A stretch of DNA of 64,000 nt, from NCBI GenBank assembly GCA_903834765.1, contig CAILKE010000072.1:1-64000 (forward strand), written 5' to 3'. Every line of letters starts with the position of its first letter. Within the stretch, counting starts at the first letter, position 1. Below, one piece after another: positions 1 to 64,000 of the stretch. This stretch comes from an uncultured Bacteroidota bacterium. GTDB taxonomy: Bacteria > Bacteroidota > Bacteroidia > B-17B0 > Aurantibacillaceae. Below the pieces are notes generated by a model. That model made no database searches. It had not been told where the DNA came from and saw only the letters and a list, made by a program, of their open reading frames with translations. A program made the position numbers and the translations under genes.

Positions 1-456
1 CTGCTTTATCTGCTGCAGCTTTGGCAAGTTTCGCGGCTTCTTCATCCGCTTTCTTTTTAGCTAGTGCGTCTGCCTCAGCTTTTGATTTAGCCTCAGCGGC
101 AGCTTTATCGTTAGCTGCTTTATCGGCAGCAGCTTTGGCAAGTTTCGCAGGTTCTTCATCCGCTTTCTTTTTAGCTAGTGCGTCTGCCTCAGCTTTTGCT
201 TTAGCCTCAGCGGCAGCTTTATCGGCAGCTGCTTTATCTGCTGCAGCTTTGGCAAGTTTCGCGGCTTCTTCATCCGCTTTCTTTTTAGCTAGTGCATCTG
301 CCTCAGCTTTTGCTTTAGCCTCAGCGGCAGCTTTATCGGCAGCAGCTTTATCCGCTGCAGCTTTGGCAAGTTTCGCAGCTTCTTCATCCGCTTTCTTTTT
401 AGCTAGTGCATCTGCCTCAGCTTTTGCTTTAGCATCTGCGGCAGCTTTGGCAGCAG
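1..456 (-). repeat. 114-bp tandem repeat, four copies, continuing past the left edge
   Basis: The same anchor (agtttcgc) recurs at 27, 141, 255 and 369, a spacing of exactly 114 bp (38 codons), with only a few substitutions between copies. The repeat is in frame with the minus-strand gene and encodes the AEAKAKAEADALAKKKADEE unit plus an A/K/D stretch. The near-identity at DNA level suggests recent expansion or homogenisation, so copy number is likely to vary between strains. Confidence 0.9.
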
Positions 457-1159
457 CGTCATCAGCTGATTTTTTATTTAAAGCTTCTTGATCTTTAATA
501 ATAATATCAATTTGCGCTAATTGATCTTTAGGATAATTTTCAGCAGGTTTAAATTTTATGGCATTCGAATAATTTGCTTTAGCTGTAGCCCAGTCTTTTT
601 TTTGAAATGCCTTGTCAGCAGTTTTAATAGCTGAATTATAATTAAATTCTAATTCTTTTTGTTTATTTATGGCATCTGCTTCAAGTTGTTTTAATTTATC
701 AAGAGCCACTAGGGATTGAGAAAAATAAGCTTCATCATAATCGAATACCTGTTTTACAGAACTATACTGTATTTTAACTAAAGGTTGATTTAAAACTGAG
801 TAATCAATATTAGGCAAAGGTTCAAATAAGGAAATTCCTGGTATATCAAATCTTTTAGTGCTTTTATCATCAGGTGGAACACCTCTAGTTGATACTTGAA
901 ACTTTTTAGTACAGTGTCCTTGTTTAGTAACTGTAATCATAAAGTCACCATTTGCCGGTATTTCAAATTTAAATACACCATCTTCTCCAGTCAAAGTTTG
1001 AGCAACTTGTTTTGTTCCTTGCATTAATGTAACAAGAGCACCTTGGAGTTTTTTGTCGTTTTTTTCGACTTTACCTGTTAAAGGTAATGACCAATCCTGA
1101 GAATATAGATTATAGGAAAAAACTAATAATATGAAAGTAATTTTAAAGCGATAAGCCAT
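1..1159 (-). CDS. Exported CRD/TPR-like protein with 38-residue A/K/E/D repeats (3' end outside window)
   Basis: The minus-strand frame is open from an ATG at 1157-1159 to the window edge (386 codons, no stop), so the C-terminus is missing. Residues 1-21 form a signal peptide ending in YSQ. Residues about 25-105 resemble a carboxypeptidase-regulatory-like beta-sandwich, with GALVTLMQGTK and the GEDGVFKFEIP pattern. A TPR-like helical pair lies at about 175-225 (KAFQKKDWATAKANY). From about residue 230 the protein is a highly charged Ala/Lys/Glu/Asp helix made of tandem 38-residue units, likely a long periplasmic coiled coil or TolA-like spacer. I infer an envelope protein that spans the periplasm; the function is unknown. 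It diverges from the FAD oxidoreductase at 1234. The frame on the opposite strand over the repeats is only a shadow. Confidence 0.8.
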   Translation of the reverse strand, partial: MAYRFKITFILLVFSYNLYSQDWSLPLTGKVEKNDKKLQGALVTLMQGTKQVAQTLTGEDGVFKFEIPANGDFMITVTKQGHCTKKFQVSTRGVPPDDKSTKRFDIPGISLFEPLPNIDYSVLNQPLVKIQYSSVKQVFDYDEAYFSQSLVALDKLKQLEADAINKQKELEFNYNSAIKTADKAFQKKDWATAKANYSNAIKFKPAENYPKDQLAQIDIIIKDQEALNKKSADDAAAKAAADAKAKAEADALAKKKADEEAAKLAKAAADKAAADKAAAEAKAKAEADALAKKKADEEAAKLAKAAADKAAADKAAAEAKAKAEADALAKKKADEEPAKLAKAAADKAANDKAAAEAKSKAEADALAKKKADEEAAKLAKAAADKA

Positions 1160-1233
1160 AATTCAACAAATGATGTAATTTTGTATTAAGGGCTAAATTT
1201 AGTTAAAATTCTATAAATATAATATGATATATA

Positions 1234-2373
1234 ATGCAAGAAATCAACAAAATCAGCAATTTTAGCTATTGGGAAACTCAAACTTTTTTAAAAAATATTG
1301 ATTTAATTATAATAGGAAGCGGGATAGTGGGTTTAAATGCTGCTATTTCATTTAAAGAAAAATACAAAAAATCAAAAGTGGTGGTTTTGGAAAGAGGTAT
1401 TTTACCTCATGGAGCAAGCACTAAAAATGCAGGATTTGCTTGTTTTGGAAGTGTGAGTGAACTTCAATCAGATATAAAAAACAGTAATGAAAATTTAGTT
1501 TGGCAAACTATTGAAATGCGTGTTAAAGGTTTAGAATTATTACGAAAGCGATTGGGAGATAAAAACATTGATTATGAACAGAATGGTGGATATGAATTAT
1601 TTGACAATGTTGATAAATTCAAAAACTGCGCTGATTCAATTTCTTATTTCAATAAACGATTAAAAAATATTACTAAAAATAATAATACGTATAGCATTGA
1701 AAATAAGAAGATTAAACATTTTAATTTTAATAATATACAAGGATTGATTTTAAATAATAATGAAGGTCAGATACATACAGGTCTGATGATGAAGACTTTA
1801 ATTGAGTTAGCAATTAGCAAAGGGATTATCATTTTAAATTCAATTGAGGTTAAGTCAATTGAAGATATAAATACAGGAGTTATATTGAAAACTAATATTG
1901 GAGAAATTGAATCCAAACAACTTATTGTTGCTACAAATGGTTTTGCAAATGAGCTGTTGAAAATTAAAGATTTAAAACCAGCGAGAGCCCAAGTTCTAGT
2001 AACTAAACAAATTGAAGGCTTGAAATTAAAAGGAACTTTTCATTACGACGAAGGTTATTATTATTTCAGAAATATTGGTAAACGAGTATTGTTCGGTGGT
2101 GGACGAAATTTAGATTTTAAAACTGAAACTAGCTCAACATTTGAATTAAATACAAAAATTCAAAAAAAATTAGATTATTTATTAAATACAGTTATTCTTC
2201 CAAATACTAATATTGAAATTGAACAAAGATGGTGCGGGATTATGGGAGTGGGTAGAGAGAAAAAACCGATTATAAAAAAAGTATCAACAAATGTTGTATG
2301 TGCTGTTCGGATGGGCGGAATGGGAGTAGCTATTGGATCTTTAGTAGGTAAATTAGCTATAGAAGAATTATAA
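1234..2373 (+). CDS. FAD-dependent oxidoreductase (DAO family)
   Basis: This is a flavoprotein amine or amino-acid oxidase/dehydrogenase of the DAO superfamily. A Rossmann dinucleotide-binding motif (IIIGSGIVGLNAA) lies at about residues 26-38, followed by the second-strand acidic residue in VVLERG. STKNAGFACFG around residue 65 is the family's flavin-contacting segment. The C-terminal part has RWCGIMGVGREKKP and a Gly-rich GGMGVAIGS close, typical of DAO enzymes. At 379 aa it is normal length. No signal peptide or membrane segment is visible, so it is cytoplasmic. The substrate cannot be told from sequence; glycine oxidase-like, DadA-like and PuuB-like activities are all possible. It stands alone, divergent from the repeat protein. 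Confidence 0.8.
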   Translation: MQEINKISNFSYWETQTFLKNIDLIIIGSGIVGLNAAISFKEKYKKSKVVVLERGILPHGASTKNAGFACFGSVSELQSDIKNSNENLVWQTIEMRVKGLELLRKRLGDKNIDYEQNGGYELFDNVDKFKNCADSISYFNKRLKNITKNNNTYSIENKKIKHFNFNNIQGLILNNNEGQIHTGLMMKTLIELAISKGIIILNSIEVKSIEDINTGVILKTNIGEIESKQLIVATNGFANELLKIKDLKPARAQVLVTKQIEGLKLKGTFHYDEGYYYFRNIGKRVLFGGGRNLDFKTETSSTFELNTKIQKKLDYLLNTVILPNTNIEIEQRWCGIMGVGREKKPIIKKVSTNVVCAVRMGGMGVAIGSLVGKLAIEEL

Positions 2374-2483
2374 GTTATTTAATATATTACTGTATAAATG
2401 TATTATTATTAAAATTACTATTTAACATAATGTTAATTATAGGTTAATAGAATATAGTCAGAAATTGTGCAAAAAGATTGTTA

Positions 2484-2876
2484 TTAGTCTAATTCAGGAA
2501 CAAAGTTACTTTGTTCGGCATAAAAAGCAGTCTTGTTAAACAACATCATTAGCACTTCTTTTGTTAACGCATCAGCTTCTGTTGTGAATTTTAAAAAAAC
2601 AGAATCATCCATAATTGCATAAGCCAAGGAACTCATACCATAATTTCGTTGTAATAAATGCAATAAAAAACCTTCTTTGTTTTCTTCTGGTAAAGAACAT
2701 AGTGGACAAACAATTTGAAACAAAAACTGCTTTTCTTGTTCCCAAACATCAACCATAATATCAAATCGTCCTTTTTTTAAATTCCACTGACCTTCTTGTT
2801 GTCCACGAGTATCTTCTGGATTTAAACCTAAAGCCATAATGGATTCATCAATTAATTGATAATATGTTGAAATCAT
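2484..2876 (-). CDS. YbjN-like / CesT-fold small protein
   Basis: A 130-residue soluble protein. The layout (helix at the N-terminus, then strands with FDIMVDVWEQEKQFLFQIVCPL, then a helix and a final strand) resembles the YbjN / type III chaperone-like fold found in many bacteria, but I assign this by pattern only. It starts 2 bp after the stop of the class IV aminotransferase on the same strand, so the two are almost certainly cotranscribed. YbjN-type proteins have no settled biochemical role. No signal peptide. Confidence 0.6.
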   Translation of the reverse strand: MISTYYQLIDESIMALGLNPEDTRGQQEGQWNLKKGRFDIMVDVWEQEKQFLFQIVCPLCSLPEENKEGFLLHLLQRNYGMSSLAYAIMDDSVFLKFTTEADALTKEVLMMLFNKTAFYAEQSNFVPELD

Positions 2877-2878
2877 AG

Positions 2879-3724
2879 TTATTTTAATAAATTATTGAGT
2901 TGTTCTGTGAAAAATAATGCTTGACGGTTGGTATAAAACGTATTTTTAAATTGACCTACCCATTGAATTCCTTTAATGGCGTTTGTTAAAAAAACTTCAT
3001 CGCCATTCATTAATGTATTTACTGTTAAGCTTTGTTCAAATGTTAAGATTCGGTTTAAGCTGGCTAAGGCTAATATTTGCTTTCTCATTACGCCTTCAAT
3101 ACAACCATCAGTTAATGGCGATGTATATAATGCACCATTTTTAATTACAAATAAATTAGCACTAATCGATTCGATGATATGTCCATTTTCGTTTATTAGC
3201 AAGCAATCATCTAACTTTAATGATTTTTTTGTTAAGCCTGCCATAACATAAAGTAAGGCGCTTCCGGTTTTTAAATTGGCTATTTTAGAAATCGGTTTTT
3301 TAATTTCGGCATAAACGTCAACCCATAATCCTTTTTGATTTAATGTATATCCTTCTGTTTCTAATGCTTCTGTTTCTATTAAAAAAGATATATCATTGGT
3401 GTCTGGTGTATAATAGCCACCATCATTTCTAAAAACTGTTAGTCTTATACGGGCATCAGATGAAATACTATTTTCATTTAATAAATGTAAAATAAGCGCT
3501 TCTATATTTGGTGTAGAAAATTCTGCAGGCACATTCATTCTCAAAATAGTCATACTTAGCTTAATACGTTTAATATGATCAGCTAAAAACATAACCTTCC
3601 CTTTAGAATATCGTATGGATTCAAACAAAGAATCGCCATACCTAAAAGCTCTGTTAGTGAAGCTGATGGCTGGTTCATAAAGGCTAATTAAATGGCCATT
3701 ATATATACAATTCGTATTTGGCAT
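2879..3724 (-). CDS. Aminotransferase class IV (IlvE/PabC/Dat-like)
   Basis: A PLP enzyme of fold type IV. Early landmarks are the N-terminal strand NGHLISLYEPAIS, RAFRYGDSLFESIRY (about 25-40), and RIRLTVFRNDGGYY. The PLP lysine is K152 in NLKTGSALL. The C-terminal half has INENGHIIESISANLFVIKN and a TPLTDGCIEGVMR segment that binds the phosphate and substrate carboxylate. At 281 aa it fits this family. It could be an aminodeoxychorismate lyase, a branched-chain aminotransferase or a D-amino acid aminotransferase; sequence alone does not separate them, though the short length favours a PabC or Dat type. It is cytoplasmic and cotranscribed with the YbjN-like gene. Confidence 0.8.
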   Translation of the reverse strand: MPNTNCIYNGHLISLYEPAISFTNRAFRYGDSLFESIRYSKGKVMFLADHIKRIKLSMTILRMNVPAEFSTPNIEALILHLLNENSISSDARIRLTVFRNDGGYYTPDTNDISFLIETEALETEGYTLNQKGLWVDVYAEIKKPISKIANLKTGSALLYVMAGLTKKSLKLDDCLLINENGHIIESISANLFVIKNGALYTSPLTDGCIEGVMRKQILALASLNRILTFEQSLTVNTLMNGDEVFLTNAIKGIQWVGQFKNTFYTNRQALFFTEQLNNLLK

Positions 3725-3882
3725 TGGTGCTCAAAATTATGTAAATAAGTTTTAAAAAACAGATTTCATTTTATTTTTATTAAAATAGTAATGAACAAGA
3801 ATTCTCCATTTAATTATTAATTTATTTCAAGTGATACTTTCATTTTGAATTAACTCCAGAGGCAAGTTGAAATTCATAAAAT

Positions 3883-5094
3883 TTATCTTTTAGCAGCTTT
3901 ATAAAGAACAGCATTAATGGCGTTTAAAATAATTTCACAGGCTGTTTTAATCTCATTATCGGTTATAATAAGTGGTGGTGCTAATCTCATGGCATGTGTG
4001 TTAAATAAAAACCAATCCACAATTAATCCGTTTTTAACACAATGGTCTATAATTTCAAAGTTTAAATCAGTTTCTTCAAAATCGATAGAGAGCATGAATC
4101 CCCTACCCTTAATGGTTTTAATTGCTGGATGAACTAATAATGAACGAATTAAGTTCGATTTTCGCTCAACATCAGCTATTAATTTTTCATTTTGTATGGT
4201 TTGTAAACAGGCTAATGATGCTGCACAACAAACAGCATTTCCTCCAAAAGTATTAATATTACCTAAGACTGGATTGTAAGTGAATTCGTTCAATAATTTT
4301 TGAGAACTAATGAAACAGCCAATTGGTAAGCCACCTCCCATCCCTTTGGCTAATAATAATATATCAGGTACGACATCGTAATGTTCAAATGCAAACAGGG
4401 ACCCGCTGCGACCGAAGCCATTTTGAATTTCATCTAAAATTAATAACGCACAATTTTCATCACACTTTTCACGTATGGCTTTTAAAAATTCTTTAGTTGA
4501 AGCAGTATAACCAGTTTCGCTTTGTATAGGTTCTAAAATAACTGCGGCTGTTTGTGAAGTAATGTGTTTATTAACTTCTTCTATAGAATTGTAAGTCAGT
4601 ATTTTAACATCTGGAATTAATGGACGAAATGCTTGTTTGAATTCTTCATTACCCATAACACTTAGCGCGCCTTGCGTGCTGCCATGATAAGAATCTTTGA
4701 AACAAATTATTTCTGTTTTTCCTGTAACGCGTTTTGCAAGTTTTAAAGCGCCTTCTGTGGCTTCTGTTCCTGAATTAGTAAAAAATACAGAGTTTAATTG
4801 AGTGGGTAAAACGGCGGTTAATGCTTTGGCTAATTGTATTTGAGGAGCTTGTATATACTCACCATAAACCATTAAGTGCATGTAGGTTTCTGCTTGGTGT
4901 TGGATTGCCTTTACAACATTTGGGTGACAATGTCCAACGTTGCTGACTGAAATTCCTGAAATAAAATCGATATAAGAATTTCCATTAACATCAAATAAAT
5001 AAATGCCTTTTGCTTTAATAATCTCTAAATCCATTGGTTTAGGAGACACTTGTGCAACGTGGTTTAGAAATAATTGTCGGTTTGTTTGATGCAT
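3883..5094 (-). CDS. Class III aminotransferase (acetylornithine/ornithine type)
   Basis: A fold-type I PLP transaminase of the ArgD/RocD group. It shows DVNGNSYIDFISGISVSNVG near the N-terminus, the SGTEATEGALKLAK phosphate-binding segment, the DSYHGST motif, LDEIQNGFGRSG with the PLP-ring aspartate, and the Schiff-base lysine K250 in LLAKGMGGGLPIG. Length (403 aa) is normal. There are no other arginine biosynthesis genes nearby, so the substrate is open: ornithine, acetylornithine, GABA or another omega-amine. It lies 37 bp downstream of the SDR gene on the same strand and may be in one operon with mqnC and the SDR. Confidence 0.8.
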   Translation of the reverse strand: MHQTNRQLFLNHVAQVSPKPMDLEIIKAKGIYLFDVNGNSYIDFISGISVSNVGHCHPNVVKAIQHQAETYMHLMVYGEYIQAPQIQLAKALTAVLPTQLNSVFFTNSGTEATEGALKLAKRVTGKTEIICFKDSYHGSTQGALSVMGNEEFKQAFRPLIPDVKILTYNSIEEVNKHITSQTAAVILEPIQSETGYTASTKEFLKAIREKCDENCALLILDEIQNGFGRSGSLFAFEHYDVVPDILLLAKGMGGGLPIGCFISSQKLLNEFTYNPVLGNINTFGGNAVCCAASLACLQTIQNEKLIADVERKSNLIRSLLVHPAIKTIKGRGFMLSIDFEETDLNFEIIDHCVKNGLIVDWFLFNTHAMRLAPPLIITDNEIKTACEIILNAINAVLYKAAKR

Positions 5095-5131
5095 TATTGT
5101 TTTCAGTTTAAGTGCATTTTACTATAAAAAT

Positions 5132-5815
5132 CTATGGCGTACTTGAGGATACGGGTAATATTTTTCCGTTATAATAGATATGTCCTTTAGTAGCGAAGTC
5201 GTAAATGTAACTTGCCATTTCTAAGGGTTTGAGTGGTGCTTCATATCCAGGGAAGGCTTCTTCGAGCATTTCTGTTTGCACAGCGCCAAGCGCTAAGCAA
5301 TTGACTGATATATTTATATCTTTTAATTCTTCAGCTAAACATTCTGTTAAACCTGCAATAGCAGCCTTTGATGAGCTATAGGCTGATAGCCCAGCGAATT
5401 TTGCAGAACCTTGAAAACCGCCCATGCTACTAATGTTTACAATATGTCCTTTTTGTTCCTTGCCCATTAATGGTATTAATTGTTGAGTAATATAAAAAGG
5501 TGCGAAGACATTAACACGGTAAATTTTTTCTAATTCGGAAAGAGCAATTTTATTAAATGGTTTATTAATAATAGAACCCGCATTATTTATAATACAGTCA
5601 ATATTTTTAAATGTTGCTTTGATAGTTTGTAAAGCCTGATCCATACTTTCCTGAGAACTCAAATCAGTGGAAATAGCTGTTAAATTGGGTTGTTTCAACG
5701 CAAGAAGTGGTTCAATATTTCGCGTTAGGCAAATTACTTGATGTTCATGTTTGCAAAATAATTTTGCTAATTCGAGTCCTATTCCCCTACTCGCTCCTGT
5801 AAGTATTACGTTCAT
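5132..5815 (-). CDS. SDR family oxidoreductase
   Basis: A classical short-chain dehydrogenase/reductase. The cofactor motif TGASRGIG is at residues 6-13, the NNAG stabilising motif at 77-80, and the catalytic Ser130, Tyr146 and Lys150 (YSSSK) are all present. The 227-aa length is on the short side but complete. It is cytoplasmic and should use NAD(P)H; the substrate is unknown. It starts 16 bp after mqnC on the same strand, so cotranscription is likely, but I see no reason to place it in menaquinone synthesis. Confidence 0.85.
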   Translation of the reverse strand: MNVILTGASRGIGLELAKLFCKHEHQVICLTRNIEPLLALKQPNLTAISTDLSSQESMDQALQTIKATFKNIDCIINNAGSIINKPFNKIALSELEKIYRVNVFAPFYITQQLIPLMGKEQKGHIVNISSMGGFQGSAKFAGLSAYSSSKAAIAGLTECLAEELKDINISVNCLALGAVQTEMLEEAFPGYEAPLKPLEMASYIYDFATKGHIYYNGKILPVSSSTP

Positions 5816-5831
5816 TGATTGTTGTAATTGA

Positions 5832-6959
5832 TTAGTAATTAACTACTTGCTCTTCTATTTCTTTTGGTATTTCTCTGAAACCATATTGTTGGTTTCGTAA
5901 TTGCGGTGTGAAGCCTGCATCTTTAATAGCGTCTTGAATTGTTTTATATGTAAAACGATGTGGAGCTCCAGCGACACTCACTACATTTTCTTCAATCATT
6001 ATACTACCAAAATCATTAGCACCTGCATGTAAGCAAATTTCAGCGGTTTCCTTACCAACGGTTAACCATGATGCCTGAATGTTTTCTATGTTTGGCAACA
6101 TAATTCGGCTTAGAGCTAACATGCGAATATATTCATCTGATCCAACATTATTGGTAATGCCCTTTACGCGCTTTAATAACGTTCCATCATCTTGAAAAGG
6201 CCAAGGAATAAAAGCTAAAAAGCCTTTAGCATCAGCAGGTTTTTCTGCTTGCACTTCTCTTATCCATACTAAATGTTCGAAGCGTTCGTATATAGTTTCT
6301 ACATGACCGAACATCATGGTGGCTGAAGTGGTTATGTTTAATTGATGACAAGCGCGCATTACATCTAACCATTCACGGCCAGTACATTTACCTTTTGATA
6401 TTAAACGTCGAACTCTGTCATTTAATATTTCGGCACCTGCTCCTGGTAAACTATCTAAACCAGCTTCTACTAATGCTTTTAAAACCTCGGTATGTGTTGA
6501 TTTTTCTAGTTTAGTAATATGAGCAATTTCTGGTGGACCTAAGGAATGTAATTTAATTGAAGGGAATAATGATTTTAATTCTTTAAATAAATTCACATAA
6601 AAACTTAATCCTAAATCGGGATGATGCCCGCCTTGAAGTAATAGTTGATCACCACCGTATTTGATGGTTTCTTCTATTTTCTGTTTGTAGGTTTCTATGT
6701 CTGTGATATATGCTTCTGCATGCCCTGGTATACGATAAAAATTACAAAATTTACAATTGGCAATACACACGTTTGTTGTATTTACATTACGATCTATTTG
6801 CCAGGTAACGATATTAGAGTTGTGTTTTTTGATGTTTCTGATGTCGTTAGCTACAAACATTAACTCGGTAGTTGGGGCATTTTCGTACAAAAACACGCCT
6901 TCTTCTATATTTAAAAACTCTAAGTTTAGCGCTCGTTTTAAAAGGGATTGAACTGTCAT
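5832..6959 (-). CDS. mqnC: Cyclic dehypoxanthinyl futalosine synthase MqnC
   Basis: A radical SAM enzyme of the futalosine pathway to menaquinone; it cyclises dehypoxanthine futalosine. The [4Fe-4S] cluster cysteines are C65, C69 and C72 (CIANCKFC), followed by NFYRIPGHAEAY, which is characteristic of MqnC rather than MqnE. QLLLQGGHHPDLGLSFY and LDSLPGAGAEIL are further family landmarks. Length (375 aa) is normal. It implies this organism makes menaquinone by the futalosine route. It is the first gene of a minus-strand run (mqnC, SDR, aminotransferase). Family assignment is strong from sequence alone. Confidence 0.93.
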   Translation of the reverse strand: MTVQSLLKRALNLEFLNIEEGVFLYENAPTTELMFVANDIRNIKKHNSNIVTWQIDRNVNTTNVCIANCKFCNFYRIPGHAEAYITDIETYKQKIEETIKYGGDQLLLQGGHHPDLGLSFYVNLFKELKSLFPSIKLHSLGPPEIAHITKLEKSTHTEVLKALVEAGLDSLPGAGAEILNDRVRRLISKGKCTGREWLDVMRACHQLNITTSATMMFGHVETIYERFEHLVWIREVQAEKPADAKGFLAFIPWPFQDDGTLLKRVKGITNNVGSDEYIRMLALSRIMLPNIENIQASWLTVGKETAEICLHAGANDFGSIMIEENVVSVAGAPHRFTYKTIQDAIKDAGFTPQLRNQQYGFREIPKEIEEQVVNY

Positions 6960-7058
6960 TATTATTTTATTTGCTCTGTAAAAGTAAGTTATATTAAGGG
7001 AAACAAAAAGATAATATGAAAGTTTAATGAAGAGTTGTTTTAAGAAGGAAACTTATTT

Positions 7059-7955
7059 TTAAGGTTTCTTTTTCACTACCAAAGTGTCAAAACTACTTCC
7101 GTAACCAATAAAAGCGCCAATAGCATCGCCACCAATTATTGTACTTTGCAAATTAGCTGGAGCCGAAAAAGGATTTCCATTACTTGATTTATTGGCATAA
7201 TATGAACGCCAAAAATTATATTCATCGAAACCTATGGTACAAAATTTCACCACAATAGTGTCCCCTACTCTATAATAATTTTTTTCTGGATCAGTTTCAT
7301 TTGCTTGTTGGGCGTTTGGTTGAGCGGGGCGCTCATAAGCAAAATCAAAACTTTTTCCATCTACAAATTTATCATCAAAGGCAGAGGAAAAAGGGGCAAC
7401 AAAAAATTGATCTTTAGTAATACGTTTAGCAAACCAACGATAACAATTCCCAAGGCCCGTAGGGTCTGATAGACGTGCCCAACAAAAGCCCAATGTGTCT
7501 TTTTCCCATTTAAAAAATAAACTATCCAGTGCAATCGGCTGACGAATAGATGTTGATGCTGAATATGTTTTATCATTAATTAGCATTGTTAATTGATAAT
7601 TTTTACCAATTTGACCTATGATTTTTGTACCAATATAAATTGGGAAACCACCAACTATTAATTCTTTTAAAGTGTCAATTTGAAAACCGTCACTTACTGT
7701 TACAAAAGCGTCTTTTACAAAAAACTGTGATGGGTTTGATAAATCGGCATTACCAAAATAAGGAGCAGTAAAAGATAATAATACTTGGGCTGTTTGCCCG
7801 GTTTCAATATTTGCTTCAACAACTAATTTCTGAGTATATTCAGGGAGTTGGACGTCTATTTCTTTGCGACAAGAGTTAAATGAAACAACTAAAACAATAA
7901 TTGTAATTTTTTTAAAAATATGCAATTTAAAATATCTTTTAGAAGACCAACTCAT
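7059..7955 (-). CDS. DUF4249 lipoprotein
   Basis: A 298-residue protein with an N-terminal hydrophobic segment and a lipobox-like VVSFNSC (Cys at about 29), so it is predicted to be an outer-membrane-associated lipoprotein. The mature N-terminus (RKEIDVQLPEYTQKLVVEAN) followed by a beta-sandwich is typical of the DUF4249 family of Bacteroidota. That family is usually encoded right beside a TonB-dependent receptor; here the upstream neighbour diverges and no receptor is adjacent. An alternative start at the Met-free N-terminus is not available, so the first ATG is kept although the segment before the hydrophobic core is somewhat long. Confidence 0.75.
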   Translation of the reverse strand: MSWSSKRYFKLHIFKKITIIVLVVSFNSCRKEIDVQLPEYTQKLVVEANIETGQTAQVLLSFTAPYFGNADLSNPSQFFVKDAFVTVSDGFQIDTLKELIVGGFPIYIGTKIIGQIGKNYQLTMLINDKTYSASTSIRQPIALDSLFFKWEKDTLGFCWARLSDPTGLGNCYRWFAKRITKDQFFVAPFSSAFDDKFVDGKSFDFAYERPAQPNAQQANETDPEKNYYRVGDTIVVKFCTIGFDEYNFWRSYYANKSSNGNPFSAPANLQSTIIGGDAIGAFIGYGSSFDTLVVKKKP

Positions 7956-8032
7956 CGTTCAAAGATATTAAGAAAATGATAAGTTTAGAGTCGATTTAAC
8001 ATAATTACTCTCTAAAATTAAAAAAAACAAAT

Positions 8033-8040
8033 TATATTTG
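8033..8040 (+). promoter_or_regulatory. Candidate -7 box (TATATTTG) for the lipoprotein gene
   Basis: TATATTTG fits the Bacteroidota -7 consensus TAnnTTTG and lies 17 bp before the ATG of the lipoprotein at 8058. The matching -33 TTG element at the usual spacing is not clear, so this is only a candidate. Confidence 0.35.
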
Positions 8041-8057
8041 ATACCTAAAAAAAAAAT

Positions 8058-8918
8058 ATGAAAAAAATTATTTTAGCTACAAGCTTAACTCTATCTGTAT
8101 TATTGATTTCTTGCGGTGGCAGTAATAAAGAAGAAAATCACGACTCTATTGATTCAACTGCTGTTGAAGCAGTAAAGGATACAACAACGTTAACTGTAAA
8201 CGAAGAAACTAAATTCAAATTTGATTTCGCGGTGGCTAACATTCCTTTACCAATAGCTAGTATTAATGAGCTTTCAAATTGGGGTGTAACTTACAATGGT
8301 TCATTATTAGCTGATACAAAAAAACAATTATCAACCAGTTCAGAATTCACAAAATCTTTAGCGTTAGGAATTTACAATATAGATATGTCTTATGCGATGG
8401 TTAATAATAAAGGTGAAGACGTATTAAATTATATGAAATCCGTTGTGAAATTAGCTGATAATTTAGGTTTAAAAAGTGCAATTGACAATATATTGGGTAA
8501 ACGTGCAGAAACGAACCTTTCTAACAAAGATTCATTATTAACAATTTTAGATCAAATATACACGAAAAGTGATTCGTATTTAAGAACAAATGAGCGTGTT
8601 TATACCGCTACTGCATTATTTGCCGGATCTTGGATAGAAGGTTTATACTTAACTTGTAAAATTGGAGAAGAAGTAACGGATGTTGCTGCAAAGGAAAAAG
8701 CATATAAACATTTATGGGATCAACGTTTTTACTTAAAAAACTTAACAGAAGTTTTAAATGATTTTAAAGATAAAAAAGAGTGTGATAAATTAAACTCTGA
8801 TTTAAAATCCATACACGCTGATATTGATGCAATTAAAGATCCTAAAAGCATGAAGGATGAAAACTTTAAAGCAATAGCAAGTAAAATTTATACTTTAAGA
8901 ACTTCTATTTTTAAATAA
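8058..8918 (+). CDS. Lipoprotein of unknown function
   Basis: The protein begins with a clear lipoprotein signal (MKKIILATSLTLSVLLISCG, lipid Cys19) followed by an acidic, low-complexity linker to about residue 55. The remainder is mostly alpha-helical with no motif I recognise; ADNLGLKSAIDNILGKRAE and FAGSWIEGLYLTCKIGEEV look like parts of a helical bundle. It is likely on the periplasmic face of a membrane. It is monocistronic: a promoter-like box lies before it and a strong terminator follows. The function is unknown. Confidence 0.8.
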   Translation: MKKIILATSLTLSVLLISCGGSNKEENHDSIDSTAVEAVKDTTTLTVNEETKFKFDFAVANIPLPIASINELSNWGVTYNGSLLADTKKQLSTSSEFTKSLALGIYNIDMSYAMVNNKGEDVLNYMKSVVKLADNLGLKSAIDNILGKRAETNLSNKDSLLTILDQIYTKSDSYLRTNERVYTATALFAGSWIEGLYLTCKIGEEVTDVAAKEKAYKHLWDQRFYLKNLTEVLNDFKDKKECDKLNSDLKSIHADIDAIKDPKSMKDENFKAIASKIYTLRTSIFK

Positions 8919-8937
8919 GATAACAACTAATGCTAAT

Positions 8938-8966
8938 AAAACCCTCACACAATCTGTGAGGGTTTT
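8938..8966 (+). terminator. Intrinsic terminator after the 8058 lipoprotein gene
   Basis: A perfect 12-bp inverted repeat (aaaaccctcaca / tgtgagggtttt) with a 5-nt loop lies 20 bp after the stop codon. The GC-rich core with flanking A and T runs lets it work on both strands. Confidence 0.9.
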
Positions 8967-9076
8967 AAAATAAAAAAATGCTATGCGATAAAAATTCGTA
9001 TTATTTAATTCTAAAACAAAAAAATGAAGAACTTTTTTATAAGAATTAAATATATTTTAGATACGAAAGTTAAACT

Positions 9077-9553
9077 ATGAATAAAACTTTACTAATTAGC
9101 ATTCTAATTCTTTGTAGCTTACAACCATATAAAGCCCAATCAATTCAACGACAAACGATATCAAGCACTGGTAATTCAATTAGCACTGGGAAACAAATTA
9201 TCAGACAAACAATAGGGCAACCTTACCAAACCTATCCAACTTACAATCCTGAAGTTTCATTTCGTCCTGGTTTTCAACAACCAATTTTTAGTATGGAATC
9301 AATTGAATCTTCTTTTTCATTAAATGTTTATCCTAACCCTGCCTCATTTTTTTTAAATCTAAGTTCAGATGTTTCATTAGATCATGTGATAATCTCTATT
9401 CATGATGGGTTTGGTAAAATAGTTTATGAAACAGAATTATCAAATTTCACAAAACATCAAGTAGCCTGCAATAACTGGGCAAATGGAGCTTACTTTCTAA
9501 AAGTAATCAAAAGCGATAAAACTTTCACGTCTAAAATAATTTTATACCGCTAA
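9077..9553 (+). CDS. Small T9SS type A sorting-domain protein
   Basis: A 158-residue exported protein. The signal peptide ends near YKAQ (residue 21). The short N-terminal part (SIQRQTISSTGNSISTGKQI, then a proline-rich FRPGFQQP) resembles a recurrent Bacteroidota module that precedes sorting domains. Residues about 80-158 are a T9SS C-terminal domain: LNVYPNPASFFLNL, a middle DGFGKIVYE strand, and NGAYFLKVIKSDKTFTSKII. It should be exported through T9SS. There is little room for another domain, so it may be a small surface or matrix protein. It is the first gene of the 9077-23902 array and ends 3 bp before the next ATG. Confidence 0.85.
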   Translation: MNKTLLISILILCSLQPYKAQSIQRQTISSTGNSISTGKQIIRQTIGQPYQTYPTYNPEVSFRPGFQQPIFSMESIESSFSLNVYPNPASFFLNLSSDVSLDHVIISIHDGFGKIVYETELSNFTKHQVACNNWANGAYFLKVIKSDKTFTSKIILYR

Positions 9554-9556
9554 TTT

Positions 9557-10219
9557 ATGATCAAACCACTGCTTATTAAAACATCCTATGTTTTTATTGC
9601 CATATTACTTTGTGGACATGCCATTTCTCAAAATGAAATTAACATAGAAGGATCTCAAGTTATTTCAAATTTCAAATTTGTAAATAGTTCGGGCCTAATA
9701 GATAAAGACTATTTGAGCATTACTGGAGGCGCTTATGGTCTCTCATATCAGCGCACCACAAAAAAGAATTTACTATTTAAAGTTGGCGCAGGAATGAGAA
9801 AAGCAGGATCGACTTTAACTATTAGCAATGACAACTATAGCTGGCAATTACAATATATAGATGCTAAAATAAGCATAGGATACATGCTTAATAAATGGAG
9901 ACTAAAACCATATATCATGCTAACGCCTTATTATTCTTTTTTAACCAAAGCATATCAAACTGTAAATACACAGAACTATGATATGGTAAAAAACAAAACC
10001 ATTAAAAATTCTGATTATGGAGTAAATGGCTCATTTGGAATTAAAGTTACTTTATCTGACCTGTTTTCTATTTATGCAGAAGGAAGCTATTTATATGGTT
10101 TACAAAATAATGAAGTAAATACTAAGCAAAAGTTATATAACAGAGCTTATTTTATAACACTTGGCGCGACAATTAAAATTAGTAAACTTTCACCTAAATG
10201 GCTTCAAGAAGGAAAATAA
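9557..10219 (+). CDS. Outer-membrane beta-barrel protein
   Basis: A 220-residue protein with a signal peptide (hydrophobic to about residue 22, cleavage after AISQ). The mature part is a run of alternating amphipathic strands with aromatic girdle residues (LLFKVGAGMRKAGST, YMLNKWRLKPYIMLTPYY, FSIYAEGSYLYGL) and ends in a strand, as in small 8-stranded barrels. No enzyme motif is visible. It lies 3 bp after the T9SS cargo gene and 26 bp before the large adhesin, so a role in anchoring or exporting one of these is possible but not shown. Confidence 0.7.
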   Translation: MIKPLLIKTSYVFIAILLCGHAISQNEINIEGSQVISNFKFVNSSGLIDKDYLSITGGAYGLSYQRTTKKNLLFKVGAGMRKAGSTLTISNDNYSWQLQYIDAKISIGYMLNKWRLKPYIMLTPYYSFLTKAYQTVNTQNYDMVKNKTIKNSDYGVNGSFGIKVTLSDLFSIYAEGSYLYGLQNNEVNTKQKLYNRAYFITLGATIKISKLSPKWLQEGK

Positions 10220-10245
10220 ATAAGTATAATAAGTAAAAAATAAAT

Positions 10246-13200
10246 ATGAAAAATTTTTTAAATTTAGTGTTGTTCTTTTTAATTGTTTTTGGTTTTCAAA
10301 AGTCATTTGCACAATTAAGAGGTATTAATTATCAAGCAGTAGCAATAGATGCTAATGGTAAAGAAATTGCTGGCATGGATAATACTGGACAAGCTTTATC
10401 AGAAAAGACCATAGGGGTTAAATTCACCATTTTAGGTGGCGGTCAAAATGGTGCTAATTTGTATCAAGAAACTCACATCACTAACACAGATAAATTTGGA
10501 TTGTTTTCTTTAATTATTGGTGATGGACAAATAACAACTGTTGGCACCTACACGGCATTAATTGATATTCCTTGGTCTACAGCAAATCAATTTTTAAAAG
10601 TAGAGTTAGATTTAAATAATAATGGTGATTTTAAAGTCATGAGTATTCAGCAATTTATGGCGGTTCCTTATGCATTTTATGCTTTAAATACGAGTACTGC
10701 AAATGCTGGCCCAGCTGGCCCTCAAGGTCTGCAAGGTACTCCTGGAACAAACGGAACCAATGGTACTAACGGAACTAATGGTTTAAATTCATTAATAAAA
10801 ACAACACCCGAAGCTGCTGGCACTAATTGCACAACAGGAGGCTTTAAAACAGAATATGGTATAGATGCAAACAACAATAACACGCTTGATGTTGGAGAAA
10901 TTGTAACCGCATTAACTCAATATGTTTGTAATGGTGCAATAGGAACTGCAGGGAATAATGGAACAAATGGCGCTAATGGAAATAATTCTTTGATATCCAT
11001 TAATCCTGAAGCAGCTGGTGCAAATTGCCCAACAGGTGGATTAAAAGTAGAATATGGTTTAGATGCCAATAATAATGGGAATTTAGATGCCTCGGAAATA
11101 AATACTTCTTTAACTAAATATGTATGTAATGGTTCATCTAACGGTTCAAACACTTTAGTTTCTACAACTATAGAGTTAGTTGGGGCAAATTGTGCAACAG
11201 GCGGTATCATGGTTGAATATGGATTAGATGCTAATGCTAATGGGGTTTTAGATTTAGGAGAAGTAAATAGTAGCTTAACCAAATATATCTGCAACGGAGC
11301 GGTAGGAACAACAGGTGCCGCTGGAACTAATGGTACAAATGGGACGAATGGAACTAATGGGTTTAATTCACTCGTAAACACAACAATTGAATCTGCAGGT
11401 GTAAATTGTTCTACTGGAGGTGTGAAATTAGAATATGGGTTAGACGCAAACAATAACAATATATTAGATGCAGGAGAAATTGTAAGTACTTTAACACAAT
11501 ATGTTTGCAATGGCACAAACGGTAATAATGGAACCATTGGTGCAAACGGTGCAAACGGAACTAATGGTTTTAATTCGTTAGTAAACACAACTAATGAATC
11601 TGCCGGCACTAATTGTGCAACAGGTGGTGTAAAATTAGAATATGGATTAGATGCAAATAACAACAGTGTTTTAGATGCTGGAGAAATCATTATTGCACTA
11701 ACTAAATATGTTTGTAATGGTGCAGCTGGCCCTGCATCTAATCAATCATTAAGTGTTACGGGTAATACATTAAGTATTTCTGGTAGTAATTCGGTAACCT
11801 TGCCAACAGGAGCTGATTCTCAAACTTTGAGTATCATTGGAAATACAGTTTCCATTGCAAATGGAAATAGCATTACATTACCAACATACCCAACCTATAC
11901 AGCAGGAATTGGTATTGCTATAAATTCAGGTTCAATCATCACTAACACTGCTCCAAACCAAACAGTAACTTTATCAGGTACAGGCGCAGCAACAGTAACA
12001 GGAGCATATCCTAACTATACTGTCAATGCACCCGCAGCAACTCCACAAACAACTATAACAGGTTCAACTAATATTAATGTAACTGGTACAGCACCAAATT
12101 ACACAATCGCTTCTCCTAGTCAATCACTTAGTTTATCAAGCAATACATTAAGTATTACAGGTGCTAATAATGTAGTGTTACCTATTAGTACTGATTCTCA
12201 AACATTGAGTATTAACAGTAATTCAATTAGTATAGCAAATGGTAATACTATTACAATTCCTGTCAGTACTGATTCGCAAACCCTAAGTGTGTCTGGCAGA
12301 ACCTTAACTATTGCTAATGGAAATTCAGTAACTATTCCATCACAATCATTAAGTATTGCTGGTAACTCAGTGAGTATTTCAAATGGCAATACTATTGTTT
12401 TACCAACGGGTTCTGATACTCAAACTTTAAGTATTACAGGAAATAGTATAAGCATAGCAAATGGAAATACCATTACAATTCCAACTTACACTGCTGGTGC
12501 AGGAATTTCAATTAACTCAGGTTCTGTAATCATTAATTCGGCTCCAAACCAAACCGTAACATTAACAGGAACGGGAGCTGCTTCAGTAACTGGCGCTTAT
12601 CCAAGCTACACAGTTAATGCTCCTGCCGCAACACCTCAAACAACCATTACAGGTTCAACTAATATTAATGTAACTGGAACGACTTCAAATTATACGATTT
12701 CATCACCTAGTCAATCGTTAAGTGTTTCAGGTAATACATTAAGTATATCGGGTAGTAATTCGGTAACCTTACCAACTGGTGCAGATTCTCAAACATTAAG
12801 TATAAGTGGCAGAACTGTTAATATTTCAAATGGAAATAGTATTACTTTACCATCAGATAATGATGCTCAAACCTTAAGTTTAACAAGTAATACATTATCC
12901 ATTGCCAACGGAAACAGTGTAACATTACCAAGTTATACCACTTATACAGCTGGTACAGGCATTGCAATTAACTCTGGTTCAATTATTACAAATACAGCTC
13001 CTAACCAAACAGTAACTTTAGCAGGAACAGGAGCTGCTACTGTTACGGGAGCTTACCCTAATTATACCGTTAACGCACCAGCTAATACCGATGCACAAAT
13101 ATTAAGTTTAACAAGCAATACCTTAAGTATTAGTGGCGGCAATAATTTAGTGCTACCTGTTGGAGCAGATTCTCAAACATTATCAATTATAGGGAATACA

Positions 13201-15945
13201 GTTTCTATTGCTAATGGTAATTCAATTACATTGCCTAGTAGTTCTGGTTGGGGCTTAACAGGTAATACAGGTACAGTTGATGGTACAAATTTTATTGGAA
13301 CTACGGATAATGTGCCATTGAATTTTAAAGTGAATAATGTCATGTCTGGAAGAGTAGATTCTGCTTCTTCTAGCACATTTTTTGGTTATGCAGCTGGAAA
13401 ATTTACTACAGCCTATAATTCAACAGCAATAGGTTTTAAAGCTTTAAATGCTAACACAACTGGAACAAACACGGCTATTGGTTATAAGTCGCTTTCCTCA
13501 AATACAATTGGCTCAGGTAATACAGCAATAGGAGATTTTGCACTTACTTTTAATACTACGTCTAACAATAATACAGCTATTGGGAATGAAGCATTGATGC
13601 AAGGAGGAGGAGCGAATGGATTTAATACTGCAATTGGAGCAACTTCAATGAAATATTCTTTGAGTTCTTATAACACTGCAATTGGTTATGGGGCTCTCAA
13701 TTTTAATAATACTGGTGGTGGAAACACGGCAAATGGTTATTTATCCCTAACCTCTAATAATCTTGGTTCATTAAATACGTCTATGGGTTATCAATCATTA
13801 GCATTAAATACTGATGGTTCATATAATACTGCCTTAGGATATAGGACTTTATATAATAATACTACCGGATCAAATAATACAGCATTAGGTTATTCAGCAG
13901 GGGTTGCTACGGGTACATTAACAAATGTTACGGTTATAGGAGCAAACTCAAAAGTTTTGACTAGCAATAGTTTAATTTTAGGTGACACCACCAATGTAAA
14001 TGTTGGTATTGGTACAGGAGCACCTACTAAAAAACTTGATGTTAGAGGTGCAATTAGAATTGTTGATGGCACAGAGGGATTAAATAAAGTATTAACTTCG
14101 GATGCAAACGGTGTTGGTTCATGGCAATCACCAGTGGCTAGCAGCTCTGGTTGGGCTTTAACTGGTAATGCAGGAACTGTGGACGGCACAAATTTTATTG
14201 GAACAACTGATAATGTTCCATTTAATATAAGAGTCAACAACGCAAAAGCGGGAAGGATAGATTCTACTTCTTCTAGCACATTTTTTGGTTATGCAGCTGG
14301 AAAATTTACTACAGCCTATAATTCAACAGCAATAGGTTTCAAAGCATTAAATGCCAACACAACAGGCACAAACACTGCTATTGGTTATCTTGCTCTAAAT
14401 GCAAATACAACTGGTAACTTAAATACTGCTGTAGGTGTAAATGCTTTAAAAGCTAATACAACTGGGGCTAGCAATACAAGTATAGGATATAATTCATTAC
14501 CATCTAACACTTTAGGTTCAGGTAATACAGCTATTGGAGATAGAGCTTTGGCGCTAAATACTGTTTCTAATAATAATACAGCTATTGGACGTGAAGCAAT
14601 GACTCAAAACAATAACGGTACCAACACAGGGGTAGGTGCATATGCGTTAAGATCTGTAACCGGAAGTAATAATACAACTTTAGGGTATTATACGTTATAT
14701 AATACAACAACTGGTATTGGAAATATAGCTGTTGGAGCTAATGCAGGGAGTACAAATATTACAGGGGGCAGCAATACATTTTTAGGTTATAATACAGATG
14801 TTGGGGCTAATAATTTAACTAATGCAGGTGCTATAGGAGCTAATGCTAAAGTATTAAAAAGTAACAGTATAATTTTAGGTGATACCACTAACGTAAATGT
14901 TGGTATAGGAACTGGAGCGCCAAGTACTAAATTACATATTGTTGCTACAGCAACTAATACAGGTTTACGTTTAGTAGATGGCTCACAAGGAGTTGGCAAG
15001 GTATTAACATCAGATGCTAGTGGTAATGCAAGTTGGCAAACAGCTGGAGGAGGTAGTTCAATACCAACAGGAACTGTTGCAGGACAAATGTTATATTGGA
15101 ATGGAGCTGCATGGGTGACAATTTCAGCCGGTATCACTGGTCAAAGTCTTACTTTTTGTAATGGTGTGCCCACATGGGGGGGGTGTCCACCTGTAGTTAC
15201 CACTTCATCCGTAAGTTCTATATTTGCGACCAGCGCTTTATGCGGAGGAACAGTAACTTCTGATGGAGGTAACTCTATCTCAGCTCGTGGAGTGTGTTGG
15301 AACACTAGTCCTGGACCAACAACTTCAAATTCCATTACAACAAATGGAACTGGCCTCGGCACTTTTTCATCTAACTTAACTGGGTTAACTCCAGGAACAA
15401 CTTATTATATTAGGACCTATGCTACAAATAGCGCTGGAACTTCTTACGGTAACGAATTTAGTTTTACAACTTCTGTAACACTTGCAATTGGAGATTTTTA
15501 TCAGGGCGGTGTAATTTCATATTTTTTCACTTCCTCAGATCCTGGATATGTGGCAGGTCAACAGCATGGTTTAATTATTACCAACTACAATTTAAGTACA
15601 GGCATTCAGTGGTATAATGGTTCTAATATTTTAACTGGAGCGAATGGAATAAATATTGGTACTGGAAATTCCAATACCAATATAATTTATTCCGCACAAG
15701 GAGCAGGAAGTTACGCAGCACAACTATGTTATGACCTAATTTTAAATGGCTATACTGACTGGTATCTTCCAAGCAGAACCGAATTGATAAATAGTGTAAA
15801 TAATTTAAATATTAATGGTATACAATTATGGAGTTCTACTGAATTAAATAGTACTCAAGCAGGACAATATGCTATTGGTTTGGGATTTAATTATACTAAT
15901 AAAAATGTTACATCAATCGGAGTTAGAGCAATACGAACTTTTTAA
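10246..15945 (+). CDS. Giant mosaic surface adhesin (collagen-like, DUF7151, YadA-head-like repeats, FN3-like, Lcl/DUF1566-like)
   Basis: 1899 residues. After a signal peptide (cleavage near SFAQ, about 23) comes a conserved N-terminal module ([18 protein letters not shown]) to about 155. Then there is a Gly-X-Y collagen-like stretch ([13 protein letters not shown]) and five about 50-residue units with AGxNCxxGG and DANNNxxLDxGE, starting near residues 181, 247, 302, 374 and 443; these fit DUF7151 and are acidic enough to bind calcium. Residues about 500-1000 are NTLSIxGxNSVTLP repeats like phage tail fibres. About 1000-1600 holds two copies of a module with NTAIGYxAL repeats, as in the YadA head. 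An FN3-like domain follows (about 1645-1745). The end is a DUF1566/Lcl-like fold with [10 protein letters not shown]. There is no T9SS sorting domain, so its export and anchoring route is open. Likely a long trimeric fibre. Confidence 0.85.
13240..15050 (+). repeat. Two in-frame copies of a 903-bp adhesin module
   Basis: The module starting [20 protein letters not shown] near 13244 recurs as [20 protein letters not shown] near 14147, an offset of 903 bp (301 codons). Inside it, 13364-13436 and 14267-14339 are identical over 73 bp, including third codon positions, while the flanks have diverged. This points to duplication with local gene conversion. Confidence 0.85.
15176..15183 (+). other. 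Poly-G tract (G8) inside the adhesin gene
   Basis: Eight consecutive G encode the end of W-G-G just before the FN3-like domain. Loss of one G gives TAG six codons later; gain of one G gives TGA about 30 codons later. Either slip would remove the FN3 and Lcl-like C-terminal domains. Such a run is unusual in this AT-rich sequence. Confidence 0.7.
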
Positions 15946-16001
15946 ATTGAATACATTTTTGGTATTATATTTTTAATATACTTGATAATCAAAAAAATAG
16001 A

Positions 16002-18050
16002 ATGAAACATAAAAATTTAGTTACGAGTTTATTGAATATTGCTTTTCTTGTTTTTTTTGCAAAAACCTTAGTAGGGCAAACAAAAAATAATTTTAAACAA
16101 AAAGAGGCTTTGCTTAACAAGGCTAATACACTAATTAGTAAAGGTACTCCCGTTGCCACTATTTTATCTAAACAAGAAATTGTGGAACGTAACTGGAGCA
16201 ATTGGGATACTTACCAAAATTATAAAGAAGCATTAGCGGCTTGTCAGCAATTATTAGCAATATCACCAACCAATGCAAATTATAATTACAAGGCAGGTTT
16301 GTGCTATTTCTTTTCGTATGATGAGCAACACAAAGCTTTAGCTTATTTTAAACAAGCGGCTAAAAATTTAAGTAGAGATTATAGTTTTTCTAATACTACA
16401 GAAGAAAAAGCCCCCTACACTGCTTTGTATTTTTTAGCGCAATCGTTTTTAGAAAATAACCAACCCGATAGTGCGCTGAAATATTTTTCGTTATATCAAG
16501 ACAAACAAATTACAAGCGCTATTAATACAGAGCGTGGCTTAAGCATGAGTGTAAATGCAAAAAACGGAGAAAAGAATTTGCGTAATGTGACTGTAAAAAA
16601 TATGGGTTCAAAAATTAATACTTCGTTTGCAGAAAATAATCCTGTGGTTAAGTTAAATAACTCGATGATATTTTTTGCATCTCGTCGTCCTAATAAAGAA
16701 AATAATAGTAACGCAAATAATTCGGAAGATATTTATTATTGCACAAAAGATGCAGATGGTAAATGGAACGAACCGTCAGCCTTTAGATATAATACCGAGT
16801 TTGATGAAGCGCCCTTGCATATTTCGCCAGATGGATTAACGCTTTATTTTAAGAAAACTGTGAATGGAAATTCTGATTTTTATAGCACAACATTTAAAGA
16901 TGGAGCTTGGACAAAACCTGAAAATTTATCAGACATAAACACTGCATTTAATGAGGAAAGCTTAGGCATCACAGGCGATGGTAAAACAATGTATTTTAGT
17001 AGTGATAGAAATAAAGAGTTTGGCAAGTACGATATTTTTAAAAGCACGTTAAGTACAAAAGCAAAATGGTCAACTCCTGTTTTATTAAGCAAAACAATTA
17101 ATACGGTTTTTGATGAAGTGTCGCCTTTTATTACTCCTGACGGCGCTGTTTTATTTTTTAGTTCTAATGCTTTTGCAGGTAAAGGCCTTGGTGGTATGGA
17201 TGTTTATTATAGTGAATTAAAACCTAATAAAGGGTGGCAAGAGCCTCAAAGTTTGGGTTATCCCATTAATAAAACACGTAACGATGTGCAATATTATATT
17301 TCATCTGGCGATAAGCGTTTTTACAGTAGTTTAACAGATAATAATAGTTATGATTTATTTGAAGTTGAAGGTGGTGGTTTTGATTTCGAATCCTTAGCGG
17401 CATCTATGGATGTTGTAACGGTGACTAATGAGATGGGAGTAACTCAATTAATGGAAACCGAAAAGAAAGTAGAGAAAGAAGTGGAAGTTACTCAAACCAT
17501 TGAAACCGAAGTTGAGAAAGAAAAAGAAGTGGAGATTAATAAGGCGTTAGAAGAAAAGGAAAAAGAAGTGGAAGTGAATCAACCTGTTAATGAATTAGGT
17601 GATAAAGAAGTTAAGGTTTCTGACGTTAACGTGGATAATTTAACAGAAGAACAACGTAAAGAATTGGTTGAAAAAGTAAAAAAATATTTAATTGAACAAT
17701 TAGCTACTTCCGAATCAGTTAAATTTAAGGTGGTATTCTTCGACTTTAATAAGAGTAATTTGAATTTATTATCCTTAAACGAATTAAAATTATTAGTGGA
17801 ATTTTTAGGAGAACACCCCGAAACTAAAATTGAAATTGCAGGACATGGTGATAATAAAGGGAGTTGGGCAACTAACTTAGGTTTATCAAATAAAAGAGCC
17901 AAAGAAGTTTATGATTTTTTGATCAATAACAAAGTATCACCTGATAGAATGTTTTATTACGGAAAAGGCAGCGCGGTGCCAATAGCGCCAAATGATACTG
18001 AAGAAAACAGAGGGAAGAATAGAAGGGTAGAAGTATTTATATTAAAATAA
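16002..18050 (+). CDS. PorE-like OmpA-family protein (TPR, PD40 propeller, OmpA_C)
   Basis: 682 residues with a signal peptide (cleavage near LVGQ, about 26). TPR-like helices span about 65-165 (NYNYKAGLCYFFS, FLENNQPDSALKYF). A PD40/WD40-like propeller follows at about 195-465, with repeated SPDGLTLYF, TGDGKTMYFSSDR and TPDGAVLFFSSN blades. A strongly charged Glu/Lys/Val linker (about 480-550) leads to an OmpA C-terminal peptidoglycan-binding domain (575-682) with NLGLSNKRAKEVYDFL and RGKNRRVE. This order matches PorE of the T9SS, except that the carboxypeptidase-regulatory domain is replaced by the charged linker. It should tether an outer-membrane complex to peptidoglycan. The next gene follows after 14 bp. 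Confidence 0.88.
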   Translation: MKHKNLVTSLLNIAFLVFFAKTLVGQTKNNFKQKEALLNKANTLISKGTPVATILSKQEIVERNWSNWDTYQNYKEALAACQQLLAISPTNANYNYKAGLCYFFSYDEQHKALAYFKQAAKNLSRDYSFSNTTEEKAPYTALYFLAQSFLENNQPDSALKYFSLYQDKQITSAINTERGLSMSVNAKNGEKNLRNVTVKNMGSKINTSFAENNPVVKLNNSMIFFASRRPNKENNSNANNSEDIYYCTKDADGKWNEPSAFRYNTEFDEAPLHISPDGLTLYFKKTVNGNSDFYSTTFKDGAWTKPENLSDINTAFNEESLGITGDGKTMYFSSDRNKEFGKYDIFKSTLSTKAKWSTPVLLSKTINTVFDEVSPFITPDGAVLFFSSNAFAGKGLGGMDVYYSELKPNKGWQEPQSLGYPINKTRNDVQYYISSGDKRFYSSLTDNNSYDLFEVEGGGFDFESLAASMDVVTVTNEMGVTQLMETEKKVEKEVEVTQTIETEVEKEKEVEINKALEEKEKEVEVNQPVNELGDKEVKVSDVNVDNLTEEQRKELVEKVKKYLIEQLATSESVKFKVVFFDFNKSNLNLLSLNELKLLVEFLGEHPETKIEIAGHGDNKGSWATNLGLSNKRAKEVYDFLINNKVSPDRMFYYGKGSAVPIAPNDTEENRGKNRRVEVFILK

Positions 18051-18064
18051 ATCTAATTATTAAA

Positions 18065-20626
18065 ATGAAAAAGATAATAGCAATTGTAGTTTTTGCCACG
18101 AGTTTAATATTTCAATTAACGGCTCAAACACAAATTAGAGTAAAAGAAAATGCTCACGAAGGTGGCGTATCTGCTTTATGTTTAGGTAACAATGGAGAGA
18201 CCGCTATTACAGCTGGTGAAGATTTAAAAACCTTTGTTTGGAATATAAACACTGGCGAAAAATTAAAAGGAGCCTTAAAATTTGCAGATAAAATTACTGC
18301 TGTTGCTATCAATGGCAATAGTAAATTTTATGTGTCTGGCAGTAATGATATGCGCCTGAGAGTAGTAGATATAGAACAAGGTATTCCTACACGAGTTATG
18401 GCAGAGCACACTGCTGCAATTACAGCCGTATGTTTTAATCCAATAAATGATTTTATTGCGAGTGCTGGAAAAGATAATTTGATTAAAATTTGGGATAATA
18501 GTAAAAGTAAAACTTCAATTAAGACTTTATCAGGTAATGAAAAAGAAATTAATGCTTTAGTGTTTGCTCCAGATGGAAAAAAATTATTTTCGGGTTCTGC
18601 AGATGATCAAATTAAAATTTGGGACGCTACTTCTTGGGAATTACAAAAAACAATTTCTGCCGAAAGTAAAGGTGTTATTGTATTATCAATGAGTTCGGAC
18701 GGCACACTATTAGCAAGTGGCGGTTTAAATGGCATGGTGAAATTATGGAATGCTTTTTCTGGTGAATTAATATCTGAAGTCAAAGCATTTAAAAACTCGA
18801 TTTCGTCTATCAGTATAAGTGCAGATAGTAAATATGTATTTATCTCATCAACTGAGAAAAAGATTGTAATTTATAATATAGGTGATAAAAAGATTGAAAA
18901 AGAATTAGCTGCTCATGATAATGAAATAACGGGAGTTGCTGTAAGTAGTAAAGGTGATATGTTGATTACCGTCAGTAAAGATGCTACCATGAAAACATGG
19001 GATATTAGTAATTTGAAAATAGGAAAAGCAAAATTCGCTGCCTCATCAGAGGTTCCTGAATTAAGTATAAATAGTATAAATATAAAAGATGCCAATAATA
19101 ACGGTATTATTGAACCAGGAGAAAAAGCAAATTTAGTTTTCACTGTAAAAAATTCAGGAAAAGGAGTTGCCTTTAATGTATCAGCTAAGCTAAAACAAAG
19201 TAATACTAGCTTAGATGTAAAATTTAATGAAACAGCAAATATTGGCAATATTGATAATAATAAAAAACAAGAAGTTAGTATTCCGTTAAGCGTGGCAGCT
19301 GATGTTGAACAAGGCTCTGGAACTTTTGAAATTGTTGTACAAGATGCAAATTCACAAAGTGTTGTTTCTAGTAAATATAATTTTCAAATTGGTGGCTCCA
19401 CAAATTACAGTTACATCATGGTGATGGGTCAAACATTTAGTTCTGCAACTGGCAAAGCAACTATCGGAGCTCCTATTAGTACTAAATTAAAAATTAAAAA
19501 TGTAGCTAAAACAGAAGCTAAAAACATCAAAGTCAATTTCTTATTACCTGAAAATGTTGTAGCGGTAAATAAATTATTTGAAGTAATTCCATCTATAGCT
19601 AGTGGCGAAGAAAAGGAAATTGTATTAGATTTTTATGCGAATCAAAACTATAAAAAAACAGATATTAATATTGGATTAGATATTGAAGGCGCAGCTTATT
19701 CAAATGCTAAAGAAATTATTTTAAAAGTAAAATTAAATGAAGCATTGCCTTTGGGCGAAGATTATACCAAAGCAGTGGAGCAAGAACAAGTGGCTTTGCA
19801 AGAAAATACAACTAATTCTTCATCTGAAGAAACATTATACCGTGGCGGCTCGGGGCCAATGAAAGGTTTAAATGTAAATAAACCAAAAGAAATGGTAGTT
19901 GGCAAATACTATGCATTAATTATCGGCATTGATAAATACAAGGCACCTTGGAATGCTCTAATAAATGCAGTAAATGATGCCAAAGCAATAGAAACAGCAT
20001 TACGAACACAATATAAATTTGATGCATTTAAAACCCTATATAACGAGCAAGCTAACAGAGAAGCTATTATTACAGAACTAGAATGGTTAGTAGCCAATGC
20101 AAAAGAAAATGATAATGTGTTCGTTTTTTATTCGGGGCATGGCGAATATAAAAAAGAGTTAGGCAAAGGTTATTGGGTTCCTGTTGATGCAGTGACATCT
20201 TCAACATCAAAATATATTTCAAACTCTGATTTGCAAACTTATATCAATGGTATTAAATCTAAACACACGCTATTAGTTTCCGATGCTTGTTTTAGTGGAG
20301 ATATTTTTAGAGGGAATACCGTTTCGGTTCCATTTGAAGAATCAGAAAAATATTACAAAGAAGTTCATAGTTTAGTTTCGCGCCAGGCAATTACCTCTGG
20401 TGGTATTGAACCTGTTATGGATGGCGGAAAAGATGGACACTCCGTATTTACTTATTATTTTTTAAAATCATTAAATGATAATAAATCAAAGTATTTTGAT
20501 GCTAGTCAGATTTATACAAAAATAAAAATACCTGTAATTAATAACTCCGAACAAACGCCAAAATTATCACCAATAAAAAATGCTGGTGATGAAGGTGGGC
20601 AGTTTATATTTATTCGCAAAATGTAA
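18065..20626 (+). CDS. Exported WD40-caspase (peptidase C14) fusion
   Basis: 853 residues. The signal peptide is about 1-20 (LIFQLTAQ). A seven-bladed WD40 propeller spans about 28-318, with repeated IKIWD/VKLWN blade ends. Two immunoglobulin-like CARDB-type domains follow: the first at about 330-445 opens with an acidic DANNNGIIEPGE loop, the second spans about 450-560. The C-terminal domain (about 613-850) is a caspase/metacaspase fold: YALIIGIDKY, then YSGHG with catalytic His692, and SDACFSG with catalytic Cys742, so the dyad is intact. Bacterial caspases with WD40 are usually cytoplasmic; here the signal peptide predicts periplasmic or outer-membrane location. Substrate unknown; metacaspases usually cut after Arg/Lys. 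It sits between the OmpA/PD40 gene (14 bp) and the SpoIIE sensor (3 bp), implying one operon. Confidence 0.9.
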   Translation: MKKIIAIVVFATSLIFQLTAQTQIRVKENAHEGGVSALCLGNNGETAITAGEDLKTFVWNINTGEKLKGALKFADKITAVAINGNSKFYVSGSNDMRLRVVDIEQGIPTRVMAEHTAAITAVCFNPINDFIASAGKDNLIKIWDNSKSKTSIKTLSGNEKEINALVFAPDGKKLFSGSADDQIKIWDATSWELQKTISAESKGVIVLSMSSDGTLLASGGLNGMVKLWNAFSGELISEVKAFKNSISSISISADSKYVFISSTEKKIVIYNIGDKKIEKELAAHDNEITGVAVSSKGDMLITVSKDATMKTWDISNLKIGKAKFAASSEVPELSINSINIKDANNNGIIEPGEKANLVFTVKNSGKGVAFNVSAKLKQSNTSLDVKFNETANIGNIDNNKKQEVSIPLSVAADVEQGSGTFEIVVQDANSQSVVSSKYNFQIGGSTNYSYIMVMGQTFSSATGKATIGAPISTKLKIKNVAKTEAKNIKVNFLLPENVVAVNKLFEVIPSIASGEEKEIVLDFYANQNYKKTDINIGLDIEGAAYSNAKEIILKVKLNEALPLGEDYTKAVEQEQVALQENTTNSSSEETLYRGGSGPMKGLNVNKPKEMVVGKYYALIIGIDKYKAPWNALINAVNDAKAIETALRTQYKFDAFKTLYNEQANREAIITELEWLVANAKENDNVFVFYSGHGEYKKELGKGYWVPVDAVTSSTSKYISNSDLQTYINGIKSKHTLLVSDACFSGDIFRGNTVSVPFEESEKYYKEVHSLVSRQAITSGGIEPVMDGGKDGHSVFTYYFLKSLNDNKSKYFDASQIYTKIKIPVINNSEQTPKLSPIKNAGDEGGQFIFIRKM

Positions 20627-20629
20627 GCG

Positions 20630-23600
20630 ATGAGCTATCCTTTAAAAACAACCGTTTATTATGTTGTGCTAGTTATTGTATTGTCGATAACAGCATTAAA
20701 TGCTCAGATTAACAATTTTAAAAAATGGACTATTAGAGAGGGGCTCTCTCAATCCGATGCATATTCAATTACGCAGGATCACCGCGGCTATTTATGGATT
20801 GGTACTAGTGCTGGAATCTCTATTTTTGATGGTAAAACATTTGTAAACTATGCAAAAAAAGATGGTTTATGTGGTAATGTCATTAGAGCTATTTTCGAAG
20901 ATTCGAAAAAACGAATCTGGCTTGCTTCAGAAAATGGTGTATCTGTTTATGATGGAAAAAAATTCACACGAATTAATCAAGAACAAGGATTTAAAGGACA
21001 CAGCGCCACAGCTATAACAGAACTTCAAAACAAAATTTTTGTATCAACGGATGATGGTGGTATCAATATTATTTCTTATTCAACAAATGGAAAATATAAA
21101 ATTAATTATTTGAGCGATGAAAATGGTTTATCATCAAATACAATTTTTTCTTTAATAACAGATAAACATAATCGCATTTGGGCTGCAACCTTTGGAGGCG
21201 GAATCAATGTTATTTCTTTTAGCAATAACAAACCAACCGTTCAAGTATTTAAAGGATTTGACAAAATCCCCAGTGATAATTTATACGCTTTGAATATTGA
21301 TGATGATGAAAATTTATGGATTAGTGCCGAAGAAGTTGGAGTTTTAAAAATTAAGGTAACCCAATTTTTAAACAATAATTATAGCTATCAATTTTTAAAT
21401 GATAAAAATGGATTAACTTCTAAAACTATTTGGTGTATTTTGACAGCTAAAAATAATGAGGTTTGGTTTGGAACTTTAGACAATGGAATTTATAGACTAA
21501 AAGACGAAAAAATTATTCAATACAGTGTTAATGAAGGATTAAATGGAAATCAAGTTCTCTCATTTTTTCAAGACCAGAACCGCCATGTTTGGATAGGCAT
21601 GCAGGGAGAAGGACTTGCGATGCTTCAAGGCGATTATTTTTCTCATTATTCAAAAAATAATGGATTATCTGATAATAAAGTGCAGGCTATTGTTAAAGAT
21701 AATTTTCAAAATTATTGGTTGGCAACTTCCGAAGGTGGATTAATTAATATGAAATTAGAAAATGGGAAGCCAACATTTACCGTATATAACGAATCATTAG
21801 GCCTTCCTACAAATGAATTAAGCTGCTTAGCATTTGGCAATACTACAAATACTAATTTATGGATAGGAACAAATGAAAAAGGAATTGTGAAATTTGACGG
21901 TAAAAATTTCACAAACTACACCACCAATAATGACCTTTCAAATAACAGCGTATACTCTATCTGTGTTGATGATAAAGGAATTGTTTGGTGCGGTACAGCC
22001 GATGGAATAAGCAGATTTGATGGTGTAAAATTTTTAAATGTTTCTACTGAAAAAATGTTGATGCAAAATGAAGGTGTTAAATCTATAGTTTGCGATAAAA
22101 CAGGAAATGTTTGGTTTGCAACTGCAGGTGGAATAGCAAGGTATGGAGGAAATGAAAAACTCAGAACATTTGATGAGGTGGAGGGATTAAAGTTTAAAGA
22201 TGTCAATTCATTAGCGGTTGATAAAAATGATCATATTTGGATTGGCACTAATGGAGGAGGTATTTATAAATTTGATAAAAAGAAAAATGACAGCCTTGCA
22301 ATTAGTAACGAGTTAAATGAAATGCAATTGAGTTCAGGCATTATAAAATCGATGGTGTTTTTAAATGATTCAACTTTAATAGCAGGAACATTTAAAGGTT
22401 TCGACAGAATAACTTTTGATAAAAACTTTAAAGTAAAGTCAGTGGTTAATTATAATGCAAATGATGGCTTCATTGGTCAGGAATGTAATGAAAACGCACT
22501 ATTTTTAGATACAGATCAAACAGTATGGTTTGGCACAGTAAAAGGATTAACGAAGTATATTCCAAATAAAGAACTTCACTCAAAATTATCTCCTACTTTA
22601 GAAATAACTGATATTCAACTATTTTATAAATCTATCAATTGGCTTGAAAAAGGAGAAAAACTTTTGAGTTGGGAAAACTCACCAAGTAAAAGTATTTTCT
22701 CTCACTCGGAAAACCATTTAACGTTTAAATTTAATGCAGCTGTTTTAGATAATCCTGAAAAACTATTATACTCTTATATTTTAGAAGGAAAGGAAACGCA
22801 ATGGTCGCCTGCAAAACCAAATGCAGAAATCACCTATTCTGGATTAGAACCAGGCAAATATATTTTTAAGGTAAGAGCTATTGATGCGACTGCTATTTGG
22901 TCAGAGCCACAAACGTTTAGTTTCGAAATTACTCCACCTTGGTATAAAACAAAAATATTTTATATTTCCTCAATTTTATTATTAATCATTTCTATTGTTT
23001 CTTATGTTAAGTGGCGCGAAAAAAAATTGGTCAAAGAGAAACAAAATTTAGAAAGGATAGTAGATGAAAAAACGCTTGAAATTCGAGAGCAAAAAGAAGA
23101 TATTGCGCATAAACATAAAGAGATTACTGATAGTATTAATTATGCTGAACGAATTCAACGAAGTTTTTTGGCAACTAATCAAATTTTAGATACTAATTTG
23201 AAAGATTATTTTGTGTTCTTTAAACCAAAAGATGTTGTTAGTGGTGATTTTTATTGGGCCGATACCTTGCCAAATGGAAACTTCATACTGGTAACTGCTG
23301 ATAGTACTGGCCATGGCGTACCTGGAGCTATTATGAGTTTATTAAACATTACAAGTTTGGAAAAAGCTATAGAACATTTAACAAATCCCGCAGCGATATT
23401 AAATCATACTCGTAAAACTATTATTACGCGTTTAAAAAAAGATGGAAGTGCTGAAGGTGGAAAGGATGGAATGGACTGTTGTGCAATGGTATTTGATTTT
23501 AAAAATAAAAAACTATTTGTAGCTGCTGCCAATAATCCAATATGGATTGTCAGAAAAAAGATTATTGATAATTCTGAAGATTATAATTATGAGTTAATTG

Positions 23601-23902
23601 AGATTAAATCAGACAAAATGCCAGTAGGTAAGCATGACAGAGATCAAGAATCATTTGCGCTTCATGAAATTGGTTTAATGGAAGGAGACATTATTTATTC
23701 TTTAACAGATGGTTTCCCTGATCAATTTGGTGGTGAAAAAGGAAAGAAATTCATGAGTAAAAATCTTAAACAATTATTATTGCAAAACGCTTTCCAAACA
23801 ATGAATGAGCAAAAACAAATACTAGAAAAAACCTTCTCAAATTGGTTAGGTAACTTAGAGCAAATTGACGATGTGACTGTATTTGGAGTTAAGATAAACT
23901 AA
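20630..23902 (+). CDS. Two-component-regulator propeller sensor with SpoIIE/PP2C phosphatase output
   Basis: 1090 residues. A short N-terminal hydrophobic signal (to about residue 25, LNAQ) is followed by about 650 residues of Reg_prop repeats (DHRGYLWIGTSAGIS, NHIWIGTNGGGIYKF and others) forming extracytoplasmic propellers. A Y_Y_Y domain follows (about 690-765, SYILEGKETQW), then one membrane segment (about 772-795), a coiled coil (about 800-845) and a cytoplasmic SpoIIE-type PP2C phosphatase (about 855-1090). Metal-binding aspartates are visible in SGDFYWAD, TADSTGHG and SLTDGFPDQ. In Bacteroidota this sensor architecture is normally coupled to a histidine kinase; here the output is a Ser/Thr phosphatase, which in partner-switching systems acts on an anti-sigma antagonist. 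No such partner is adjacent. ATG is 3 bp after the caspase stop. Confidence 0.9.
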   Translation: MSYPLKTTVYYVVLVIVLSITALNAQINNFKKWTIREGLSQSDAYSITQDHRGYLWIGTSAGISIFDGKTFVNYAKKDGLCGNVIRAIFEDSKKRIWLASENGVSVYDGKKFTRINQEQGFKGHSATAITELQNKIFVSTDDGGINIISYSTNGKYKINYLSDENGLSSNTIFSLITDKHNRIWAATFGGGINVISFSNNKPTVQVFKGFDKIPSDNLYALNIDDDENLWISAEEVGVLKIKVTQFLNNNYSYQFLNDKNGLTSKTIWCILTAKNNEVWFGTLDNGIYRLKDEKIIQYSVNEGLNGNQVLSFFQDQNRHVWIGMQGEGLAMLQGDYFSHYSKNNGLSDNKVQAIVKDNFQNYWLATSEGGLINMKLENGKPTFTVYNESLGLPTNELSCLAFGNTTNTNLWIGTNEKGIVKFDGKNFTNYTTNNDLSNNSVYSICVDDKGIVWCGTADGISRFDGVKFLNVSTEKMLMQNEGVKSIVCDKTGNVWFATAGGIARYGGNEKLRTFDEVEGLKFKDVNSLAVDKNDHIWIGTNGGGIYKFDKKKNDSLAISNELNEMQLSSGIIKSMVFLNDSTLIAGTFKGFDRITFDKNFKVKSVVNYNANDGFIGQECNENALFLDTDQTVWFGTVKGLTKYIPNKELHSKLSPTLEITDIQLFYKSINWLEKGEKLLSWENSPSKSIFSHSENHLTFKFNAAVLDNPEKLLYSYILEGKETQWSPAKPNAEITYSGLEPGKYIFKVRAIDATAIWSEPQTFSFEITPPWYKTKIFYISSILLLIISIVSYVKWREKKLVKEKQNLERIVDEKTLEIREQKEDIAHKHKEITDSINYAERIQRSFLATNQILDTNLKDYFVFFKPKDVVSGDFYWADTLPNGNFILVTADSTGHGVPGAIMSLLNITSLEKAIEHLTNPAAILNHTRKTIITRLKKDGSAEGGKDGMDCCAMVFDFKNKKLFVAAANNPIWIVRKKIIDNSEDYNYELIEIKSDKMPVGKHDRDQESFALHEIGLMEGDIIYSLTDGFPDQFGGEKGKKFMSKNLKQLLLQNAFQTMNEQKQILEKTFSNWLGNLEQIDDVTVFGVKIN

Positions 23903-23924
23903 TTTAGAATAGCTTGTTGAATAT

Positions 23925-25223
23925 TTAATTTTTTCTCATCGAATTCAACCGTCTGATAGCAACAAGTTGATCATAATAAGTACCTCTTTGTCTATGATAT
24001 ACATATATAGCATAATCATTTTCAGTTTCCCAGTGGCTGCCTTCGGTTAATGTTTCATCTCCAGCTTTTTGTTTGTCTTTTAAAAATACAAAGGTATAAT
24101 TGTAATAGCCTTGTTTCATAAGGATATCACATTCGTACCCAAAGCGTTTGTAATTATAAGTCATTCTATTTGATTTACCCAATCGCCAATCAGTCAATTT
24201 ACCTAATACATAAAAATTACCCTCGCTTTGGGCATTATCGTATGCTAAAAAGAAATGAACCATTACATAATCGGCTTCTGAATCAGGGCTTCCTAATGCA
24301 TCTTGATTTTTAATTAAATAACCACCATTCAAATCATTATAAAAAGAATAGCCTTTATAAGAACGAGGTTCATCTCTTTTGAGAACTAGGTTATATTTAT
24401 AAGAGCTGTCTTTGTAAATAGATTCAACTCTTTCGGTATATGTTCGTAACGAACGCGTATCAAAATACCTAAATTCATTTCCGCCTGTAAAAGTTGATTT
24501 ATCATCTAAGGAATAGGTTAATTGACGAGGCTCTACAAATGTTGGCTTAATATTATTAATAGCATTATCCCAACGGTTATTTTGAGTTATTATTACTTTT
24601 AAATCGGTAAAAGGGTTCGTTAATTCATAAGCTCCATTTAGTATAGAAAATTCTATATGTTGTTTTTCGTATTGCTCATCGTTACCAATGGCTTGGCGTA
24701 TGTTAGCCATTACTGTAATTTTATCTTCAAAAATCATAAAGCGTTTTGTGAGTATTAACTTATCTTTATTATTATCTAAATACACATAAACAATGTAGTT
24801 ACCAGATTTAGAGAACTGCATATTGGCTTGTGGAAATAATATAGAGTAATGCGTATACTTTTGGAGTGTTACTGTTGAATATGCGAAATTTAAAATATTA
24901 GCTTCGTAAAAGCCTACCATGTATTCTGAGCTCATTAAATCAGACGGCTCCCAATTAGCATTGCAATGCACAAAACTGATGGAGTAATTTTTTTTATCTG
25001 CATCTAAATCATCAAAACTCAATTCTAATTTTTCAGCACCATTTAAAGGTAGGATTGCTGCTGCATTGTCCCAAGAAGATTCATGTAATAAGGCTGTTTT
25101 AATATTTGATTTATAAACCCAGTCTTCATAGCGAAGCTGATCGTCGTTTACATAATCATCTTGACAAAAAATGGGTAATCCGTATATTGTTAAATAAAGA
25201 AAAAATAGTTTAAAATGAGTCAT
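23925..25223 (-). CDS. T9SS plug protein (DUF5103 family)
   Basis: 432 residues with a signal peptide (LTIYGLPIFCQ) and a beta-rich body: GAEKLELSFDDLDADKKNYS, HCNANWEPSDLMSSEYMVGF, FEDKITVMANIRQAIGNDEQ and the C-terminal VLGKLTDWRLGKSNRMTYN are landmarks of DUF5103. This family includes the plug that closes the periplasmic side of the SprA translocon in the type IX secretion system. Its presence fits the many sorting-domain proteins in the window. It converges on the SpoIIE sensor gene with only 22 bp between stops. It stands alone rather than in a T9SS operon. Confidence 0.85.
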   Translation of the reverse strand: MTHFKLFFLYLTIYGLPIFCQDDYVNDDQLRYEDWVYKSNIKTALLHESSWDNAAAILPLNGAEKLELSFDDLDADKKNYSISFVHCNANWEPSDLMSSEYMVGFYEANILNFAYSTVTLQKYTHYSILFPQANMQFSKSGNYIVYVYLDNNKDKLILTKRFMIFEDKITVMANIRQAIGNDEQYEKQHIEFSILNGAYELTNPFTDLKVIITQNNRWDNAINNIKPTFVEPRQLTYSLDDKSTFTGGNEFRYFDTRSLRTYTERVESIYKDSSYKYNLVLKRDEPRSYKGYSFYNDLNGGYLIKNQDALGSPDSEADYVMVHFFLAYDNAQSEGNFYVLGKLTDWRLGKSNRMTYNYKRFGYECDILMKQGYYNYTFVFLKDKQKAGDETLTEGSHWETENDYAIYVYHRQRGTYYDQLVAIRRLNSMRKN

Positions 25224-25285
25224 CTTGTTTTAACTGATGTTTGTTGAATAGTAGTAAAGAAATATAATTTAAAATTAAACTAAAT

Positions 25286-26023
25286 CTACTGCTTAATTAA
25301 ATCACCTGTACTATTTTTTGTTAAATTGACAGTTTTTGGATTGCCACTATAATAAACATTTCCTGATTGATCTATAACTACATCCATTAAACCATTTTGA
25401 GGTGCATTTACATATGCTTTACCTATAGAAACACTGTGCAGATAAACGTAATTGGCTACTTGTAAGTCAGAGGCATATAAAAAATTAGTTCCTGTGTAAT
25501 CATTTTCTAAACTGTTAGTGGTACCTGATAAATATATATCACCGTTTCCGTGAGCACTTGCTCTAATAGTGCCTGTGTTAACATTTAAAATAATATCACC
25601 GGAACTGCCTGTTCTAAAAGTAATAAGATCTTGAGTTATGGTATTAATTGATTCAATATTTCCTATTCCACTATTTAATAGATATTTAAAATAAGGTGCG
25701 GTAATATAAACTTTAATTTTTTCGTCATAGCCTCTCACCCAGTTACAACGGTTATTGTTAAATACTCTAAGTGTTTCTCCATCTAATTCTGTTTTGATAA
25801 GTGATTGTAAATTTTTGCCTGCCTCTATCCTCACTTCAAATTCGCTACCTTGAGCGACATATAAATCCATTTTATCTTTAAGTTCTATGCAATTAAAATC
25901 TACAATATCTCTATAGGTTGCTATATGTGCGCCAGATGATTTAATACAATCACACATATTTTCTTTTTTACATGAAAAGAAAATAAAGCAAATAATAACT
26001 GTCAAAATAAATTTATAGTTCAT
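25286..26023 (-). CDS. GIN-domain (DUF2807) lipoprotein
   Basis: 245 residues with a lipoprotein signal (VIICFIFFSC, lipid Cys about 18). The mature protein is a right-handed beta-helix-like GIN domain: FNCIELKDKMDLYVAQG at the start, then stacked SGIGNI, GSSGDI, GNGDIYLSG and QSGNVYYSG turns. Such domains (putative auto-transporter adhesin head GIN) are common in Bacteroidota as surface or periplasmic lipoproteins of unknown role. Its start overlaps the end of the PagL-like gene by 11 bp, so the two are cotranscribed. Confidence 0.85.
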   Translation of the reverse strand: MNYKFILTVIICFIFFSCKKENMCDCIKSSGAHIATYRDIVDFNCIELKDKMDLYVAQGSEFEVRIEAGKNLQSLIKTELDGETLRVFNNNRCNWVRGYDEKIKVYITAPYFKYLLNSGIGNIESINTITQDLITFRTGSSGDIILNVNTGTIRASAHGNGDIYLSGTTNSLENDYTGTNFLYASDLQVANYVYLHSVSIGKAYVNAPQNGLMDVVIDQSGNVYYSGNPKTVNLTKNSTGDLIKQ

Positions 26024-27149
26024 GTGATTTTTTCTTTTTTAAGCTAAAACGATATCCTATACCATAATCAAAATGTGCTGCAACTGCCCAATGTGATTTC
26101 ATTGTAAAGTTAAACATTAAGCCATTTTTACAATAATATCTAATACCTATGCGGTGAAAAATAGGACCATCTTCCTTTGGTTTAGAAATAGCATAGTAAC
26201 CCATTTCAATAGGTAAACTTATGCGGCCAATATTATAGGCATAACAAGCCTTTACCCCTAATTGAACCAAATCGAGCCAACTTTGAGCAGGATGGCCAGA
26301 AGTTTTTAAATGGTATTCGTTTTGTAAATCATAATTTACATCAAATCCGGCACCCCACTTATGGGTATTGCGAACATTGTAATAATAATTAACTCCAAAA
26401 GTATTTGAAAAATATTTAGTTCCTGTAGCTGGTTCATGCTCATTGAAGCCAGCCGCATCCCATATTAAAATTTCATGCTTGCTTTTCCATGTGGGAGAAG
26501 AATCTTGTAATGCCACTTTTGTAACTTCTCCATTTAGTTTATATGTTAAACCTAAATTGAGTGATACAACATTCAATCCTAAATTAGGCACTTGACTTCG
26601 TCCATTAGATGCATGAGAAAATGACAAACCTGGCTCTAACCTTAACTTATTACTTAACTTTAAATGCCACAAAACTTTCCATTGAACAAAAGTGTTTAAA
26701 TGGCTACCAATAGCGATGTTTTTTGGATCGGTATTAATATCAAATTTTTTATTAAGATAAGAAACTCCCCAACAAATTCGAACAACTGGGCGCGATGCTC
26801 TAACTTTTTTATTTAAAGGGATTTCGATATAAGGAGATAAAGCAAAACAATAGCCTAATTGTTTTGGATTTGAAAAATCGATTATATTTAATGATAAACC
26901 AACTTCCGGAAAATTATTTTCATGATGCCAACGTTTTGTCCCGGTGGTAGGTTTCACAAAATCAATTTCTATACCTGGAATGTAGCCTTTTACTAAATTA
27001 CCGATCGTACTTTTATGTTCGAAAATAAATCCATAAGAGGGTGCTACTTTAATATAAAAATCTTTTGTACCAGTCATTTTTTTCTGAGAAAAAACAACCA
27101 ATGAGTAAATTATAAGATAGTATGTTAATAGATTTTTCAACGGATTCAA
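26013..27149 (-). CDS. PagL-like acyloxyacyl hydrolase (lipid A 3-O-deacylase family)
   Basis: An outer-membrane beta-barrel with a signal peptide ending at VVFSQ. The core motif is FSHASNGRSQVPNLGLNV, where the His and Ser match the PagL catalytic His-X-Ser; residue spacing and the following strand pattern fit Bacteroidota acyloxyacyl hydrolases. At 378 aa it is longer than PagL, with an extra C-terminal barrel portion (KACYAYNIGRISLPIEMGYY). It would trim an acyl chain from lipid A in the outer leaflet. No ATG fits: the frame starts at TTG 27149, and a second TTG at 27140 would give a more typical MKNLLTYYL signal. It forms a pair with the GIN lipoprotein. Confidence 0.75.
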   Translation of the reverse strand: MNPLKNLLTYYLIIYSLVVFSQKKMTGTKDFYIKVAPSYGFIFEHKSTIGNLVKGYIPGIEIDFVKPTTGTKRWHHENNFPEVGLSLNIIDFSNPKQLGYCFALSPYIEIPLNKKVRASRPVVRICWGVSYLNKKFDINTDPKNIAIGSHLNTFVQWKVLWHLKLSNKLRLEPGLSFSHASNGRSQVPNLGLNVVSLNLGLTYKLNGEVTKVALQDSSPTWKSKHEILIWDAAGFNEHEPATGTKYFSNTFGVNYYYNVRNTHKWGAGFDVNYDLQNEYHLKTSGHPAQSWLDLVQLGVKACYAYNIGRISLPIEMGYYAISKPKEDGPIFHRIGIRYYCKNGLMFNFTMKSHWAVAAHFDYGIGYRFSLKKKKSHEL

Positions 27150-27378
27150 AAATAATTATAAAATCTTAATGATACGCATTTAAAAAAGTGTCCTATTTGA
27201 TTTTTAACAAATAAAAAAAATTACATCATTCATTCAAGATTAAAAATTTAAAATGTTGAATAAATGTTTATATAAATCAGTTATAAAATGCTTGTAAAAT
27301 GCTAGTTTAAAGCTAAACTTGCTAATTACAGTGCTAATTAAACTTTATGCAAAATGTTAATGATACAAATTTTATAAT

Positions 27379-29595
27379 ATGCCAACTAAATATCTATTCT
27401 TACTAATCACTTTTTTAAGTTTTGTTGTTTCATCATTTTCTCAAACAAATACCAGAAAATGGCGTAAAACCGAAAATGACTCTATGGAACGTTCATTGCT
27501 ACTTTACTACGAGGCAAATTATATCATGGCATTGCCTATTTATGAGAAATTGTATTCAGCACATCCAAAAGAAGAATATTTGAAGTATTGTTATGGACGT
27601 TGTGCTTTATATAGGAGTGATAAGCATAATGTAGCTTTAAGTTTATTGAATGAAGTGTATCAAAAAAACAAAAAAATTGAAAATATAAAATTTGATTTAG
27701 CTAAAGCCAATCATTTTAACTTAAAATTTGACGAAGCTCTGACTCTTTTGGATGAATTTTTGGCGGACAAAAAAGTAAAACCAGAAATAAAAAAAGAAGC
27801 TAATCAATTAAAGTTATATTGTATTAACGCTAAGAAGTTTTTTGCTAATCCAACCAATGCCAAAATTGAAAATGTTGGAAACACAATAAATACAGTTAAT
27901 GATGAGTATGTTCCTGTTATTTCTGCAGATGAATCTATTATGATATATACTTACAGAGGTACTCAAAGCATGGGTGGATTACAAGACGCTTTCCAACAAA
28001 TAGATCCTTATGGTTTTTATTATGAAGATGTTTATCAATCTAACAAAGAAAATGGACAATGGACAAAACCTAACCCCATCTCAACTATTAATACTAATTC
28101 GCACGATGCGGCCATAGCCTTAAGTGCCGATGGCCAACAATTATTTGTATATAAAGATAATGCAGACGATCATGGTGATATTTATGTAATTTATTTTGCA
28201 AATAATGCGTGGACTGTTCCTCAAAAATTAAGAGGTGAGGTAAACTCTTATTCATGGGATGGAAGTTGTTCGATGACTGCCGATGGAAAACAATTATATT
28301 ATAGTAGCGAGCGTGGTGGTGGTTATGGTGGAAAAGATATTTACAGAGCAACCTTACAACCTGATAGCACTTGGGGTCAAGTGATAAACTTGGGTGATAG
28401 TATCAATACAGCTTTGGATGATGATGCGCCTTTTATTCATCCTGATGGTGTAACATTGTTTTATAGCTCTAAAGGAAAAAATAGTATGGGAGGATACGAT
28501 ATTTTTCAAGCTCGGTTAAATATATTAGATTCTTCGTTCAATCAGCCCGTAAATTTAGGTTATCCTATCAATACACCTGATGATGACATTTACTATGTTC
28601 TTTCTGCTAATGGAGAACGAGGTTATTATGCCTCTGGAAAACAAGGTGGCTATGGCTTAAAAGATATTTATACAGTTTACCCAGGTTATGTTGGAAAAAA
28701 ACCATCTTTATTTATTGTTAAAGGTAAAATTACTGTCGACTTACAGCCTGTGGAATCAAATATTACTGTGGAAATAACAAGTAAAAACAATAATCAATTT
28801 GGCGAATTTAAAAGTAATTCTTTGAATGGGAATTATTTGATTTCTTTACCTGCTGGTGGTATTTTTAATATAACTTATAAGTACAATAAATTCCCACATA
28901 AATCAATAGAAATTAACACAATGAACTTAGAAGGATATGATGAAAAGTTATATGATATAGAGTTCAATAATAAGGATACAACAAAACCTATTGCAACTCT
29001 TGCGCCTAAAGATTCAATTGTTGCTGTTGTTGTAGTAAAAGATGTAGTAAAAGAAAAAGATGTGAAGAAGGAAGAAGTAAAGAAAGCAATTACAAAAAAA
29101 GAAGATGTAACGCAACCAATAGTAAAGAAAGAATTAGTAAAACAATCGTTTGTTAAAAAGGAAGAACCGAAACCTTCCATTGCAAAAAAAGAACAATTAC
29201 CTATTGAGAAACAACCTGTTATTATAGTTCGCAAAAAAGAAGGCTCTGTTCCACGAAATGCGGCTCAACAAAAAAACAGAGTGTATAGCGAACTTTATTC
29301 TGATATCAGTGCAGAAGGATTAGAATTTAAAGTACAAATTGCTGCTTATAAATATCCTAAAAATTATTTATACATACATTTAAAAGGTTTAGGTGCTATA
29401 CAAAATTTAATACTTAATGATGATATTACTCGAATTACCATCGGTGGATCATTTAACACTATTGGTAAAGCATACGAACGATGTGAAAAGGTAATAGCTG
29501 CTGGTCAAAATGATGCCTTTGTCACAGTAATATACAAAGGAAAACGAATCTATTTAGAAGATTTAGAAACGATGGGGATTTATGTAAAAAAGTAA
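27379..29595 (+). CDS. PorE-like TPR/PD40/CRD protein with C-terminal SPOR domain
   Basis: 738 residues. The signal peptide is about 1-22 (VVSSFSQ). TPR-like helices run from about 30 to 155, a PD40 propeller from about 160 to 440 (SADGQQLFVYKDN, TADGKQLYYSSER, HPDGVTLFYSSKG), and a carboxypeptidase-regulatory-like domain from about 445 to 545 (VKGKITVDLQPVESNITVEI). A Lys/Val/Glu-rich linker with repeated KKE-V units follows (about 555-640). The end (about 650-738) fits a SPOR domain: LEFKVQIAAYKYPKN, ITIGGSFNTIGKAYERC, NDAFVTVIYKGKRI. SPOR domains bind peptidoglycan lacking stem peptides. The layout is that of PorE with OmpA_C swapped for SPOR, so an outer-membrane-complex tether is the best guess. 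Monocistronic, divergent from the PagL-like gene across 229 bp. Confidence 0.82.
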   Translation: MPTKYLFLLITFLSFVVSSFSQTNTRKWRKTENDSMERSLLLYYEANYIMALPIYEKLYSAHPKEEYLKYCYGRCALYRSDKHNVALSLLNEVYQKNKKIENIKFDLAKANHFNLKFDEALTLLDEFLADKKVKPEIKKEANQLKLYCINAKKFFANPTNAKIENVGNTINTVNDEYVPVISADESIMIYTYRGTQSMGGLQDAFQQIDPYGFYYEDVYQSNKENGQWTKPNPISTINTNSHDAAIALSADGQQLFVYKDNADDHGDIYVIYFANNAWTVPQKLRGEVNSYSWDGSCSMTADGKQLYYSSERGGGYGGKDIYRATLQPDSTWGQVINLGDSINTALDDDAPFIHPDGVTLFYSSKGKNSMGGYDIFQARLNILDSSFNQPVNLGYPINTPDDDIYYVLSANGERGYYASGKQGGYGLKDIYTVYPGYVGKKPSLFIVKGKITVDLQPVESNITVEITSKNNNQFGEFKSNSLNGNYLISLPAGGIFNITYKYNKFPHKSIEINTMNLEGYDEKLYDIEFNNKDTTKPIATLAPKDSIVAVVVVKDVVKEKDVKKEEVKKAITKKEDVTQPIVKKELVKQSFVKKEEPKPSIAKKEQLPIEKQPVIIVRKKEGSVPRNAAQQKNRVYSELYSDISAEGLEFKVQIAAYKYPKNYLYIHLKGLGAIQNLILNDDITRITIGGSFNTIGKAYERCEKVIAAGQNDAFVTVIYKGKRIYLEDLETMGIYVKK

Positions 29596-29795
29596 CCATA
29601 AACTTTTAAGAAGGTTAACTCCCAGTAGATTTAATAAGCCAATTGATTTGATTTAGATTATAGTAAAAGAGATTTAATAATGTACTATTATTAGACAGCT
29701 AATTTATTATTTTGAAAATGATAAATAATTTAGAGTCTGTTAAAATTTATATTGTAATAATTGTTATGAAGTATTTTTGAGCGAATTGCTCTTAA

Positions 29796-31043
29796 CTACT
29801 TAATTAATCCAGCTTTTTCTCGTTTACCGTAATCAATAATCAAAAAATAATACATCAATACACCAAAAGCGTAAAGGCCAGATGTAATTAAAAAGATATT
29901 TACAAAAGGATAGCCCTTGCTAAACATAACTTTGACCATCAAACCACTAATAACCCAACTTCCGCTCCAAATAGCGGCGGTGAGGGCTGACGTAATTTCT
30001 CTGTTTTTTTCCCCTACATAATTCATTAACAACTCCGACGTCATTGGACCCGCCATGTTCATTAATGGTTGACGTAACAAATAACAAATGATTGCAATAT
30101 ACACAGCAATGCTATATTGACTATAAAATTGGGTTGTGGCCAAGGCTACTAAAGAAATTACTGCCAACGACTGTGTAGTAGGAATCGCAATTTTATAACC
30201 TATGTTATCCTTAATACGAGGCACCAGCATCGCTCCCCAAGCAACTAAAACCGCAGCAATTGCGCTAACAATTGAAAAATCTCCTTTACCTAAATGATGT
30301 ACTTTATCAAAAAACAAACTGATAAAGGGAATGGTTAAGCCTGCGCCAGTTGCAATAATAAGAGTTGGAATCAGTCCTTTAAAAATCAATAACCAATCGG
30401 GTTTTTCTTTAGGCATTTTACTATCATTTGTTTTTTTATCATCAATTTCTTCTTTCAAATTAACCTGATTCATAAAATACAAACCTCCAAAGCCTAATAT
30501 AGAAAATAGAATCAAAATTTTTTCTTCATCAAAAAACCAGGGATTGATTCGATCTAAAAAGGCAATGATAATGCCACTAGCAATGCCTGCAAAACTCCAG
30601 GTACTATAAGTTAGCGCAATGCCAGATGTGTGATTTTCTTTGGATTCGTTTCTTAAAATAAATGGAATGATGGGGATTTGCATAAAGGTAAACGAAGCAC
30701 CCCATAGTAATAGTGCTACATATATAAGAACCGTTAGTTTAAAATAAATGCATAATACAATGCATAATCCAAATAAGGGCACTAAAATAGAAGACAAATA
30801 AAAGAAAGGCTTCATAGCTCTACCCTTAATGATATTACCAATTGGCAAAGCCAATGCAAACACACCTAAAAATCTGAATGTTATAAATAAAGCAATTTCC
30901 TCATTACTAAAGCCTTTACGATTCATGTATAGAGGTAAAATGTTCATGAACGTAGCATTTACCATTTGAATAAAAAACTCGGCCATTACAACATTAATAA
31001 TAGCCGATTTTAATTTTTTATAATCCTTGATAAAGGCAAACAT
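29796..31043 (-). CDS. MFS transporter
   Basis: An integral inner-membrane protein with about 12 hydrophobic segments, split into two halves by a cytoplasmic Lys/Glu-rich loop (LKEEIDDKKTNDSKMPKEKP, about 205-225), the usual MFS plan. The substrate cannot be deduced. The frame extends upstream to an ATG at 31070, but the ATG at 31041-31043 gives a shorter N-terminus (MFAFIKDYKKLKSAI) that better fits an MFS protein; I prefer it without strong evidence. No transporter partner or regulator lies beside it. Confidence 0.8.
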   Translation of the reverse strand: MFAFIKDYKKLKSAIINVVMAEFFIQMVNATFMNILPLYMNRKGFSNEEIALFITFRFLGVFALALPIGNIIKGRAMKPFFYLSSILVPLFGLCIVLCIYFKLTVLIYVALLLWGASFTFMQIPIIPFILRNESKENHTSGIALTYSTWSFAGIASGIIIAFLDRINPWFFDEEKILILFSILGFGGLYFMNQVNLKEEIDDKKTNDSKMPKEKPDWLLIFKGLIPTLIIATGAGLTIPFISLFFDKVHHLGKGDFSIVSAIAAVLVAWGAMLVPRIKDNIGYKIAIPTTQSLAVISLVALATTQFYSQYSIAVYIAIICYLLRQPLMNMAGPMTSELLMNYVGEKNREITSALTAAIWSGSWVISGLMVKVMFSKGYPFVNIFLITSGLYAFGVLMYYFLIIDYGKREKAGLIK

Positions 31044-31341
31044 AAATGAGGTAATTGAAAACCTGCACAAAAATAGTATTTATTACCTCAAAATAGACTT
31101 TACTTTTTTAATGCTCAGGTATACTTATTTCTATTTCTTTTATTTTTTGTCATTGTATTATCTAAATTTGACTTTACATCCTTTTTTGTGGTTAAAAGAC
31201 TTATTTTAACTAGTTTTTTCAATTATTATATGTTTCCATTATTCCAACTTTTTTCCAAATTACGGAAAATCTACAAGATGATGAATCAAAATGTTTTTTT
31301 TATTTGGATTATTGTATCATAGTTTAATTAAAAATATTTTC

Positions 31342-32052
31342 ATGAAAAAAATTCTTTATTTTGCTTCTATAGTTTCTTTAGCAACAATAATATTTTTTGC
31401 TTGTAAAAAAGAAACAATTCAACCAGCAACTGAAAAGTCAATCGTTGAAAACAGCATTGAAAGCAATGTTGTTAATGATGTTTCATTGAGTAGTTCTTTT
31501 CATAACCAACCCATATCATTAGGACAAATTATTAATGTGGGTAATTATCGAACACAAACTCAAGCAGGTTGGGGAGCAGTTTCAAATGGTAATAATGCAG
31601 GTGTTTATTTGCAAGAGCATTTCTCTTCTGTGTTTCCTACAGGTTTAACTATAGGCTGTAGCAGTGGTTTTACAATAAAACTAACTAGTGCTTCGGCCAT
31701 TACTAATTTTTTACCGCAAGGCGGTTCACCTGAGGCATTAATAGCGTCTTCTACTGATGTTAGTAATGTAAATAATTTGTTTGCTGGGCAGGTAGTTGCG
31801 CTGAGTTTATCAGTTTCATTCGATCAAAATATACCCAACTTCGGAACCTCAAAAAGCACTCTTTCATCTTTAGTAATTACTTCAGGAGATTTTATGGGGT
31901 GGACCGTAGGTCAATTATTAAACGAAGCAAATAGAGTGCTTGGCGGTTGCCAATCTAATTATACATTATCTCAATTAAATTTAGCTGTAACAAACGTTAA
32001 TGAAAATTTTGACAATGGAACAACTGTTGGAACTTTTTTAACTTCTCATTAA
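31342..32052 (+). CDS. Lipoprotein of unknown function
   Basis: The frame is open from 31291, but the ATG at 31342 starts a standard lipoprotein signal (MKKILYFASIVSLATIIFFAC, lipid Cys21), so I place the start there. The mature protein is rich in Ser, Asn and Thr: a linker (about 22-55), then a domain with NPQ-like NQPISLGQIINVG, GWGAVSNGNNAGVYLQEHF and TIGCSSGFTIKLTSASA. It resembles other Bacteroidota surface lipoproteins but I recognise no family. It is monocistronic with a bidirectional terminator shared with miaA. Confidence 0.75.
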   Translation: MKKILYFASIVSLATIIFFACKKETIQPATEKSIVENSIESNVVNDVSLSSSFHNQPISLGQIINVGNYRTQTQAGWGAVSNGNNAGVYLQEHFSSVFPTGLTIGCSSGFTIKLTSASAITNFLPQGGSPEALIASSTDVSNVNNLFAGQVVALSLSVSFDQNIPNFGTSKSTLSSLVITSGDFMGWTVGQLLNEANRVLGGCQSNYTLSQLNLAVTNVNENFDNGTTVGTFLTSH

Positions 32053-32077
32053 TAGTCATTAGATTTTTTTAAATAAT

Positions 32078-32107
32078 AAATGGTTACGTTATTGCGTAAC
32101 CATTTTT
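32078..32107. terminator. Bidirectional intrinsic terminator between convergent genes
   Basis: An 11-bp perfect stem (aaatggttacg / cgtaaccattt) with a 6-nt loop, flanked by A and T runs, sits between the stops of the 31342 lipoprotein and miaA. It can serve both strands. Confidence 0.85.
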
Positions 32108-32113
32108 GTTTAA

Positions 32114-33022
32114 CTACGAATACTGAAACACGATATCCAAATATGCTTTTAGCTTTTCTAAATCTGTTGGTTCAAACGATTCAAAATCTCCTTGATGATT
32201 AAACCACGTTAATTGGCGTTTCGCATAACGCCTAGTGTTTTGCTTTATTAAATTAACTGCTTCTTCCAGCGAAGTTTTTCCTTCAATCACATCAAATAAC
32301 TCCTTATAACCAACTGTATTTAAAGCGTTAAGCTGTTTGAACGGATGCAATTCCTTTACTTCATTCATCAATCCTTGTTGCATCATCATATCCACCCGAT
32401 TGTTTATTTTAGCATATAATGCTTCTCGATTGGTATTTATTAAAATAGGAAAAATATCAAAGGAACGCTCTTTTTTTTTGTTTGTTCTGAACTGAGAAAA
32501 AGGTTTATTCGTGTAAATACACACTTCTAAAGCACGCATCAAACGTTGCGGATTATTTAAGTCAACTTGCCCGTAATATGCTTCATCTCTCAGTTTCAAT
32601 TGCTCCTGCAAATACACAAGGCCTTTTTCCTCAAAGTCTTTAATTAATCCTTCTCTTATATGGGATGGAATTTCTTCAAACTCGTCCACTCCATTCATAA
32701 TGGCATTAATGTATAAGCCTGAACCGCCAACCACAATTAATTTTTCGTGTACATTAAACAAGCTTTCAATTTGCTGAATTGCATCACGTTCGTATTGTCC
32801 AACATTATAAGTATGCTGTATACTAATATGATCAACAAAATAATGAGGAACATCTTGCATTTCCGCAACAGTTGGTTTAGCAGTGCCAATACTCATCTCT
32901 TTATAAAACTGACGAGAATCAGCCGAAATAACCGGACAACCATAGTTTTTTGCAAGCTCTATTGCTAAAGCAGTTTTTCCAACGGCAGTAGGTCCTGCAA
33001 TGATGATGAGATTTTTTTTCAA
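32114..33022 (-). CDS. miaA: tRNA dimethylallyltransferase MiaA
   Basis: MiaA transfers a dimethylallyl group to N6 of A37 in tRNAs that read UNN codons. The P-loop GPTAVGKT is at residues 10-17, followed by the family motif DSRQFYKEMSIGTAKP, HYFVDHI and VVGGSGLYINA. The C-terminal YAKRQLTWFNH stretch is also standard. At 302 aa it is normal length. It is cytoplasmic, monocistronic and convergent with the lipoprotein gene. Confidence 0.97.
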   Translation of the reverse strand: MKKNLIIIAGPTAVGKTALAIELAKNYGCPVISADSRQFYKEMSIGTAKPTVAEMQDVPHYFVDHISIQHTYNVGQYERDAIQQIESLFNVHEKLIVVGGSGLYINAIMNGVDEFEEIPSHIREGLIKDFEEKGLVYLQEQLKLRDEAYYGQVDLNNPQRLMRALEVCIYTNKPFSQFRTNKKKERSFDIFPILINTNREALYAKINNRVDMMMQQGLMNEVKELHPFKQLNALNTVGYKELFDVIEGKTSLEEAVNLIKQNTRRYAKRQLTWFNHQGDFESFEPTDLEKLKAYLDIVFQYS

Positions 33023-33192
33023 AATGGTGTTTAAACTTATTAATGTGTAAATACAAAGATATCAGTAAAAGGGAATTTTTATAAAAAAAACAGTTCAATT
33101 AAGTTTTGGGATTGAATTTGCCACTTCGTGAAAGTTTGTTATTTTTATAAAGCTAAAAAGTCTTTTAGAGAAATTACGTTAGCGACCATCTT

Positions 33193-33693
33193 ATGTCAAC
33201 ATTGCAAACATTTAACCTATTATTAATATTCGGACTTGTTTCGTGTAATATGACAGAAAGAAATTCTGAAAAGATAACGAGAAATGAAGATTTTAAGTCA
33301 AATCAAAAAGTTAAGGACACAACCTTAATTATCAAAACAACTACTGATACTCAAACGATTATTAAAATGGTAGATACCTTATTAATAAGTCATTTACCAT
33401 CAAATAAAAAAATAAATAAAAAATACGAAGATCCTATTGAAGTTTTATCAACTAATTTTAATGATCCCTCAAATTATATTATTCCAGGATTTGTTAGAAA
33501 TACTTTTACAAGAAGCAATGATTATATAAACTTTACAAGAATTGTTAAAAATGAAGAGGATAAAAGAATTGGTTGTAGTGGTGGAGGAAATAGTTTATCA
33601 TTTTCTGTAAAAACCTTAAGAGATACATTTCTATTTGAAAACGAAATGCTGAAAACCTTAAATTTTAAATATAATATTGAAGGTGGAATTTAA
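33193..33693 (+). CDS. Lipoprotein of unknown function, possibly truncated by an in-frame stop
   Basis: The 166-residue frame has a short lipoprotein-like signal (FNLLLIFGLVSC, Cys about 18) and a Lys/Thr-rich body with no recognised domain. The TAA at 33691-33693 is followed in the same frame by 53 open codons (33694-33852, stop TAA at 33853-33855) that read as a sensible protein: GKIKGVLLLDKSWQIEIDLW and YERRITLNEKF. This suggests that the original gene ran to 33855 (about 219 codons) and acquired a nonsense change. Alternatively the downstream part is coincidence or a GTG-started small ORF (33706). It lies in a gene-poor stretch between miaA and tolC. Confidence 0.6.
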   Translation: MSTLQTFNLLLIFGLVSCNMTERNSEKITRNEDFKSNQKVKDTTLIIKTTTDTQTIIKMVDTLLISHLPSNKKINKKYEDPIEVLSTNFNDPSNYIIPGFVRNTFTRSNDYINFTRIVKNEEDKRIGCSGGGNSLSFSVKTLRDTFLFENEMLKTLNFKYNIEGGI

Positions 33694-33998
33694 TGGGAGA
33701 ATTCAGTGAGTCCAAATAAAGGAAAAATAAAAGGGGTTTTATTGTTAGACAAGTCTTGGCAAATAGAAATTGATTTATGGATAAAAACGAGAGATATGCA
33801 GAATAACCGAGAGTATGAAAGACGCATAACATTAAATGAAAAATTCACTCAGTAACCAATTTGTATAATTAACTTAAATGTAGCAGTTAATAAGAACTTA
33901 AAAAAACAATCAACTTCTTTTTTTGAAAAACGTAAACTGAAATTTTATATACTATTTTAGCTTGATTTTAAGTCTTAAATTTATAGAAATAATCTCAT

Positions 33999-34736
33999 CT
34001 ATAATTCATCTTCTTTTTCGCCATCAACCCATCTTTGCATCATTACACGCTCAGATGGAGGTTGGTGTGTTCCACCTGCCAAAATATCTAAAAATCTATC
34101 CCAAAGATTTTTATCCTTATTAAACTCCTTTTTTAGTTCCTTTACAGCACTCAAATATTCATTCTCGTATTTATCTGCCTCTTCAAATGTAAAATCATCA
34201 GGAATATGACTTGCAACAACTTGGGTAATCTCATCTAACTCTTTTGGAGTATACTTTTCAATCATTTGAAGTTCAATTTTACAAGCCTCAGCAAGCGAAA
34301 CAATTAAAGGCATTACAGTATCTTCAAAATTACAAACGTCTTTTTCCCAATGTTTATGAGCATTCTCAGGAAGTATATCGTATCCAAGTTTTTCGGCAAA
34401 TCTATAAGACTTTTTCAATTTGTTTTCATACATATCAAATTGCTGCCATAATTCTTTTGAATTTGTTCTCTCTTTTCCTTCTATTTTCTTTTGAAATAAA
34501 CTTAAAATTTTGTTGATTGATTTAATGGAATCACTAACATCTTTCTGACTCACTTTCCACATTTCAACTTCGTCTTTCTTACAATTTGTTTCAATTATTG
34601 ATAATGCATTGGAATTTAGCCTATCAAATTCCTCCTGAATTTTTTTTAACTGTTCATACTGTTTTTCAAAAGCATTATGAAAATTCCTAACAGACAATAA
34701 AGCTCTTAGTTTTGAATTATACCCATATTTTTCCAT
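33999..34736 (-). CDS. Coiled-coil protein of unknown function
   Basis: A 245-residue, highly charged, almost wholly alpha-helical protein without signal peptide or membrane segment. Helices at about 15-60 (FEKQYEQLKKIQEEFDRLNS) and 75-115 look like coiled coils. The C-terminus has LWDRFLDILAGGTHQPPSER followed by an acidic tail. I do not recognise a family. It is probably cytoplasmic. Flanked by the interrupted lipoprotein and by about 600 bp of empty DNA, so the segment looks like an accessory islet. Confidence 0.65.
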   Translation of the reverse strand: MEKYGYNSKLRALLSVRNFHNAFEKQYEQLKKIQEEFDRLNSNALSIIETNCKKDEVEMWKVSQKDVSDSIKSINKILSLFQKKIEGKERTNSKELWQQFDMYENKLKKSYRFAEKLGYDILPENAHKHWEKDVCNFEDTVMPLIVSLAEACKIELQMIEKYTPKELDEITQVVASHIPDDFTFEEADKYENEYLSAVKELKKEFNKDKNLWDRFLDILAGGTHQPPSERVMMQRWVDGEKEDEL

Positions 34737-35342
34737 GTTTACCTGATTTTTATAAAAGTGTTAACTAATAATTTATACCAAAGTCCCTATTTTATCAGTT
34801 AATTACAATGATATTTATCATTCTTTTAAAAAATAAAAATTACACAGTTGATAAAATAATAAATGACAATAAAATCATATATTAATAAAATTATAACGAA
34901 GTGGATGTAAAAAAAACAGAAACAAAATCAAATTATTTATTTTCACCAACTTCATTATACTAGGACGGATATAATAGAGAAAAAAATGTTGGCTAAAAAA
35001 ACTCTTATCATAACTACTAATGACCTAATGAACGACAAAAATTTGTAATGCCTAAATTGAGCCATTTGATTTGCAAGGTTATTAAATGACACTAAAACAG
35101 AAACTCTTACAAATCATATTAAATTTTTGATTGATGAAAAAAATGGGAGAATTTGTTTGGAATAAAATAGAATATAAATGCTTAATCTAAATTCATTTTA
35201 AGCACTATAAGAATAAAAATAGTAATAAAAACCAAAATTCGGTGTACTTTATTTTACCACTTACCATATAAATTTTCCGTTTTTGTATATCTATTCAAAT
35301 GCAAGTAATTTTAATTAAATTTGGGCATAATTTTATTGAACT
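34737..35342. other. 606-bp intergenic stretch without a recognisable gene
   Basis: Very AT-rich DNA with frequent stops in all frames. The longest open stretches are under 30 codons (for example 34987-35049 and 35070-35160 on the plus strand) and encode nothing I recognise. It must contain the promoters of the flanking divergent genes. TAAATTTG about 20 bp before the tolC-family ATG fits a -7 box, but no -33 TTG is at the right distance. Confidence 0.6.
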
Positions 35343-36761
35343 ATGAAATATATTATATTTAGTGTTTTATTTATTGGGCTAACTCAAATTCATTTTGCTC
35401 AAAGCAGTGAGTGGGATTTACAAAAGTGCATTGATCAAGCGCAAAAACACAATATTTCCCTTAAACAATCGGAAATATCTACACAAATTAATAAGAACAA
35501 TTCTATTCAAAGCGAAGCTGCAATTTTACCAACATTGAATGCATTTGGTCAACATAACTATAACTTCGGTAAAACAATTGATAGATATACCAATACCTTT
35601 GCCAACTCTCAGGTTTTATCTCAAAACTTTTATCTATCAAGTAATGTAGTTCTTTGGTCTGGATTAGCACAATTTAATAATATCAAAGCAACTAGATATC
35701 AGTATTTAGCTAGTACTGAAAATTACTTGCAACAAAGAAATGATTTGGCTTTAAACGTTGCTACTTCTTATATTAATGTTATTTTTTCTGATGAAATTTT
35801 ACAAATTGCCAGAGCCTCTTATAAATTAACGCAAGAGCAATTATCTCGTACAGAAAAACTAGCAGAAGTTGGTACAGTTGCTAAAAGCGCTGTTTATGAT
35901 ATCAAGGCTCAATTAGCAAATGATGATGTAACTGTTACTAATGCTGATAATAATTATCAAATCGCTATGCTGACCTTAAAACAATTATTGAATTTAGATA
36001 CATTGAATAATTTTTCCATTGCTCGACCAAATGTTGATGTTTTGAATAATGAATTAGCCTTAACCTCTGTTCAAAATATTTATGAAACTGCTCTTAAAAA
36101 TCAACACTCTATTAAAAGTGCTAATTATAATTTACTAGCATCGGAAAAAACATTAAATGTTGCGAGAGGTAAAGTAAGTCCAACGTTAAGCGCTACTGGA
36201 TCTATAGGAACAGGAACTTCTGAATTAAATAAACGTATTGTAAGTTCTAATATTGTTGGTGTTACTCCAGTCGCTGCAACTTTAGATGGTGCAACAGTTG
36301 TTTATCAACCTGAATATTCTTTTGTAACAGAAAAAAAGCCATTTGCTGATCAATTTAGTGAAAACGTAAATAAGAGTATTGGTTTTACTTTAAATGTGCC
36401 TTTATTTAATGGTTTGCAAACTTATACAGGAGTTAAAAATGCAAAATTGAATGTATTAAATGCAAAGTATAGTCAGGATTTAGTTGAACAAAATTTATAT
36501 AAAACTATAGCGCAAGCATTTGCAAATTCTAAAGCTGCGCTTAATAAATATAATGCTAACAAAGTATCTGTTGAAGCATCAGAGCAATCGTTTATGTATG
36601 CTCAACAAAAATTTAATGTTGGTGCTATTAGTACGTTTGATTATAATAGTGCTAAAACTCGTTTACAAAATGCACAAAGTAATTTGGTTCAAGCTAAATA
36701 TGATTATGTATTTAAACTAAAAGTATTAGACTATTATCAAGGTAAAGAATTGAAGTTTTAA
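35343..36761 (+). CDS. TolC-family outer-membrane efflux protein
   Basis: 472 residues with a signal peptide (GLTQIHFAQ, about 20). It has the duplicated long-helix and strand pattern of outer-membrane efflux channels: WDLQKCIDQAQKHNISLKQS at the start of repeat 1, a strand pair with YNFGKTIDRYTNTFANSQ, and ALKNQHSIKSANYNLLASEK opening repeat 2. The end KFNVGAISTFDYNSAKTRL is typical. It forms the outer-membrane duct of a tripartite pump. The adaptor follows 83 bp downstream. Confidence 0.9.
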   Translation: MKYIIFSVLFIGLTQIHFAQSSEWDLQKCIDQAQKHNISLKQSEISTQINKNNSIQSEAAILPTLNAFGQHNYNFGKTIDRYTNTFANSQVLSQNFYLSSNVVLWSGLAQFNNIKATRYQYLASTENYLQQRNDLALNVATSYINVIFSDEILQIARASYKLTQEQLSRTEKLAEVGTVAKSAVYDIKAQLANDDVTVTNADNNYQIAMLTLKQLLNLDTLNNFSIARPNVDVLNNELALTSVQNIYETALKNQHSIKSANYNLLASEKTLNVARGKVSPTLSATGSIGTGTSELNKRIVSSNIVGVTPVAATLDGATVVYQPEYSFVTEKKPFADQFSENVNKSIGFTLNVPLFNGLQTYTGVKNAKLNVLNAKYSQDLVEQNLYKTIAQAFANSKAALNKYNANKVSVEASEQSFMYAQQKFNVGAISTFDYNSAKTRLQNAQSNLVQAKYDYVFKLKVLDYYQGKELKF

Positions 36762-36844
36762 AACTATTTGCTCTTTCATATAATTATATACATATTAATA
36801 TTTAAACAAAACGCTGAATACTCTGCGAATAATAAAACTAAAAA

Positions 36845-38191
36845 ATGAAAAAACTATATTGGATTATTGGAATTTGTGTTGCTCTATTAACAGGCGTTAT
36901 TTCTTACAAATTTATGAAAGGTGAAAAGCCAACGGATGTTACTACAGAAAAAGCAGCTAAGCGAAATATTATTGAAACGGTTTCTGCTAATGGAAAAATA
37001 CAACCTGAAGCCGAATTAAAAATCACCTCAGATGTTTCAGGCGAGATCGTTGAAATGCTTGTGAAAGAAGGTGAACAAGTGCAGAAAGGACAATTACTTT
37101 GCCGTATCAAACCTGATATTTATGAAAGTGCATTTGAACGTGTTAATGCTACAGTTAATAGCTCGAAAGCTAATTTAAAAACAACGATTGCTCAATTGGA
37201 GCAAGCTAAAGCTAATTTAGCTAATGCAGAGGCTTCTTATGCTAGAAGTAAAAAATTATTTGATCAAAATGCTATTTCTCAGCAAGAGTTTGATGCATCA
37301 AAAGCAACTTTTGAATCTTCTAAAGCAAATGTAGATGGGATTAAAGAAAGTATCAATGCTGCTGACTATAACGTAAAAAGTGTTGAGGCATCTTTAAAAG
37401 AAGCAAATACTAATTTAGATAAAACAAAAATTTATGCACCGGTTGATGGAACTGTTTCTAAATTAAATGTAGAAAAGGGAGAAAGAATAGTTGGTGTACA
37501 AGGCTTGCAAGGAACAGAAATATTACGTTTAGCTAACTTAAACGAAATGGAAGTAAGTGTAGAAGTGAATGAAAATGATATTATTCGTATTCATAAAAAT
37601 GATACGGCCCTCATTGAAGTTGATGCTTATATAGGTAAAAAATTTAAAGGTATTGTGACAGAAGTAGCTAATTCAGCTAATACCGTTGGCGTTTCTGTTG
37701 ATCAGGTAACAAATTTTGTAGTAAAAATTAGAATATTGAGAGAGTCTTATGCTTATTTAATTTCAGAGGTAAATTCAGCACCTTTCAGGCCAGGTATGAG
37801 TGCTAGTGTTGAAATACAAACAAGTAGAGCTAAAGATATCATTACAGTCCCTATTCCAGCTGTAACAACACGTAATGCAGACACAACAAAAACAAAAGAA
37901 CTTAACCGCGATGAAGAGCCCGAAATGACTGTTGTAGATGAAAAACAAGAAAAATTAAATAAGAAACAAGAAGAAATTAAAGAATGTATATTTATCAATA
38001 GAAATGGAATTGCTAAAATGGTTTATGTTACCACTGGCGTGCAGGATGATGATTATATTGAGATAAAAAGTGGTATCAAAATAGGTGATGAAGTTATTTC
38101 AGGTCCTTACGGTGCGGTTTCAAAATTATTGAAAGACGGCAGTAAAATAACCATCGTGGATAAGGATAAATTGTTTACAGAAAAAAAATAA
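36845..38191 (+). CDS. Periplasmic adaptor subunit of a tripartite efflux system (HlyD/MFP family)
   Basis: 448 residues with one N-terminal membrane anchor (about 5-24). The lipoyl/barrel-sandwich half-motifs are seen in SDVSGEIVEMLVKEGEQVQKGQ (about 60-80; first part) and KIYAPVDGTVSKLNVEKGER (about 197-216). They flank a long helical hairpin (about 95-190, LEQAKANLANAEASYARSKK). The beta-barrel and membrane-proximal domains follow, with a charged Glu/Lys insertion at about 350-380. It links an inner-membrane pump to TolC. No RND or ABC (MacB) pump gene is adjacent: the next gene is tsaB. Confidence 0.9.
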   Translation: MKKLYWIIGICVALLTGVISYKFMKGEKPTDVTTEKAAKRNIIETVSANGKIQPEAELKITSDVSGEIVEMLVKEGEQVQKGQLLCRIKPDIYESAFERVNATVNSSKANLKTTIAQLEQAKANLANAEASYARSKKLFDQNAISQQEFDASKATFESSKANVDGIKESINAADYNVKSVEASLKEANTNLDKTKIYAPVDGTVSKLNVEKGERIVGVQGLQGTEILRLANLNEMEVSVEVNENDIIRIHKNDTALIEVDAYIGKKFKGIVTEVANSANTVGVSVDQVTNFVVKIRILRESYAYLISEVNSAPFRPGMSASVEIQTSRAKDIITVPIPAVTTRNADTTKTKELNRDEEPEMTVVDEKQEKLNKKQEEIKECIFINRNGIAKMVYVTTGVQDDDYIEIKSGIKIGDEVISGPYGAVSKLLKDGSKITIVDKDKLFTEKK

Positions 38192-38196
38192 ATTCG

Positions 38197-38877
38197 TTGC
38201 CATATATTTTACACATAGAGTCAACATCAACTGTATGTTCAGTTGCATTATCTGATAGCGACCAATTATTGACAATTAAAGAGTTAAATAATGGTTATAC
38301 GCATGCTGAAAATTTACATCTATTTATTCAAGATGTTTTATTAGAGGCTTGTATTGAAGCAAAACAACTTAGTGCAATTTCTGTTAGTACTGGTCCTGGT
38401 TCATATACAGGTTTACGAATAGGATACGCTTCAGCTAAAGGATTAGCTTACGCCTTGAATATTCCTTTAATTAGTGTGAGCACCCTACAAGCCTTAACAA
38501 CTTTAGCAATAGAGCAAACAAAAGCTGATGCATTGTACTGCCCTATGATAGATGCTAGGCGAATGGAGGTTTATTATGCACTCTATAACAAGTCTCTTAA
38601 AGAAGTTCTTCCCGTAAATCCATTAATATTATCAGAAGAAAGTATAAAGCAATTTAATATAGATAAACCTATTTATTTTTTTGGCGATGGTATGCCTAAA
38701 GCAAAAGAATTACTAATCACATTGTCATCCGCATTTTTTATAGAAAATATAGTTTCCAGCGCAAAAGCATTAATTCCATTTGCTTATCAAAAATTTGTTC
38801 AGCAAGATTTTGACGATATAGCATATGCAGAACCTATGTATTTGAAAGAATTTTATTTTGCTGTGTCTAAAAAATAA
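38197..38877 (+). CDS. tsaB: tRNA t6A biosynthesis protein TsaB
   Basis: TsaB is the scaffold partner of TsaD in making N6-threonylcarbamoyladenosine at position 37 of tRNA. It has the ASKHA fold: YILHIESTSTVCSVAL at the start, STGPGSYTGLRIG (residues about 68-80), and PMIDARRMEVYYA. Length (226 aa) is normal. The start is TTG at 38197, 5 bp after the stop of the adaptor gene; no in-frame ATG lies close enough to keep the first strand, so TTG looks genuine and implies translational coupling. Confidence 0.92.
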   Translation: MPYILHIESTSTVCSVALSDSDQLLTIKELNNGYTHAENLHLFIQDVLLEACIEAKQLSAISVSTGPGSYTGLRIGYASAKGLAYALNIPLISVSTLQALTTLAIEQTKADALYCPMIDARRMEVYYALYNKSLKEVLPVNPLILSEESIKQFNIDKPIYFFGDGMPKAKELLITLSSAFFIENIVSSAKALIPFAYQKFVQQDFDDIAYAEPMYLKEFYFAVSKK

Positions 38878-38893
38878 TTAGTTACTTTATAGC

Positions 38894-39763
38894 ATGAACA
38901 GTAAGATTGCTTTCGTTATTAACCCAAATGCAGGTGTAAAAAAGAAGATAAATATTCAAAATTTTATCATTGAGCATTTTCCAAAAGACATTCATTACGA
39001 CTTTCTAATTTGGGAAGATAAAAATGACTTTGAAACTATTAAGCAACAAATCGTAAAAAACAACTATTCTATTTTAGTAGCTTGTGGTGGTGACGGAACT
39101 GTGAATCAAGTATCATCGGTGGTTGTTAATACTCCTATAGCTTTAGGTATTTTACCATTAGGTTCTGGTAATGGTTTAGCACGAAGTAATAAAATCCCTA
39201 TGGATTTAAAACAAGCTTTAGCTGTTATAGCAAAAGGTGCGGTTCGGAAAATCGATTCTGCCTTAATAAATGGTATTCCTTATTTTTGCACTGCAGGTGT
39301 TGGTTTTGATGCTTTGATAGCTAATTGTTTTGCCACTAGCACCAAACGAGGCTTAGCTACTTATATTAATACAACAATTAAAGAATTTTTTAATTATAAG
39401 TCTAATCATTACTCCATTGTAGTTGATGGCGTAAAAACAAACGTCGATGCTTTTTTAATAACTATTGCAAATGCTGGTCAATGGGGCAATGATGTTTACA
39501 TAGCACCTGGAGCAAAACTAGACGATGGTTTATTAAGAGTTAGTATTTTAAAACCATTTTCAAAACGCTCTATTCCAGCTATTGGATTAAAATTATTTTT
39601 TAAAAAAATAGATACTTCTAATCATTTTATGGCCTTAGTTGGTAAAAAAATTGAAATAGAATTTAATAACGAATTACCAGTTCATTTTGATGGTGAACCT
39701 ATTTTGGTAAAAAATAAACTCAACATTGAAGTTGTTCCTTTATCATTAAATGTAGTTTGTTAA
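38894..39763 (+). CDS. Diacylglycerol/lipid kinase family protein (YegS/BmrU type)
   Basis: 289 residues. The N-terminal FVINPNAGVKKK strand-loop and the nucleotide motif VACGGDGTVNQVSS (about 61-74), followed by LGILPLGSGNGLARS, identify the DAGK catalytic fold. The C-terminal beta-sandwich ends in PVHFDGEPI, also standard. It probably phosphorylates diacylglycerol or a related lipid at the inner membrane. Last gene of the tolC-hlyD-tsaB-dagK run (16 bp after tsaB). Its stop overlaps that of the convergent NRAMP gene: both share TTAA at 39760-39763. Confidence 0.9.
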   Translation: MNSKIAFVINPNAGVKKKINIQNFIIEHFPKDIHYDFLIWEDKNDFETIKQQIVKNNYSILVACGGDGTVNQVSSVVVNTPIALGILPLGSGNGLARSNKIPMDLKQALAVIAKGAVRKIDSALINGIPYFCTAGVGFDALIANCFATSTKRGLATYINTTIKEFFNYKSNHYSIVVDGVKTNVDAFLITIANAGQWGNDVYIAPGAKLDDGLLRVSILKPFSKRSIPAIGLKLFFKKIDTSNHFMALVGKKIEIEFNNELPVHFDGEPILVKNKLNIEVVPLSLNVVC

Positions 39764-41028
39764 GCTGTAACTAAAAAATACACTAAACCAATAGCAGCTA
39801 GAGTCATCAATATTAATGTAATAAATCCTAATGTATTTGAAAGCATAGAGTTAGTATGCTCCTTCATTATTTTTTTATTATTTGCTATATGTAAAATAAT
39901 GGCAATCATAATTGGTGCTGTTAATCCATAAGAAATAGCCGAATACAATAACGCTTTAATTGGACTAATTCCAAAAAAATTGAGCGATAATCCTACTAAT
40001 AAAGATATAATTATTGAAACATAAAAAGGCTTTGCTTGATTAAATTTATTATCTAATCCAGCTTGCCAACCAAAGGTTTCTGCTAACATATAAGATTGTG
40101 AGCCAACTAAAACAGGTATAGCTAACAAACCTGTTCCTAATACCCCTAATGCAAAAATTAAATATGTAAAATTACCAGTTAAAGGTTCTAAAGCTTTAGC
40201 TGCCTGATCTACCGTATCTATCTGGGTAATTCCAGCAGGAAATAAAACGCTGCCTGCTGTTAATATGATAAAGAACATTACTAAATTTGATAGAAACATA
40301 CCAATGTTAACGTCTGTCTTCATATTACTAAGAATTACTTTGTAAACAATATTTTTTTGTTTGCTATGGGCTATATCTTCTGCCTCCATAGTTGTTTGCC
40401 AAAAAAATAAATAAGGAGATATGGTCGTGCCAAGCAAGGCTACTATAATTGAAAAAAAAGCTTTATCAAATTTAAAAGTTGGAATGAATGTGTTAAAGAT
40501 TACTAGACTCCAATCTTGTTTCACCATAAATGGAACTACCATATATAGCAATAAGGAAAGGCAAAGCCATTTTAAAATGTTTGCAATTTTTTGATAAGAA
40601 TAATTAATAATCACGAATATAAGGATGGCAGTGAATACAATACAAAACGTATATATAGGAATTACAGGAATTAACATATTTGCCACAGCTCCCATTCCTT
40701 GAATGTCCGCCCCGATATTTAAGGTAATCGCAGGGAAACTAAAAAATAACATTGTATATAATAATGTTTTAGAATAGTGTTGTTTTAATGTGACAGTTAA
40801 TCCTTGAGAAGTAACAATACCAATGCGCGCGCACATCCCTTGAACAGCTGCCATCAATGGATAAGTAAATAAGGCTGTCCATAAGGTAGAAAGACCAAAC
40901 TGAGCGCCAGCTTGAGAATAGGTAGCAATTCCAGAAGGATCATCATCACTAGCTCCTGTGATTATTCCAGGCCCTAGTTGTTTCCAAAACCGAGTAAATT
41001 TATTTGATTTTTTTTTAACTGCTTTCAT
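39760..41028 (-). CDS. NRAMP-family metal transporter with a non-canonical metal site
   Basis: 422 residues with about 11 membrane segments. The opening GPGIITGASDDDPSGIATYS is the TM1 signature of the family, but it reads DPSG where Mn/Fe transporters have DPGN. In TM6 the canonical (A/V)MPH is replaced by ISPY (LLGTTISPYLFFWQ), so the metal-ligating Met is absent. Proteins of this kind form a separate branch of the superfamily; substrate may be Mg2+ or another ion rather than Mn2+. That is inference from the motif changes. It has its own promoter region with an inverted repeat at 41037-41065. Confidence 0.85.
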   Translation of the reverse strand: MKAVKKKSNKFTRFWKQLGPGIITGASDDDPSGIATYSQAGAQFGLSTLWTALFTYPLMAAVQGMCARIGIVTSQGLTVTLKQHYSKTLLYTMLFFSFPAITLNIGADIQGMGAVANMLIPVIPIYTFCIVFTAILIFVIINYSYQKIANILKWLCLSLLLYMVVPFMVKQDWSLVIFNTFIPTFKFDKAFFSIIVALLGTTISPYLFFWQTTMEAEDIAHSKQKNIVYKVILSNMKTDVNIGMFLSNLVMFFIILTAGSVLFPAGITQIDTVDQAAKALEPLTGNFTYLIFALGVLGTGLLAIPVLVGSQSYMLAETFGWQAGLDNKFNQAKPFYVSIIISLLVGLSLNFFGISPIKALLYSAISYGLTAPIMIAIILHIANNKKIMKEHTNSMLSNTLGFITLILMTLAAIGLVYFLVTA

Positions 41029-41036
41029 TTTAAATC

Positions 41037-41065
41037 GGCTTTTAAATCTAATTAAATTAAAAGCC
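41037..41065 (-). promoter_or_regulatory. Inverted repeat upstream of the NRAMP gene
   Basis: A perfect 9-bp inverted repeat (ggcttttaa / ttaaaagcc, 11-nt spacer) lies 8 bp upstream of the start codon. It could be an operator for a metal-responsive repressor or a hairpin in the leader RNA that hides the translation start. No regulator gene is adjacent to decide. Confidence 0.4.
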
Positions 41066-41128
41066 AGAGTGAAAATAAAATCAGTGCTATTTCTTATAAT
41101 GATATGTGCTTAATATCACTATCCGTCT

Positions 41129-42349
41129 CTAATACAACTTAAAATATGCTTTGGCTTGTAGGGCAATTTCATTGCCATAAGCTAAAGAGGCAGTAGCTGC
41201 TGGAGAAGGAGAATTAATTACATGCATAGAATGTCCCTGATATTCAATTTTAAAATCATCTAACATATCGCCTTCTGGCCCTAAAGCCATCGCTCTAATA
41301 CCACAACGAGCTGGTTCTATATCATCCATTTGTAAATCTGGAATAAGTTTACGCAAACGATTTAAAAAATAAGTTTTACTAAAGGCACCTCGATATTCAT
41401 CTAATCCAAAACGCCAATGCTTTTTGAAAAATCTCCAAGTTCCTTTAAAACCAAATGCTTCAAAGGTATCTTTAAAACTAAATGCTGTTTTACTATAACC
41501 TTCTCTATCAAACACAAATACGGCATTTGGTCCACACTCTACACCTCCTTTGATCATGCGCGTAAAATGTACGCCTAAAAAAGGAAATTGTGGATTAGGT
41601 ACAGGATAAATTAAGTTCTTCACTTTGGCCCTACCCTTTTCTGTTAAGTCATAATAATCTCCTCTAAAACCTACAATTGCCGAATCGGTTTTTACATGAT
41701 CCTTTTTTGTGATTCTGTCGGCTTGCAATCCAGCACATGAAATTAAATATTTGCAATTAAAAGTTCCTTTTTCAGTAACGACATCTGTATTATCTCCTTT
41801 ATTAATAAAATCAATCACTTTATGTTCTGTCAATACTTTGCTTCCATTGTTCTTTGAGTGTATTAATTCTACATACTTGCGCGCAACGTCTGTATAATCA
41901 ATAATACCTGTGCAGGGCACCCAAATTCCGGCAATACCTTGGCAGTGTGGTTCAATTTCTTTGATGCGCTTTGCATCAATTATTTCAATACCTTCCACTC
42001 CATTAGCAACTCCATTAGCAAAAACTTTATGCATATGAGCCAACTCGCTTTCTTCAGTAGCAACAATTATTTTACCACATATATCATGAGGAATATCATG
42101 TGTTTTTACAAAGTCTATTAATTCTCTACGTCCTTCAACACATTTAATAGCTTTATATGAGCCTGGTTTGTAGTAGATACCCGAATGAATAACGCCTGAG
42201 TTATGTCCTGTTTGATGTGAAGCGACTTCTTTTTCCTTTTCTAAAACCAAGATAGTTTTTGTAGGGTGATGAGATTGCAGTTTGTAAGCGGTTGCTAAAC
42301 CAACAATACCTCCTCCAACAATAATTATATCATAATGTGTTGTGCTCAT
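41129..42349 (-). CDS. lhgO: L-2-hydroxyglutarate oxidase LhgO
   Basis: An FAD enzyme of the DAO superfamily that oxidises L-2-hydroxyglutarate to 2-oxoglutarate. The FAD motif is IIIVGGGIVGLATAY (about 7-21); the next landmark HQTGHNSGVIHSGIYYKPGS is characteristic of LhgO. Further support: HCQGIAGIWVPCTGIIDY, and RKLIPDLQMDDIEPARCGIR near the C-terminus. At 406 aa the length is normal. No signal peptide; probably peripheral on the inner membrane. Monocistronic. Confidence 0.93.
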   Translation of the reverse strand: MSTTHYDIIIVGGGIVGLATAYKLQSHHPTKTILVLEKEKEVASHQTGHNSGVIHSGIYYKPGSYKAIKCVEGRRELIDFVKTHDIPHDICGKIIVATEESELAHMHKVFANGVANGVEGIEIIDAKRIKEIEPHCQGIAGIWVPCTGIIDYTDVARKYVELIHSKNNGSKVLTEHKVIDFINKGDNTDVVTEKGTFNCKYLISCAGLQADRITKKDHVKTDSAIVGFRGDYYDLTEKGRAKVKNLIYPVPNPQFPFLGVHFTRMIKGGVECGPNAVFVFDREGYSKTAFSFKDTFEAFGFKGTWRFFKKHWRFGLDEYRGAFSKTYFLNRLRKLIPDLQMDDIEPARCGIRAMALGPEGDMLDDFKIEYQGHSMHVINSPSPAATASLAYGNEIALQAKAYFKLY

Positions 42350-42478
42350 TTTAAAAATTCTAAATTTGTCAAAAATACTAATTTTATAGTTGAAATTTGT
42401 GAAAGTTATAAAAGTTACAAGATGTAAAAACAGTAACTTTCTAAATTTTAAATTTTATAATTTCTAAACAAATGTAAT

Positions 42479-43090
42479 ATGAAAATAATTTGCATAGGTC
42501 GTAATTACGCAGAACATGCTAAAGAATTAAATAATGCTATTCCTTCTGAGCCAGTATTTTTTATGAAACCTGATACGGCTTTATTAAGGGATGGCGAAGC
42601 TTTTTATTATCCTGATTTTACAAAAGATTTGCATCACGAAATTGAAATTGTGATTAAAATAAATAAGGTAGGTAAACATATCGATCCTCAATTTGCTCAT
42701 AAATATTATGATGAAATAGGACTTGGTATTGATTTCACTGCTAGAGATTTGCAATCTATTGCTAAAGAAAAAGGGTTACCTTGGGAAAAAGCAAAAGCTT
42801 TTGATGGTTCTGCACCACTTGGTAAATTCGTTAATAAATCAACATTAGGAAATTTAGCAGATATTAATTTTGAATTAAAAATAAATGGTCAGTCTCGTCA
42901 AGTTGGAACAACAAAAGATATATTGTTTAGCTTCGATAATATCATTTCGTATGTATCAAAATTTGTGACGCTTAAAGTAGGTGATTTAATTTATACAGGA
43001 ACACCATCTGGTGTAGGCCCAGTAAATATTGGAGATAAACTACAAGGATATATAAATGGCGATTTGTTTTTAGAATTTGAGGTGAAGTAA
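42479..43090 (+). CDS. Fumarylacetoacetate hydrolase-family protein
   Basis: 203 residues covering a single FAH catalytic domain. IGRNYAEHAKEL, PVFFMKPDTALL, then HHEIEIVIKI with the metal-binding acidic pair, GIDFTARDLQ, and YTGTPSGVGPV are the family motifs. Small FAH-family enzymes act as acylpyruvase/oxaloacetate decarboxylase or homoprotocatechuate isomerase-like enzymes; the exact substrate cannot be given. It is not the fumarylacetoacetase itself, which is at 49056-50312. Its stop abuts the convergent sulfatase stop. Confidence 0.88.
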   Translation: MKIICIGRNYAEHAKELNNAIPSEPVFFMKPDTALLRDGEAFYYPDFTKDLHHEIEIVIKINKVGKHIDPQFAHKYYDEIGLGIDFTARDLQSIAKEKGLPWEKAKAFDGSAPLGKFVNKSTLGNLADINFELKINGQSRQVGTTKDILFSFDNIISYVSKFVTLKVGDLIYTGTPSGVGPVNIGDKLQGYINGDLFLEFEVK

Positions 43091-44683
43091 TTATTCTTTA
43101 AAAAGCTTTATCGATTTTCCAGAATTATTTAAATTTCTTAAAAAATATATACCATTAGTTAATATTGAAAAATCTTGTTTTTCAATATTTGTACCGATAT
43201 AGATGATCTGTCCTAAATTATTTGTTAATTCAAATTTATTGTTTTTCAAACTTGAATCTAATAAAATAAATGATGAGAAAGGGTTAGGATAAATTTTAGC
43301 TTTGTAGGTTTGTTGTAATTCATTTATACCGACTGTTGAACTGCAAAATGAACCAGAACCAACAAGTGTTGTCATTTCTGTACACAAATAATTATAATTA
43401 TTAATATCAGTTGCTGTCATAGAAGTAATTAACAAATCATTTGTTTCTAATGGATCAATTAATAAATTGTAAAATTCTTCTTTGCCATAATCAAATCTTA
43501 TTAATTTGTAATCACTATTTCTCATGGCTTTTCCATCTGCAGAATCAGTTATTAATTTAAATATTTCGCAAAAAGCCCAAGGCCTAACGCTTGTTCCAGT
43601 ATTTTTAATTATAGGAAATAAACTTTTACTATCTATTGGTTTAGAACTTGGTATTTGAGTTGGCCATGCTGTGTATTTAAATAAATCTAATACAGTTGCA
43701 AAAATATCAGTTGTGTTAACTAATGCATCACTAGTTCTTCCCTGATTTACAACTGACGGTCCTGCTATTATAAAAGGTACATGCACTCCGTATTGATAAA
43801 CAGTTCCTTTTGCTTTAGTTAAATCAGCTATTTGTGCGGTTCGAGCAGTTTGACCATTATCACCTATAAAAATAACATCAGTGCTATCCATTTTATGCAT
43901 CACACTCAACGAGTCAAATAATCTTCCAATTTCAGTATCCATTGCTTGTACCATAGCTTTAAAATAAGCTTTTGGATTAGCATTAATATTTGGTGTTGTT
44001 CCCGATAATGTTGTAAATGTGTGTAAAGCCAAAGGTGGTAAATGCAAAGGTTCGTGAGGCGCATTAAATGCTAACCATAAAAAAAAGGGTTGTGATGGAT
44101 TTAATGATTTTAACCAAGAGATTGAATTATTTACATTTTCAGTTGTTGCATAATTTGTGCAGTTGCTTGCTACGCCATTAGTATATTTAGTCCAATTTGT
44201 ATAACTAGGTAATTGACCTATAAATGGACCTTCAAAGCGATCGTAACCCATTATATTTGGATTTAATAAATTAGAAGCTGGAGCAGGCTGATGTAAATGC
44301 CACTTACCAATATCGGCTTTTGCAATATTTGAATTATATTTTTTAAGTAACCGAGGAATCGTTATTTCTGATGTATCTAATTGATTAGATCCTCCAGTTC
44401 CACCTACAATCCCTCCCACTCCGGTTCTAAAACTGTACCTACCTGTTAATATCCCTGATCGAGTTGCTGAGCAAACTGGATTTGACATCGCGTTTTTAAA
44501 ACGGACTCCTTTACTTAATAATGATTTTATGTTTGGAACATAAACTGTATCAGGTCCAACATCTTCATTATAACTAAAATAATCAGTTCCTAAATCATCA
44601 GCAATAATTAATAATACATTACGTTGAGAAAAAATACTTGAAGTAAAAATAAATATATAGCAGGCAACAAATAAAGCTTTCAT
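43091..44683 (-). CDS. Secreted sulfatase-family hydrolase with T9SS sorting domain
   Basis: 530 residues. The signal peptide is about 1-19 (ACYIFIFTSSIFSQ). Metal ligands Asp29 and Asp30 (IIADDLG) and the C71-S-A-T-R motif (CSATRSGILTGRY) mark the sulfatase active site; C71 would need conversion to formylglycine. The consensus proline is Ala here. FIGDNGQTA carries the later Asp-Asn metal ligands and WHLHQ the active-site His region. Residues about 450-530 are a T9SS type A domain (AKIYPNPFSSFILL ... NGIYFLRNL). It should be secreted or surface-bound and cleave sulfate, or phosphate, esters. Last gene of the MCO-thioredoxin-sulfatase run. Confidence 0.88.
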   Translation of the reverse strand: MKALFVACYIFIFTSSIFSQRNVLLIIADDLGTDYFSYNEDVGPDTVYVPNIKSLLSKGVRFKNAMSNPVCSATRSGILTGRYSFRTGVGGIVGGTGGSNQLDTSEITIPRLLKKYNSNIAKADIGKWHLHQPAPASNLLNPNIMGYDRFEGPFIGQLPSYTNWTKYTNGVASNCTNYATTENVNNSISWLKSLNPSQPFFLWLAFNAPHEPLHLPPLALHTFTTLSGTTPNINANPKAYFKAMVQAMDTEIGRLFDSLSVMHKMDSTDVIFIGDNGQTARTAQIADLTKAKGTVYQYGVHVPFIIAGPSVVNQGRTSDALVNTTDIFATVLDLFKYTAWPTQIPSSKPIDSKSLFPIIKNTGTSVRPWAFCEIFKLITDSADGKAMRNSDYKLIRFDYGKEEFYNLLIDPLETNDLLITSMTATDINNYNYLCTEMTTLVGSGSFCSSTVGINELQQTYKAKIYPNPFSSFILLDSSLKNNKFELTNNLGQIIYIGTNIEKQDFSILTNGIYFLRNLNNSGKSIKLFKE

Positions 44684-44703
44684 AAACGACGATGTTAAAA
44701 AAA

Positions 44704-45318
44704 TTATTTTCTTAAATATATTTGACAGCCTATTGATTTCGTTTCTCTTTCAGTGACTTCTTTACCATTTAGTAATTCTTCAACAGCATTGGATACAAAA
44801 TGAGTTTTTACTTTTTCGGGTTCCATACCATTGTCGTCAATTGCGCCATTATATTTTACAATCCAATTTCCATTTATTTTCCAAATAACGAAAGCATGAG
44901 GTGTTTTTTGAGCCTTAAAATTTTTTGCAACAACTTGAGTTCCGTCAAATAAATAAGGAAAATTAAAATGTTCCTTATTTGATTTCTGTCGCATTTTCCT
45001 ATAGGTGTCTTCTTCGTAGCTAATTGTGTCCGTTGAACTAATGGCAATTAAAGGAACCCCTAATGCTTTGTATTTTGAATTCATTTCATTAAATCTTTGT
45101 GGATACAATTTAGCAAACGGACAATGATTACAAGTAAAAATGATAATGAAGCCTTTAGCATCAGGATAATTACTTAATGACACTTGTTTTCCATCTATAT
45201 TTTGTAATTTAAAATCAGTAACAATTTGTTCATTATCAGCATTAGTATAACCACAAACCATTGCGGATGATAAAACTACAACGACAAATATTATTATTTT
45301 ATTAAATACAAATTTCAT
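44704..45318 (-). CDS. Thioredoxin-like / peroxiredoxin-like exported protein
   Basis: Residues from the ATG at 45318 begin with a signal-like hydrophobic segment (KIIIFVVVVLSSAMVC; the Cys could be lipidated). The body is a thioredoxin fold: LQNIDGKQVSLSNYPDAKGF, then IIIFTCNHCPFAKLYPQRF with a CNHC active site, and AFVIWKINGNWIVKYNGAID. Relatives are redoxin/AhpC-TSA type proteins in the periplasm. The frame extends upstream to 45345 but the internal ATG gives the better signal. It lies between the multicopper oxidase (40 bp upstream) and the sulfatase (20 bp downstream). Confidence 0.82.
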   Translation of the reverse strand: MKFVFNKIIIFVVVVLSSAMVCGYTNADNEQIVTDFKLQNIDGKQVSLSNYPDAKGFIIIFTCNHCPFAKLYPQRFNEMNSKYKALGVPLIAISSTDTISYEEDTYRKMRQKSNKEHFNFPYLFDGTQVVAKNFKAQKTPHAFVIWKINGNWIVKYNGAIDDNGMEPEKVKTHFVSNAVEELLNGKEVTERETKSIGCQIYLRK

Positions 45319-45358
45319 ATACATTTTAATTAAAAAAATGATCACGAAAGAATTGACA

Positions 45359-47127
45359 TTACTGTTTTATGAATTTTTTAATGGTAGTTAATTTTGTAGC
45401 ATCATCTGTTAATTCTATAAAATATATTCCTGCTGCTAAACTACTTATATCTAATCCTCTTTCTAATTCTGGACGCGGTAACATAAATAATGTTTTACCT
45501 ACAGCGTTTGTAATTCTTATATAATATGCCTGCATTGTAGGGTCAACAAAAGACACAAATAACTTATCGTTAGCAGGATTTGGATATAAAAAAAAGTCTT
45601 TACCATTTTTTTGATATTGAGTAATTCCTGTCGGAGCACTTTGATCTTTTACTACAAATTGGCCCATCATTCCTTCATCTTCGTGCAAGGAAATATGACA
45701 ATGAAACATAAATGGATGTATACTATCGGCATAATCATCAAACTTGGCAATAAATTTAACTACACTTGGTGTTCCACCTCCACCCCCTGGACCAGGTCCA
45801 GCTCCAGTTGCACCGGGCACAACTACCACATCTTTCCAACCAGCTTGAGCAGCAGCAGGAGCAACACCATTAACTGAAATGATATTAAATTCTACATCAT
45901 GAATGTGAAATGGATGAGTAAAAACTCCTGAATTAGTTATTTGCCAAATCTCTGTGTTGTTTAATGGAACATTATAATCTATTTGATTAATGTTAAATAA
46001 TTTATGATTGATGATAAATGCATTTGGTCCTAAAATAGTTGTACTAGTTACACCAGCACTATCACTAATGGTTACAGATCTAGTAATTGCTGCATTAGCA
46101 GAACTCAATAAAGTATTGGTTCGTAAGGCAGTTGGAATGGTTGTAATAGGATTAGGATTAGTTGTTTGCGCAACCACATTTAAATGCACCATCACAAAAT
46201 CTTTTTTGCCTAAGTAATTTGCAAATGGTCCATTTGGAAAATTCTCGCTACCCGCTACAAAATTTGCTAAAGTTGAATTGTAGGCTTTTAAATCAAATGA
46301 TTGTCCTGACTGACCATTAAAACTTACTAATATTTCAATGCGTTCACCTGGATGTAATTCATAACGCGTTACTGATACAGGAGCATTTAATAATCCGCCA
46401 TCACTAGTTATAACTGAAAAACTTCTATTGTCGCTAAATCCAATATTATAAGCTCTTTCAATAGCCCATTTAAAATTCTGAAACGAACAATTTGAGCAGG
46501 GACATTGCATTTTGCTCTTAATGTTCCATTCACCAACATACTGTCTCCATAAGGAACCACACTAAATTGATTTGAAGCTGTGAAGTCTCTATCTGTCAAA
46601 ACTAATGGAATATCATCAACTCCATAAGTTCTGGGAAGTGCTAAAGCTCTTTCAACTGGATCTCTAACAATAATTAAACCTCCAAGACCTTTTGTAATTT
46701 GATCCATAGTCATTTCATGAAGGTGTGGATGATACCAATATGTTGCAGCATCGTTGCTTACTTTCCAATATGGTTTCCATATAGTACCAGGAGGAATTAC
46801 TTGATGAGGACCACCATCCATTACTGCTGGCAAATGCATTCCATGCCAGTGTATAGTTGTCGAGTCATTTAAATAATTATGAACATTAAAATGTACTGAA
46901 TCTCCTTTTTGAATAAAAATGGTTGGTCCCCAAAAATTACCATTAATACCCCCAGTAATAGTCTGATTGCCTGTATTTACAATTTGTCTAAAGGTATCTT
47001 TAACTGCTAAATTAAAATTGTTTCCAGATAAAGTATCTGGTATCCAAAGCGTATTATAAGATTGAGCATTAGTTTTACTACTTATAAAAAATATACTAAT
47101 GATAGTGATAAATAATTTAGTTTTCAT
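45359..47127 (-). pseudogene. T9SS multicopper oxidase, interrupted by a one-base frameshift
   Basis: Two overlapping frames (46408-47127 and the frame ending at 45359) together encode one multicopper oxidase. The first half has a signal peptide (SKTNAQ), HWHG at 93-96 and WYHPHLH at 131-137. The second half has HPFHIHD and HCHISLHEDEGMM, so all type 1, 2 and 3 copper ligands exist. It ends in a T9SS type A domain (FFLYPNPANDKLFVSF ... AGIYFIELT). The frames meet at ILNG (frame 1) and AIERAYN (frame 2): the GGG at 46465-46467 (complement CCC) would restore the frame if it were GGGG. It may be a true mutation, a phase state or a sequencing error. The protein would be a secreted laccase-like or CotA/CueO-like oxidase. 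It heads an operon with the thioredoxin-like and sulfatase genes. Confidence 0.85.
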
Positions 47128-47292
47128 GATGCTATAATTAAATATTAAATAAATGATAATTCGAAAGTAATGATTAATTTAAAACATTAAATAATATATG
47201 AGATTAATATCTATTATTTTGAGGTAAAGTAAAATATTATAAAAATTGAAATTCTTATTAAATGATTAACTTTACTTAATATATAAAGTACT

Positions 47293-48291
47293 ATGAAAAA
47301 AATAAATGTTGCCATTAATGGCTTCGGACGCATTGGACGCGTTTTTTTTAGAATTGCATTTGAAAATCCTAATATTAATATTATTGCTATTAATGACATT
47401 ACCGATTCTGAAACTTTAGCGCATTTATTAAAATACGATTCTGTTCACCGAAAATTTAATGGGGAGGTGAAACATGATGCGAACCATTTATATGTAAATG
47501 GAAAAGAAATTAAAATATTTGCTTCTAAAGATCCTGAAAATTTGCCTTGGAAATCATTAGATATAGATATTGTAATTGAATCAACGGGGTTATTTTTAGA
47601 TAAAGTCTCTGCTCAAAAGCACTTAAATGCTGGTGCTAAAAAAATTATATTATCAGCTCCCGCTAAAGACGATGATATTAAAACTATTGTTTTAGGAGTT
47701 AATGATTATTTATTAACGAAAGAAGATGTTATTGTTTCTAATGCATCTTGCACCACTAATTGCGCGGCACCGATGCTTAAGGTTTTAAAACAATGGGGCA
47801 TTGAAGAGGCTTATATTACAACAGTTCATTCTTACACTGGCGATCAACGCCTACATGATGCACCACATAAAGATTTGAGAAGAGCTCGTGCTGCAGCAAT
47901 GAGTATTATTCCTACTAGCACTGGTGCAGCTAAAGCCTTAGGTAAAATTTTTCCTGATTTAGAGGATAAATTAGGTGGTTGTGGTATGCGTGTTCCTGTG
48001 CCAGATGGTTCATTAACAGATATTACCTGCGTGCTAACTCAATATCCAAGTGTTGAGCAAATTAATGAAGCATTTTTAAAGGCAGCGAACTCTGATTTAA
48101 AAAATATTTTAGAATATACAGAAGATCCTTTAGTTTCAATTGATGTTATTGGAAATACGCACTCTGTTGTATTTGATTCTGACTTTACAAGTGTTGTTGG
48201 TAATCTAGTTAAAATAATTGGATGGTATGATAATGAATTTGGTTACAGCAGTCGCTTAGTAGATCTTGTTTTAAAAATGGGAAATTTATAA
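47293..48291 (+). CDS. gap: Glyceraldehyde-3-phosphate dehydrogenase, type I
   Basis: 332 residues. NAD-binding INGFGRIGR lies at 8-16, the catalytic Cys is in SNASCTTNCAAP (about 151), and the C-terminal WYDNEFGYSSRL is standard. It catalyses the phosphorylating oxidation of glyceraldehyde-3-phosphate in glycolysis and its reverse. Asp33 in INDIT after the second strand suggests NAD rather than NADP. Monocistronic, divergent from the multicopper oxidase, with a terminator downstream. Confidence 0.96.
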   Translation: MKKINVAINGFGRIGRVFFRIAFENPNINIIAINDITDSETLAHLLKYDSVHRKFNGEVKHDANHLYVNGKEIKIFASKDPENLPWKSLDIDIVIESTGLFLDKVSAQKHLNAGAKKIILSAPAKDDDIKTIVLGVNDYLLTKEDVIVSNASCTTNCAAPMLKVLKQWGIEEAYITTVHSYTGDQRLHDAPHKDLRRARAAAMSIIPTSTGAAKALGKIFPDLEDKLGGCGMRVPVPDGSLTDITCVLTQYPSVEQINEAFLKAANSDLKNILEYTEDPLVSIDVIGNTHSVVFDSDFTSVVGNLVKIIGWYDNEFGYSSRLVDLVLKMGNL

Positions 48292-48309
48292 AACAGATTA
48301 AATCAAAAA

Positions 48310-48340
48310 AAAGCCATATCATTAGACATGGCTTTCTTTT
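48310..48340. terminator. Terminator between gap and the convergent lipoprotein gene
   Basis: An 8-bp stem (aaagccat / atggcttt) with a 10-nt loop, an A run before and a T run after, 18 bp past the gap stop codon. It can serve both strands. Confidence 0.75.
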
Positions 48341-48357
48341 AAAATATAAAACTTAAA

Positions 48358-48612
48358 CTAGCTTAATGTACAAGCTTTTGTTGATACATAAGTTCCGCTA
48401 GAAGTAGTTTGAGTTGATACATCTGTTTTTGGACAAACAACATTAGCATCTCCGCTTGAAACTGCATCCATTGACGTTACATCAGTTCCAGTATTACCAT
48501 AAGCATTACCGTTATATGTTTGAGTAGTTGTACAAGTACAAGTTTTAGCTTTGCTACAAGAAGCAAAAGACACTGCGATAAACGCAACTGCAATTAATGT
48601 GATTTTTTTCAT
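48358..48612 (-). CDS. Small cysteine-containing lipoprotein, copy B
   Basis: 84 residues. The lipoprotein signal MKKITLIAVAFIAVSFASC gives lipid Cys19. The mature part is Thr/Ser-rich with four further Cys (25, 27, 60, 81), compatible with two disulfides, and ends ACTLS. It is a paralogue of the gene at 48659-48883: the first 27 residues differ at one position, and about 72 bp of DNA at the 5' end differ at three positions. The C-terminal two thirds have diverged but keep all Cys. Function unknown; a surface lipoprotein is likely. Confidence 0.75.
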   Translation of the reverse strand: MKKITLIAVAFIAVSFASCSKAKTCTCTTTQTYNGNAYGNTGTDVTSMDAVSSGDANVVCPKTDVSTQTTSSGTYVSTKACTLS

Positions 48613-48658
48613 TTTTTATGTTTTTTTAAATGTTTTTAAAAAGTTTTTTATGAACTGA

Positions 48659-48883
48659 CTAACTTAACGTACAAGATTCTGTTGATGTACTATTACCGTT
48701 AGTAGTTGTTCTTGTTTTAGGACAAGCTATATTTGCACTACTGCTTCCAATATTGTCATAAGTAGTTACGTCTGTAATAGTTGAATTACCAGACGTATAA
48801 GTGCAAGTACAAGTTTTAGCTTTGCTACAAGAAGCAAAAGATACTGCGATAAAAGCAGCTGCAATTAATGTGATTTTTTTCAT
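48659..48883 (-). CDS. Small cysteine-containing lipoprotein, copy A
   Basis: 74 residues with the same lipoprotein signal as copy B (lipid Cys19), Cys at 25, 27, 54 and 71, and a matching SCTLS end. The body differs mainly by shorter Thr/Gly/Asn loops. It lies 46 bp upstream of copy B on the same strand, so the pair arose by tandem duplication and may be cotranscribed. No family is recognised. Confidence 0.75.
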   Translation of the reverse strand: MKKITLIAAAFIAVSFASCSKAKTCTCTYTSGNSTITDVTTYDNIGSSSANIACPKTRTTTNGNSTSTESCTLS

Positions 48884-49055
48884 GTTTGATTTTTTTTAAA
48901 ATTTATAATAATTAAAAGTAACATTTTTTAGTATTCAAAACAAAATTTTTTAATTAATAAGCATGTGATTTTAAACATTGGTTGGTTTAAAACAACTTAT
49001 ATACCTCTAAATATGTTTTGGTTTGAAATTGAAACTCTGATTTGCATTAATTTTT

Positions 49056-50312
49056 CTAATTTGCTGGTAAAACTTTGGCTTTACATTCACCAAATCCTAC
49101 ACGTATGTTTTCATTCTGGCAGTATCCGCGTAAAATAACAGTATCATGATCATTAATAAACTTTCGTTCACTTCCATCATTCAGTTTTAATGGTTTCGTT
49201 CCTTTCCAGCTAAGTTCCATCATACTGCCATATTCATGTGGTTCTGGACCGCTAATTGTACCACTTCCCATCATGTCACCAATATTAACATTACAACCAT
49301 TAATGGTATGATGCGCCAATTGTTGCTCCATTGTCCAATACATATATTTGTAATTAGAATTACAAATAACGGTTTCGGAACTATTTTCAGGCATAATAGC
49401 TACTTCTAGTTTTATATCAATATTCTTATTTCCTCTGTATTCTAAATAAGGGAACACTTTAGGTTCTTGAGTATATCCTTTTGTTCTGAATGGTTCTAAA
49501 GCATCCAACGTTACAACCCAAGCAGAAATTGTACTTGCAAAGTTCTTTGATAAAAATGGCCCTAATGGAATATATTCCCATGTTTGAATATCTCTTGCAC
49601 TCCAATCATTAAATAAAACCATTCCAAAAATATAATCATCAGCTTTTTCAGTACTAATACTTTCTCCTAAAGTTGTTGATTTCCCTACAATATAAGCTGT
49701 TTCCAATTCAAAGTCTAATAATTTACTAGGTCCAAATGTTGGGAATTCAGAATCGGCAGGTTTTTGTTGACCTTTTGGGCGATGAAATGTATGTCCGCTC
49801 ACACAAATGCTTGATCCACGACCATGATAACCAACTGGAATGTATTTCCAATTTGGCATTAACGCATTTTTTGGATCTCTAATCATCGTGCCAATATTTG
49901 TTGCATGATCAATACTGCTATAAAAATCTGTATAATCGCCTACTTTAACAGGTAATAAGTTTTCTACATCTTTTAACTGCAAGAATGAAGCAGTGTATTT
50001 TTGATTAATATCCTTATTACTTTCTTTAAATAGTTCTATAATTTCTAATCGAACTGCTGAAGTAACTGTTTTACCTAATGCAATAAAATCGTTTAAATAC
50101 AGATTAGTTAAAGTTGATTTATCAAATCCTTTAATACTTGAAAAAGCACCTAAATCAGCCAAAACAGACAAATCAACTATAGTATCTCCAATTCGAGTTG
50201 AGACAGATATATGTTGTGTTTTAAGGTGTTTAATAATCCCAAAAGGAATGTTTTGAATCGAAAAATCAGAATCTGCTGAAATAGATATCCAGCTTTTTGC
50301 TAAAGAGTTCAT
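49056..50312 (-). CDS. fahA: Fumarylacetoacetase
   Basis: This enzyme splits fumarylacetoacetate to fumarate and acetoacetate, the last step of tyrosine breakdown. It shows the full two-domain plan: an N-terminal SH3-like domain (SDFSIQNIPFGI) and a catalytic domain with DFYSSIDHATNIGTMIRD, YHGRGSSICVSG, FELETAYIVGKS, FNDWSARDIQTWEYIPLGPF, and MMGSGTISGPEPHEYGSM. The ORF opens at 50330, but ATG 50312 (MNSLAKSWI) fits the family start. Length is then 418 aa, normal. Upstream steps (hmgA, hppD) are not in the window. Confidence 0.95.
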   Translation of the reverse strand: MNSLAKSWISISADSDFSIQNIPFGIIKHLKTQHISVSTRIGDTIVDLSVLADLGAFSSIKGFDKSTLTNLYLNDFIALGKTVTSAVRLEIIELFKESNKDINQKYTASFLQLKDVENLLPVKVGDYTDFYSSIDHATNIGTMIRDPKNALMPNWKYIPVGYHGRGSSICVSGHTFHRPKGQQKPADSEFPTFGPSKLLDFELETAYIVGKSTTLGESISTEKADDYIFGMVLFNDWSARDIQTWEYIPLGPFLSKNFASTISAWVVTLDALEPFRTKGYTQEPKVFPYLEYRGNKNIDIKLEVAIMPENSSETVICNSNYKYMYWTMEQQLAHHTINGCNVNIGDMMGSGTISGPEPHEYGSMMELSWKGTKPLKLNDGSERKFINDHDTVILRGYCQNENIRVGFGECKAKVLPAN

Positions 50313-50385
50313 GTGTAAAATATTTTGCACGAATATACTCTCATTAAAGTTAAAATAAAAAAAGAAATGATGACTTAATTTGCTA

Positions 50386-51348
50386 TTATTTCAATTGTTC
50401 AATAATGGCTTCAATACTCATACCGTCAGCCTCAGCTTTATAATTACGAATAATCCGATGTCTTAAAATAGAATTAGCAACCGCTTTCACATCTTCAATA
50501 TCTGGACTATATTTTCCATTAATTACAGCATGACATTTCGCTCCTAGCACCAAAAACTGTGATGCTCTTGGTCCTGCGCCCCATGCCAAATATTTTTTAG
50601 TCACATCAGCGCTAAACTCAGAATTTAAACGTGTTTTATTTACCAATTTTACAGCATATTCTAATACGTTATCGGCTACAGGTATTTTACGTATTAAGTT
50701 TTGGAAAAAAATAATTTCTTCACCAGAAATAATTTTATTTAATTCTACTTTTTTATCGGTAGTTGTGTTTTTAACTACTTCTAATTCTTCGGCAAAGCTC
50801 GGATAATCTAACCAAACATTAAACATAAAACGATCGAGTTGAGCTTCCGGTAAGGGATATGTTCCTTCTTGCTCAATAGGATTTTGTGTTGCTAATACAA
50901 AAAAGGGATTTCCCAATTCGTATTTTTTGCCAGCAGCTGTTACGCAACGTTCCTGCATGGCCTCTAATAAAGCGGCTTGCGTTTTAGGTGGCGTACGGTT
51001 AATTTCATCTGCTAATACTATATTAGCAAATAAAGGTCCTTTAATGAATTTAAAATTACGGTGTTCATCTAATATCTCTGAACCTACTATATCGCTTGGC
51101 ATTAAATCCGGTGTAAATTGTATTCTACTAAACGATAAACCTAATACATCTGATATAGTATTAACCAATAAAGTTTTTGCTAATCCAGGAACTCCTACCA
51201 ATAAGCAATGCCCTCTACAAAAAATAGAGATCAATACATTTTTAATGGTGTCATTTTGACCAACTATCACTTTTGCTATTTCAGTATTCAGTTCTTTATA
51301 TTTTACTACAAAGGCATCTATTGCTTCAACATCGTTTTTATATTCCAT
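50386..51348 (-). CDS. MoxR-family AAA+ ATPase
   Basis: 320 residues. Walker A GVPGLAKT, Walker B VLADEINRTPPKTQAALLEA, sensor ATQNPIEQEGTYPLPEAQLD and the C-terminal lid are all typical of MoxR. These cytoplasmic ATPases usually act as chaperones for a VWA/DUF58 partner. No DUF58 or VWA gene follows; the next gene downstream is fahA. It sits 32 bp after the SurA-like chaperone, an arrangement common in Bacteroidota. Confidence 0.92.
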   Translation of the reverse strand: MEYKNDVEAIDAFVVKYKELNTEIAKVIVGQNDTIKNVLISIFCRGHCLLVGVPGLAKTLLVNTISDVLGLSFSRIQFTPDLMPSDIVGSEILDEHRNFKFIKGPLFANIVLADEINRTPPKTQAALLEAMQERCVTAAGKKYELGNPFFVLATQNPIEQEGTYPLPEAQLDRFMFNVWLDYPSFAEELEVVKNTTTDKKVELNKIISGEEIIFFQNLIRKIPVADNVLEYAVKLVNKTRLNSEFSADVTKKYLAWGAGPRASQFLVLGAKCHAVINGKYSPDIEDVKAVANSILRHRIIRNYKAEADGMSIEAIIEQLK

Positions 51349-51380
51349 GGTCTTAATTTAAAAAATAAAATTCTTAATAA

Positions 51381-52724
51381 TTACGGATTGATTGTCCAAT
51401 TATATTCTAGTTTGCATGTATTGAATTCATTATCAATTTTTATATACGTGTTTTTTGATTTTTTAGCAATCCAATCTGTAATAGCAGTTTTTTGATGAGC
51501 GAAAGTTGCCATGTTTAATAATTTTATATAGTCATCCTTCATGTTTGCCTTATGTGGTTCGGTTCGTGACTTCAAATATAAAATTCTCCATGCTTGTTTT
51601 GCATCAGCCCCTGTATATTGAATAACAGGACTCACATCTCCTACTTTCATTTCATTTTCAAACATAAAAACTAGTTTTGGATCCATTTGACCAACATCTT
51701 CTAATTCCCATTTAATACTGTTAGTTGCAGGGTTTAATAATAAACCGCCATTTTGTTTCGTATCATTATCATCGCTATATTTTAAAGCAGCATCTTTAAA
51801 TGAAATTTCACCATTTAAAATTTTAGTTCTAATCGTATCTATTTGTTGTCTGGCTTTAAATACATCTGCTGATGATACCTTAGGAGACATTAAAATGTGG
51901 CGAACATCAACTGATTCTCCTTTACGAGCAACTAATTGTATAAAGTGAAAACCATACGTTGTACTAAATATTTCAGATACTTCGCCTGCTTTTAATCTGA
52001 ATGCTACGGCTTCAAATTCTGGAACAAATTGGCCACGCATAACTGATTCGTAGCGTCCGCCATTTTTTGCTGAACCTGGATCTTCGCTATACAAAGCTGC
52101 TAATACGCTCATGCTTTCACCTTTTAATACACGCTGTCTGTATACTTCCAATTGTTCCCTTACCTGCGTTTTTTCTTCGTCAGTTACAGGAGGATTTTTA
52201 ACAAGATGCCCAATTTCTAATTCCGAATTCACTAAAGGTAAACTATCAATTGGCACTGAATTAAAAAAGGTACGTACTTCGTTGGGTGTTAATTTTGTAT
52301 CTCCTGTAATTTTTTGTTGCATTTTTTGAGCCATTAATTGATTTTTGACATCATCTCTTAACTCATCTTTAAATACTGAAATTCTTTTTCCGTAAAACTC
52401 TTCAAATTTTTCTTCACTACCAAGCATTCCTACATAGTATTGAATACGACGATTTAACTCTCCATCAACTTCACCATCAGAAACTGTAATACTGTCTCTA
52501 TCCGCTTGCGCCAATAATAATTTTTGAAATAATAAATCTTCAAATACTTTACATTTTGAATAATTTGATTTTTCCTTTTCTTTTTGCTGCAATAAAGTAG
52601 TTTCAACCTCAGATAATAATAAAGGGTTTTTACCAATAATAGCAATTACTTTATCTAAAATTTGTGGTTGAGCAAAGCTTATCGATGATAATAATAAGAA
52701 GGATATTAAGAGTTTAAAGTTCAT
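51381..52724 (-). CDS. Periplasmic peptidyl-prolyl isomerase, SurA-like
   Basis: 447 residues with a signal peptide (SFLLLSSISFAQ). A SurA N-terminal helical domain (IIGKNPLLLSEVETTLLQQK, about 30-160) is followed by two parvulin (PpiC) domains, about 170-275 (GSAKNGGRYESVMRGQFVPE, FHFIQLVARKGE) and about 275-385. It should chaperone outer-membrane proteins in the periplasm. Last of three related genes in a minus-strand row; starts 10 bp after the 52734 gene. Confidence 0.9.
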   Translation of the reverse strand: MNFKLLISFLLLSSISFAQPQILDKVIAIIGKNPLLLSEVETTLLQQKEKEKSNYSKCKVFEDLLFQKLLLAQADRDSITVSDGEVDGELNRRIQYYVGMLGSEEKFEEFYGKRISVFKDELRDDVKNQLMAQKMQQKITGDTKLTPNEVRTFFNSVPIDSLPLVNSELEIGHLVKNPPVTDEEKTQVREQLEVYRQRVLKGESMSVLAALYSEDPGSAKNGGRYESVMRGQFVPEFEAVAFRLKAGEVSEIFSTTYGFHFIQLVARKGESVDVRHILMSPKVSSADVFKARQQIDTIRTKILNGEISFKDAALKYSDDNDTKQNGGLLLNPATNSIKWELEDVGQMDPKLVFMFENEMKVGDVSPVIQYTGADAKQAWRILYLKSRTEPHKANMKDDYIKLLNMATFAHQKTAITDWIAKKSKNTYIKIDNEFNTCKLEYNWTINP

Positions 52725-52733
52725 TTTACTAAA

Positions 52734-53603
52734 TTAATTATAAATTTCTAATTCTTTGTTTGTTTTAGCTTTATCAAAAAAATCTTTTTTAATAGTTGAA
52801 ATTAATTGTTGTTTTCGCTGATTAATCAACATATTTTTTATGTTATTCTTCTCAAAGTTTATTGGAGAAAGTGTGTTTTTAGATTTTATATCTATAATTT
52901 TGAGAAAGTAATAGCTGGTTTCATCGGTAAATTCGAATATTTTACCATTTTGTAGACTGTAATCAGGAACTTCTTTCAATTGATTGATTTCTTTTTTTAA
53001 ATCATCAAACATTAACCAAGTATTGTCATTCATGTAATAATTATTAGCAAATTGCACACACATTATTTTTAATTGTTCAGCATCTTTAGCATTAGTTGAA
53101 TAACAGAGTTTTTTTAATTTTTCGATGTTGGGAATATTATTGGGTGTTTTTACATATAACACTTTAACAATATTATTTTTCAATAAAAAACTTTGAGAAT
53201 TAGCATAATAGTAAGCTTCAATTTGGTCATTAGTCACGAGCGTATCTAATTTATCGTTTATGAGCTTTGATTGAAATTTAAAGGTAATTAATTCTTTCTT
53301 GTATGCTTCTAATTCCTTATCAATATTGAGTTCATCGTCGGTTAAATAATTTAATGCTTGCTGATAAAATACTTCGTTATCAGCCCATTTAGTAATATAT
53401 GCTTTTGTATAAGCTGAACTATCTTTTTGAGGTAAATTTCTCAATATATTTTCTATATCAGATGAGTATAATAATTCATTATTAACTTTTGCAATAACTT
53501 TTCCTTCATTTGATGTTGTATTGTTTTGTTTATTGCAAGCAAAAATTAGCGCCATACATAGCACCACTCCTACTCTATATTTTATATTATTGATTGTTTG
53601 CAC
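52734..53603 (-). CDS. SurA/PpiC-related lipoprotein with degenerate isomerase domain
   Basis: 289 residues from a GTG at 53603, which gives a neat lipoprotein signal (YRVGVVLCMALIFAC, lipid Cys). The longer frame from ATG 53630 would start inside the terminator hairpin and is unlikely. The mature part begins KVIAKVNNELLYSSDIEN, the usual SurA/PpiC N-terminal pattern, with helical repeats and a diverged parvulin-like region (SFLLKNNIVKVLYVKTP). Family-typical isomerase residues are not clear, so it may be a chaperone only. Middle gene of the trio. Confidence 0.72.
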   Translation of the reverse strand: MQTINNIKYRVGVVLCMALIFACNKQNNTTSNEGKVIAKVNNELLYSSDIENILRNLPQKDSSAYTKAYITKWADNEVFYQQALNYLTDDELNIDKELEAYKKELITFKFQSKLINDKLDTLVTNDQIEAYYYANSQSFLLKNNIVKVLYVKTPNNIPNIEKLKKLCYSTNAKDAEQLKIMCVQFANNYYMNDNTWLMFDDLKKEINQLKEVPDYSLQNGKIFEFTDETSYYFLKIIDIKSKNTLSPINFEKNNIKNMLINQRKQQLISTIKKDFFDKAKTNKELEIYN

Positions 53604-53607
53604 TGGT

Positions 53608-53649
53608 AAAAAAAGAAAAGGCTGTAGCATTTATTGTTACAGCCTTTTC
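53608..53649 (-). terminator. Intrinsic terminator between two chaperone genes
   Basis: On the minus strand a 12-bp perfect stem (gaaaaggctgta / tacagccttttc, 11-nt loop) is followed by seven T (complement of 53608-53614). It lies just after the stop of the 701-residue isomerase gene and just before the next gene, so it should cut or attenuate transcription between them. Confidence 0.85.
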
Positions 53650-53665
53650 TAAACTATTTTTTAAT

Positions 53666-55771
53666 TTATTTAATTGTATTTAATACGTCTTCATTTACTT
53701 TCACAACATATTTGTTTTTCAAATATGCTAACCATTCTTTTTCTAAATAATTTTGGTAATCTGCAGTAATCATTCCTTTAGCTTCGGCTATAGTTTTAGG
53801 TGTTTTAGGTAATACCTTATTCACAACTAAAACAGTTACTTTATTATCCTTAGCATCTTTAATATCAGTAGCAGAAACTCCTTGTTTCCAATTTGCATCT
53901 ACATCTTTATTTTCACCTTTAAGGTAAGTAATACTTTCAGAAGCTAAGTTTAATTGAGATGTCTTATTAATAGCATCTACAATTTCTTTTTCTGATTTAT
54001 TTTTCTTTAATAAAGCTCTAACTTCTTTAGCTATTTTTTCATCAGCGCATTTATAGGTTGTAACTTCAGCGCGTTCTTCCCATAAATAGTTGTTTTTGTT
54101 TTTTTCATAATACGCTTTTAAACCAGCAGTATCTTTTACGGCTTTACTCCAAACTTTTTGATCAGTTAAATCAAATAATAAAATACCATCTCGGTATTCT
54201 TTCAATAAATTTTTAAAATCAGAGTATTTAGATTCTAAATTAGCATCTTCAAAATTAATAACGCTTTCGTCTACAAACTCTTTGTAAGACTGTTGTAGGA
54301 ACATATTATTGTCCATTTTAGGACGAGCTGTTTGATGAGTTTCAATATATTTTGCAAAATCATTTTGAGTAAATTTCTTAGCACCTAAATTAAATAACTC
54401 TTTATTACCTAATTTATCTGCTTTTTTAGCTTCCCATTTTCCTTGATAAGCAGTTGAATCAATCACTTTCAAAAATTCATTTTTAGCAATCAAGTTTTCT
54501 TTAAACGCATTATCTTTTTTCACTTTTGCAATTAAAGATGTTCGTCCGGCTTGAGTTCGAGAATCTTTACCAATACGCTGTTTCAAATCGCCTTTCATTT
54601 CATCAAATGAAGCTAAGCCTTTTCTATCAATACGTTTCACAATATGCCAACCGTAGTTAGTTGTAAATGGTTCGCTATAATCACCATTCGCTTTTAAAGC
54701 GAAGGCTGCTTTTTCAAATTCAATTGGCATGCGACTGCTTCCAAACCATTGTAATTGTCCACCTTTTTCAGCACTTGGTTTATCATCAGAAAACTGACGA
54801 GCTAAATCTTCGAACTTATCGCCAGCTTTTAGTTTTGTGTAAATTTCATCAATTTTTGTTTTCAAATTAGCTTTTTCTTTCTCACCAGCATCTTTAGGAA
54901 ATTTAACCATAATGTGAGCTGTTAAAATTTCTCCTTGGCTTGGGCGTTTATCAGCTACTTTAATAATATGGTAACCAAAACGTGTACGAACTGGCATACT
55001 AATATCTCCTACATTTGTTTTAAATGCAGCATTTTCAAAAGGATATACCATTTGCAATGAAGTGAAATAACCTAAATCTCCACCATTTTCTTGAGCAGAA
55101 GGGTCTTCAGAGGTTTTCTTAGCTGCATCTGCAAATTTATCAGCGCCAGAAATAATTGTTGAAGCTATATTTTTAACTGATTCTAATTTCGCTTTAAAAT
55201 TAGTGCTATCATTTTTAGTAGATGTTTTAGATAATCCTAATGAACTTTTCTTTAATAAATTTTCATACTCCGTTAATTTAGCGGCTGTTGGATTTTTACC
55301 CATCAAAGCATCTCTAATTATTATTAAACGTGTATAAGCCTCAATCGTGTCTTTTGGTAATGCATCTTCAGAAAGACGCAATAAAATATGAGCTGCTTTT
55401 ATTTCTGTTTTCATTCGCTCATAAGCTTCATTTAATAAAGCCTCATTAACGTTTTTGTCTGTTAAATAAGGCGCTGCCAATTGTTTGCGATATCCGTTTA
55501 ACTCTGTTTTGAAAGCAGAATTGGTATCTAAGCCATTTGCTTCTGCTTCAAATACTTTCATTTTAAATGTTGAAAATAAATCAACATATTCTTTCACTGA
55601 TTTTTGTTCTTTATTAACTTCTTTGCCGCTATTTTTTTTGTAAACATTTTCGAATTCGCTTTTGTATACGGCTTTATCGTTGATGTTCATAATAACTGGT
55701 TCGCTTGTTTGCGCCATTGAAGAGAGGCTAACTGCAGATAACGTTAAAAATCCGAGGGTACTTTTTTTCAT
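53666..55771 (-). CDS. Periplasmic peptidyl-prolyl isomerase with two parvulin domains
   Basis: 701 residues. Signal peptide about 1-20 (LSAVSLSSMAQ). An N-terminal SurA-like helical domain leads to two PpiC domains: about 125-270 (AAHILLRLSED, DPSAQENGGDLGYFTSLQM, RFGYHIIKVADKRP) and about 275-385 (LTAHIMVKFPKD, PSAEKGGQLQWFGSSRMPIE, YGWHIVKRIDRKG). A long helical C-terminal region (about 385-701) ends the protein. It likely folds outer-membrane and secreted proteins. First gene of the trio, with a terminator after it. Confidence 0.9.
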   Translation of the reverse strand: MKKSTLGFLTLSAVSLSSMAQTSEPVIMNINDKAVYKSEFENVYKKNSGKEVNKEQKSVKEYVDLFSTFKMKVFEAEANGLDTNSAFKTELNGYRKQLAAPYLTDKNVNEALLNEAYERMKTEIKAAHILLRLSEDALPKDTIEAYTRLIIIRDALMGKNPTAAKLTEYENLLKKSSLGLSKTSTKNDSTNFKAKLESVKNIASTIISGADKFADAAKKTSEDPSAQENGGDLGYFTSLQMVYPFENAAFKTNVGDISMPVRTRFGYHIIKVADKRPSQGEILTAHIMVKFPKDAGEKEKANLKTKIDEIYTKLKAGDKFEDLARQFSDDKPSAEKGGQLQWFGSSRMPIEFEKAAFALKANGDYSEPFTTNYGWHIVKRIDRKGLASFDEMKGDLKQRIGKDSRTQAGRTSLIAKVKKDNAFKENLIAKNEFLKVIDSTAYQGKWEAKKADKLGNKELFNLGAKKFTQNDFAKYIETHQTARPKMDNNMFLQQSYKEFVDESVINFEDANLESKYSDFKNLLKEYRDGILLFDLTDQKVWSKAVKDTAGLKAYYEKNKNNYLWEERAEVTTYKCADEKIAKEVRALLKKNKSEKEIVDAINKTSQLNLASESITYLKGENKDVDANWKQGVSATDIKDAKDNKVTVLVVNKVLPKTPKTIAEAKGMITADYQNYLEKEWLAYLKNKYVVKVNEDVLNTIK

Positions 55772-55800
55772 ATACTTCTGTTTATTATTTTTAAGGATAG

Positions 55801-55808
55801 CAAATTTA
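55801..55808 (-). promoter_or_regulatory. Candidate -7 box for the 701-residue isomerase gene
   Basis: TAAATTTG on the minus strand fits TAnnTTTG and lies 29 bp upstream of the ATG; a -33 TTG at the usual spacing is not visible. Confidence 0.35.
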
Positions 55809-55852
55809 ACATTTATTTTTAATGGCTATATATTAAGATATAGTCATCTTTT

Positions 55853-56962
55853 TTATTTTATAATTTCTTCGAGTTTAGCATCTAAATCAGCACCTCGAAG
55901 GTTTTTAGCAATAATTTTCCCTTCTTTATCTAACAATAAATTTTGAGGAATACTTGTGATACCAAATAATTTACCCGCATCGTTACCCCAACCTTTAAGG
56001 TCGCTTACTTGAGTCCAAGTTAATTTATCAGCTGCAATAGCTTGTACCCATTTATCTTTTACTTGATCGAAGGATACTCCAAATACAGTAAATCCTTTGT
56101 CTTTATATTTATTATATGCAGCCACTACATTTGGATTCTCGCCGCGGCAAGGACCGCACCAGCTAGCCCAAAAATCAACTAATACATATTTTCCTTTAAA
56201 ATCATGTAAGTTTATCATTTTACCTTCAGGTGTAGCTTGCGAAAAATTAGTCGCTTCATAACCAATAGTAGAACCGCGCATTTGAGAGATCTTTTCTTGA
56301 GCTAATTTTCCAAATTTTGTATTTAAAATACTTTTATCTAATAAACCCACTACACGCTCTAATTCCTCAATTGGTGCTTGAGAATTTTGATTATTAAAAT
56401 ATATTGCATAAGCACTCACAGGAGATTTTGAATGAGCTTTGATAAATCCCTCCATGGCGTTTTTTCGTTCAACATCCAAGGCTTGGTATTCTGATACTTT
56501 AATGTTCATGGTTGCGTTATCGCCCTTAGCTTTTGCATCGTTATAGGCATTTACAATAGCTTGTTGATTAGCACCAAAACTTTGCATTAGGGTATTGTAT
56601 TCGATGTAATCCTTTTGTGTTGGTCCTCCATCCACTATAGCAAATGGTAAACTATCTATATTGGCAGTGATGTTGATTTTACCAGCATCTACAAAGAAAA
56701 TTAAATTTGGTTGATCGTTTACATTAGCTGTTTTAGTAATCCAATACATATTTGGCTCTGGACTTTTTCCTGTAAAGGTAAATTTACCAGCTTTTAGTTT
56801 TATACTATCAGTAAAGGTTTTATTATCCCATTTATGATGTATATAAGTTTTAGCATTTTCATTCACTTGTCTAAGTGAGCCATTGATTGTAAAACTAAAA
56901 GGCGTTTGTGCATTTGAAACTAAAGCAGAACAGCCTAGTAATAAGAGAATTGATTTTACCAT
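55853..56962 (-). CDS. TlpA-like thioredoxin with DUF4369 domain
   Basis: From ATG 56962 the protein starts with a signal peptide (SILLLLGCSALVSNAQ). Residues about 20-115 form a DUF4369 domain (KTYIHHKWDNKTFTDSIKLK, GKFTFTGKSPEP), followed by a helical linker and a TlpA/AhpC-like thioredoxin domain (about 225-369) with the WASWCGPC active site (Cys269, Cys272 from this start) and a cis-Pro region SIPQNLLLD. It should be a periplasmic disulfide reductase, for example for cytochrome maturation or surface proteins. The frame extends to 57007 but that start adds a charged tail before the signal. Confidence 0.9.
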   Translation of the reverse strand: MVKSILLLLGCSALVSNAQTPFSFTINGSLRQVNENAKTYIHHKWDNKTFTDSIKLKAGKFTFTGKSPEPNMYWITKTANVNDQPNLIFFVDAGKINITANIDSLPFAIVDGGPTQKDYIEYNTLMQSFGANQQAIVNAYNDAKAKGDNATMNIKVSEYQALDVERKNAMEGFIKAHSKSPVSAYAIYFNNQNSQAPIEELERVVGLLDKSILNTKFGKLAQEKISQMRGSTIGYEATNFSQATPEGKMINLHDFKGKYVLVDFWASWCGPCRGENPNVVAAYNKYKDKGFTVFGVSFDQVKDKWVQAIAADKLTWTQVSDLKGWGNDAGKLFGITSIPQNLLLDKEGKIIAKNLRGADLDAKLEEIIK

Positions 56963-57217
56963 ATTTAAATATTTAACGGGTAAATGTAGTTTTTTATTAT
57001 TAAACATAAGAAAATGGATTAGTTAAAAAATGAAAAAATTTGGTAAAGAAAATGTTGAATCTTAATTTAACGTTTTAAAAAATACTTATGTTGATAAACA
57101 ACTTTCATCTATCTTTTAACATATTCTCTTATACCACAATAGGATTGACAATCAAGATGTTTGAATCATTAATTGTTAAATAATGATTAACTAAATGTCA
57201 TTTTTATTCACAATTGC

Positions 57218-57247
57218 TTGTTACAATGCTATTTTAGTTTATTTTTG
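57218..57247 (+). promoter_or_regulatory. Bacteroidota-type promoter (TTG, 19 bp, TATTTTTG)
   Basis: TTG at 57218-57220, a 19-bp spacer, and TATTTTTG at 57240-57247 match the -33/-7 consensus (TTG, TAnnTTTG). The predicted start of transcription is about 57252-57254, giving a leader of about 95 nt before the ATG at 57349. It would drive the lamin-tail, TonB receptor and nuclease genes. The rest of the gap (57008-57217) shows nothing recognisable. Confidence 0.65.
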
Positions 57248-57257
57248 TCTCCGAAAA

Positions 57258-57317
57258 GTAAGTGACCACCCTATAAGAGGATAACTGTTCTGGTTATAAC
57301 CGCCTTAAACCACTTAC
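57258..57317 (+). promoter_or_regulatory. Structured 5' leader (possible cis-regulatory RNA)
   Basis: A 7-bp closing stem (gtaagtg 57258-57264 with cacttac 57311-57317) encloses a second imperfect stem: aag-a-gg-ataac (57275-57285) with gttat-aa-cc-gc-ctt (57293-57306) and a 7-nt loop. It begins a few nucleotides after the predicted transcription start and lacks a terminator T run. It could be a protein- or ligand-binding leader or a stabiliser of the mRNA. No known riboswitch class is recognised. Confidence 0.45.
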
Positions 57318-57348
57318 AGAAACTAAAAAACATTTAAACCCCAAAAAA

Positions 57349-58263
57349 ATGAAAAAAATTTTACTAAGTTTATCATTAGTGACAGTAGCTTTAGCAGGTA
57401 AAGCGCAAACGTGTTCTGATTTATTTATTTCTGAATATGCAGAAGGAAGTGCGAATAATAAAGCTATGGAGTTTTATAACCCAACAGGAACTGCAATTAA
57501 CATGAACAATTATCGTTTAGTTCGTTATTCTAATGGTTCTGCTATTGGCACGGACAGTACTGATTTAATTGGAACAATTAACCCTGGTGCTACATTTGTT
57601 ATCGCAAATGGAACTGGTGTTACTTCTGGTACCACTTCTACATCTCCTGCTTGCTCTCCAACTTTGCAAGCCTTGGCGCAACAGTTAGATCATCCTTATC
57701 CAAACCCTACAGCAATGAATGGTGATGACGCTTTAGTTTTAGTGAAAATTTCGCCCTATAAACGTTTAGATATCTTTGGGAAAATTGGCGAACAGCCAAC
57801 TACAGCTTGGAGCGATGTAGCACCTTATGACGGTACAGTTGGTAAATGGTGGACTAAAGATCACTCAATGCAACGTAAAGCTTCAGTTCAAATGGGAGTA
57901 ACTACTAATCCTTCATTTTTTAATCCTAAATTAGAGTATGATTCTTTATCAAACAACAACTGGTCTAATATCGGTTTTCATACTTGTTCTTGCCCTGCTG
58001 TTGGAATTAAAGAAAATGTAAAAGCAATTTATTTAAAAGTATTCCCAAATCCTGCAAATGGAAATGAAATAGCTTTTATTAGCGATAAAATTATTAAAGA
58101 AATTAACATTGTAAATGCAATTGGTCAAGTTGTATTAGCTCATACATCAACTATTTCAGAAAACACAATCGTGTTAAGAAATTTGAGTTTATCAAAGGGT
58201 ATATATTATGCTGTTATCAAAACAGATAACGGTTCAAAAACAGAAAAATTAATTATTCAATAA
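57349..58263 (+). CDS. Lamin-tail-domain protein with T9SS sorting domain
   Basis: 304 residues. Signal peptide about 1-19 (LVTVALAGKAQ). A lamin tail domain covers about 22-190: DLFISEYAEGSANNKAMEFY, INMNNYRLVRYSNG, TINPGATFVIANG, NGDDALVLVK. Residues about 225-304 are a T9SS type A domain (LKVFPNPANGNEIAF ... KGIYYAVIK). Lamin-tail domains in secreted bacterial proteins often accompany nucleases or phosphatases and may bind DNA or membrane. No enzyme domain is present here. First gene after the promoter and leader. Confidence 0.9.
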   Translation: MKKILLSLSLVTVALAGKAQTCSDLFISEYAEGSANNKAMEFYNPTGTAINMNNYRLVRYSNGSAIGTDSTDLIGTINPGATFVIANGTGVTSGTTSTSPACSPTLQALAQQLDHPYPNPTAMNGDDALVLVKISPYKRLDIFGKIGEQPTTAWSDVAPYDGTVGKWWTKDHSMQRKASVQMGVTTNPSFFNPKLEYDSLSNNNWSNIGFHTCSCPAVGIKENVKAIYLKVFPNPANGNEIAFISDKIIKEINIVNAIGQVVLAHTSTISENTIVLRNLSLSKGIYYAVIKTDNGSKTEKLIIQ

Positions 58264-58290
58264 TTAGCATTCTTCATTATTTCTAAATAC

Positions 58291-58320
58291 AGGGCTGATG
58301 AAATACTCAGCCCTTTATAT
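58291..58320 (+). terminator. Hairpin between the lamin-tail and TonB receptor genes (weak terminator or attenuator)
   Basis: An 8-bp stem (agggctga / tcagccct) with an 8-nt loop and a T-rich but broken tail (TTATATTT). It may reduce expression of the downstream receptor relative to the first gene. Confidence 0.6.
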
Positions 58321-58331
58321 TTCAAAAAACT

Positions 58332-61067
58332 ATGTTAAAAAAAAGTATCCTATTCGTTTTCGTTGTTTGCTCTTTAATAGGCAAAGCTCAAGATAGTTTA
58401 AAAGTTACCTTATCAGGCTCAATAAAGGATAAGGAAACAAACGAGGCCCTTATTGGCGCCACCGTTGTTGTAAAAACTGGTATAGGCACAGTAGCTGACT
58501 TAGATGGTAATTTTAAAATAAAAGTGCCAAAAGGAGATTATAACATTGAAATATCAATGCTTGGTTATAAAAAATTTAACCAAAAAATAAAATTAAATAC
58601 CAGTAAATCTATTGACGTAAAATTAGAAAGCGATATTTTAGATGAAGTAGAAATTGTTGCCGATATGGCCAAGGTTAGAGAAACTCCTGTTGCTTTTAGT
58701 GCAATTTCTGGGACTAAAATTCAAGAGGAATTGGGAGGTAGAGATATTTCAATGATAGCAAATACAACTCCTGGCGCTTATGCTTCTGCTGGAGGCGGAG
58801 GTGCTGGAGATTCTCGAGTAACTATAAGAGGGCAAAACCAAACAAATATTGGTGTTTTAGTGGATGGTATTCCAGTAAATGATATGGAAAATGGTCAAGT
58901 TTTTTGGAGTAATTGGGATGGCTTAAAGGATATTACCAAATCTATGCAAATTCAACGTGGATTAGGCGCATCTAAATTAGCCATAGCTTCGGTAGGTGGG
59001 ACCATGAATTTTATAACAAAAGGCATTGAAAGTAAACAAGAATTAGTTGTAAAAAAAGAATGGGGTAACAATAATTATAATTTAATGAGCTTGTCATATA
59101 ACTCTGGTTTAATAAATAATAAATGGGGGTTCTCATTAGCTGGGACATACCGGAACGGTGACGGATGGGTAGATCAAACTTATTTTAATGCCTACTCTTA
59201 TTTTGCAAAAATACAGTATATGCCAAATCCTCGTCATATAATCAGCATTGGTGTAAACGGAGCACCGCAGTCACATGGGCAACGTTCTACACAAATGCAA
59301 ATAGCGGTTTATGATAAAAAATATGCTCAAGAATTAGGCGTAAATTCAGATTCAGTATTACGCTCAATGACAACTACTGGTATTAAATATACAACTCTTA
59401 CACAAGGAGATAGGCGTTTACAATGGAATCCAGATCAAGCAGTTTTGAATGGACAACCTTTTAACGATAAAAATAATTATTACAGTAAGCCTTTATTTAA
59501 CTTGAATCATTTTTGGAAAATAAGCGAAAAAACAACTTTATCTACAGTGGCATATGCTTCTTTAGGAACAGGCGGAGGGACAGGTTATAGCCCAAGTCTT
59601 ACGAGCAGGGATTCAATAACTGGTTACATTAATTTACAACCGTATTATAATTCTAATTCTAGTCCAACAAATACGTTGTCTCAATTCCCTGGACAAACAA
59701 AATCATCTACCATTCTACAATCCAACGAAAATAACCATCAATGGTATGGAATTTTATCAACAGCCACTTCAAAGTTAAGTAAAATAATTACCTTAACTTA
59801 TGGTGTTGATTTTCGCTACTACAAAGGGATTCATCAACGAAAGGTGTATAATTTAATAGGTGGCGATTATTACATAGAAGCTGGGACTAATAAAAACCCA
59901 AATCTTAGTAGTGACCCAGCCAATTTTTATAAGAAAACAGGTGATATTTTTGGTTCAAATTATTTAGGATTGGTAAAATGGGGGGGAGTATTTTTACAAG
60001 GAGAATTTAAAAAAGATAAATGGACAGGCTTTATAACGGCTACTGGCTCATACTCTGGTTATAACCGAATTGATTATTACAAAAAAAAGGATTTGGTATT
60101 AGCTGATACAACTTATCATAATTATGTTGGTTACTATACTACGGTTGTTCATAATGGTGTTACTTATGATAGAAACTCTCCAGAATTGAAAGATGCTTCT
60201 ACTGGGTGGAAATATCAATATGGGTATACTCTAAAAGGTGGGGTTAATTATAACATCAACGACCATCATAATGTTTTTGTGAATGTTGGTATTATGCAAA
60301 TTCCCTTGAAGTTTGCAAACGTATTTACTTTTGCAAATACACTTATTACAGGATTTAAACCACAACATGTTCAGTCTTACGAAATGGGATATGGCTTAAA
60401 ATATAATCAAGTAAATTTTAATTTTAATGCCTACTATACTAGTCAAACAAATCAGCCACAACCAAGTATTACATCTCCAGTAAGTGGAGATTTATATATA
60501 ACAAACGGTGTTGATTTAGTTTATAAGGGATTAGAATTCGAAGCAAGTTATAAACCAATCAAGCAAATACAAATAGAAGGGGTTTTATCTTTAGGCGATT
60601 GGCGTTATAATTCTGCTGGTACGGCTTACTCATATGATCAAAACAATAATGTTACTGACTCTATTCATTTCGATGCAAAGGGCGTTCATATTGGAAACGC
60701 AGCCCAAAATCAAATTAGCATAGGTATTCGCTTTATGCCAATTAAGGGCTTTTACTTTAAGCCTCGCTTCACTAGGTTTGATAAATACTACGCTAATTTT
60801 AATGCAATGGATTTATCTAAAGGAAATGAAGGCAGAGACAGCTGGAAAATACCTGGATATAGTATAATTGATTTAAGTACTGGGTATGAAATTCCATTTG
60901 GAAAATTCACTGTTAATTTATATGGAACGATGAGTAATGTATTAAATACACGTTATATAAATGATGCTCAAAATAATTTATATGGCGGAACATTTAATGC
61001 AACTTCTGCTGGCGTATTCTTTGGTGTTGGTCGTACCTTTATATTTGGTACAAAATTGACATTCTAA
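58332..61067 (+). CDS. TonB-dependent receptor (CarboxypepD_reg-like, plug, barrel)
   Basis: 911 residues. Signal peptide about 1-19 (VCSLIGKAQ). A carboxypeptidase-regulatory-like domain (about 22-105: GSIKDKETNEALIGATVVVK) precedes the plug (about 110-235: TTPGAYASAGGGGAG, SRVTIRGQNQTNIGVLVDGI, GGTMNFITKG) and a 22-strand barrel ending in FIFGTKLTF, with terminal Phe. It imports a large substrate through the outer membrane using TonB energy. No SusD partner is adjacent. The G7 run at 59980-59986 is in the barrel region. Its neighbours suggest nucleic-acid-derived substrates. Confidence 0.93.
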   Translation: MLKKSILFVFVVCSLIGKAQDSLKVTLSGSIKDKETNEALIGATVVVKTGIGTVADLDGNFKIKVPKGDYNIEISMLGYKKFNQKIKLNTSKSIDVKLESDILDEVEIVADMAKVRETPVAFSAISGTKIQEELGGRDISMIANTTPGAYASAGGGGAGDSRVTIRGQNQTNIGVLVDGIPVNDMENGQVFWSNWDGLKDITKSMQIQRGLGASKLAIASVGGTMNFITKGIESKQELVVKKEWGNNNYNLMSLSYNSGLINNKWGFSLAGTYRNGDGWVDQTYFNAYSYFAKIQYMPNPRHIISIGVNGAPQSHGQRSTQMQIAVYDKKYAQELGVNSDSVLRSMTTTGIKYTTLTQGDRRLQWNPDQAVLNGQPFNDKNNYYSKPLFNLNHFWKISEKTTLSTVAYASLGTGGGTGYSPSLTSRDSITGYINLQPYYNSNSSPTNTLSQFPGQTKSSTILQSNENNHQWYGILSTATSKLSKIITLTYGVDFRYYKGIHQRKVYNLIGGDYYIEAGTNKNPNLSSDPANFYKKTGDIFGSNYLGLVKWGGVFLQGEFKKDKWTGFITATGSYSGYNRIDYYKKKDLVLADTTYHNYVGYYTTVVHNGVTYDRNSPELKDASTGWKYQYGYTLKGGVNYNINDHHNVFVNVGIMQIPLKFANVFTFANTLITGFKPQHVQSYEMGYGLKYNQVNFNFNAYYTSQTNQPQPSITSPVSGDLYITNGVDLVYKGLEFEASYKPIKQIQIEGVLSLGDWRYNSAGTAYSYDQNNNVTDSIHFDAKGVHIGNAAQNQISIGIRFMPIKGFYFKPRFTRFDKYYANFNAMDLSKGNEGRDSWKIPGYSIIDLSTGYEIPFGKFTVNLYGTMSNVLNTRYINDAQNNLYGGTFNATSAGVFFGVGRTFIFGTKLTF
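59980..59986 (+). other. Poly-G tract (G7) inside the TonB receptor gene
   Basis: Seven G encode part of K-W-G-G-V. Loss of one G gives TAA 18 codons on, and gain of one gives TAA 10 codons on; either would cut the barrel. Like the G8 tract at 15176 it codes for W-G-G in a surface protein. Confidence 0.6.
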
Positions 61068-61128
61068 TCAAAAATAATACAAAAACTATGAGTCTAATTA
61101 ATAATCATAATAACTAAAAAAAACACCT

Positions 61129-63408
61129 ATGAAAACAATCAAACTATTTGCTCTGATATGCGGTTTTAGCATCATGAGCTCTCAAGCACAAACAGCTCTT
61201 CCCACAGCTTGGAGTTTTTCTTCAACCACCTTACCTGCATTTTGGACAGAAGTAAATGCCAATAGTGGAACTTTTCCAGTCCCATATTATACGGGTTCTG
61301 GACATACACCGCCTGCTTATAAATTTGACGGTACAGGCGATCTTTTAACGATTTTTTTTAATGGAAATCCTGGTAACTTAACGTATTGGATTGCTGGAAA
61401 TAGTTTTGCAGGTGGGACTTTTTTAGTGCAAGAATCTATAAACGGAACAACTTGGACTACATTGCACTCACACACAACAATAGCAACAGCATATACATTA
61501 ATTACAGATGTACCAAATTCTGCATCACGCTATATAAGATTTAATTATAGCGCAAAAGTTACAGGTAATGTTGGTATAGATGATGTAAACCTAGATGCTG
61601 GCGCAGCTACTCCTCCTCAAGAAATAAATGTAAAACAAGGTTCAACAACAATAGTAACTGGTAGTTCATATATGTTTAGTTCTCCAGTTGGAACAACAAC
61701 GCCTATTACATTATCTATTGAAAACTTAGGTACTGTAAATACATTATCTATTACTTCTGCTACTATTACAGGTGCAGCAGCTTCTGAATTTTCATTAACC
61801 ACTGTGCCTTCTTCTATCGCTGCAACAACTGCTAGTAATTTAGTATTTGATTTCAATCCTACGTCTGCAGGAACTAGAACAGTTACTTTAACTATTGCTA
61901 ACAATGATTCTGATGAAAATCCATATATTATAAATTTAACAGGCTTAGGTGGTTCATATTTTACGGAACCTGCAACTCAAGGAACTGCTTTAGCTTTTTC
62001 AAATATTAAATCTTACCGCGCCAATGCTTCATTTGCAGCTTCTTCCAGTTCACCAACAGGCTATTTAATACTAAAAAAAGAAGGTTCTAGTGCTATTACA
62101 GAATTTCCTGCAGATGGCGCTCAATATATGATTGGTGATGCAATTGGTTCTACCAAAGTAATTAGCACTAGTAGCTTAACATCTTTTGGAATCAGTAATA
62201 TATATGCTGGTAAGACATATCAAATTGCAGTTTTCGCATATAATGGTTATGGTTCATTTATCAACTACAAACAAATTTCTCCACTATTAGGAAGTGTTAC
62301 AGCTTTGGGAAGCATGCAACCAGTGAATGAATACAGTTCTTTAAATGTAAATAATTCAAATTTTTTAACTTCATTATCAGCTCAGATTTACCCTCATACA
62401 TCAACATTTTATGGTAACTATGACGAAACAATGATTCGTTTATTTACTGAACGCGATACAACAGGTGGTCAAAAAGTAATTACCTGTGTTTATAGTAGTG
62501 AAAATTATGTTTATAACTCACCATTAGCATGGGGAATTTATAGTCGCGAACATAGCTATTGCCATAATTGGATGCCAACTAACCCTGCGGATGGAACTGG
62601 CACAACACCAAATAATGTTGAAAGAAAAGAATATAATGACCAACATCATTTATTTCCAACTAATCAAAATGACGTAAATGCTGTTCGTAGTAATTATCCT
62701 ATGGGAGAAATTACGACAGTCCAATCTACATTTTTGGCCTCAAAAAGAGGACAAAATAGCTTGGGGCAAACTGTATTTGAACCAAGAGCTCAACATAAAG
62801 GAGATTTTGCACGTGCGGTAATGTATATGGCTACAGCATATAACAATCAATTAGATGCTTATGGCGTTGCTCAAAACTGGAAATTAAGAAATCCTATTTC
62901 TGCAAGTATTGCTTACGGACAAGATCAAAATATATTAAAAAAATGGCATTTTCAAGATTTACCAGATGCATGGGAAATATCTCGTAATGACTTTTTAGAT
63001 TCATTACAAGGTAACCGTAATCCTTTTATTGATAGCGTAAGATATGCTTGTTATATAGATTTCTCTAATATGACATACATTGCAGCTCCTACATATACAA
63101 CTGGAACAAATGCTCCTTGTTATGTTGCAGTTGGATTAAAAGAAAATGTCCCTACTCAATTCGAATACGTATTAGCTCCAAATCCAACTTCGAGCGAATT
63201 CTATTTATTAATTGACGCTAAATTGACTGACAAATTCAGCTTAGCAATTACTGATGTTTCAGGTAGAATAGTTTATACTAAACCAGTTGATGTAGTAAAT
63301 GGATTTAATTCAATAACTGTTAATGATTTAAAACTCAGCGGTGGTGTGTATTTTGTTAACTTGACTTATAAAAATGAAAAAATAACACGTAAATTGATTA
63401 TTCAATAA
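61129..63408 (+). CDS. Secreted endonuclease I-family nuclease with T9SS sorting domain
   Basis: 759 residues. Signal peptide about 1-20 (IMSSQAQ). N-terminal beta-sandwich (about 25-165), then a choice-of-anchor-D-type Ig domain (about 168-275, TSAGTRTVTLTIANNDSDEN), a short FN3-like linker, and the catalytic endonuclease I domain (about 390-650). The His-Me-finger region shows REHSYCHNWMP (His at 475) and DQHHLFPTNQNDVN; FEPRAQHKGDFARAVMYMA is also typical of EndA/NucM. Residues about 680-759 are a T9SS type A domain. It should degrade extracellular DNA and perhaps RNA. Follows the TonB receptor by 61 bp on the same strand. Confidence 0.92.
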   Translation: MKTIKLFALICGFSIMSSQAQTALPTAWSFSSTTLPAFWTEVNANSGTFPVPYYTGSGHTPPAYKFDGTGDLLTIFFNGNPGNLTYWIAGNSFAGGTFLVQESINGTTWTTLHSHTTIATAYTLITDVPNSASRYIRFNYSAKVTGNVGIDDVNLDAGAATPPQEINVKQGSTTIVTGSSYMFSSPVGTTTPITLSIENLGTVNTLSITSATITGAAASEFSLTTVPSSIAATTASNLVFDFNPTSAGTRTVTLTIANNDSDENPYIINLTGLGGSYFTEPATQGTALAFSNIKSYRANASFAASSSSPTGYLILKKEGSSAITEFPADGAQYMIGDAIGSTKVISTSSLTSFGISNIYAGKTYQIAVFAYNGYGSFINYKQISPLLGSVTALGSMQPVNEYSSLNVNNSNFLTSLSAQIYPHTSTFYGNYDETMIRLFTERDTTGGQKVITCVYSSENYVYNSPLAWGIYSREHSYCHNWMPTNPADGTGTTPNNVERKEYNDQHHLFPTNQNDVNAVRSNYPMGEITTVQSTFLASKRGQNSLGQTVFEPRAQHKGDFARAVMYMATAYNNQLDAYGVAQNWKLRNPISASIAYGQDQNILKKWHFQDLPDAWEISRNDFLDSLQGNRNPFIDSVRYACYIDFSNMTYIAAPTYTTGTNAPCYVAVGLKENVPTQFEYVLAPNPTSSEFYLLIDAKLTDKFSLAITDVSGRIVYTKPVDVVNGFNSITVNDLKLSGGVYFVNLTYKNEKITRKLIIQ

Positions 63409-63440
63409 TTATTTATTAACTTTTTTATTGATAAAAAAAT

Positions 63441-63468
63441 GGTTCTGATATATTCAGAACCTTTTTTA
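63441..63468 (+). terminator. Intrinsic terminator after the nuclease gene
   Basis: An 8-bp stem (ggttctga / tcagaacc) with a 5-nt loop, preceded by seven A and followed by six T, 33 bp after the stop codon. It separates the nuclease unit from folA. Confidence 0.88.
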
Positions 63469-63500
63469 TTTAATTACATTTATCACAAAATAAAATCATT

Positions 63501-63995
63501 ATGACTTTATCTATTATTGTTGCGACTTCTTTAAATAATGCCATCGGCAAGGATAATCAGCTTTTATGGCATTTACCAGCAGATTTAAAGTTTTTTAAAA
63601 CTACTACTATGGGCTGCCCGGTGTTAATGGGACGCAAAACATTTCAATCTATTGGGCGCACTTTACCGGGAAGAAAAAACATTGTGATTACAAGAGATTC
63701 AAATTTTAATTCAGATAAAGTATTTGATATTATTACAGAACCAAATTTAGATGTTGCGATACAACATTTGCAAAATGAACAAGAAGTTTTTATTATAGGT
63801 GGTGGCGAAATATATAAACAATCTTTATATTTAGTAAATACTATTTATAAAACTATTGTCAATACGACCATTCAAGGTGATGTTTACTTTCCTGAAATTG
63901 ATACTAATCAGTATGAATTAATTTGGGAAGAAAAACACCTTGCTGATGAAAAAAATAAAATGGATTACACTTTTCAAAAATATATAAAACGATGA
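63501..63995 (+). CDS. folA: Dihydrofolate reductase
   Basis: 164 residues. LSIIVATSLNNAIGKDNQLL, the WHLPADLKFFK segment with the catalytic acidic residue, MGRKTFQSIGRTLPGRKNIV, and FIIGGGEIYKQSL are the canonical DHFR motifs. It reduces dihydrofolate with NADPH in the cytoplasm. Length is normal. No thyA is seen upstream; a new reading frame overlaps its stop. Confidence 0.97.
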   Translation: MTLSIIVATSLNNAIGKDNQLLWHLPADLKFFKTTTMGCPVLMGRKTFQSIGRTLPGRKNIVITRDSNFNSDKVFDIITEPNLDVAIQHLQNEQEVFIIGGGEIYKQSLYLVNTIYKTIVNTTIQGDVYFPEIDTNQYELIWEEKHLADEKNKMDYTFQKYIKR

Positions 63996-64000
63996 GCGAT
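63992..64000 (+). CDS. Possible start of the next gene (only three codons visible)
   Basis: ATGA at 63992-63995 overlaps the folA stop codon, the usual sign of translational coupling, and the frame reads M-S-D to the window edge. Nothing can be said about the product. Confidence 0.25.

Follow-up and report, generated by a model that had tools for sequence, protein, structure and literature searches.

A predicted exported caspase of Bacteroidota and its genomic link to a SpoIIE phosphatase

Bacterial caspases are mostly discussed with respect to cell death inside the cell. What such a protease would do outside the cytoplasm, and with which partners, is the question raised by an ATG-started open reading frame (18065-20626, + strand) in a 64,000-nucleotide stretch of a contig from an uncultured Bacteroidota bacterium (CAILKE010000072.1; hereafter the window). 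Its product, a protein of 853 amino acids, was pictured in the initial annotation as an exported processing enzyme, perhaps calcium-controlled and working beside a peptidoglycan-tethered propeller protein. The comparisons below point to a different principal partner and suggest a role for the caspase in trans-envelope signalling, not in cell suicide.

Architecture and export of the caspase protein

From N to C terminus the protein carries a signal peptide, a WD40 propeller, two Ig-like domains, and a Peptidase_C14 domain. ORF calling, Pfam, and AlphaFold2 bear out the reading frame and these domains, and His692 and Cys742 lie exactly where initially annotated:

18065..18124, + strand: Sec/SPI signal peptide, residues 1-20 (KK n-region, hydrophobic core; predicted cleavage between A20 and Q21)
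18131..19003, + strand: seven-bladed WD40 beta-propeller, residues 23-313 (Pfam; AlphaFold2 pLDDT about 90)
19061..19390, + strand: first Ig-like beta-sandwich, residues 333-442 (AlphaFold2 strands, pLDDT about 80)
19088..19123, + strand: EF-hand-like acidic loop DANNNGIIEPGE, residues 342-353, within the first Ig-like domain (orthologue alignment A1)
19412..19732, + strand: second Ig-like beta-sandwich, residues 450-556 (AlphaFold2 strands, pLDDT about 80)
19838..19876, + strand: conserved linker motif YRGGSGPMKGLNV, residues 592-604 (kept across the tight group)
19898..20623, + strand: Peptidase_C14 caspase domain, residues 612-853 (Pfam, Foldseek)
20138..20140, + strand: catalytic His692 (YSGHG), invariant in alignments A1, A2, and A4
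20288..20290, + strand: catalytic Cys742 (DACFSG), invariant in alignments A1, A2, and A4

The WD40 assignment (Pfam, E=3e-46) is matched by the predicted structure, which resembles the bacterial WD40 domain 5yzv with a TM-score of 0.95, and the propeller is a putative sensor or binding module. Weak NCBIfam matches relate the first Ig-like domain to like domains from exported peptidases. At residues 616-835, Peptidase_C14 (PF00656) scores 77.8 bits, well over the cut-off of 21.4 (E=1.3e-21); the domain ends in a conserved GDEGGQFIFIRK (the GDEGG tail) and is preceded by a linker that AlphaFold2 predicts to be disordered. Modelled alone, with moderate confidence (AlphaFold2, mean pLDDT 65.5), the caspase domain best matches the metacaspase structures 7qp1, 4f6p, and 4afr at a Foldseek probability of 1.0; yeast, trypanosome, and plant metacaspases are all among its matches. 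The full-length AlphaFold2 model, built from 12 sequences, is poor in its caspase part, and the domain-only model gives the better fold match.

The leader, MKKIIAIVVFATSLIFQLTA followed by QTQ, has an Ala-Gln cleavage site, as expected from the Bacteroidetes Q-rule: in this phylum, most signal peptidase I substrates begin with Gln once cleaved (PMC5837995). Gln21 is invariant in 12/12 aligned full-length orthologues (47-61% identical), whose leaders otherwise vary, and recurs in the 22 WD40-type orthologues listed. Orthologues devoid of a signal peptide, which by the initial annotation would have taken away the unusual feature, did not appear: the Q-rule leader is kept in all those examined, and export out of the cytoplasm is well supported on this comparative basis. 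Neither is the protein a lone exported exception. When 139 distinct caspase domains from Bacteroidia were surveyed and one simple rule was applied throughout, it proved to belong to an exported family with about 100 members. Among complete ORFs, 101 of the 112 proteins with a C-terminal caspase carry an export signal (93 Q-type, a few lipoprotein-like) versus 1 of 12 with an N-terminal caspase; because signal peptides were called by a hand-written rule rather than SignalP, and single calls may be wrong, the evidence lies in the contrast between the two groups. Cysteine content differs as well (0.5 per 100 aa in exported members vs 0.85) and carries little weight. Of the "periplasmic or surface" location first proposed, the periplasm is the likelier half, since neither Pfam nor NCBIfam matches a type IX sorting domain in the caspase protein and the caspase fold itself forms the C-terminus; a type IX secretion cargo was ruled out for want of a C-terminal sorting domain.

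Caspase cores of the closest relatives, the tight group, are 62-86% identical to that of the window, and the core is highly conserved rather than fast-evolving. The N-terminal modules, by comparison, are swapped among WD40, leucine-rich repeats, ankyrin repeats, PQQ/BamB-like, DUF5122, and SBBP propellers, and Glucodextran_B-type Ig domains. Some members bear lipoprotein-type leaders. Several genomes encode 4-7 family members and the window's genome one; a search of 19 genomes from the window's genus yielded no member. These proteins apparently form a large, undescribed family in Bacteroidota. One unusually dense locus (L187:1001-19123; G178:C96:331324-349447) holds a tandem array of eight caspase genes of the exported type, all on one strand, each with a C-terminal caspase and most with ends that adjoin or slightly overlap.

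Catalytic site, specificity, and linker motif

His692, Cys742, Asp638, and Asp740 are invariant over 47 diverse family members, which makes it likely that the caspase is an active protease. Asp638, Ser690, and Asp740 align with the S1 residues Asp95, Ser156, and Asp211 of the metacaspase TbMCA2, while the fourth, Cys92, is replaced by Ala635. With three of four pocket residues kept, cleavage after a basic P1 residue (Arg/Lys), as originally predicted, is our best guess.

The proposed calcium control fares less well. In an alignment that is moderate with respect to AtMC4, the positions of the TbMCA2 calcium-site residues Asp173, Asp189, Asp190, and Asp220 are occupied by Trp704, Ser719/Asn720/Ser721, and Arg749; activation through the canonical metacaspase site is thus unlikely, and we rejected it on these residues. 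The acidic loop of the first Ig-like domain, in which N344, N346, and G347 are invariant and the acidic ends are kept among orthologues (alignment A1), is a possible Ca2+ site.

Between the second Ig-like domain and the caspase, the tight group has the motif [YMF]RGxGDPLKGLNV, whose Arg sits 19-20 residues ahead of the caspase core. It occurs in 79 of the 83 assessable tight members, behind different sensors, and in 0 of 44 looser relatives; a further four tight members, in which the motif is masked or falls at a contig end, are excluded from the 83. The surrounding region is otherwise variable and predicted disordered (AlphaFold2 pLDDT 26-39). As the enzyme is predicted to cut after Arg, R593-G594 is a good candidate for a self-cleavage site, and a cut there would be comparable to the N-terminal processing that occurs in metacaspases (PMC9622860). 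The sequence agrees equally well with a structural role within the caspase fold or with a pseudosubstrate segment. A search of neighbouring proteins for YRG-GDPLKG as a substrate signature returned two weak, unrelated matches only, and neither the SpoIIE phosphatase nor the OmpA protein encoded alongside the caspase showed a cleavage motif.

Genomic linkage to a SpoIIE phosphatase

The gene directly downstream encodes a protein whose layout, from its leader (ALNA/QINN) through a Reg_prop propeller, a Y_Y_Y domain, a transmembrane helix, and a helical linker to a cytoplasmic SpoIIE domain, would span the inner membrane:

20630..23902, + strand: partner gene, 1090 aa, 4 bp after the caspase stop (Pfam, topology, conserved neighbour)
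22949..23011, + strand: partner transmembrane helix, residues 774-794 (hydropathy 2.1 over 19 residues)
23273..23896, + strand: partner SpoIIE (PP2C-type) phosphatase domain (PF07228, 66-71 bits, above cut-off)

A phosphatase homologue lies directly downstream of the caspase, on the same strand, at 19 loci. These comprise 12 of the 20 WD40-type orthologues with enough downstream sequence (the other eight have no adjoining phosphatase) and seven loci with different or cut-off N-termini; caspases with other N-termini followed by the phosphatase occur at L019, L156, L157, L174, L176, and L179. With 22 SpoIIE domains in the 3.6 Mb of the window's genome, such adjacency should rarely arise by chance.

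Co-occurrence extends the link beyond adjacency. Across 394 other Bacteroidia genomes, 29 encode a tight caspase, 23 a close phosphatase orthologue, and 22 both (Fisher p=6e-29), at similarity thresholds that, for the phosphatase as for the OmpA/PD40 neighbour, were set after the lists had been seen; the genomes are related and thus non-independent, many are MAGs, and the broad partner searches scored the two best candidates per genome. Seven tight-caspase genomes fall without a close phosphatase orthologue by these thresholds, one of which (G623) encodes a more distant member of the phosphatase clade. There, at G623:C5:116376-120297 (L169), the clade phosphatase is convergent with the caspase gene, 8 bp apart. 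A tree of 48 phosphatases places the 30 from caspase-bearing genomes in one clade (SH-aLRT 99), outside which fall the 18 nearest other phosphatases, all from genomes without a tight caspase. The tree is a better test than the search cut-off of 1e-185: G029, which passes it and is the one apparent exception in the threshold-based count, and G018, a genus-search genome whose match attains it along only part of the protein, both fall outside the clade. Within families f6, f21, f80, f83, f85, and f88, some genomes have both caspase and phosphatase and others have neither. The clade also has its own conserved Lys/Arg residues at positions 86, 638, and 674 of the partner, which are candidate cut sites only.

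Our preferred reading, to which we give an even chance of being right, is that the exported periplasmic caspase provides the proteolysis in an envelope-based signalling module that controls the trans-envelope SpoIIE phosphatase. The WD40 and Ig-like modules would hold or sense a periplasmic ligand, with the YRG-x-GDPLKGLNV linker restraining the caspase domain or serving as its tether. Engagement of the sensor would switch the protease on, probably with self-cleavage after Arg593, and the active caspase would then cut a periplasmic target after Arg or Lys. The likeliest target or binding partner would be the periplasmic propeller/Y_Y_Y domain of the co-encoded phosphatase, through which an event outside could cause an anti-sigma antagonist in the cytoplasm to be dephosphorylated. 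The OmpA/PD40 protein probably holds the module in place at the peptidoglycan or outer membrane. Of this scheme, the domains, the dyad, the conserved export signal and motif, and the gene linkage and co-occurrence are read from sequence, whereas protease activity and its specificity, self-cleavage, the phosphatase as substrate, and the direction of signalling are inferred. Elsewhere, SpoIIE-type phosphatases are switched via helical linkers beneath varied sensors (PMC12143880). In the window's genome, a single small STAS protein and a single stand-alone HATPase_c_2 protein clearly exceed the cut-offs; together with the SpoIIE domains, they mean that an output route for the phosphatase exists at the level of gene content. 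On these grounds, we propose that the caspase controls the phosphatase by cutting or binding its periplasmic part.

A more specific proposal, which we advance tentatively, is that interchangeable periplasmic sensors are joined to a near-invariant caspase that, once freed by Arg-Gly self-cleavage, would cut or bind one dedicated propeller-SpoIIE phosphatase and thereby control gene expression in the cytoplasm, so that several sensor-caspases per cell could feed one phosphatase. If true, the signalling reading would give bacterial caspases a concrete, testable role outside the cytoplasm and suggest an upstream signal for one of the SpoIIE phosphatases, which are very numerous in Bacteroidota. 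The 22 SpoIIE phosphatases of this genome, set against one STAS/HATPase_c_2 pair, may many of them converge on a single partner-switching pair.

Competing readings and known systems

The propeller protein singled out in the initial annotation lies on the other side of the caspase gene:

16002..18050, + strand: upstream neighbour with signal peptide (LVG/QTK), TPR, PD40 propeller, and OmpA peptidoglycan-binding domain (residues 579-674) (Pfam, leader)

Its linkage is real, in that a caspase is present in 13/13 genomes with a close OmpA/PD40 orthologue (p=9e-17, at a threshold chosen in the same way as for the phosphatase), and the two genes adjoin in several loci, in varying orientation. As a partner, the phosphatase is more consistently conserved than this neighbour across the genomes compared.

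The OmpA/PD40 linkage speaks for the main rival reading, the one originally put forward, in which the caspase is a general Arg/Lys processing enzyme for envelope or surface proteins and the phosphatase and OmpA proteins are co-regulated neighbours rather than targets. Gingipain-type clan CD enzymes do process exported proteins in Bacteroidota, and 5-7 caspases with different binding modules in one genome are what several substrates would lead one to expect. Such an enzyme offers no account, however, of one phosphatase clade nearly restricted to caspase-bearing genomes, and we consider this reading somewhat unlikely.

The order of events could also be reversed, with the phosphatase sensing the periplasm and the exported caspase being a product of its regulon or an executor of envelope damage (lysis or fratricide). 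Prokaryotic caspases are often tied to cell death, an outside location has been suggested for fratricide (PMC3501461), and the variety of sensor modules could serve to recognise targets. Against this stand the high conservation of a core that is not fast-evolving and the lack of any toxin, immunity, or defence partner: PADLOC found no known anti-phage defence partners, matching only generic single domains (caspase, repeat, OmpA). We judge the reversed order distinctly less probable than a processing enzyme. A defence-island reading was likewise rejected, there being no PADLOC system partner.

Less probable again is a caspase that serves as an envelope binding or scaffold protein and is proteolytically silent in vivo. 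The replacement of TbMCA2 Cys92 by Ala635 speaks for it, loss of this Cys lowering activity in relatives (PMC5756287), and the invariance of the dyad and two S1 Asp residues across the 47 diverse members speaks against it. A cytoplasmic protein like other WD40-caspases, whose leader either stays on as an anchor or was wrongly called by our home-made rule, is very improbable given a cleavage-site Gln that stays invariant while the leader varies, lipoprotein-type leaders in some family members, and the failure of N-terminal-caspase proteins under the same rule.

Exported prokaryotic caspases as such are not new. Asplund-Samuelsson et al. reported in 2012 that 46 prokaryotic caspase homologues may have signal peptides, classed 30 sequences as extracellular, and noted OmpA in 14 caspase operons (PMC3501461); the text of that paper does not mention SpoIIE or a phosphatase. 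Searching the open-access full-text literature for SpoIIE together with caspase or metacaspase gave no relevant paper. What appears to be unreported is the link to the phosphatase, the linker motif, and the split between C-terminal, exported and N-terminal, cytoplasmic caspases.

The window's protein shares with prokaryotic metacaspases or orthocaspases (MEROPS C14B, MaOC1) the C14 domain, the His-Cys dyad, the acidic S1 pocket, and fusion to WD40 and other repeats (PMC3501461). In orthocaspases the caspase is more commonly N-terminal (PMC5756287), whereas here it is C-terminal, behind the sensor, in an exported protein with its own linker motif and GDEGG tail and a SpoIIE phosphatase link. 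Type I metacaspases (yeast Yca1, C. glabrata MCA-I, TbMCA2) give the best sequence and fold matches and the equivalents of Asp95, Ser156, and Asp211, but the present protein is bacterial and exported, does not conserve the four-Asp calcium site, and carries Ala at the Cys92 equivalent. Gingipains and other exported clan CD peptidases (C25, C11) likewise place a caspase-like fold with Arg/Lys preference outside the cytoplasm (PMC4357240); they belong to a different peptidase family and have no known SpoIIE partner, and the type IX sorting domain is absent from the window's protein by the searches above. The partner gene, for its part, shares the order sensor, helical linker, SpoIIE with RsbU/RsbP/SiaA-type phosphatases (E=7e-47 to the SiaA model, below that model's cut-off) and differs in its periplasmic two-component-type propeller and the exported caspase next door.

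The caspase and phosphatase genes close a same-strand run (9557-23902). Upstream, this run takes in a 1899-aa exported protein (10246-15945) in which long repeated cassettes and collagen-like stretches accompany five DUF7151 repeats. A promoter and terminator scan of 15800-24100 gave matches no higher than shuffled expectation. Another PD40 propeller protein, likewise bearing a signal peptide, is encoded 3.5 kb downstream (27379-29595), and at another locus (L006) its homologue follows the caspases.
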